A DNA stretch of 26,449 nt from a virus, in IMG/VR virus record IMGVR_UViG_3300048777_000084, positions 1 to 26,449 of that record. One strand, 5' to 3'. Of the stretch, positions 1 to 26,449 are shown one piece after another. The position numbers were made by a program, and so were the translations under genes. Each line of letters begins with the position of its first letter. Position 1 is the stretch's first letter. Under the pieces are notes generated by a model that was not told the origin of the DNA, searched no databases, and saw nothing but the letters and a program-made list of their open reading frames with translations.

Positions 1-691
1 ACGTGTAGCTGGCCGTTCCCACCAGCGCGACGAGGCGCATGATCACCTTTTTGTAATAGGCACCGCCCTCCGGTTGTGAAAAGACGGCCGTCCCCGAAGT
101 TGAGCCGCTCACCGTCGTCTGCCCGCTCCCGCCGGTTGCCGGTGCAACCCAGGTTGGCGCTGATCCGCTGCCGTTGGTTTGCAGTACGTCTCCGGAGGTG
201 CCGGCCGGGAGGCGTGTGGGCGCTCCGGAGGCACCACCGTAAATCAGATCGCCCTCGGTTGTCATGGGGTTTACAAAGGCGGCGCTCGGCGTCTGCCACG
301 TTGCCGCCGCGCTTCCCGTGGCCGTGGGCACCTGTCCGATTGACGGCGTTCCAGTAAGGGTCACCCCCGGCGGGATCTTCACCGCCGTCGCCGCAACTGA
401 GCCCACCCCGCTGGCCGTCACATCGCCGGTCAAGGCGGTGATTCCCGTCCCCGGCGGAACTGCAAAGGTTGCGTCCGCCTTCAGGAACTTCCCTGCGGCC
501 GCGGATCCGGCGCCGGGAGCCGGGACGTTGCCGGCCGATCCGCCGGACCCCGTATCCCCGATCATCACGGGATCGGTGGCGCTCACGTTGACGGTCGGAG
601 CCCCGGCATCATCCGCAAAGACGACGTTCTGTTTCCCGCTGGCCGGCGCCGGCGTGGCTGCATTGAAGTTCGCTTTGGCTGCTAGGGTCAT
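1..691 (-). CDS. tail fibre / structural repeat protein, C-terminus cut by window edge
   Basis: An open frame of 230 codons begins with ATG at 691-689 and runs off the left edge. A clear ribosome site (AAGGAG, 7 nt before the ATG) lies directly behind the stop of the tail-tip gene. The product is rich in Ala, Gly, Thr and Ser. Residues 83-135 ([13 protein letters not shown]... to ...ATWQTP) are almost identical to residues 30-82 of the small structural protein at 17285-17755. A second fibre-like segment ([10 protein letters not shown]...[13 protein letters not shown]) follows at about residues 140-175; this type of repeat is common in phage tail-fibre and appendage proteins. Placement after the tail-tip gene fits a fibre or side-fibre component outside the virion. 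The receptor-binding end, if there is one, lies outside the window. Fibre role is an inference from composition and position. Confidence 0.75.
287..445 (-). repeat. copy A of a 53-codon module shared with 17510-17668
   Basis: The encoded 53 residues differ from copy B at three positions only. At DNA level the identity is lower because of silent changes, but 32 bp (366-397 and 17589-17620) are identical. Confidence 0.85.
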
Positions 692-702
692 GGTCAAACT
701 CC

Positions 703-3700
703 TTATACACTACCGGGAACTCCGGTCGGCGTGTAGCTGTAGGCCGGCACGTCGGAGAGGCTCTGGAGAGCGGAGCCAAAGGTATTGAAACTGAGGAACT
801 TGAAGAATAGCTCCTGGCCGATATAGACCGCCGGCAGACTCATCTTGAGAGTGCCCACGGCAGTCGGATTGATCACGGCAAACCTGGATCCGATTTCGTG
901 ATCGATGCCGGCCCCGACCGAGCTGGGTGCATTGAAGATCGAACGGCGGAGATAGTTTCCGGCGCCGGTTGCCTTGAGGGTGTAAAGGTTGGCTCCGGTG
1001 AGCGTCGCGACGGCGTAGCTCATGAGCTCGTAACCGAAGCCATCCGAATCGTCGCTGGCCACATCCGCCCCATTTATCTGCAACCCGCCAATCTCCGCCA
1101 CCGCCGTCCCATTCACATCCAGTTCGAGGGGCTCGCCGCTGCCCGCATCCGTGCCATTCACCTGGAGACCGAAGGCGTCCCCCTCCACATAGCAGGGGAG
1201 TTCAAAATTATTCTCCGTCGTCAGACCAACGCTTTCGATCACGCCATCGGATTCAGTGACGTCGACAGCCAGATCATTCGTTGAATCCGGATCGGTGTCC
1301 GCCGGCCAGTCCGCGGTGAGGCGTCCCGTCACGGCCGAGCCGGTGATCACGTTTGAGTCGCCGTCGACGAAGCCCGGCGCCGCGTTGTAGCTTGCCCCGC
1401 CATCCGTTGAGACGAAGACCTGGCAGCCGCCGAATTGTGCGCTGGCACTTGAGACCACGCACCAGAGTTGCTCGCCCGTCAGGGATGGATAGAGTTCCGA
1501 CGTTGGCTCGAAGATGATCGGCGGGTTGATATCGCCCGCGCTGATATTCGTGCTCAGCGGGTTTTGGGCTGGCGGCACGGCGGCCAGGGCGGAGGGCGCG
1601 CACATCCCATAGACGAAGGGCTCCGCCGTGCCTTCAAATGAGCCATCGTCCTTTTCGTTGTAGCTGGTGATCCGGATGGGAGCATTCACCAGGCCCTGAA
1701 GTGTATCTGTGAGGGTTCCCAGGTCCATCGGCGAGAGGAGCGACCAGCGCGCGCTGGCGGTGAAGGCCCAGGAATCTCCGCCATACTGGTTCCGCCGCAC
1801 CATGATCCCGAGGAGCGTCCGGGCAACGCTGGAATCCTGCACGGCCATGTTTGTGATCGCATCGGCCTTGCGCTCGCCATAAAGCCCGATCGAAGCCGGA
1901 TCCGGAGTCTGAATCGTAACCTGGTTATAGTTTGCCGTCCGCTCCATGCACTGCATTTGCAGGACGTTGGGGAGATTGATCCGATCGGCCGGCGTAAGCA
2001 CCGGGCTTCCATCCGATCCAACGTAATCCCCGTTGAGGTCACTCAGGGCGAAAATCGGGCCGGCGGCCGTGGGTGCGGTGTAAAGAGCCCCATTTCCGGC
2101 GGCCGAGACTTCGGAATAGGGATAGAGAAACAGCTTGGCGCCCAGAAACACGGGAGCGGCATCCGCGGCCGCGGCAAGCGATTTGATCCAGTCGGAGGCC
2201 GCCGTCTGGCTCGTCATGGCCAGCGAGCCCCAGAGGCCGCCCGCGCGGCATTGCTGGCGCACCAGATCGAAGCTGGGGATGTCGATGTAATCGCCCAGGG
2301 GCCGCGGCCACGGGACGGGGTTCGTGTATTTGAAACTGAGAAGCGCGATTGCATCCGGCGTGGGCGATGGCAAGGGGAACGGATAGGCGCCCGGACTGTA
2401 TATATTCCGATATTGCAGTTGAAAGTTTGGCTGGATGCTGCCGAAAACATTCGCCGGCGCGCCAGGCTTCCAAAGCGGAACAGCCAAGGTCGCCGGAGCC
2501 GTGGGAGTCAGATAGAGCGGAATCGAGAGCAGGTATCCGGGGAAGCCCTGTTGCACCGTGCTGCCAATCGAAATAGGTGCCGGTGGAGTCGTGAGGCTGG
2601 GAACATCCGGGACGCTGCCCTCCGTGTAAGGGGGAAGTGGGAGAACCTGACCCCCCGGAAGGGTTGACGTACCGTATCCTGGACTTCCACCGGGAATGTT
2701 TGAAACTATCACACCTGGAATCGCCCAAGCCACGGACATGCCCGCGGGAATGGCCACAGGCAACGGCCCGTTCCCATTGTTGATGCCAGGGAGTAAAGGA
2801 TTCGGGAGCAAGGGATCGGTGTAATAAACCGCGAAGCCGGCGAAGATGAAACCTAAACCAGAGACTTTTTGGCCATCATAAGCACCACCGGGATTTGTGT
2901 TCCCTGAATTTGTCACCCCAATGGCAATGATCTGCCCTGTTAAATCAGAGAGCGAAGTTCCGATGCTTTGAATGCCCAGCGGGTCGAGCAGGTTGGGAGC
3001 TGGATTCCATTGCCCGCTGACCAGCACACCACGCCCCACAATCACGGGCGTTGCCGATGTTATCAGTGCATTAAAAATGCCACTGAGCGCCCCATTTGAG
3101 GCGGAAGTGATGCCTGGATTTGCGCCAACTGCCGTTACCGGGGGGGTCGCCGCTTGTGGGGTGGCTGGTGGAACAAGCGGGCCGCCGCCGTAAAAGGTCG
3201 TGTTGTAAGAAAGAGCGTCGCCCACGTACACGGGATAAATTCCCTGGATCGCCGCACCGGTGGGGATGGCAGACCAGAGACCAAAATCGTAGCAAAGAGC
3301 ATTGATCCCAAGGAAAGGTCCGGTCGAAGACATCCCCTTCTTTGTCATTTCTCCGGAGCCCTCGGGGACATTCGGCACAACGGAATCCAAAGCCAAGGCG
3401 GCGGCGCTCCCGCCTGGGCCGCCCACTTCGATAATTGCCGTGTTCCATCTGCCCGAGGATCCGGCAATTGTAACCGTGTTCTGCCCACCCACGGCCGGGG
3501 CCGTCCAGACCTGATAACCGAGGTTATCGCCAAAGACCGGCGTCCAGGTATCGCCGGCAGAGCTCGAAATGGAAAGCGTTCCCGCCGCCACAGCCACGGC
3601 CACCAGGTAGTTTCCGACCGCGTTGGGCATGTCATAGAGCATCGGCGGCAGAGCAACGGAGCCATTCTGATCCACCTTTTTCTGTACCGTGCCCGGCAGA

Positions 3701-4617
3701 TCATAACTTGAAAGCCCACGTTCCATCTGGGTGTTCGCCGTGGCCGATCCAATCGCCGCCTGGGCCATGCCGGACTTGAAGACGTCCTCGATCATGTCTA
3801 CAAAGTCCCCGTCGCCGGCCGTGTATATGCCCCACTTGCCGCGGACCTCTGGCTGCATGGATGGAAGCGCGCCGCTGGCGCCGAGGTTCAACTCCGAGGA
3901 TCCCAGGCCCGCGAAGTGCGGATAGATGATCTGTTGGGCGGGGAAGGGGCTGGGCGCGTCCGCATATTCCGGGCCGTTGCCCAGTTCGCTCTCAAACACC
4001 ATGTCCAGATGCGTGATGGGGGGGACGTTGCTCGAAGCGGGTGTGACCGCGGCATAGTAGACCTTGAGCGTTCCGGTTGGAAATGCCTCCGCATCAACAA
4101 ACACCTCCGCTCCGAATCCCGGCTGCCAGCGATAGCAGTACGGGAAGGCCCGGTAGCTCATGGGGTTGGTCGGATCCGGCCCGGTCTCCAGCTCATTCCA
4201 AAGCGGGATCTCAAATGTGCCGGTGAGCGTCGATGGCCCCTGACCGCCGAAATCATTCACGGGAAAGCTGTATGAACCTTCAACTGTGACAGCCGTCACA
4301 AAATAGAAGTTTGGATCCGTGACGGTGAAGGTCTGCCGGCCGCCGGCGGAGGTGAAACTCTGGCTGGTGAAGTTCAGCGGAAACCAGCCCGAGTTATATG
4401 CCATCTGTAGGACGCCCATGATTGGCGTGTGACCCAAAAGAAAGTCGATATTCTCGCAGTAGTTGGTGATGCCCTTTTTGATCTGTTTGAACTTCTTTAT
4501 GTTGCCGCCGCCCTGGCGGAGATTGGCCGCCCAGATGGCCAGGAGCACGGAGAGCGTCTGACCATAAACAACCGGGATTGCGGAGCCATAGGCGCTGTTC
4601 TGGAGGAGCGTCCCCAT
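703..4617 (-). CDS. large tail-tip / baseplate hub protein (GTA gp15 / TipJ-like)
   Basis: This 1304-residue product is the last of the GTA-like tail-end genes and should form the distal tail tip that contacts the cell. The N-terminus ([15 protein letters not shown], residues 7-21) resembles the start of TipJ-type hub proteins. Residues about 880-1040 contain a stretch ([50 protein letters not shown]) typical of phage tail-hub domains that build the gp27-like ring. Residues 330-410 look like an inserted beta-sandwich module ([11 protein letters not shown]...[10 protein letters not shown]). Residues about 475-735 are a Pro/Gly/Asn-rich, low-complexity insertion. The ATG at 4617 has no ribosome site. 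The frame is open upstream, and an ATT codon at 4665 lies 8 nt after a perfect GGAGGG, so the true product may be 16 residues longer. Confidence 0.85.
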
Positions 4618-4662
4618 GGCGTAAGGCTGTTGGGCGGCCTGATTTTTAAACGTATAGTTGGA

Positions 4663-4679
4663 AATCGGACTAGCCCTCC
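4663..4679 (-). promoter_or_regulatory. strong ribosome site facing an ATT codon; candidate AUU start of the tail-tip gene
   Basis: On the minus strand GGAGGG (4679-4674) is followed by 8 nt and then ATT (4665-4663), in frame with the tail-tip gene. The 16 codons between ATT and the first ATG read as ordinary protein (SNYTFKNQAAQQPYA). An in-frame TGA lies just upstream of the ribosome site, so no ATG, GTG or TTG start is available there. AUU initiation is known for E. coli infC, but its use here is an inference. Confidence 0.45.
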
Positions 4680-5143
4680 GCCGTCATTGTAACGAAAGGG
4701 TCAAAGATGGCCATGTCCCGCCAGCCCGTGAGCCTATGGGTTGCAAGGTTGCTCTCTCTCACCTTGCCATCATAAGCATGGATGCCCCAGGGCCATGCCG
4801 TAACGATCGCGCCGTGATTGTAGAGTTTGCTCTTGACCGCACGAAAAAGCACGAGGTCCCCTGGCTGGGCTTTCTCGGCCGGCCGGCACTTGGTTTCCGC
4901 CACCAGGCGCCCATATTGCAAAAGCTGTCGGAGGTACCACTCGCTTTTGGTGTGGCAAAACCAATCCTGAGTGTAGAAGCCGAGGTCTTGGAGTTCCGCC
5001 TGGGTGGCGCGCTCAATTTCAATGAGATACTCCGCCAGGAGGCTCCCGCAGTCGCATCCAGCGCCCTTGAGCCGGCCGCCCAGGATGTAAGGCGTTTCCA
5101 GCCAAGTCCTGGCGATCAGAACGGCCTCGGCGCGCGTCTTCAT
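4670..5143 (-). CDS. NlpC/P60-type cell-wall peptidase, tail-associated
   Basis: This 157-residue protein has the NlpC/P60 layout. Catalytic Cys32 lies in GAGCDCGSLL, the AQPGDLVLF strand is at residues 92-100, catalytic His110 lies in YNHGAIV, and a third polar position, His122, is in GIHAY. The gene sits between DUF2163 and the tail-tip gene, exactly where GTA gp14 and its phage relatives sit. The expected role is to cut peptidoglycan peptide cross-links at the tail tip during DNA entry, or to help assemble the tip. I start at ATG 5143, 4 nt after the DUF2163 stop, with GAGG just before it. The longer open frame upstream is Arg/Ser-rich shadow sequence. The residue before the catalytic Cys is Asp, as in the family, but Cys30 adds an unusual CDC doublet. 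Confidence 0.9.
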   Translation of the reverse strand: MKTRAEAVLIARTWLETPYILGGRLKGAGCDCGSLLAEYLIEIERATQAELQDLGFYTQDWFCHTKSEWYLRQLLQYGRLVAETKCRPAEKAQPGDLVLFRAVKSKLYNHGAIVTAWPWGIHAYDGKVRESNLATHRLTGWRDMAIFDPFVTMTAEG

Positions 5144-5147
5144 GGCC

Positions 5148-6083
5148 TCAGACCGCCGAAGTCGGAGGGGGACAATACGGGAATCCGTAGTAATCCTCAT
5201 CCCCAAGGTTGATGGGCGCCGTGGGCGAGACATAGAACGTGTCGACGCCCGGCGTGGGCGGCCATGGCAGCGGCGAATAGATCTGGAATTCGGAATGGTG
5301 GTTCCCGTGGCCATCCGTGTACTCGCCATTCTGCCCGATCGCGGACCAGCATCCGGCCAGCGTTGCGCCGGTCCCGGAGAGAAAAACCATGTATCCGCCC
5401 GCAAACTCGTTCCCGGAATAGATCTTATCCGCCGTTGGCGTGAGGCAGTCCGCCACGATGTAATCCGTGCTCGAAGGAACGATGCAAGCGAATACCGGGG
5501 TGGAGGCATCCCCGGCCGGCACCGTAACGGCGGCGCTTGAGGCCAGCGTGTTGGTCGTTTCCACGACTCCGCTCGGCACCTTTTGCGTGATCACATCCAG
5601 GAGGCTTTTCGTGCTGAAAACGATCTTGTTTCGGCCCGGCGCCGCCGTGTGGATCCGGCCGGCATACCAGATGGCACAGCCAAGCGTGTTGGCATCCCCT
5701 GGGCTGGGCAGAAAGCACCGGAGCACCAGCACGGGCCAATTATCGTAGAAATGCAACCGAGCGAGCTGATAGGGGTTTGCCGTGGCCGTGCTCACCGTTT
5801 GAGACGCCGCTGCGGACGCTCCAGGGCTCCATGTGATCGACAGGCTCTGGACATCCAGCCCGATCTTCGCCTCGACCATATCCCGGCTCACCACGGCCGG
5901 TGTGAAGGTCCCATAGGGGGAGTAAAGCAAGGGGAGGTCATGGTTGGTGAGATAGAGGGCCTTCGGATCCTCGGGGCGCCCAATGATGATCAGATCCCTG
6001 ATCCGCGGGTCATCCGTTGCGGCCAGCCACGCGGCGGTGGCCGCCGTCGTGTCCGCTCCGCTCCCGCCGATAACCTGCCGCAT
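5148..6083 (-). CDS. DUF2163-type tail protein (GTA gp13-like baseplate hub component)
   Basis: The 311-residue product starts at ATG 6083 behind GGAG with 5-nt spacing; the upstream extension is Arg/Ser/Pro-rich shadow and is rejected. It lies between DUF2460 and NlpC/P60 genes, the conserved place of DUF2163 proteins. Internal sequence agrees with that family: residues 30-36 (RDLIIIG), the LYLTNHDLPL strand, and a segment near residues 75-90 (EAKIGLDVQSLSITWSPG) resembling the conserved start of the DUF2163 fold. A Cys-containing stretch near the C-terminus (GCWSAIGQNGEYTDGHGNHH) recalls the metal-binding loop of this family, which in GTA and T5-like tails can carry iron-sulfur or zinc. Assignment rests on gene order plus motif resemblance. 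Confidence 0.8.
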   Translation of the reverse strand: MRQVIGGSGADTTAATAAWLAATDDPRIRDLIIIGRPEDPKALYLTNHDLPLLYSPYGTFTPAVVSRDMVEAKIGLDVQSLSITWSPGASAAASQTVSTATANPYQLARLHFYDNWPVLVLRCFLPSPGDANTLGCAIWYAGRIHTAAPGRNKIVFSTKSLLDVITQKVPSGVVETTNTLASSAAVTVPAGDASTPVFACIVPSSTDYIVADCLTPTADKIYSGNEFAGGYMVFLSGTGATLAGCWSAIGQNGEYTDGHGNHHSEFQIYSPLPWPPTPGVDTFYVSPTAPINLGDEDYYGFPYCPPPTSAV

Positions 6084-6096
6084 CTGAGCTCCGATA

Positions 6097-6132
6097 GAAA
6101 AAGCCCAGCCAGGCTGTTGCCACCCGGCTGGG
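6097..6132 (-). terminator. intrinsic terminator between Ig-like and DUF2163 genes
   Basis: Read on the minus strand, an 11-bp stem (arms 6132-6122 and 6114-6104, three of the pairs G-U) with a 7-nt loop is followed at once by G/C and five T (6102-6098). This is the classic Rho-independent form. It lies only about 14 nt before the start codon of the DUF2163 gene, so it may attenuate rather than fully stop the late transcript. Confidence 0.7.
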
Positions 6133-6153
6133 GTTCGAGTGAGGCAGCGGAAC

Positions 6154-6633
6154 TTAGCTGGACCGAACAACCGAGACAGCGGTAATGTCGGCCGCGACGA
6201 TGGGCTGGGGCGAGCTGGTTCCGACCGCGATCGTCCCATCCGAATTGGTGACGGTGCATGTGACGGTGGGGCCGGCGGCCGCGGGCGGCGTGATGACTGC
6301 GCCTGCCGGAACGGTGACGGAGGCAGTCAGACCGGAGGGATCGCCTACCGATTGCGTAACCGGGAAGTTGGTTGGGTCAGACGAAGTCCAGGCTACGTCT
6401 GAAGGGCTGGTGGCGGCACCACTGGGGGTGACGGTTGCGACGAAATCAAGCACTGCGCCGGGAACGACTGGGTTCATGGGGTTCTCATTTCTGGTAACTG
6501 TGACGGTTTGAACGAGCTCACTGACAAAGCACAAGATCCGCCGCTCGTTGCGGAGGATCTCGAACAGCAGTTGCTTCACACTATACCGCTGTTCACATTC
6601 CGGGTTCGGTGCAAAATGGTTCATATCGTGCAT
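6154..6633 (-). CDS. small protein with bacterial Ig-like (BIG2-type) domain
   Basis: The gene codes for 159 residues, with ATG at 6633 behind AAAGGAG at 6-nt spacing. The first 50 residues are mixed alpha-type (EQRYSVKQLLFEILRNERR). Residues about 50-155 form an Ser/Thr/Val/Pro-rich beta sandwich with the pattern of BIG2-like domains: ...VDFxATVTPSG..., DVAWTSSDP, ASVTVPAGAVITPP, VTCTVTNSDGTIAVG, DITAVSVVRSS. Such domains decorate tail tubes, tips and capsids and are thought to bind cell-surface sugars weakly. Sitting between the DUF2460 and DUF2163 genes, where GTA clusters have no gene, it looks like an accessory tail-tip component. A terminator follows it. Confidence 0.8.
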   Translation of the reverse strand: MHDMNHFAPNPECEQRYSVKQLLFEILRNERRILCFVSELVQTVTVTRNENPMNPVVPGAVLDFVATVTPSGAATSPSDVAWTSSDPTNFPVTQSVGDPSGLTASVTVPAGAVITPPAAAGPTVTCTVTNSDGTIAVGTSSPQPIVAADITAVSVVRSS

Positions 6634-6644
6634 CGAAATCTCCT

Positions 6645-7418
6645 TTAGAGCGGCGTCGGCCGCGCAGTTCTGAGTTTAAGCTGCCCGCTTCCATTCGCAC
6701 TTTCCGACCCGCCGATTGTCCAGTATCCGCCGCCCTGGCCCGCAACCCACTTGCCGGCGGCGCCCACGTTCAGGAACTTTTCGAAGTCCTGATTGTCTTC
6801 GGTGAATCGAACCCGGAAATAGAAATCAAACTGAGCCGTGATCGGGCCAGTTGGCGGGGTTCCGCTTCCCCATTTCAGATACAGGCCCATATAAGCATTC
6901 CCAGGGATCGCCAGACCAGGCCCCAGAACCTCATACTCGCCGGCGCCACTCCCGACAGAACATAGGCTGCCATTGGCATAAACCACGATCCCGCCGTTCA
7001 GGTCGGTGATGTCCTCGTAACTAACCCCGTCCAGCGTTCGCTGAATCGGCGAATAGTAATTGCCGGCACCATCGTTTACCAAGGCAAGCTGGGCCAGCGG
7101 GATATTCGGGGCTCCGCCCACCAGGGCTGGCCCCACGTTGCAATCATCCGGATCGGTGAGGAGAAAGCTGGCCGCCTGGCCCTGTTGAGCATTGAAAAAG
7201 CCCATCAAGGTACGGAGCTCAGAGACCGCGGTGAAGCCGCCCCAAAAGAAGTCATGGAGAAAATCGAACATCAAAAGCCATTCCCAACATGGGTTGGTAG
7301 TCTGCGGGAGCCGCACCTCATAATCGTTGGGTGCGGACTCGACCAGCGTAGACCACTTCGGCGTCTTGACCACCGTGAAGGTAAGGCCGGGAAGCGTTGG
7401 AAAGACAGGCAGACTCAA
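6645..7418 (-). CDS. DUF2460 distal tail protein (GTA gp12-like)
   Basis: This 257-residue protein matches the DUF2460 pattern from its first residues: VFPTLPGLTFTVVKTPKWST, then EVRLPQTTNPCWEWLLMFDF (about residues 34-53), ELRTLMGFFNAQQGQAASFL, and TDPDD at about residue 88. DUF2460 proteins form the distal tail ring joining tube and hub. The C-terminus is an added beta-rich segment (ITAQFDFYFRVRFTEDN) resembling the end of other distal tail proteins. The start is TTG at 7418, inside a TTGA overlap with the tape-measure stop, so translation is probably coupled. The preceding gene encodes the tape measure, the usual order. Confidence 0.9.
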   Translation of the reverse strand: MSLPVFPTLPGLTFTVVKTPKWSTLVESAPNDYEVRLPQTTNPCWEWLLMFDFLHDFFWGGFTAVSELRTLMGFFNAQQGQAASFLLTDPDDCNVGPALVGGAPNIPLAQLALVNDGAGNYYSPIQRTLDGVSYEDITDLNGGIVVYANGSLCSVGSGAGEYEVLGPGLAIPGNAYMGLYLKWGSGTPPTGPITAQFDFYFRVRFTEDNQDFEKFLNVGAAGKWVAGQGGGYWTIGGSESANGSGQLKLRTARPTPL

Positions 7419-9889
7419 GCGAAGGCCTCCGGTCTGAGCATACCCTTCAGCTTACTCATGGTTTGAGCGGTATGGGCCGCCAGCATATCCGGAGTGACGC
7501 CTCCGCCGAAATGATTCGTCTGGTTCAGCGTGGCGCTTCGCTGGCCGCCATTGTTCACCATGCTTTCAAAGTTCGAGGTTTGGCTCGGCGAGAGAATACG
7601 TTCGGGCGATCCGGAGCGATTGAAGGCCATGCTCATAGTTGGCAACATACCGCCCGTGTCATAATCGCCGGCCATGCCGATGAATGGCGCCATAGATGCC
7701 GTCATGGTGGTGGCCGCGCCCACCGCCAGGGCCGGCCCGACCACGGGGATCGCCGCCATGGCCGCCGCGGCACCCGTGGCCGCTACGGCGGCGTTGCTGG
7801 CGGCCGCTGCTACGTTCGCAACGCCTCCCGTGGCCTTGGCGGTGGCAAAGCCCAGGGCATCCATGACCTTGATTTCCGCCCACTGCTCTGCTTTTTGGAG
7901 GATCGTCTTGATCACGAAATCGGCCATCTGGAGTTCCATCTCTCCCAACATGTGGCCCCAGGCCTGTCCTGCCGTCTGCGAGTGAGTGGCCCAGGCATTG
8001 AAAGCTGTAGTCATATCGGAGTTAAACGTGGCCGAAGCCTTTTTCCATGCCTGATTGAACTTCTGCGCCTCCTGTTGTGTGATCTGCTCGCGCTGTAGCG
8101 CGGCCTTCCGCGCCTCGGCCGTGATCTTGTCCTCGACCGAAGTAAACTCTTGAAGCTCCTTTGGCCCATTCGTGGGATCAAATATCTGCTGCTCTTTGCG
8201 GAGTGCCAGGGTCATCATGGCTGCCTTAGTATTCTCGGCGTCCAGGAGTTCCTGGGTTGCCCGCTGGTGGCTTATCCGACCAAGCGTCTCTTCAAACTTG
8301 ATCTCCCGCTCGCGCGCCTCGAAGGTGTCATCGGCCGCCTTGATTTCCGCCTCGGCGGTTTCCCGAGCGGCGGAAACGCGCTCCTCCTGGGCTCGCTTGA
8401 ACTCCTCAACCGCATGTTTCTCGATCTCGGATTGGTGCTTCGCTTGTTCCTCAGCGGCCTTGGCAATTTCCTCTTGATTCTTTTTCAGCTCGGCGGTCCC
8501 GGCTGTGAACAGGGCGGAGTCGCGCTTGCGAACGCTGCCCTCATCTTCGATCACCCGCAACATCTCCCGCTCGGCCGCCGTTCCCTCTTTCGAGGCGGCC
8601 GCATTCTGCTTGTGCAGATCCAGCTCTTTTAGATACTCGGCATTGATCCGGGCCGCCACGGGAAGCGCCGCATCCGCCGCATGGGCCGCGTCGATCTGGG
8701 CGCGCGCTATCTGGCCCGGCATATTGTCGGTGGCGCCCGCTAACGTCTTGTCTGCGGCTGGTGGTTTGGGCACCACCGCCAGGGTGAGCTCTGTTATCTT
8801 CTGTGCATTCTCGGCCATGTGTTGAAGCGTGGCATCAATCTGGGCCTGAGTCTTGGCGGCATTCTGGGCCGCAACCTCGGGTATAGCACTCTCACCCGCG
8901 GGGAGTCCCGCTAGTCCCGTTGGGGCAAACTTGGCGATTCCCTTCATGAAAAGACCGCCGACAGAATCCCCCCTCGTGGCAGCCTTTAGAGAAGGATCGT
9001 TGGCAATCGCCTGTTCGAGTCGGAGTTGCTCCCGCAGCATTGTCAGTGTCGTATCGAGGGTGCGATTATTCGCGGTCAGAATATCGGCTTTTGCCTGTGC
9101 CTCGGCAACTGGCCCCTCTTTGATCCCCGTGATGGATGCCTGAATTTCCTTTTGCCGCTCGATCGATTGATCAACCTTGGCCTCGAACTCGACGGTATCC
9201 TTCTCGGTTTTCTTGATCTGATCCCCGAGGCCAACGAGTTGCAAAATGGCGCCGTCGAGCCAGCCGGTTCCGAGGGTATTACCTAGCTCTTCCGCCTCCT
9301 CAGTAAACTTGACTATCCCCTCCCCTACATCGATCAGGACCTCACCCAAGGCCAGGGCTCCAATCACCGGGAATGCTGCGCTAAGGACCTTTCCGAGGCC
9401 CAGCGTGTTTGAGAGAAACATACCGGCTGCACGGCTCGATCCCATGAGCGAACCTTCGAGAACTCGGACACCGCCCAGGGCCGCCTGTTGACCGGAAACG
9501 CCCAGTTGCCGGTTTGCCGCCGCCGCTTCCGCTGCTGCTGCTGCCGCTGCTTTAGCCTGCGCTTTGATTGCCGCCGCCGCTTCCGCTGCTGCTGCTGCCG
9601 CTGCGCGTTCAGATTGGACGAATCCATCAAGAACCGCCTGCGCGACCCTCAACGCCGCAGTGTCCTCGTCTACACACTGAGTGGCAAACTTAATTGATCC
9701 GGCACCCCCCCTGGTCGCATTGGTCAATAGCTCTTGCGATTGAGCCAAACGCAAGGTAGCAGCAGTGACGGCATTCTGAGCAGCGGCCATGTCTGCCGCA
9801 GAAGCCGTAACTTGCCCGGTAGCATCCGCCAGGCCGGCCGAGAGCCCGCTTGTGTCGGCCTTGATCGATACAATCAGTTCGTTTGGCAT
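7415..9889 (-). CDS. tail tape measure protein
   Basis: An 824-residue, Ala/Glu/Lys/Gln-rich, largely helical protein follows the chaperone genes. Residues 1-120 are Ala-rich coil (SGLSAGLADATGQVTASA), with two copies of a 37-bp direct repeat. About residues 165-195 are hydrophobic (GKVLSAAFPVIGALALGEVL). Residues 430-610 are charged coiled coil. Residues about 680-740 are a Gly/Ala-rich hydrophobic stretch, and the end (DYDTGGMLPTMSMAFNRSG, SPERILSPSQTSNF) has the GG...P.RILS pattern common at tape-measure C-termini. The protein should fill the tail lumen, set tail length and leave first during DNA ejection. By the usual rule of about 1.5 angstrom per residue, the tail would be near 120 nm. 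ATG at 9889 follows GAGG and overlaps the chaperone stop by 16 bp. Confidence 0.93.
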   Translation of the reverse strand: MPNELIVSIKADTSGLSAGLADATGQVTASAADMAAAQNAVTAATLRLAQSQELLTNATRGGAGSIKFATQCVDEDTAALRVAQAVLDGFVQSERAAAAAAAEAAAAIKAQAKAAAAAAAEAAAANRQLGVSGQQAALGGVRVLEGSLMGSSRAAGMFLSNTLGLGKVLSAAFPVIGALALGEVLIDVGEGIVKFTEEAEELGNTLGTGWLDGAILQLVGLGDQIKKTEKDTVEFEAKVDQSIERQKEIQASITGIKEGPVAEAQAKADILTANNRTLDTTLTMLREQLRLEQAIANDPSLKAATRGDSVGGLFMKGIAKFAPTGLAGLPAGESAIPEVAAQNAAKTQAQIDATLQHMAENAQKITELTLAVVPKPPAADKTLAGATDNMPGQIARAQIDAAHAADAALPVAARINAEYLKELDLHKQNAAASKEGTAAEREMLRVIEDEGSVRKRDSALFTAGTAELKKNQEEIAKAAEEQAKHQSEIEKHAVEEFKRAQEERVSAARETAEAEIKAADDTFEAREREIKFEETLGRISHQRATQELLDAENTKAAMMTLALRKEQQIFDPTNGPKELQEFTSVEDKITAEARKAALQREQITQQEAQKFNQAWKKASATFNSDMTTAFNAWATHSQTAGQAWGHMLGEMELQMADFVIKTILQKAEQWAEIKVMDALGFATAKATGGVANVAAAASNAAVAATGAAAAMAAIPVVGPALAVGAATTMTASMAPFIGMAGDYDTGGMLPTMSMAFNRSGSPERILSPSQTSNFESMVNNGGQRSATLNQTNHFGGGVTPDMLAAHTAQTMSKLKGMLRPEAFA
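9514..9604. repeat. 37-bp direct repeat (two copies) in the tape-measure gene
   Basis: Identical 37-bp copies lie at 9514-9550 and 9568-9604, 54 bp apart, so each unit adds exactly 18 residues. They encode Ala-rich helix (EAAAAIKAQAKAAAAAA type). Gain or loss of a unit would keep the frame and change tail length by a small step. Confidence 0.9.
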
Positions 9890-10586
9890 GAGAGCCTCAG
9901 ATCATCCACCAGCTTGAGAAAATCAGGGGTCCGGACAAAAGCTGGCATCTGGGCAAGCGTCTTGACGTGCCGGCGGGGTGGCATGGCGTCTAACGCTTCG
10001 GAATTCATTTTGAGCGCCTCCCGTCGTGTAACCTTCGCATCCGCCTTCCCCGGCTCTTTGTAGCCAAGGTAAGCCGCGACCAGGACATCCACGGGCGGGT
10101 GACGGAGGAGAAAACCGTCCAGCATGTGAACCTCCTCAAGCGTCATTGCTCGCGTTTCGGCGAGCGTGTAACCGAACCACCGCCCCATGGATCCGAAAAT
10201 GTACTGGAGGTCTATGCCCCGGCCGGTGCCGCCGGCTCGCTTTCCCCCTTGGGTCTGCGCCCCGCTTTTACTGCGGCCAACGCATCGGCCTTCGCCTTCC
10301 GCGCCGCGACCTGGTCCTCTTCTGTTTCAAAGTAGTTGACCACGTTGGCCGCATTCACGACCTGCTGGAACTGCGATTCTTCGGCCTCCGGCGCGAAGGC
10401 CTGAAGGGAGCGGACCCAGGCTTCTAGTCCGGTCTCTGAAAAGCCACCAGCAAGCGCCGAAGCTACTACCAAAGCAATATTGAACTTCCGGCCATTCTTG
10501 CCGGCAAGGTCGCACTTTTCGAGTGCATCCACGGTGATCGTGGCCAACTTCACGGTCCGGCCAGCGAGAGTGATTGTCTTTTCCAT
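9874..10586 (-). CDS. tail assembly chaperone fusion (lambda GT-like) made by -1 ribosomal frameshift
   Basis: The downstream frame (104 residues from ATG 10188; motif TLEEVHMLDGFLLRHPPVDV) lies in the -1 frame relative to the gpG-like gene. It stays open upstream through the end of that gene with no ribosome site of its own. A -1 slip at the G5A3G run (10248-10240) would join about 114 residues of the first frame to 123 of the second, giving about 237 residues. This copies lambda gpG/gpGT and most siphoviruses, where both forms coat the tape measure and guide tube polymerisation. The run contains the lambda heptamer GGGAAAG, but the zero frame reads it as GGG GAA AGC, so the phase is not the textbook one. 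Fusion is inferred from frame, position and family rule. Confidence 0.75.
10212..10586 (-). CDS. tail assembly chaperone, short form (gpG-like)
   Basis: This 124-residue, mostly helical protein lies between tail-tube and tape-measure genes, the fixed place of siphovirus tail chaperones. It begins METITLAGR-like (EKTITLAGRTVKLATITV), as do many gpG-type proteins, and ends in a charged Lys/Ala tail (ARKAKADALAAVKAGRRPK) that includes the frameshift region. ATG at 10586 is preceded by a G/A-rich ribosome site. It should bind the tape measure before tube assembly and be absent from the mature virion. Confidence 0.85.
   Translation of the reverse strand: MEKTITLAGRTVKLATITVDALEKCDLAGKNGRKFNIALVVASALAGGFSETGLEAWVRSLQAFAPEAEESQFQQVVNAANVVNYFETEEDQVAARKAKADALAAVKAGRRPKGESEPAAPAGA
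10239..10251 (-). promoter_or_regulatory. candidate -1 frameshift (slippery) site
   Basis: The minus strand reads CAAGGGGGAAAGC here. Zero frame is AAG GGG GAA AGC; the -1 frame is CAA GGG GGA AAG and leads into the second chaperone frame. A tRNA-Gly on GGG can re-pair with GGG after a -1 slip, but the next codon pairs imperfectly, so efficiency may rest on the P-site alone. Confidence 0.5.
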
Positions 10587-10620
10587 CGGCTGAGTTTCCC
10601 CTTTTCTCGGTTGCTGTTGC

Positions 10621-10634
10621 GTTCCACGTGGAAC
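10621..10634. promoter_or_regulatory. parS-like perfect palindrome in intergenic gap
   Basis: GTTCCACGTGGAAC is a perfect 14-bp palindrome in the 71-bp gap between tail-tube and chaperone genes. It matches the 14-bp core of the near-universal bacterial parS site (TGTTTCACGTGAAACA, with Y/R variation at the fifth position from each end of the 16-mer). Only the outermost base on each side differs. It would be a candidate ParB (Spo0J) binding site; no ParA or ParB gene is visible in the window. Confidence 0.55.
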
Positions 10635-10656
10635 TTAACGCCTGGAATTCGGGCGT

Positions 10657-10674
10657 GTTACCACGCTTGGTAAC
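10657..10674. repeat. inverted repeat at the end of the tail-tube gene
   Basis: GTTACCA (10657-10663) and TGGTAAC (10668-10674) form a 7-bp stem with a 4-nt loop, overlapping the TAA stop of the tail-tube gene. No T tract follows on the minus strand, so it is more likely an RNA-stability hairpin than a terminator. It lies 22 bp from the parS-like palindrome. Confidence 0.5.
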
Positions 10675-11443
10675 TGACGAAGGGTATCCCGGCGGCGCCG
10701 GCGAAGCCCTCATAATCGACGGTGTACATCGCGTAGTCATCGAGCTTCGTGGCCACATCGATCTTGCCCAGACGCGCATTCGGGACATAGAAGCCGATTC
10801 CGCCGCCCTCATAGGGAAAGACGATATTCAGAGCCACGACCGGGCCAAAGCCCATGGGGTGAGCCTGAACTGTCAGCGTCGTTCCTTGGGCGGGTGCCGC
10901 AGGCCACTCGTAATTGATCAAGATGGCAGCGAGCGCATCGGCAGCGTCAAAGGTGTAAGTTCCGGTGGAAGGAACAACCTTGTACTGCCCCGCGGCGGCA
11001 AGCGAGCCGGATCCCACATTCACGAGCGGCTGCCCGGTGGCCGCATACGTCACACCCCAATCAACGATCGGGCCGGGCGATGCGTTGGTGACCACGATGG
11101 TATAAGGCCCTGAGGAGGCCGGGACGCTGTGAGCCTCGCCGGGATAAGCGGTCGTTTCGAGCACGTTCGCGACCGGCGCATCCGAAAAGAAAAGCTGGCT
11201 CATGAGCGTGTTTGAGACCTGGGCGAGCTCAAAGGTTCCCTTGATCGTGCGCTTGCCCACGGCCGAGTCGACGGCCCATTGGCTCTGCCCGAAGAGCGTC
11301 TTGATTTCCGCGCCCAGGGTCATTTTCACGTTTTGCAGGACGCCCAGGCCCAGCGGCGTGGGGTTGACGGGAGGATTCCCGGAACTGGACTGCGGAACCG
11401 CAAGAACCACGCCGGAGCCGAATTGCAAGCCTGGAAGAATCAT
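10658..11443 (-). CDS. major tail tube protein with Ig-like insertion
   Basis: The 261-residue product sits directly before the chaperone frames, the standard place of the siphovirus tail tube protein. The start (MILPGLQFGSGVVLAV) and the segment at residues 40-80 (MTLGAEIKTLFGQSQWAVD, IKGTFELAQVSNTLMSQL) have the pattern of tube proteins with a beta-barrel core. A beta domain of about residues 108-180 (SGPYTIVVTN...AAGQYKVVPSTGTYTFDAA...ILINYEW) is inserted. A related domain occurs in the connector at 12595-13524. The end (ARLGKIDVATKLDDYAMYTVDYEGFA) returns to the core. ATG at 11443 follows GGGAG at 9 nt. Confidence 0.85.
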   Translation of the reverse strand: MILPGLQFGSGVVLAVPQSSSGNPPVNPTPLGLGVLQNVKMTLGAEIKTLFGQSQWAVDSAVGKRTIKGTFELAQVSNTLMSQLFFSDAPVANVLETTAYPGEAHSVPASSGPYTIVVTNASPGPIVDWGVTYAATGQPLVNVGSGSLAAAGQYKVVPSTGTYTFDAADALAAILINYEWPAAPAQGTTLTVQAHPMGFGPVVALNIVFPYEGGGIGFYVPNARLGKIDVATKLDDYAMYTVDYEGFAGAAGIPFVSYQAW

Positions 11444-11507
11444 TTGAGGTGCTCCCTTTGCTAAATTCGGCGGATCGCTGCTTTGGTTCTTAGGGGTTCA
11501 CAGCCCC

Positions 11508-12023
11508 TTACATCCCGCGAAGGATCGAAACTGGAATCACGATAGCACCTTGGTTATTTTGGGTGCCCTCATTTTGAAGCACGGTCCCCTTCACCCGTGC
11601 ATGATAAACCACGCCTCCGAGCGTCTGGCGCTGCCCGCCCAGGAGAGGAACCACCGTCACCCCATCGGCCGCCAGCGTGGCCTGTTGGAGCTGATAGATC
11701 ACTGCATCCCGAAGCGCGTTCATCTGGCTCGATGCCACCTCATTCGGGCCGCCCGTATTGCGGAAAAAGACGAACAGATCGCAGTGGAGCTCATAGCTCG
11801 CCGCGCCCTGGGTTTTCTCGATCACATCCTGATTCAATTCGAGCTGATAGATGGCCGGCTGTTCCGCCTGGCCCACATTCGAGACCTGGGGAAGGCGCCG
11901 GCTGGTGGTAGCGAAGGCCGCCGTTCCCGTTGGATTCCCGGAGGTATCCAAAAGCGTCGTCTGGCTCACCAGCGAAAAGAGGTTCTGAAAGATCGTTTCG
12001 GTTGAAATGAATGGTTTGCTCAT
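11508..12023 (-). CDS. tail terminator-like protein
   Basis: The 171-residue product starts at ATG 12023, in an ATGA overlap with the stop of the gp10-like gene. The upstream open extension is Gly/Arg-rich shadow. Content: helical start (ISTETIFQNLFSLVSQ), QPAIYQLELNQDVI, then beta strands (YELHCDLFVFFRN) and a helix (SQMNALRDAVIYQLQQA), ending in strands. This alpha/beta order and its place between the gp10-like neck gene and the tail tube are those of gpU-like tail terminators, which cap the finished tube and join it to the head. No single motif is decisive, so position carries most of the weight. Confidence 0.7.
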   Translation of the reverse strand: MSKPFISTETIFQNLFSLVSQTTLLDTSGNPTGTAAFATTSRRLPQVSNVGQAEQPAIYQLELNQDVIEKTQGAASYELHCDLFVFFRNTGGPNEVASSQMNALRDAVIYQLQQATLAADGVTVVPLLGGQRQTLGGVVYHARVKGTVLQNEGTQNNQGAIVIPVSILRGM

Positions 12024-12598
12024 GCGGCCAGCACCTCCGCCAAGATGCCCTTGATTTCTCCCACGGCCTCCGCCTCCATCTCGGCCAGGCTTGACCGCAG
12101 GTAAGACCGTTCCTTCGCCGGAGGGTGCCAGACGTGCATGGCAAACACGATCCCCTCCGGACCGACCCACCGGAGCGTGTGTGGGAGCCGGCCTTCGAGA
12201 AGCGCCGGCGAATCCTCCGCGGAGTGTGGCGAGATCCGGCCCTGCCCGCTCAGACCGGCCGCATTGTAAATCGCCTCGTGGGGATAGATGTCGTAATACT
12301 CCTTCCCGCCATACTCATGCACCATGCCCACCAGCCAGGCCGGATCTTCGTCCTGGATCCCGACATACACGCCGCAGACGGCACCAATGAACTGGGCGCT
12401 CCAAAGGTCAACCGCACCGCGGAGTTGACCGGTGCGAGCCTGTAGCACCTCACCAGAAAGCTTCGCTTGGACCCGTTCAAAAAGCTGGCGTCCCAACCCA
12501 TCGAGTGTGAACTCAATGGCATCGCGTAGTGTCTCCTCTTTGCCCGCCAAACGAGCAGCGGCCAGATCGGCGTCGACGGTGAGGGTAACAAGGGTCAT
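12020..12598 (-). CDS. HK97 gp10-like neck / head-tail joining protein
   Basis: The 192-residue protein starts at ATG 12598, overlapping the connector stop by ATGA. It has the HK97-gp10 pattern: a long N-terminal helix (DGLGRQLFERVQAKLSGEVL), RTGQLRGAV (residues about 56-64), a central beta part (YVGIQDEDPAWLVGMVHEYGG), and a C-terminal helix (ERSYLRSSLAEMEAEAVGEI). RTGxLRxS followed by HEYGG is typical of this family of neck proteins. It should act at the head-tail interface next to the tail terminator. Confidence 0.85.
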   Translation of the reverse strand: MTLVTLTVDADLAAARLAGKEETLRDAIEFTLDGLGRQLFERVQAKLSGEVLQARTGQLRGAVDLWSAQFIGAVCGVYVGIQDEDPAWLVGMVHEYGGKEYYDIYPHEAIYNAAGLSGQGRISPHSAEDSPALLEGRLPHTLRWVGPEGIVFAMHVWHPPAKERSYLRSSLAEMEAEAVGEIKGILAEVLAA

Positions 12599-13524
12599 TG
12601 CGGAATGTGCCTCGTTTTGTAGTGTTCGAGGATCATGCCCACCTGCGGCGGAATCCCAAGCCGGCTGTAAGCGGTGGTACCGATGCCCGGCTGCACCTGG
12701 GAAACCTGCTCAATCCATTGCCGGGACTTATAGCGCGCGGCCACGAGCTCGGTGGCTGCCTGGGCCAGATCATAAGGCGTCCCACCGTACTGATACGCAA
12801 AGTTTACCGCCGCACCGGCCTGGGCGGAATTGAAAGTGTACTGGCCCGTTGCCGGGTTCACGTTGTACTGGCCAGCGCCTGGCGCCGCCGGATAGACCAC
12901 AGCCACGAGCGCGGTTCCGTTTGCAAGCTTAACGCCCTGATCGGCATAGAAGTTCGCGGCATTCGCGACGCTAAGAATGTAGGGTCCGGGGCTCGCCGGG
13001 ACCGTTCCACCCTCGGCCGGGACGCTGAGCACATATCCGGCGGTGTAGCTTACCGCCACATTCATAATGCCCTCAGAGAACCGATAAGGCGTGTATCCGA
13101 GCGGCGGCGCGTTTCCGTACCCACCCCAAAAGCCCCCGCGGCCGCCCCCTGCCCCGTCTGCCCATGCGCGCTCCCCCCCGCCCCCGGAACGCAGTGCCAG
13201 AGCCGCCTGGAGACCGCTGGTGTCGATTACCCACCCCGGCTTGCTTGGGTCGAGACTTTGGGGCAGTGCGGTCGTGCCGATCATAAGGCTGGAGACGGAA
13301 AGGATGGGATAGTTGCGGAGGTGCTGGCGCGCGCCGCCCGTGCCATCGTACATCTCCGAATAGCTCTGAATTTGCGATAGATTATTGCGGCCGGTCAGAG
13401 TGAGAACGAAACGGGAAAAGGCGGTTATCGCGCCCTGGATGATCGCCGCGTCGACCGTCGAGCCTTGATTCAGCCAACTGTTTACCGCGGCCACCGTGGT
13501 CAAGTCTATGACGTTCGCGCCCAT
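12595..13524 (-). CDS. head-tail connector (gp6-like) with inserted beta domain
   Basis: This 309-residue protein begins with a helical region (VAAVNSWLNQ, AIIQGAITAFSRFVLTLTGR, about residues 14-45) and then the strand pattern SEMYDGTGGARQHLRNYPIL. That hydrolase-like GT-rich motif is typical of gp6-like connector/adaptor proteins that dock under the portal. A Gly-rich loop (about 115-140) and a beta insertion of about residues 180-245 (GPYILSVANA...GQYNVNPATGQYTF...VNFAYQY) enlarge it. The C-terminal helix (PYDLAQAATELVAARYKSRQ) is also typical. ATG at 13524 follows AAGGTGGG; the stop overlaps the gp10-like start. The usual family size is 100-200 residues, so the insertions account for the excess. 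Confidence 0.8.
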   Translation of the reverse strand: MGANVIDLTTVAAVNSWLNQGSTVDAAIIQGAITAFSRFVLTLTGRNNLSQIQSYSEMYDGTGGARQHLRNYPILSVSSLMIGTTALPQSLDPSKPGWVIDTSGLQAALALRSGGGGERAWADGAGGGRGGFWGGYGNAPPLGYTPYRFSEGIMNVAVSYTAGYVLSVPAEGGTVPASPGPYILSVANAANFYADQGVKLANGTALVAVVYPAAPGAGQYNVNPATGQYTFNSAQAGAAVNFAYQYGGTPYDLAQAATELVAARYKSRQWIEQVSQVQPGIGTTAYSRLGIPPQVGMILEHYKTRHIPQ

Positions 13525-13618
13525 GCATCCCACCTTCAAATATCACGGGCGAACTCTGTGAAAGCCCGCCCGCTGGGCCATCACGCTCCGCCGTGGGACG
13601 CTCCGGCCGTCTCTGCGA

Positions 13619-13774
13619 TTAGCTGCTGTGAATCACTCCCAAAAGCAAGCAAGCCAGGAGAGCGAACAGCAACACGCCCAAAATCCCAAAGCCATAGCGG
13701 TAATGCGGTTCCGGAGCGCGGTAAGCATCCGTGAAAAGCATCAGGACGAGCACAACCAAAATTAGGGTGATCAC
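13619..13774 (-). CDS. 51-residue two-helix membrane protein
   Basis: I start at GTG 13774, which has GGAGG 8 nt upstream. A longer reading from ATG 13870 would cross a perfect hairpin and has no good ribosome site. The product is two hydrophobic helices (ITLILVVLVLMLFT and FGILGVLLFALLACLLLGVI) joined by a short polar, Tyr/Arg-bearing loop (DAYRAPEPHYRYG). It sits between major capsid and connector genes. Size and topology would fit a holin-like or membrane-targeted phage protein, but nothing identifies it further. Confidence 0.65.
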   Translation of the reverse strand: MITLILVVLVLMLFTDAYRAPEPHYRYGFGILGVLLFALLACLLLGVIHSS

Positions 13775-13803
13775 TTGGAAAACCTCCGCGATTGAAAATG
13801 GTT

Positions 13804-13829
13804 GCCCGGAACCTTGCTGGGTTCCGGGC
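13804..13829 (-). terminator. strong hairpin after the major capsid gene
   Basis: A perfect 10-bp GC-rich stem (13804-13813 with 13820-13829) and 6-nt loop lies 47 bp past the capsid stop. On the minus strand it is followed by CAACCATTTT, a weak T tract. It may act as a partial terminator or as a 3' stabiliser that keeps capsid transcript in excess over neck genes. Confidence 0.55.
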
Positions 13830-13876
13830 CTGGGGAGCGGGGCCGCGCCGGTTTGGGCTCCGCTCCCCATACCTGG

Positions 13877-15646
13877 TTAGAACAGAGCAGCCTGTCCGTA
13901 TGGGCCGGCTCCCTTGATGTAGCCGAGGAGCTGGGGAGTCTTGACGGCAAGGACCTCTTCCGAATACACGCCGAAGGGAAGTTTGCGGCTGGTCTGTGCG
14001 AACTCGATCCCATAGGTATCGCGCCGCACGAAAACGCCGCGGGTTTCGCCGAGCCGGCTGTTGTCATACGCGATGCCCAGGTTGTCGACATCGAACAGGA
14101 TCGTGCCCTTGGGCAAGTAAGGATGCTGCACGATGTCGATGAAGCTGCCGCCCGCAAGCGAGAAAATGTTGTGATACTGGGCGATGTGTTGATTGACGCT
14201 GATTCCGCTGCCATCCGTCTTTGGGCCGCCGCCGGCAAAGAAGAAATTCATCGCGGTCGAGCCCGTCGCGCCCACCATAAAGGCCGAGCGGAAGCCCGGT
14301 ACCTGATCGGTGGACAGGTAAATCCGGGTCGGGCTGGTGAGACTGGCCTGTTGGATGGCAAACAGGACGTTGTCAATCTCCGTGACGGAGCCCACCAGGC
14401 CGCCATTGGTGAGCCCGGCGCCGTGCAGATCCACGCCGCCGGGGAGAGCGGTCTGGGTGCTGTTGGCGGGATACGTCCAGGTTGGCAGCCCGATGGTGTA
14501 GGCGGAGTTCGATGCAATCGTGAGAAGCCCATCCTGGTCCAGAGGGTTGGTGGACAGATCCGAGGCAAAGCCGGCATAGCCTCCCTGGCCCGCATACGCC
14601 GCGGTCTGGGTGCCCTGAGTTTGGCCGAAGTAGTTGAAGCTGGAGATTCCGGCCGTGATCCCGGACAGCTTGGCGCTGGCGGCGGAGGGCGAAAAAGTGG
14701 CGGCGGTGTTGATCTGCACAAACCAGGCATATCCCCACGCACCGGCCTGGGGAACACAAGAGAACTGGATGGTTTTGGTCCCGGAGACCGTGGGGCCGAC
14801 AACATTTGAAGCGGCCGAGACGATGGCCGTTCCGCCATTGATCACGTCGCTCGATGAGTCGGAATTCGTCCGGAGAAACTGAGTCGTGATCCCGGCCGCT
14901 ACCGTATTGGTCGGATTGGTGATCGCGCGATAGTTCAGCGCCACGGCATAGGCGGCCGCATAGCTGCCCACCGGCAGGACGCCGGTCACGTAGCTGCTAT
15001 TGTTCAGTGCGGAAAGGACGCCCACCGGGGTGTTGGTGGTACTGAGCTGGAGTGCGCCATTGGAGGCGCTGGTGCCGGAGCCGCCCACGTAGGTCCGCTC
15101 TTGCATCCGGACGAACCGAAGCAGCTCCATCATCTTGCCATCCCCCAGCACATCCTCGTAGCCTTCGCCGGCGGACATCGCCTCATAGGTGACAAAGTCG
15201 TTGGTGCCCATTGTCACGTAAGGGCTCGAAAAGTTCAGGCTGGTGAAAGAGCTATTGGCGTTCGTGTTGCCTTCGGACACGAACGGGGGAGTGCTCGTCG
15301 CGTCGAGCGAGGAGATCGCGCGCCATTGAGGCTGCACACCGTAACCGTCGTTGACCCTGTCCCACCGCGGCGTGGTGTTACGGATCGGCGTGTAAATCGG
15401 GTCCAGCATGTAAGCCGGCGCGCGCAGATCGATGAAAACCAGATCCAGGCCGGTCGTGATGCCAACCGTGGTGCTGGACTTGGCCAGGCACCGAGGGTCG
15501 CTCAGTTTGAACTTCCGGAGATTGTCCTGAACGTACTGGCGAAATTTCTTCACGCCATGTTCGCGGACCAGCTCCTCCACGCGCCCCATGTCAGTCTTTG
15601 AAGCCAGTTGCGCGAAATTTGCCTGTGAAATGCCGGATTGGCGCAT
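13877..15646 (-). CDS. major capsid protein (HK97-like) with inserted domain
   Basis: The 589-residue product starts at ATG 15646 with AGAGGAG 7 nt before it; the 17-codon longer reading has no ribosome site. After a short N-terminal helical region (RVEELVREHGVKKFRQYVQD) come segments expected of an HK97-type capsid: DLRAPAYMLDPIYTPIRNTT, VTYEAMSAGEGYEDVLGD, ELLRFVRMQERTYVGGSG, and at the end DIVQHPYLPKGTILFDVDNL then EFAQTSRKLPFGVYSEEVL. Residues about 200-350 are a Ser/Thr/Ala-rich beta insertion (YAVALNYRAITNPTNTV...TIQFSCVPQAGAWGYAWFVQ) that makes it larger than the usual 300-400 residues and may stand on the capsid surface. It follows the protease-scaffold gene. Confidence 0.88.
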   Translation of the reverse strand: MRQSGISQANFAQLASKTDMGRVEELVREHGVKKFRQYVQDNLRKFKLSDPRCLAKSSTTVGITTGLDLVFIDLRAPAYMLDPIYTPIRNTTPRWDRVNDGYGVQPQWRAISSLDATSTPPFVSEGNTNANSSFTSLNFSSPYVTMGTNDFVTYEAMSAGEGYEDVLGDGKMMELLRFVRMQERTYVGGSGTSASNGALQLSTTNTPVGVLSALNNSSYVTGVLPVGSYAAAYAVALNYRAITNPTNTVAAGITTQFLRTNSDSSSDVINGGTAIVSAASNVVGPTVSGTKTIQFSCVPQAGAWGYAWFVQINTAATFSPSAASAKLSGITAGISSFNYFGQTQGTQTAAYAGQGGYAGFASDLSTNPLDQDGLLTIASNSAYTIGLPTWTYPANSTQTALPGGVDLHGAGLTNGGLVGSVTEIDNVLFAIQQASLTSPTRIYLSTDQVPGFRSAFMVGATGSTAMNFFFAGGGPKTDGSGISVNQHIAQYHNIFSLAGGSFIDIVQHPYLPKGTILFDVDNLGIAYDNSRLGETRGVFVRRDTYGIEFAQTSRKLPFGVYSEEVLAVKTPQLLGYIKGAGPYGQAALF

Positions 15647-15715
15647 GGAAATGCTCCTCTTACCGGCGGTTTGGGTTATGGGTGGACGGGGCAGCAACCC
15701 CGCGAATCTTGGAAA

Positions 15716-15743
15716 CGGGCGGCCCTTAATCCCGGACCGCCCG
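15716..15743 (-). terminator. hairpin between protease-scaffold and capsid genes' boundary
   Basis: CGGGCGG (15716-15722) pairs with CCGCCCG (15737-15743) around a 14-nt loop, upstream of the protease-scaffold stop on the plus axis and therefore downstream of the capsid start region only on the complementary reading. Minus-strand order is protease stop is behind it is wrong; in transcript order the protease stop (15752-15750) comes first, then this hairpin, then TTTCC, then the capsid ribosome site. The T tract is short, so termination is uncertain. Confidence 0.35.
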
Positions 15744-15744
15744 G

Positions 15745-15761
15745 ATCACTCAGTGAGTGAT
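15745..15761. repeat. palindrome spanning the protease-scaffold stop codon
   Basis: ATCACTCA and TGAGTGAT form perfect 8-bp arms around one central base; the TGA stop (15752-15750) lies inside. Together with the hairpin next to it, it gives two stem structures in the 103-bp gap before the capsid gene. Confidence 0.5.
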
Positions 15762-17276
15762 GCTGGATGCCTCAAGCTCCTCGAAGCCGGTGGCTGTCTT
15801 GGCCAGGGGATCGATGTTGCCGCTGTGAGCGCCGCCGGTCGCCGGCGTTGCCGCCAACTTGGCGACCAGATCAGCGAGCGATTTCTTCAACTCAAGCATC
15901 TGGGCCTCCATGGCCTTGTCGCCCTTTTCGCCCGGCTCGGGCTCGTTGCCCTCCATGGCATCCTTGGCGGCCTTCATGCATTTCTCGATGTGCTCGCCCA
16001 CCGCCTTGTGCTTCTCTTCCATGGCATCCGTGGACTTCTTCATGTGCTCGCCCTGGGCCTTGTGCATCTCCGCCAGCTTTTCCAGGTGATCGTGCACCGT
16101 CTTTGCCGCTTTGGTGAGTCCGGCCTGATCCGTGATCTTCATGCCCTTTTCCCCTTTTCCGGCCTCTGCGGCCAATTCATCTGCCTCTTCGACTGCCATG
16201 GCTTTGAACTCTGCGAGGAGACTCAGCCAGGCCTCACGCATCCCCCCGGGAACCTTGCTCCCATCATCCTCATAATCGCGCTCCCATTCGGCCTGCAAAC
16301 AGAGCCAGTGGAGGTTTTCAATGAGGCTGGCGAAATCGCCTACCTGATAAAGCCCCTTTTCGAGGGAAATCTTAGCACACACCATTCCAATGGCTGCCTT
16401 ATCGGTGTCCGAGACATCGATCCCGTGCTCTTTTGCCGCGGCCATGATCTTTCGCTTGGCGGCCTTTTTCTCCTCTTCGCTCATGCCTTCGGTCTGCCCG
16501 AACCGGGCCAGAGCATTCCGGATGTGGGTCTTCGTCTTTTCCTCATCCGAGAACTTGATGGGCAGTTTCCACGTCGATGTATCCTCGGGATCGCCGACAA
16601 AGGCAAAACAGGAACTGGTTAGATCCTCACCATCGACGCGCTTGGTTTTCTTCTCTTTCAGGAGTTCCTGTAGGATGGCCAATTCACGTTCCATTTTGAT
16701 CAAACGGGCCTGGTCAACTCCAAGAATCTGCAAAGGAACCTGTTCAGTAACCCCGGCTGCCTTTGCCAACGTAACGGTCCGGCCCTTCATCGTCTCCACC
16801 AGCGCCTGCGGAAGGCAGGGCGAGTCTACGGCCGAGACTTCGGCGGGATCAGCCACGTACCGCTTGCACCCTGGGAACTTCGGATCTGCGACCAACTCGC
16901 CGACATAAGCGCCGCCTTGGGAAAAGCCGATCAGTACCCCGGTCTTGAACTTAAGCACAGAAACGGGATCTACCACCTGAAAACCCATCTTGATGGCCTT
17001 GTTGGCATCGTCAAAATCGATCGTCCGCCCGGCGCCGATCGCCTTGAGTTGGTGCATCTCCCGCATGGGCATGATTGAGGGCGTCATACCATCCACGGCG
17101 GAAGTAAGTTTGAACATGCTGGCCGTTTTCGCCTGAAAAAATGGCTTTGTCCCGGCATAATCGCAGACCTCGTTTTCGAGGTCGGGCTGCTCGGCTGTCA
17201 CGGTGCCATAAACGAATAGCGTTCCATCCGTCTGCTCTTCCATCTTGGTCAATGGAACGAATTTCTCGAACTTCAT
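15750..17276 (-). CDS. capsid maturation protease fused to scaffold (XkdF-like)
   Basis: The 508-residue protein begins with a protease-like domain: VYGTVTAEQPDLENEVCDYAG, MPMREMHQLKAIG (candidate catalytic His at about residue 74), VVDPVSVLKFKTGVLIGFSQGG (candidate Ser in GFSQGG at about 119), and AEVSAVDSPCLP. This is the XkdF-type prohead protease pattern. A middle segment (KLPIKFSDEEKTKTHIRNAL, AKRKIMAAAKEHGIDVS, about residues 235-300) resembles a small domain common in such proteases. From about residue 390 a Lys/Glu/Ala coiled coil (LEKLAEMHKAQGEHMKKSTD) is typical of scaffolds. It should organise capsid subunits and then cut itself and the capsid N-terminus. ATG at 17276 follows AAGGAG. 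Catalytic residues are my reading of the pattern. Confidence 0.82.
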   Translation of the reverse strand: MKFEKFVPLTKMEEQTDGTLFVYGTVTAEQPDLENEVCDYAGTKPFFQAKTASMFKLTSAVDGMTPSIMPMREMHQLKAIGAGRTIDFDDANKAIKMGFQVVDPVSVLKFKTGVLIGFSQGGAYVGELVADPKFPGCKRYVADPAEVSAVDSPCLPQALVETMKGRTVTLAKAAGVTEQVPLQILGVDQARLIKMERELAILQELLKEKKTKRVDGEDLTSSCFAFVGDPEDTSTWKLPIKFSDEEKTKTHIRNALARFGQTEGMSEEEKKAAKRKIMAAAKEHGIDVSDTDKAAIGMVCAKISLEKGLYQVGDFASLIENLHWLCLQAEWERDYEDDGSKVPGGMREAWLSLLAEFKAMAVEEADELAAEAGKGEKGMKITDQAGLTKAAKTVHDHLEKLAEMHKAQGEHMKKSTDAMEEKHKAVGEHIEKCMKAAKDAMEGNEPEPGEKGDKAMEAQMLELKKSLADLVAKLAATPATGGAHSGNIDPLAKTATGFEELEASSITH

Positions 17277-17284
17277 GGCGCTCC

Positions 17285-17755
17285 TTAGACGAGGACCGTA
17301 GCCTTCCAGGCCGTCCCATTGTAGATGTAGAGGGTGCCGGTCGCTGGATCGAAGGCCATGGTGCCAGATGCTGGCGTGGTAGATGGCGCGCCGCTGGTGG
17401 CCGGAATGGTGCCGGCAAGAACAACCCCGGCCGGAATGGAAACCAGCGTGGCGGCCGCCGATCCAGGGCCGCTAGCGGTCACGTTGCCGGTTAGCGCCGT
17501 GATGCCCGCGGGCGTCTGCCAGGTTGCGGCAGCGGCGCCGGTGGCTGTTGGCACCTTCCCGATGCTGGGGGTGCCGGTGAGAGTAACGCCCGGCGGGATC
17601 TTCACCGCCGTCGCCGCAACCGAGCCAATCCCGCTGGCCGTCACGTCGCCGGTTAGCGCCGTGATCCCTTCGGTTGTCTGGAGAGCCTGGACAGCAAGCA
17701 CCAGCGCATTGAGCGTTTTTTCAGGGGAGGCTGGATTCGGAAGAATGAGAGTCAT
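17285..17755 (-). CDS. repeat-containing head decoration or fibre protein
   Basis: The 156-residue protein is Ala/Thr/Gly/Pro-rich. It has two tandem copies of a repeat beginning GITALTGxVTASGxGSxAAT (residues 30 and 84) and ends with SGTMAFDPATGTLYIYNGTA, a pattern seen at the ends of phage fibre and appendage proteins. Its residues 30-82 match residues 83-135 of the left-edge fibre gene at 50 of 53 positions. It lies between the portal block and the protease-scaffold gene, so a head-fibre or decoration role is more likely than a tail one. ATG at 17755 follows GGAGG at 10 nt. Confidence 0.7.
   Translation of the reverse strand: MTLILPNPASPEKTLNALVLAVQALQTTEGITALTGDVTASGIGSVAATAVKIPPGVTLTGTPSIGKVPTATGAAAATWQTPAGITALTGNVTASGPGSAAATLVSIPAGVVLAGTIPATSGAPSTTPASGTMAFDPATGTLYIYNGTAWKATVLV
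17510..17668 (-). repeat. copy B of a 53-codon module shared with 287-445
   Basis: Same orientation as copy A and about 17 kb from it. Copy B lies in the small head-region protein, copy A in the left-edge fibre gene. Many silent third-position differences show that the duplication is old or that the copies came from different phages. Confidence 0.85.
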
Positions 17756-17796
17756 GGCGGCAAAGCCTCCGATACACCGGAAATCTTAGCACAGGG

Positions 17797-18144
17797 CTAT
17801 TTGAGCCCGGCCGCCAGGATGCGCCTTTGCTTTCGGTTGGGGCCGCCTTTATTTGTGTAAAGCATTACCGGCGGCCGCTTCATTTCACGCCGCCCGGTCT
17901 TCTGTATCCCGCGCGCCTTCGCTATCTGGGCCTTGGCCATGGCCACGAACCCAGGAGAGGTAATCCGCTGTATCAGCTCCCCCGGAATGCCCTCAAGCTG
18001 GTCGGTACTGATCGTGCCATCCCAGTCAAAGACCAGGCGCGCCATGATGGAGGCATCGCTCTCCGCCGGCTCGGCGGTGCCGACAGGGACCTTATCGTAA
18101 AGACCTTCCTCCATCTCGATTCTGGCCAACTCATCCATGGACAA
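17797..18144 (-). CDS. hypothetical protein, basic C-terminus
   Basis: This 115-residue protein of unknown function has an acidic first half (LARIEMEEGLYDKVPVGTAE), a middle with VFDWDGTISTDQLEGIPG, and a strongly basic end (KTGRREMKRPPVMLYTNK, PNRKQRRILAAGLK). The start is TTG 18144, chosen because AAAGGAG lies 7 nt upstream; ATG two codons later is the alternative. It overlaps the previous gene by 14 bp and precedes the decoration-like gene after a 41-bp gap. The basic tail could bind nucleic acid, but no family is recognised. Confidence 0.65.
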   Translation of the reverse strand: MSMDELARIEMEEGLYDKVPVGTAEPAESDASIMARLVFDWDGTISTDQLEGIPGELIQRITSPGFVAMAKAQIAKARGIQKTGRREMKRPPVMLYTNKGGPNRKQRRILAAGLK

Positions 18145-18379
18145 GGGGCATCTCCTTTGCTATGAGAATCGGGCTCGGACCCGGCGGCACATGAGCCCCG
18201 ACAATGGAAACCTGCGCGCCCATCACGTAGGCGGCCACGCGCATATCGCAGGTCGCACAATAGCCAGTCTGAGGGTGCTCGATGATAATGAGGCTCAAGC
18301 CTGGGCGGTTAATCACCTGGGGATCGCTGACGGCCGGAATCTCAATCTGGCTTTGACACTTCGAGCAAATAAGCTTCAT
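18131..18379 (-). CDS. small CxxC protein (possible zinc ribbon)
   Basis: The 82-residue product carries CSKC at residues 5-8 and CATC at about residues 41-44, spaced as in a zinc ribbon, with mainly beta-type sequence between (INRPGLSLIIIEHPQTGYC). It starts in an ATGA overlap with the gene before it. The function is unknown. It is one of seven small Cys-pair proteins around the portal gene. Confidence 0.7.
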   Translation of the reverse strand: MKLICSKCQSQIEIPAVSDPQVINRPGLSLIIIEHPQTGYCATCDMRVAAYVMGAQVSIVGAHVPPGPSPILIAKEMPLVHG

Positions 18380-18564
18380 TTTCCGATCTCCGGATCGATC
18401 CGCTTGAGGATCAGCAAGACGTTTACCTTGGCGCCGAACCCAATGCCCACCTGATACGCACTCTGCCCTAAGAGTTCAAACTCCTGGGCGCTGGCGTCCA
18501 GCTTTGCCTCGACCTCATCCAGCGCGCAGAGGATCACTTTGTGGCGAACTCTGGGTCTAGCCAT
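18376..18564 (-). CDS. small hypothetical protein
   Basis: The product is 62 residues with no recognised motif. The N-terminus is basic (ARPRVRHKVILC), followed by an acidic helix (ALDEVEAKLDASAQEFELLG) and a beta-like end (GFGAKVNVLLILKRIDPE). It overlaps both neighbours by a few bases, which supports translation as part of the chain between portal and protease. Confidence 0.65.
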   Translation of the reverse strand: MARPRVRHKVILCALDEVEAKLDASAQEFELLGQSAYQVGIGFGAKVNVLLILKRIDPEIGK

Positions 18565-18853
18565 CGGTTAGGGCCTTCATCCCATCCACTGCCCGCCGCA
18601 GCCTCTCATGCCAATCCTCGTGGCGCTCTGCCTCATCCGGAGGCAGCGCCGCGCCGCACTTTTCACAGATGGCAAAAACCGGCTCGGTCTCCCCATCCTC
18701 ATGCGCGATCGTTGCGGCCACGACGGCGGCCAGGAAAAGACCCGATGCTATAAGCGCCTGGATGATCTTTTCCGGTTGCGCGGTATAGATCAGAACCACG
18801 AAGAAAACGCCGGCCAGGATGGCCCACAGATGCCACTTCTTAAAGCGTCTCAA
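18557..18853 (-). CDS. two-helix membrane protein with C2H2-type zinc motif
   Basis: The 98-residue protein starts at TTG 18853, directly after the portal stop, with GGAGG inside the portal's last codons. Two hydrophobic helices at about residues 8-25 (LWAILAGVFFVVLIYTA) and 30-50 (ALIASGLFLAAVVAATIA) are followed by a soluble tail with CEKCG...RHEDWH. The tail's Cys-x2-Cys-x11-His-x3-His spacing suggests a zinc site facing the cytoplasm. No other start exists before residue 90. The function is unknown; the same pairing of membrane helix and zinc motif occurs at 21243-21569 on the other side of the portal gene. Confidence 0.7.
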   Translation of the reverse strand: MRRFKKWHLWAILAGVFFVVLIYTAQPEKIIQALIASGLFLAAVVAATIAHEDGETEPVFAICEKCGAALPPDEAERHEDWHERLRRAVDGMKALTDG

Positions 18854-21190
18854 TCAATCCTCCTCAGTTGGTTTGAACTTCGATGCCGTGAGCCAGCACC
18901 TACAGAACGGATGCGCGCCGGGAGCCCAGATCATCGGGGCGAATTCATAACCCACGGGAACCGAGCCCAGCATGGAAAAGCTGAAGCAAAGCGGACAGCA
19001 GCCCAGATCCGCCACCGTCCAGGTGTACTCAAGAACCTTACCGCTTGAGAGCCAACTCTGTAAATGGCCGCTTGCCTGTTGCCGGGTGATCTCATTATCC
19101 GCGATCATGGCGGCGTGATCCTCGCTGAAGAGATCAAGCTGTTGGATTCCGGCCTCAAGGTCCGCCGGGCTCCAATCCTCTCGGATGGCCTGCTTGATCG
19201 TTTCCAGGACGTTAGCCTTGGCGGTCGTCGACATGGCCCATTGCGCCGCCGGATCCTCCACCAGCGCGCCGGTATCATCTTTCTTGAGGCCCACCAGCTC
19301 CGCCGCGCGATCGGCGGCCGCCGCCTTGGCCTTCCCCAGTGAAACTTCGAGGACATCATTCAGGTTGGCGCCCTGGTGGGCTGCCATCTGATAAGCGCCG
19401 GCCTCGGCACCCTGCCCGGCCGCCTCCTCCATGTAAGGCAGTACGGCGGCATAAAGATCCGGATACTGCCATTGCAGCATGGCAAGAATCACCAGAGCCT
19501 TGTTCCGATCATCCTCGGCGTCGCCCTTGGCAAGCTTTCCGCCGCCGACCGCCTTCTGAGCGATGTACTCGCCCCGTGCCGCCTTGGCGACCCTCATCCC
19601 CTGGTTCTTCAGGAATTGGCCCAGCTTGCGATCCATGGCCTGGCGCGCTTGAGTGCTCCGCGGCGTCAGATCGCCGGCCACGATCTTGAGGGCGGCCGCC
19701 TTCCGAACCTTGTTTCGGGCCGCGCCGGATTGTGGCTGCTGCCCCTTTGGCGGCGTTCCATCATCCTCCGGATCCGCATTAGGATCGGCGACCGGCGCAT
19801 CCAGCGGAACAAAGCCGGTTGCCGTGGTGATTCCCGGTATGGCGCCCTGGGGAACGCCCAGCGGATCATCTCCATTGGCCTCCCGGATCTCATCCCTGGT
19901 GTAGGTTCCCGAATTGATGTAAGCGACGTCCACCTGGCTTTTTTTGAGCGGATCCACCTCGCGCGCATCGGCGAAGGCAAACTCTACGTCCTCCGCGCCC
20001 AGGCCCAACTCGATCACCCGATTCAGTTCAACCTCGATGTGCTTCAGAATCGGCTCCAGGCCCTCCTCCTGGCTCGTGTCGGTTTGCTCCTTGTTGGTTG
20101 ACTGGTGGCCAACCTGCTTGACCAGATTCGATGGCGAAATGCCGAAGGCGAAGGCTACAACCCGGATAAGGTACTCGTCCGTGGTATCCGTGAGCGCCTC
20201 GGTCTTTGAAAACTGGATGCCCTTTTTGGTGTCCGGAACAATGAGAATCCGGCGCTTGCGCTGCAAGTTGCCGGCCAGGATCGAATCAAACCAGTTTTGG
20301 AATTCCTTGATCTGTTTCGTGTCCCACGTCTCCGGGACACTCAAGAGGCCCTCGGGGACGTTGCCGCTGGTGTAATAGCTCCGAAAAAACGTCTGGCGGT
20401 TGGCAGCAATGGCGAGCGTGGTGACCATCTGCTCGATCGGACCGAAGCCCCACCGGCTGTTATTCCTCGGGTTCATCGGCGAGTAAAACAGCGCATCGGC
20501 CGCGAAGCCCTTTTCCGATCCCTTTCCGTCTTTCGTCTTTTGCCAGCCCGCGGCGATCATGTTCGAGGTGGGGATCCCCAGAATGATCTGCTGAAAGGCC
20601 GGGCTCGGCGGCATCGGAACAAAGCCCTGTTGATCGACCAGCGGCGTGATCGTTGTTCCGCTGATTGTTCTGAGAGCCATCACGTCCCCCAGCATGTTCT
20701 GAACCGGGGAAATCACCGGCGCGTCATACACCAGAAGATCCTCCAGCCACATTCGGATCCACTTATCGAAAGGGTGGTATCCATCCGGGAAGCGGAGCAA
20801 CTTTGAGACGCGCGCCACGTTAGGCGTCGTACCCTCCCGCTTGAGCCTCTGGGCCTTGAGCTCGCCGGGCTGGGTCTTGACCCTGATCACCCAGGGCCGG
20901 TTGACAACCTGGTTTTTTCTACGCTCGATGATCAGCCGGCAAAGGTCGAAGCTGTTGGCCACGTTGTTTAGTTGCTGAAAGGTGATGGGAGAATCGCCGC
21001 GGGGCGTGAAATTGAGGTTGATCCCGGGGCGGAAATCCCAGGTTCGGACGCCGGTGGCAAGCTGGGCGGTTGGCCGGATCGGATTATTCGGGCTCGCCCA
21101 GGATGATGGGTTGACGCCCTCAATCAGCGTGCCGGCCGGCCGGAACATCGGCGCGAAGGCCTCTTGTACGGATTTCACGAAACTGGCCAT
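18854..21190 (-). CDS. portal protein fused to MuF-like minor head domain
   Basis: The 778-residue product starts at ATG 21190 with AGGAGAGG upstream; an earlier in-frame GTG overlaps that site. The N-terminal 430 residues are portal: FQQLNNVANSFDLCRLIIER, an EDLLVYDAPVISPVQN segment, MNPRNNSRWGFGPIEQMVTT, then FAFGISPSNLVKQVGHQSTN, and TRDEIREANGDDPLGVPQG at the end of the portal part. A linker follows (NADPEDDGTPPKGQQPQSGA). The last 150 residues form a MuF/SPP1 gp7-like domain: ITRQQASGHLQSWLSSGK, WTVADLGCCPLCF, and HPFCRCWLTA. Separate portal and MuF genes are more usual. The portal is the dodecameric DNA gate at one capsid vertex; MuF-type domains ride inside the head. Confidence 0.92.
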   Translation of the reverse strand: MASFVKSVQEAFAPMFRPAGTLIEGVNPSSWASPNNPIRPTAQLATGVRTWDFRPGINLNFTPRGDSPITFQQLNNVANSFDLCRLIIERRKNQVVNRPWVIRVKTQPGELKAQRLKREGTTPNVARVSKLLRFPDGYHPFDKWIRMWLEDLLVYDAPVISPVQNMLGDVMALRTISGTTITPLVDQQGFVPMPPSPAFQQIILGIPTSNMIAAGWQKTKDGKGSEKGFAADALFYSPMNPRNNSRWGFGPIEQMVTTLAIAANRQTFFRSYYTSGNVPEGLLSVPETWDTKQIKEFQNWFDSILAGNLQRKRRILIVPDTKKGIQFSKTEALTDTTDEYLIRVVAFAFGISPSNLVKQVGHQSTNKEQTDTSQEEGLEPILKHIEVELNRVIELGLGAEDVEFAFADAREVDPLKKSQVDVAYINSGTYTRDEIREANGDDPLGVPQGAIPGITTATGFVPLDAPVADPNADPEDDGTPPKGQQPQSGAARNKVRKAAALKIVAGDLTPRSTQARQAMDRKLGQFLKNQGMRVAKAARGEYIAQKAVGGGKLAKGDAEDDRNKALVILAMLQWQYPDLYAAVLPYMEEAAGQGAEAGAYQMAAHQGANLNDVLEVSLGKAKAAAADRAAELVGLKKDDTGALVEDPAAQWAMSTTAKANVLETIKQAIREDWSPADLEAGIQQLDLFSEDHAAMIADNEITRQQASGHLQSWLSSGKVLEYTWTVADLGCCPLCFSFSMLGSVPVGYEFAPMIWAPGAHPFCRCWLTASKFKPTEED

Positions 21191-21242
21191 GATCACCCTC
21201 TCCTAATCGGGTCGGAACCCGCTCAGAGGCATGATACCAGTC

Positions 21243-21569
21243 TTACTCCTCCGCGATCGGCTTCGCCCAGACGGAAGCATTGACCAGCGGCGCGCGCGAC
21301 CAGCAAGCCTGGCATTGCGGGCATTGAATAATCACAACCTTTTCTATCGGATCGAATCGAAGGTCTTTCCGCCCCGCGAAACCACAGGCCAGGCAGAGCT
21401 CCCGCGGATTGATCCGCCGGCGCCGATAAGCCACCATGAGCCAGGGGAAACGCCGATAGATCCAAGCCATCACCGGGACGATCCATCGGAGTAACGTGCC
21501 CAGCATCAGGGCCACCAGCGCGCAGACCGAAAGAAAGATTTGTGACCTCAGACCACCGGGAATGAGCAT
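21243..21569 (-). CDS. membrane-anchored zinc-ribbon-like protein
   Basis: This 108-residue protein has a hydrophobic N-terminal helix (about 10-38: IFLSVCALVALMLGTLLRWI), a basic stretch (YRRRRINPREL) and then a four-Cys motif, CLACG at about 59 and CPQCQACW at about 83-90, as in rubredoxin-like zinc ribbons. It overlaps the previous gene by 22 bp. The basic region after the helix suggests the zinc part is cytoplasmic. The role is unknown. Confidence 0.7.
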   Translation of the reverse strand: MLIPGGLRSQIFLSVCALVALMLGTLLRWIVPVMAWIYRRFPWLMVAYRRRRINPRELCLACGFAGRKDLRFDPIEKVVIIQCPQCQACWSRAPLVNASVWAKPIAEE

Positions 21570-21817
21570 TTGCCCTCTTCTCTGACCAGCTCCTGGGCTT
21601 TCAGCGGGAAGATCCGGAACCCGAACAGCGAGAAAAGCGGGAGCCTATACCCGTTGCGCTCACTGAATAAGGCCTCACACCATGGGGCCTTCAAGATCAG
21701 CCCATCCCCGACGCATCGATAGAAAGCAATTCCTGGGCCTGGTGCGATCGAAGCAAAGGTGAAGGGATTCCAGGTCGCCTGGATGCTCCACGGATCGCGT
21801 TTGACTTCGATCCTCAT
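21548..21817 (-). CDS. small hypothetical protein, beta-rich
   Basis: The 89-residue product starts at ATG 21817 in an ATGA overlap. The longer frame from 21928 only reads the neighbour out of phase. It is rich in aromatic and Pro residues (WSIQATWNPFTFASIAPGPG, LPLFSLFGFRIFPL). No family is recognised. Confidence 0.65.
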   Translation of the reverse strand: MRIEVKRDPWSIQATWNPFTFASIAPGPGIAFYRCVGDGLILKAPWCEALFSERNGYRLPLFSLFGFRIFPLKAQELVREEGKCSFPVV

Positions 21818-21990
21818 AGATCGACGCCCCTCCCCGGCTTGGGATAGTGCTGGCTCACCAGCTCGCCGCAAAGCGTACAGCGCCAGACGCCCTTTGGCCC
21901 CGTAAGATGCACGTTCCCATGAGGGCATGTCGCATCTTTCCGCAGGACGCCGGTGATGACCGGCTTTTGCAACTTACCGGGCTTTTGCAC
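21814..21990 (-). CDS. 58-residue zinc-finger-like protein
   Basis: I start at GTG 21990 because GGGAGG lies 6 nt upstream; the open frame further upstream is Ser/Arg shadow. The product has a basic N-terminus (QKPGKLQKPVITGVLRK) and CPHGN...WRCTLCGE, a Cys-x2-His plus Cys-x2-Cys pair about 16 residues apart. This resembles a single treble-clef or ribbon zinc site. It overlaps both neighbours. Confidence 0.7.
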   Translation of the reverse strand: MQKPGKLQKPVITGVLRKDATCPHGNVHLTGPKGVWRCTLCGELVSQHYPKPGRGVDL

Positions 21991-22159
21991 AGTAATCCTC
22001 CCGATAGTGGCCCGCGATATTCCACGCCGCCAACTGCGCGCGCTGGTCTGGGGTAAGATTGCGCTCAAGGGCCGCAACGAAGCCCCACATGCCGATCTTC
22101 CATCCGATGAAGACACCGACGAGCAAACAGCCGGCGCCCGTGCCAATGGCAAGCAACAT
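21974..22159 (-). CDS. 61-residue one-helix membrane protein
   Basis: One hydrophobic helix at about residues 2-27 (LLAIGTGAGCLLVGVFIGWK) is followed by a short charged domain (ALERNLTPDQRAQLAAWNIA). ATG at 22159 follows GGGAGG at 6 nt and shares a TGATG junction with the preceding membrane-protein gene. The pair looks like a co-translated membrane unit. Function unknown; holin/antiholin or small inner-membrane accessory are options. Confidence 0.65.
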   Translation of the reverse strand: MLLAIGTGAGCLLVGVFIGWKIGMWGFVAALERNLTPDQRAQLAAWNIAGHYREDYCAKAR

Positions 22160-22338
22160 CAGCGGCCTCCCATGCGGTCAACGTGCGCGCGCCAGGCGGC
22201 GCGCTCCATGCGACGGCGGCGCCAGCCGGCCAGGATGTATGCCACGATCCGGAGGGCCACAAAGAGCCCCACAATCGCCGCAACGAAGGCAATCCCGAGC
22301 ACCAGGGTCGCGGTCGCATCATGCCAGTTATCTACCAT
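22159..22338 (-). CDS. 59-residue one-helix membrane protein
   Basis: The frame is 59 codons, from ATG 22338 (AAGGAG 8 nt upstream, inside the previous gene's end) to TGA 22161-22159. Residues 11-36 are hydrophobic (TLVLGIAFVAAIVGLFVALR) and the C-terminus is very basic (AGWRRRRMERAAWRAHVDRM), so the tail should be cytoplasmic by the positive-inside rule. It overlaps the zinc-ribbon gene before it and joins the next membrane gene by TGATG. Confidence 0.7.
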   Translation of the reverse strand: MVDNWHDATATLVLGIAFVAAIVGLFVALRIVAYILAGWRRRRMERAAWRAHVDRMGGR

Positions 22339-22565
22339 CTGAGTTGCTCCTTTGCGATTGGCCGGCCGCGGCCGTGCTCCTCGGCATGTTCGCGGCCGCG
22401 AACCTTGCGCTCCGCCTCCGCCTCCAGTTCATCCTCAGGCGTAACCACGATCCAGTCAAGCCCACATCCGTTGCATATCCTTTGGCGATCCCCGATCCTC
22501 GTCGCCGGCGCACCGCAGCCGGGGCATTCCTTCAGATCCTCAGTCGCCACGATTCCCGAGCTCAT
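22332..22565 (-). CDS. 77-residue zinc-ribbon-like protein
   Basis: CPGCG (residues 14-18) and CNGCG (31-35) give a compact four-Cys ribbon, followed by an acidic then basic helix (EDELEAEAERKVRGREH). ATG at 22565 overlaps the previous stop (ATGA). Zinc ribbons of this kind bind nucleic acid or protein; the partner is unknown. Confidence 0.75.
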   Translation of the reverse strand: MSSGIVATEDLKECPGCGAPATRIGDRQRICNGCGLDWIVVTPEDELEAEAERKVRGREHAEEHGRGRPIAKEQLRW

Positions 22566-22852
22566 GATGCCTTCGCCTCGGGGATCTTCTCAAGCACCCA
22601 AAGTGTTTTCGCGTAAACGATCAGGTAGGCGGACCCACGGAGCATACCGCCTCGGGTCGCCCTGGGCTCGGCCCTGAACTTGATCGCCTTGAGTATTTCG
22701 CACCGCCTGGCGCAGTCAGGGCAGAGCCGGTAACTAGCAGTGAATGACTGAGCCATATTGCCCCGCGCACCAGGCTTCAATTCCCAAACCGCGATCGTCA
22801 TGCCCTCGATCTGGCAGGACGCGCACTTCGCCAACAAATATCCGTTGCTCAT
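22562..22852 (-). CDS. 96-residue CxxC protein
   Basis: I start at ATG 22852, joined to the previous stop as TGATG and preceded by a GAGGGGG ribosome site; the upstream part of the open frame is the neighbour out of phase. Motifs are CASC at about 10 and CPDCARRC at about 44-51, followed by a Lys/Arg/Gly region (AIKFRAEPRATRGGM) and a hydrophobic end (AYLIVYAKTLWVLEK). It is a likely zinc-binding fold of unknown role. Confidence 0.7.
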   Translation of the reverse strand: MSNGYLLAKCASCQIEGMTIAVWELKPGARGNMAQSFTASYRLCPDCARRCEILKAIKFRAEPRATRGGMLRGSAYLIVYAKTLWVLEKIPEAKAS

Positions 22853-23193
22853 CACTCGCCCCCTCTGAGCTCTTCCCAGAGCTCGCCGCCTTCCGTGTTC
22901 AGCGCCTCGATCCGGGCCTGTACGGTGAAACTCTCCGGTGTGCTGCATTTCGTTGCCTCTCTTCCCGGCAGTGGATGCCCTTCGCACCATTCGGGTGAAG
23001 ACAAACATAAAGGAAAGGCGCCGGATCCGCCGCAGGCACCGCAGGCCACATTGTCTTCCGGATCAAGGCAGCAGCAGCAATCCTCGCCGCAGTCGTGCGA
23101 CGTCACGCCTTCGCCTCCACAATGCTCACATTCTTCAAACGAGATGCTTGAGCCGCACCGCCCGCACATCCATTCGGTCCGCTCACAGGGCAT
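22852..23193 (-). CDS. Cys-rich (DnaJ-zinc-finger-like) protein
   Basis: The 113-residue product carries many Cys pairs in its first 65 residues: CGRCG, CEHCGGEG, then CGEDCCCC, and CGACGGSG. CxxCxGxG-type motifs are those of DnaJ-like zinc fingers, although the J-domain is absent. ATG at 23193 follows AGGAGG at 6 nt. The C-terminus is acidic (LNTEGGELWEELRGGE). It could act as a redox or protein-folding aid, but only the metal-binding character is clear. Confidence 0.72.
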   Translation of the reverse strand: MPCERTEWMCGRCGSSISFEECEHCGGEGVTSHDCGEDCCCCLDPEDNVACGACGGSGAFPLCLSSPEWCEGHPLPGREATKCSTPESFTVQARIEALNTEGGELWEELRGGE

Positions 23194-23368
23194 GGGGCGC
23201 CTCCTGGATCATGGCGCGCACGATCTTCTGGATGCGCCGGTGCTCCCACTCTAGCTGAAAGAGCATGCGGTCGACAGTGGCCGCCGCATCGCGCTCGGGA
23301 AACTGAGCCCGGCAGCGTTCGAGGAGTTCATCTTCAAAAGCGATGTTGGATTCCAGGACCGTCTTCAT
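23183..23368 (-). CDS. 61-residue helical hypothetical protein
   Basis: An all-helical, charged product (FEDELLERCRAQFPERDAAA, MLFQLEWEHRRIQKIVRAMI) with no known motif. ATG at 23368 overlaps the preceding stop (ATGA), with GGAGG upstream. The second gene after the large terminase. Confidence 0.65.
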   Translation of the reverse strand: MKTVLESNIAFEDELLERCRAQFPERDAAATVDRMLFQLEWEHRRIQKIVRAMIQEAPHAL

Positions 23369-23616
23369 CTCAACCTCCAGCGAATCCGCGGCGACGTGGT
23401 CCCGGACCAGGGAAACTCGTGCAGAAAACAGTAGACAGCGGCCTGGTCGATTGCATCAGCGCCGTCGAATGCTTTGCCTTCCCACGTGGCGAACGGTGGC
23501 CGTGATTGCTCATATCCTTTTGGCCAGCGTGTAAGAATTGGCAGCGCCACGATCTGGCCGCCGCCAAGGTCGTAAACTTTCCACATTTTCGGGAGTTTGA
23601 ATTCCTCAGTTCCCAT
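23365..23616 (-). CDS. 83-residue hypothetical protein
   Basis: It directly follows the large terminase: the TGA of that gene, GAGG and then ATG 23616 lie within 15 bp. The sequence (MWKVYDLGGGQIVALPILTR, ATWEGKAFDGADAIDQAAVY) looks like a small alpha/beta domain. No family is recognised. Confidence 0.65.
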   Translation of the reverse strand: MGTEEFKLPKMWKVYDLGGGQIVALPILTRWPKGYEQSRPPFATWEGKAFDGADAIDQAAVYCFLHEFPWSGTTSPRIRWRLR

Positions 23617-23623
23617 GGTTTCC

Positions 23624-25909
23624 TCAGTTCTGGCCGGGCCTGGGCAGCCGGCACTTGAAGCAAACCTGCTTGTCGCCTATAGTAATCCAAACTTTCGACC
23701 CGCAGGAACAAATATCTCGATTCGATCCGTCAAAGAGGATCCGATTCTCAGGCAGCGCCGGCACATGCCCCGCCTTGGCGGCGCCCTCGGCCTCACCCTT
23801 GGCCCAGCCGGCCCATCCGCTCGTTCCTTCACATAGCTCCGTCACGGCCCACACCAGAGCGTCCATTCTATCGGGCGAGTCCTTATCCGTTGCCGGCGCC
23901 CAATTCGTCTGCTGATCCTCAAGTTTGGCCAGCATCCCGACATGATGGACGCGCCCCTGCTCATACATGGCGCTCACGGGCTCGGCACGGATCGCCTTGC
24001 CTCGACTTGCATGGACAGCCTTATAGGACACGTTGCTGTCCTGGGTGCGGAGATTGGCCTCCACCAGGTCCCCGCCATTGTTCACCTCACCAACGATGCG
24101 ATCCGCCTGCCAGCGGTGGTAAGCCGTGATCGCCACCTTCGCCCACTCATCCGGGGTATAGATTCCGCTCAGATCCTCAAGCACGTACACATGCACCGGC
24201 TCGCGCCCATCGATCGCGGCCACGATGATGCCCGTCTCGTCGCTGTCCTCTTTGGCGCTCACGGCCGGATCGATCGCCACGACAATCCGGATCAACGGCG
24301 GCGCCGTCCGGACGCGCGCGGCCTCTATCAGTGCCAAGTGGAAAAGCGCGCCGGGGTTGTCATCCAGCACCTCAGCCAGGAGCTCCTGGCGGCCCAGCCG
24401 CGTTCCCTCATATGCCGTGATGATTTTCGAATAGAAGCCCGGCGCCAGGTTGGGCCGGTTCTCGTACGTCGTGCCGCGGGTGACGATCACGGTCGGATTC
24501 TCACTCTTTGAATCCGCTATCAGCGCCTTGATCAGCTTGATCGGCCGCGGCGTCGTCGTCACGACCGCCTGGGGACTGTTCCCGAGCCGAAGCCCAAACA
24601 TGGCCTGGTCCCATGCCTCCTGGGCATATTTCCAAGAGGCAGGCTCATCACAATTGTGAACAATTATGCCGTTGGCGATGAATTCGTGATCCCGTTCAAC
24701 CGCTAGGTTGTAAACCGCCTGATTTCCAACGGGCTCCCAGGTTGACGCAACGCTGACTGCAAAACCCACCCTTGCGAGACTGGAAGGGCGCCGCGCAATA
24801 AAGACATATTCTGGCGACCTTCCTTTTCTCATCCGCGATCCTGCGGTGACAAACCACGCATTTAGGCGCCCTCGTCCGAGCTTTGAGGATAAGCGCCTTC
24901 CCACACTTGCAACAGTTCGCCGGGTACCGACGCTCGCTGAGACCATGCTTCTTTCGGGTCGGAGCGTGAAGCGCTTGATGCTGCTGGTGTGTAAGGCATT
25001 CGAGGTTGCAGATGTCGTTATTTGACCTATTCCGGTCCCTGTGGTGAATCTTGCATTTCGGCGAAATAATCCCGTGCGCCCGCTCCCAAACCCAGCGGTG
25101 CTGATAAACCGCCCGTCTCTTTCCGTTGGGCCTTTTCTCGCCAATGTAGGCGAGAATGTAGCCGTCGCGACGTTTTGCCCAATGAATAGCCCGCCGAGTC
25201 TCGTCCATCCACAAGATGTTAACACCGGATGCTCGCTTGTCCCGATCAATTCTGAGCCATTGGAAAAAGTAACTTTCCCGACCTCCGCGACACGCTCCAA
25301 CACCGAGGCCACCGCGCTGCTTCCTTGTCGAGTCAACACTATATCTGCGGGACGCAAGGATTCTATAGAGACTGGTCCCGACGGCGTGGCCACCATCGTC
25401 CCGGCAATAAAGCACCAGAGCTTCTGGTGCTGTTTGCCGCGGAGCCGGTCCGGCTCTTCGGCCGAGAATAGTAGCGTCCGGGATCCATCCGGCCAGGTGA
25501 GCCGGCGCTTTGATACCTGATATTTTGGCCGCTCGCCCCGCGGGCAGATGGCCAAGATTCCACTCTCGCCCTCCACCATCACGTCGCGGAGATCATCCGA
25601 CGTCGGCGCAACAAAATTGACGCGGGAATATCCCTGCCGTTTCCAGATCCGCACCGTCTCCGCGCCGGTGCGCGTCTTGCCGTATCCGCGGCCGGCCAGG
25701 ATCAGCCAAACGGCCCACTCGCCCAGGGGCAGCGTCTGGTTCGGCCGCGCCCAGGAGGGCCAATCGTAAAAAAGCGCCTCAAGGTCTTGATCCGGAACTG
25801 ATTCCAAAAGAGCCCGCAGGTCATTGGATGGTTTCCGCTGGAGCCTCAACCTGTCGAATAATTCTCTCAATGATGTCCCCCCGATCGACGGGCTGGAATA
25901 ACGGGCCAT
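23624..25909 (-). CDS. terL: large terminase subunit, interrupted by an intein
   Basis: The frame is 761 codons; removing intein residues 166-419 leaves 507, the normal size. ATPase part: Walker A LAGRGYGKT (71-79); Walker B is rebuilt by splicing as KLW|CDEPASW (the intein sits just before C420, DE is the catalytic pair); motif III VTTTPRP (449-455). Nuclease part: D547 in VAIDPA, E608 in VGEV, D683 in DRMDALVW, the three metal-binding acids of the RNase H fold. A Cys pair set at the end (C734, C736, C750, C753) forms a likely zinc knuckle, which is unusual. It cuts concatemeric DNA and pumps it through the portal. ATG 25909 overlaps the small terminase by 89 bp and has no ribosome site; a TTG further in is possible. 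Confidence 0.95.
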   Translation of the reverse strand: MARYSSPSIGGTSLRELFDRLRLQRKPSNDLRALLESVPDQDLEALFYDWPSWARPNQTLPLGEWAVWLILAGRGYGKTRTGAETVRIWKRQGYSRVNFVAPTSDDLRDVMVEGESGILAICPRGERPKYQVSKRRLTWPDGSRTLLFSAEEPDRLRGKQHQKLWCFIAGTMVATPSGPVSIESLRPADIVLTRQGSSAVASVLERVAEVGKVTFSNGSELIGTSEHPVLTSCGWTRLGGLFIGQNVATATFSPTLARKGPTERDGRFISTAGFGSGRTGLFRRNARFTTGTGIGQITTSATSNALHTSSIKRFTLRPERSMVSASVGTRRTVASVGRRLSSKLGRGRLNAWFVTAGSRMRKGRSPEYVFIARRPSSLARVGFAVSVASTWEPVGNQAVYNLAVERDHEFIANGIIVHNCDEPASWKYAQEAWDQAMFGLRLGNSPQAVVTTTPRPIKLIKALIADSKSENPTVIVTRGTTYENRPNLAPGFYSKIITAYEGTRLGRQELLAEVLDDNPGALFHLALIEAARVRTAPPLIRIVVAIDPAVSAKEDSDETGIIVAAIDGREPVHVYVLEDLSGIYTPDEWAKVAITAYHRWQADRIVGEVNNGGDLVEANLRTQDSNVSYKAVHASRGKAIRAEPVSAMYEQGRVHHVGMLAKLEDQQTNWAPATDKDSPDRMDALVWAVTELCEGTSGWAGWAKGEAEGAAKAGHVPALPENRILFDGSNRDICSCGSKVWITIGDKQVCFKCRLPRPGQN
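24653..25414 (-). mobile_element. intein in the terminase Walker B site
   Basis: A 254-residue intein. Block A starts with Cys1 (CFIAGTMVATPSGPVSIESL); block B GTSEHPVLTSCGW at 58-70 has the TxxH motif (TSEH); blocks F/G end VYNLAVERDHEF...GIIVHN with the final His-Asn, and the next extein residue is Cys. All splicing residues are present, so it should excise. Between about residue 86 and 222 the in-frame sequence is Ser/Thr/Arg/Gly-rich with no fold signs, while the -1 frame carries an HNH endonuclease. Confidence 0.93.
24696..25208 (-). CDS. HNH homing endonuclease in the -1 frame inside the intein
   Basis: 170 residues from ATG 25208; the frame is open further up to GTG 25415. Motifs: RDGYILAYIG (14-23), HRWVWERAHG with His37, KIHHRDRNRSNN (53-64, with His55/56 and Asn60), NLECLTHQQHQALH (68-81), the pattern of an HNH/beta-beta-alpha-metal nuclease. 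Two Cys quartets follow: C99/C102...C117/C120 and C135/C138...C150/C154, likely DNA-binding zinc fingers. The frame is -1 relative to terminase and intein. It ends in the intein block F. No clear ribosome site precedes ATG 25208, so its translation is unclear: internal start, -1 slip, or not made at all. The expected role is to cut intein-free terminase genes and spread the element. Confidence 0.85.
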   Translation of the reverse strand: MDETRRAIHWAKRRDGYILAYIGEKRPNGKRRAVYQHRWVWERAHGIISPKCKIHHRDRNRSNNDICNLECLTHQQHQALHAPTRKKHGLSERRYPANCCKCGKALILKARTRAPKCVVCHRRIADEKRKVARICLYCAAPFQSRKGGFCSQRCVNLGARWKSGGLQPSG

Positions 25910-26273
25910 CGTCGGCGCCGGTGGCCTCGAACCGATCCTTTTGGCCGCAAAGGTTTTTCCCCATCCAGATCAGGGCGGTAACGTTGCCGGCCATCCCCAT
26001 CTCAAATTGCTTTCGACGCACGGAGGCGGAGCACTTGAGCTTCCCCAGCTCGTACTCCTCACTGTAATTGCGCTGGAGGGTATCGACGCTGCAGCCGAGG
26101 AGCGCCGCGCATTCCCGCTGCGTGAGGCTCATGGATGCCATGGCAATCAGCTTTTTCTTATCGATCCGCTTCGGAGGGCGGTCCGCCTGGATCGGGCCGG
26201 CCCGGCGCATCCGAAGTTTGCTCTTGGCCGTGACGGACATCTCGACAGGCCTGGAAAGATCGTATTTAGACAC
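25821..26273 (-). CDS. terminase small subunit-like HTH protein
   Basis: The 150-residue product lies directly before the large terminase, the usual place of the small subunit that recognises the packaging site. A basic N-terminus (SKLRMRRAGPIQADRPPKRI) leads into a helix-turn-helix (SMSLTQRECAALLGCSVDTL, about residues 46-66), then a helix with FEMGMAGNVTALIWMGKN, as in many small terminases, and a Gln/acidic tail. The start is GTG 26273, overlapping the methyltransferase stop by 8 bp, so translation is probably coupled. Its end overlaps the large terminase start. Confidence 0.8.
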   Translation of the reverse strand: MSKYDLSRPVEMSVTAKSKLRMRRAGPIQADRPPKRIDKKKLIAMASMSLTQRECAALLGCSVDTLQRNYSEEYELGKLKCSASVRRKQFEMGMAGNVTALIWMGKNLCGQKDRFEATGADDGPLFQPVDRGDIIERIIRQVEAPAETIQ

Positions 26274-26449
26274 TCAAAACCGCTTTCTTGCCGGTGGCCA
26301 GTTCCCAGCGAATTCGGATCACGTCGACGTAGGCCGGCGAAAGCTCCATCATGAAGCAACGGCGGCGCGTTTTCTCGCAGGCGATCAGGGTTGAACCGGA
26401 GCCGCCGAAGAGGTCTTGGATAATCTGTTTGGGCATCGAAGCGTATTCC
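26266..26449 (-). CDS. DNA methyltransferase, C-terminal end only
   Basis: The last 61 codons of a gene that continues beyond the right edge. DLFGGSGSTLIACE is motif I (the AdoMet-binding FxGxG type), followed by MMELSPAYVDVIRIRWE and GKKAVL at the end. Motif I close to the C-terminus, after an unseen DPPY, is the order of beta-class N4/N6 amino methyltransferases. Phage methylases of this kind (sometimes fused to a ParB-like domain) often precede the terminase genes. Its target sequence is unknown. Confidence 0.88.
   Translation of the reverse strand, partial: EYASMPKQIIQDLFGGSGSTLIACEKTRRRCFMMELSPAYVDVIRIRWELATGKKAVLSV

Follow-up and report, generated by a model that had tools for sequence, protein, structure and literature searches.

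Analyses of the large terminase subunit (TerL) gene in the window, which was the whole IMG/VR virus record IMGVR_UViG_3300048777_000084 (26,449 bases), indicated that the gene very probably contains a mobile intein in which the homing nuclease gene lies out of frame and is expressed separately from an internal start. Based on the sequence and the structure models, the reading that best accounts for the locus is that the host frame encodes a cis-splicing intein with a passive linker and that a free homing nuclease would be produced from an internal start. In the terminase frame, a HINT domain is predicted to be interrupted by about 120 disordered residues at the place usually held by a nuclease, and this intein would splice in cis. 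An HNH nuclease bearing two zinc motifs would be produced on its own when the -1 frame of the linker DNA and the beginning of block F is read from an internal start close to where block B ends. Protein splicing of the intein would restore the terminase, and the nuclease would presumably cut intein-less terminase alleles, into which the whole segment would then be copied. More than 100 related phage inteins were built alike, and we therefore consider the arrangement to be a conserved two-frame mobile element, not a sequencing error. The features of the locus are given in Table 1.

Table 1. Features of the terminase locus in the window, and of the helicase inteins with a nuclease in the +1 frame.
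Feature	Position	Strand	Evidence or remarks
TerL precursor	23624..25909	-	Open frame of 761 codons (761 aa), uninterrupted across the intein; Terminase_6N/6C
TerL N-extein, last residues ...LRGKQHQKLW, Walker B site	25415..25909	-	Intein-less relatives continue LRGxQ....W-CDE
Intein, 254 aa, C1...H253 N254	24653..25414	-	Intein_splicing/Hint_2, alignment, AlphaFold HINT fold
HINT N-terminal splicing half, residues 1-89	25148..25414	-	AlphaFold, pLDDT about 95
Intein-frame linker, residues 96-215, nuclease coding shadow	24770..25129	-	AlphaFold, pLDDT about 40
HINT C-terminal splicing half, blocks F and G, residues 218-254	24653..24763	-	Alignment; AlphaFold, pLDDT about 95
TerL C-extein, first residues CDEPASW (Walker B acidic pair), includes nuclease domain	23624..24652	-	Terminase_6C
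HNH nuclease ORF, -1 frame relative to the intein, 170 aa	24696..25208	-	Presumed start ATG 25206-25208, TGA 24696-24698; Pfam, PHROG
HNH_3 catalytic region, YQHRWVWE...KIHHRDRNRSNND...NLECLTHQQH	24975..25106	-	Pfam HNH_3, E 1.2e-14
First Cys4 zinc motif, C99, C102, C117, C120	24849..24914	-	Invariant in 21 homologues
Second Cys4 zinc motif, C135, C138, C150, C154; CSQRCVN invariant	24747..24806	-	21 homologues; overlaps the approach to intein block F
Helicase inteins, open host frame, nuclease in +1	L120:3001-3831; L133:3001-3813; L164:958-2022; L226:687-1556; L239:3001-4113		

Pfam searches with the TerL frame identified Terminase_6N (1.2e-20) and Terminase_6C (1.6e-14), plus Hint_2 and Intein_splicing. 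The intein directly precedes the Walker B acidic pair (...LRGKQHQKLW/CDEPASW, the slash marking the insertion point), with C1 at 25412-25414, N254 at 24653-24655 and the Cys+1 residue at 24650-24652. The residues expected of a splicing intein, namely C1, T59-x-x-H62 of block B, H253-N254 and C255 (Cys+1), were all present in the alignment and were invariant or nearly so. The AlphaFold model of the intein frame had a predicted HINT fold, with a TM (target) of 0.86 to the gp41-1 intein and a Foldseek probability of 1.00, and in the same model the linker was predicted to be disordered and had no secondary structure.

The ORF in the -1 frame matched Pfam HNH_3 as well as PHROG 15471 (1.5e-19), the best of the PHROG HNH families, and it encodes an HNH core followed by two Cys4 motifs. 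Across 21 homologues, down to 32% identity, H37, H56 and H77 were invariant, as were eight of the eight zinc-motif cysteines, and N64 and N68 were nearly invariant. The AlphaFold model of the HNH frame had a pLDDT of 89, and its best PDB match, a weak one (E 0.014, TM 0.36), was I-HmuI, an HNH homing endonuclease of a phage group I intron with which it appears to share the HNH fold. I-HmuI is encoded in an RNA intron, unlike the nuclease here. Based on our reading of the two AlphaFold models, the nuclease occupies the usual HEN insertion place of inteins. These results confirmed what a preliminary description of this DNA had reported: a terminase-intein frame open throughout with its splicing blocks intact, which the 761-codon frame, the Pfam matches and the splicing residues all bear out, and a -1-frame HNH nuclease with two Cys4 zinc motifs, whose coordinates were good and with which HNH_3, PHROG and the conserved cysteines agree. 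The description had also placed a coding shadow at intein residues ~86-222; the shadow is present, although the linker in the AlphaFold model is slightly narrower than that extent.

The two-frame layout was also found in relatives. A first scan with the HNH protein as the query reached 30 loci. Wherever the intein region was complete, the intein frame was fully open and the HNH was encoded at -1, and this held down to about 30% identity. Scans with an HNH profile, an intein profile and a nuclease-blind mini-intein profile gave a family set of 145 distinct inteins (<90% nucleotide identity). In 117 of the 145, which are related loci and so do not count as independent events, the HNH was at offset -1 inside an open intein frame, and in none of the 145 was it in the intein frame, as the nuclease of a canonical large intein would be. 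The remainder were 20 mini-inteins, six long inteins without an HNH of this family and two with a nuclease match at +1, and the N and C splicing halves were in the same frame in every case. Isolate genomes with the same layout were those of Tetrasphaera phage TJE1, Acinetobacter phage Highwayman, Rhodobacteraceae phage LS06 and Beijerinckia mobilis. A search of phage records with the intein-frame protein gave no match. When 385 genomes of the host class were searched, the one match was the Beijerinckia genome itself, and the element thus looks to be mainly phage-borne.

These comparisons bear on the possibility of a sequencing or assembly error, in which an in-frame intein-nuclease had been broken by two compensating single-base indels. 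Such an explanation would be in keeping with inteins normally carrying their nuclease in frame and with the occurrence of indels in metagenome assemblies. However, the same intein DNA was identified in two other IMG/VR contigs, one of which was identical over 5,751 nt and the other of which had 3 differences in 5,751 nt, all outside the intein. The same offset was found in 117 distinct loci and in isolate genomes, and there was no in-frame relative, and we give an error almost no credence. The preliminary description had left two options, a true dual-coding element or a pair of compensating indels or read errors near 25165 and 24745. The second is excluded by the relatives, the independent contigs, the isolates and the phase-keeping indels described below, while the first is supported by the recurrence of the -1 offset across the family and the isolates. 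Among the homologous terminase inteins we saw neither conservation of the intein frame only nor restoration of a single frame.

In the window alone, there were 0 stop codons in the overlap against 0.36 expected (P=0.64), which was not significant, and at this single locus an open frame could have arisen by chance. Chance was ruled out by the family, as the intein frame of the overlap in 111 related loci had 0 stops against the 206 expected from synonymous shuffling of the HNH codons. The third frame of the same 111 loci had 1449. In addition, the intein-equivalent frame of eight free-standing or fractured-gene HNH homologues had 1-13 stops, versus 0 in that of four intein-borne ones. Sampling bias toward open frames was also considered as an explanation, and was countered by the 34 distinct loci reached by HNH queries, which had 0 stops in the intein frame, and by the use of the nuclease-blind mini-intein query. 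Since terminase translation has to pass through the overlap, stops would have been purged from the intein frame along this whole segment.

As overlapping frames break the assumptions of standard dN/dS, substitution rates at each codon position were used in its place, in 16 independent related pairs. Intein codon position 3 was the fastest in both the N-terminal block (0.337 vs 0.122-0.166) and the C-terminal block (0.248 vs about 0.09), and in the overlap the HNH wobble position, equivalent to intein position 2, was the fastest (0.335 vs 0.151 and 0.176). The change-over occurred near intein nt 240-270, and the rates changed back 90-120 nt before the end. All indels in the 16 pairs preserved the phase of both frames and none was phase-shifting. 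Together, the codon-position rates indicated purifying selection on each frame in its own segment, and the peak at the HNH wobble position indicated that the overlap is mostly a stop-free linker in the intein frame, with its protein information in the HNH frame.

It was considered whether the element might be decayed, with a formerly in-frame nuclease that was frameshifted long ago and is non-functional, and with selection on the intein frame only. Three loci (L029, L030 and L031) without most of the HNH would be consistent with decay. Against this, the HNH frame and not the intein frame set the substitution pattern of the overlap in 16 of 16 pairs, and the HNH residues and eight zinc cysteines remained invariant among divergent homologues, and we regard decay as very unlikely. 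The three loci (L029:2685-3134, L030:1231-1761 and L031:894-1298) are HNH deletion derivatives in which both frames are in phase, so that splicing would outlive the nuclease; the mini-inteins L029 and L031 have retained the intein frame after the loss of most of the HNH.

We infer that the conserved -1-frame HNH is translated separately from the terminase, and internal initiation would be the best-supported general mechanism on the sequence evidence. A start codon was located after the last upstream -1 stop in all 111 loci (101 ATG, 8 GTG and 2 TTG), at a median of 8 codons past that stop and near intein nucleotide 249. Shine-Dalgarno-like (SD) matches of at least 5 nt were found at 27 of the 111 starts, or 24 of 88 after clustering, versus 4.7% of control ATGs. 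At the same positions in mini-inteins without the HNH, a match of at least 5 nt was found in 11%, and one of at least 4 nt in 30% compared to 53% of HNH loci; the SD signal is partly artefactual because the conserved Gly-Asp codons of block B contribute to it, although an enrichment remains. In the window, the ATG at 25206-25208 is the likely start codon and has an SD match of only 3 nt.

Programmed -1 frameshifting from the terminase frame would instead produce a fusion of the TerL N-half, the intein N-half and the HNH that ended at the HNH stop. Bacterial frameshifts most commonly go in the -1 direction, which is also the invariable offset of the HNH, and such a fusion is physically possible in the window, where the -1 frame continues open ahead of the HNH. 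In-phase X XXY YYZ heptamers were present within the allowed stretch in 26 of 111 loci. However, no heptamer was present in that stretch in the other 85 or in the window, and none was conserved across the loci, and on these grounds programmed frameshifting was rejected. The start codons in all 111 loci and their SD-like enrichment, the +1 frame occupied by a second nuclease family and the existence of homologous HNH genes that stand free with their own starts also make frameshifting unlikely, and internal initiation is the mechanism we favor.

The insertion sites of these inteins were mostly in TerL, at the Walker B site (LRGPQH..W/CDE) and at the C-terminal nuclease motif (DH/CDALRY), with a few others. 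Many TerL relatives had an empty site through which the gene read straight. At the Walker B site, the similarity of the splicing domain was correlated with that of the HNH (rho 0.74), versus 0.35-0.45 for either with the exteins. Pairs with 37-42% extein identity had splicing domains that were 64-86% identical, and in many pairs both the intein and the HNH were more alike than the exteins. The empty sites and the discordance between intein and extein fit mobility, for which homing would be the probable route based on these sequence comparisons.

HNH proteins adjoining terminase genes assist packaging in some phages, and free-standing relatives of the HNH studied here were found beside terL in Acinetobacter BP10, Pseudomonas PAE1, Exiguobacterium EauM-23 and Shemara. 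These relatives would be consistent with a real two-frame layout in which the HNH aids phage DNA packaging, not homing. However, the scattered presence at several TerL sites and the greater similarity of inteins than of exteins fit mobility, and the site is empty in many phages; a packaging role thus seems improbable, and we favor a homing nuclease. The free-standing proteins of BP10, PAE1 and EauM-23 belong to the same HNH and zinc family, with 32-48% identity to the intein-borne members, but are located outside any intein, and their intein-equivalent frame contains stops.

Several loci contained more than one intein. Two different HNH-bearing two-frame inteins were present in one terminase gene (L016:1060-1878 and 2557-3351) and on one contig (L019:4005-4835 and 6826-7587). 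At L194:2071-3459, one Walker B site held two nearly adjoining inteins, of which the second was a mini-intein a few codons downstream of the first.

Fractured genes, in which a free-standing nuclease gene is between the halves of a split intein, were reportedly described by Dassa et al. in 2009. As proposed here, their nuclease is translated alone from within an intein-interrupted gene, and homologous HNH proteins were identified in Lactobacillus CL2 and Vibrio 1.238.A which, along with Brochothrix BL3, have the HNH in a terL gene with a broken host frame. In fractured genes, however, the host frame is broken and trans splicing is required, whereas in the window the nuclease overlaps a continuous host frame, and neither an interruption of that frame nor two separately translated intein halves were found. 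In Vibrio phage 1.238.A (L250), BL3 (L253) and CL2 (L255), the annotated TerL stopped early and was followed by a hint-domain or small ORF, and these loci probably contain split inteins flanking an HNH gene that goes unnamed in the annotation. At L231:3001-4314, the host frame had 18 stops across an HNH gene flanked by related intein halves, and this locus resembles a fractured gene with a split intein. It is plausible that free-standing genes, fractured genes and two-frame inteins form a series, which would run in that order.

Canonical large inteins have the HINT domain, the insertion in a host active site and the nuclease at the conserved HEN place (PMC6801210) in common with the element in the window. 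In those inteins, however, the polypeptide includes the nuclease as one of its domains, while in the window the nuclease is read in another frame and the intein polypeptide has a disordered linker. An HNH-type intein with an in-frame homing endonuclease is credited to Dalgaard et al. (1997) in PMC5050341. In the ShiLan domain and the Pacc40 insertion of phage methylase genes, reported in 2025, a zinc-finger HNH is encoded in the alternative frame of an insertion that is open in the host frame (PMC11855218), as we found here. No splicing domain is detectable in ShiLan, which is believed to remain part of the host protein, whereas in the window a complete HINT domain surrounds the nuclease. Among 5.4 million open-licence papers, we found no description of an out-of-frame nuclease that overlaps a complete cis-splicing intein, the only near precedent being the ShiLan report.

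Five long inteins at the DEAD/DEAH helicase motif (VIxDE/C) had a DUF559/REase_MTES_1575 (Vsr-like) nuclease in the +1 frame, with Pfam DUF559 values of 3.9e-8 to 2.8e-6, and Hint/Intein_splicing spanned the open host frame in both of those checked. These are apparently a second two-frame family that is independent of the HNH one, and the presence of two nuclease families in two different frames suggests that the layout arose at least twice. We think it probable that two-frame inteins represent a widespread class of mobile element that is common in phage terminases, with splicing and homing assigned to different frames of the same DNA and carried out by two separate proteins. The class would have arisen at least twice (HNH in -1 in terminases and DUF559/Vsr-like in +1 in helicases) and would connect classical inteins with fractured, split-intein genes and with homing genes that stand free.

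How inteins gain and lose nucleases is an old question, and two-frame inteins would be a natural third state beside the in-frame and split-gene ones, whose layout would let the nuclease be expressed, evolve and decay apart from splicing. They would also explain why annotators see a terminase or a nuclease but not both. In addition, they would offer many natural examples of overlapping genes on the same strand, in which the sharing of one DNA sequence by two proteins could be examined, and would supply inteins able to accommodate disordered insertions of about 120 residues.

Two further observations were made elsewhere in the window. The separate ORFs at 17285-17755 (-) and 2-697 (-) have a common 54-residue segment with 93% identity, as if a structural segment had been copied within the phage. 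The portal protein at 18854-21196 (-), of 780 aa, has a long C-terminal extension ending in Cys/His-rich motifs; Pfam supported the portal part only, and the extension may be a fused head-morphogenesis (MuF-like) domain.
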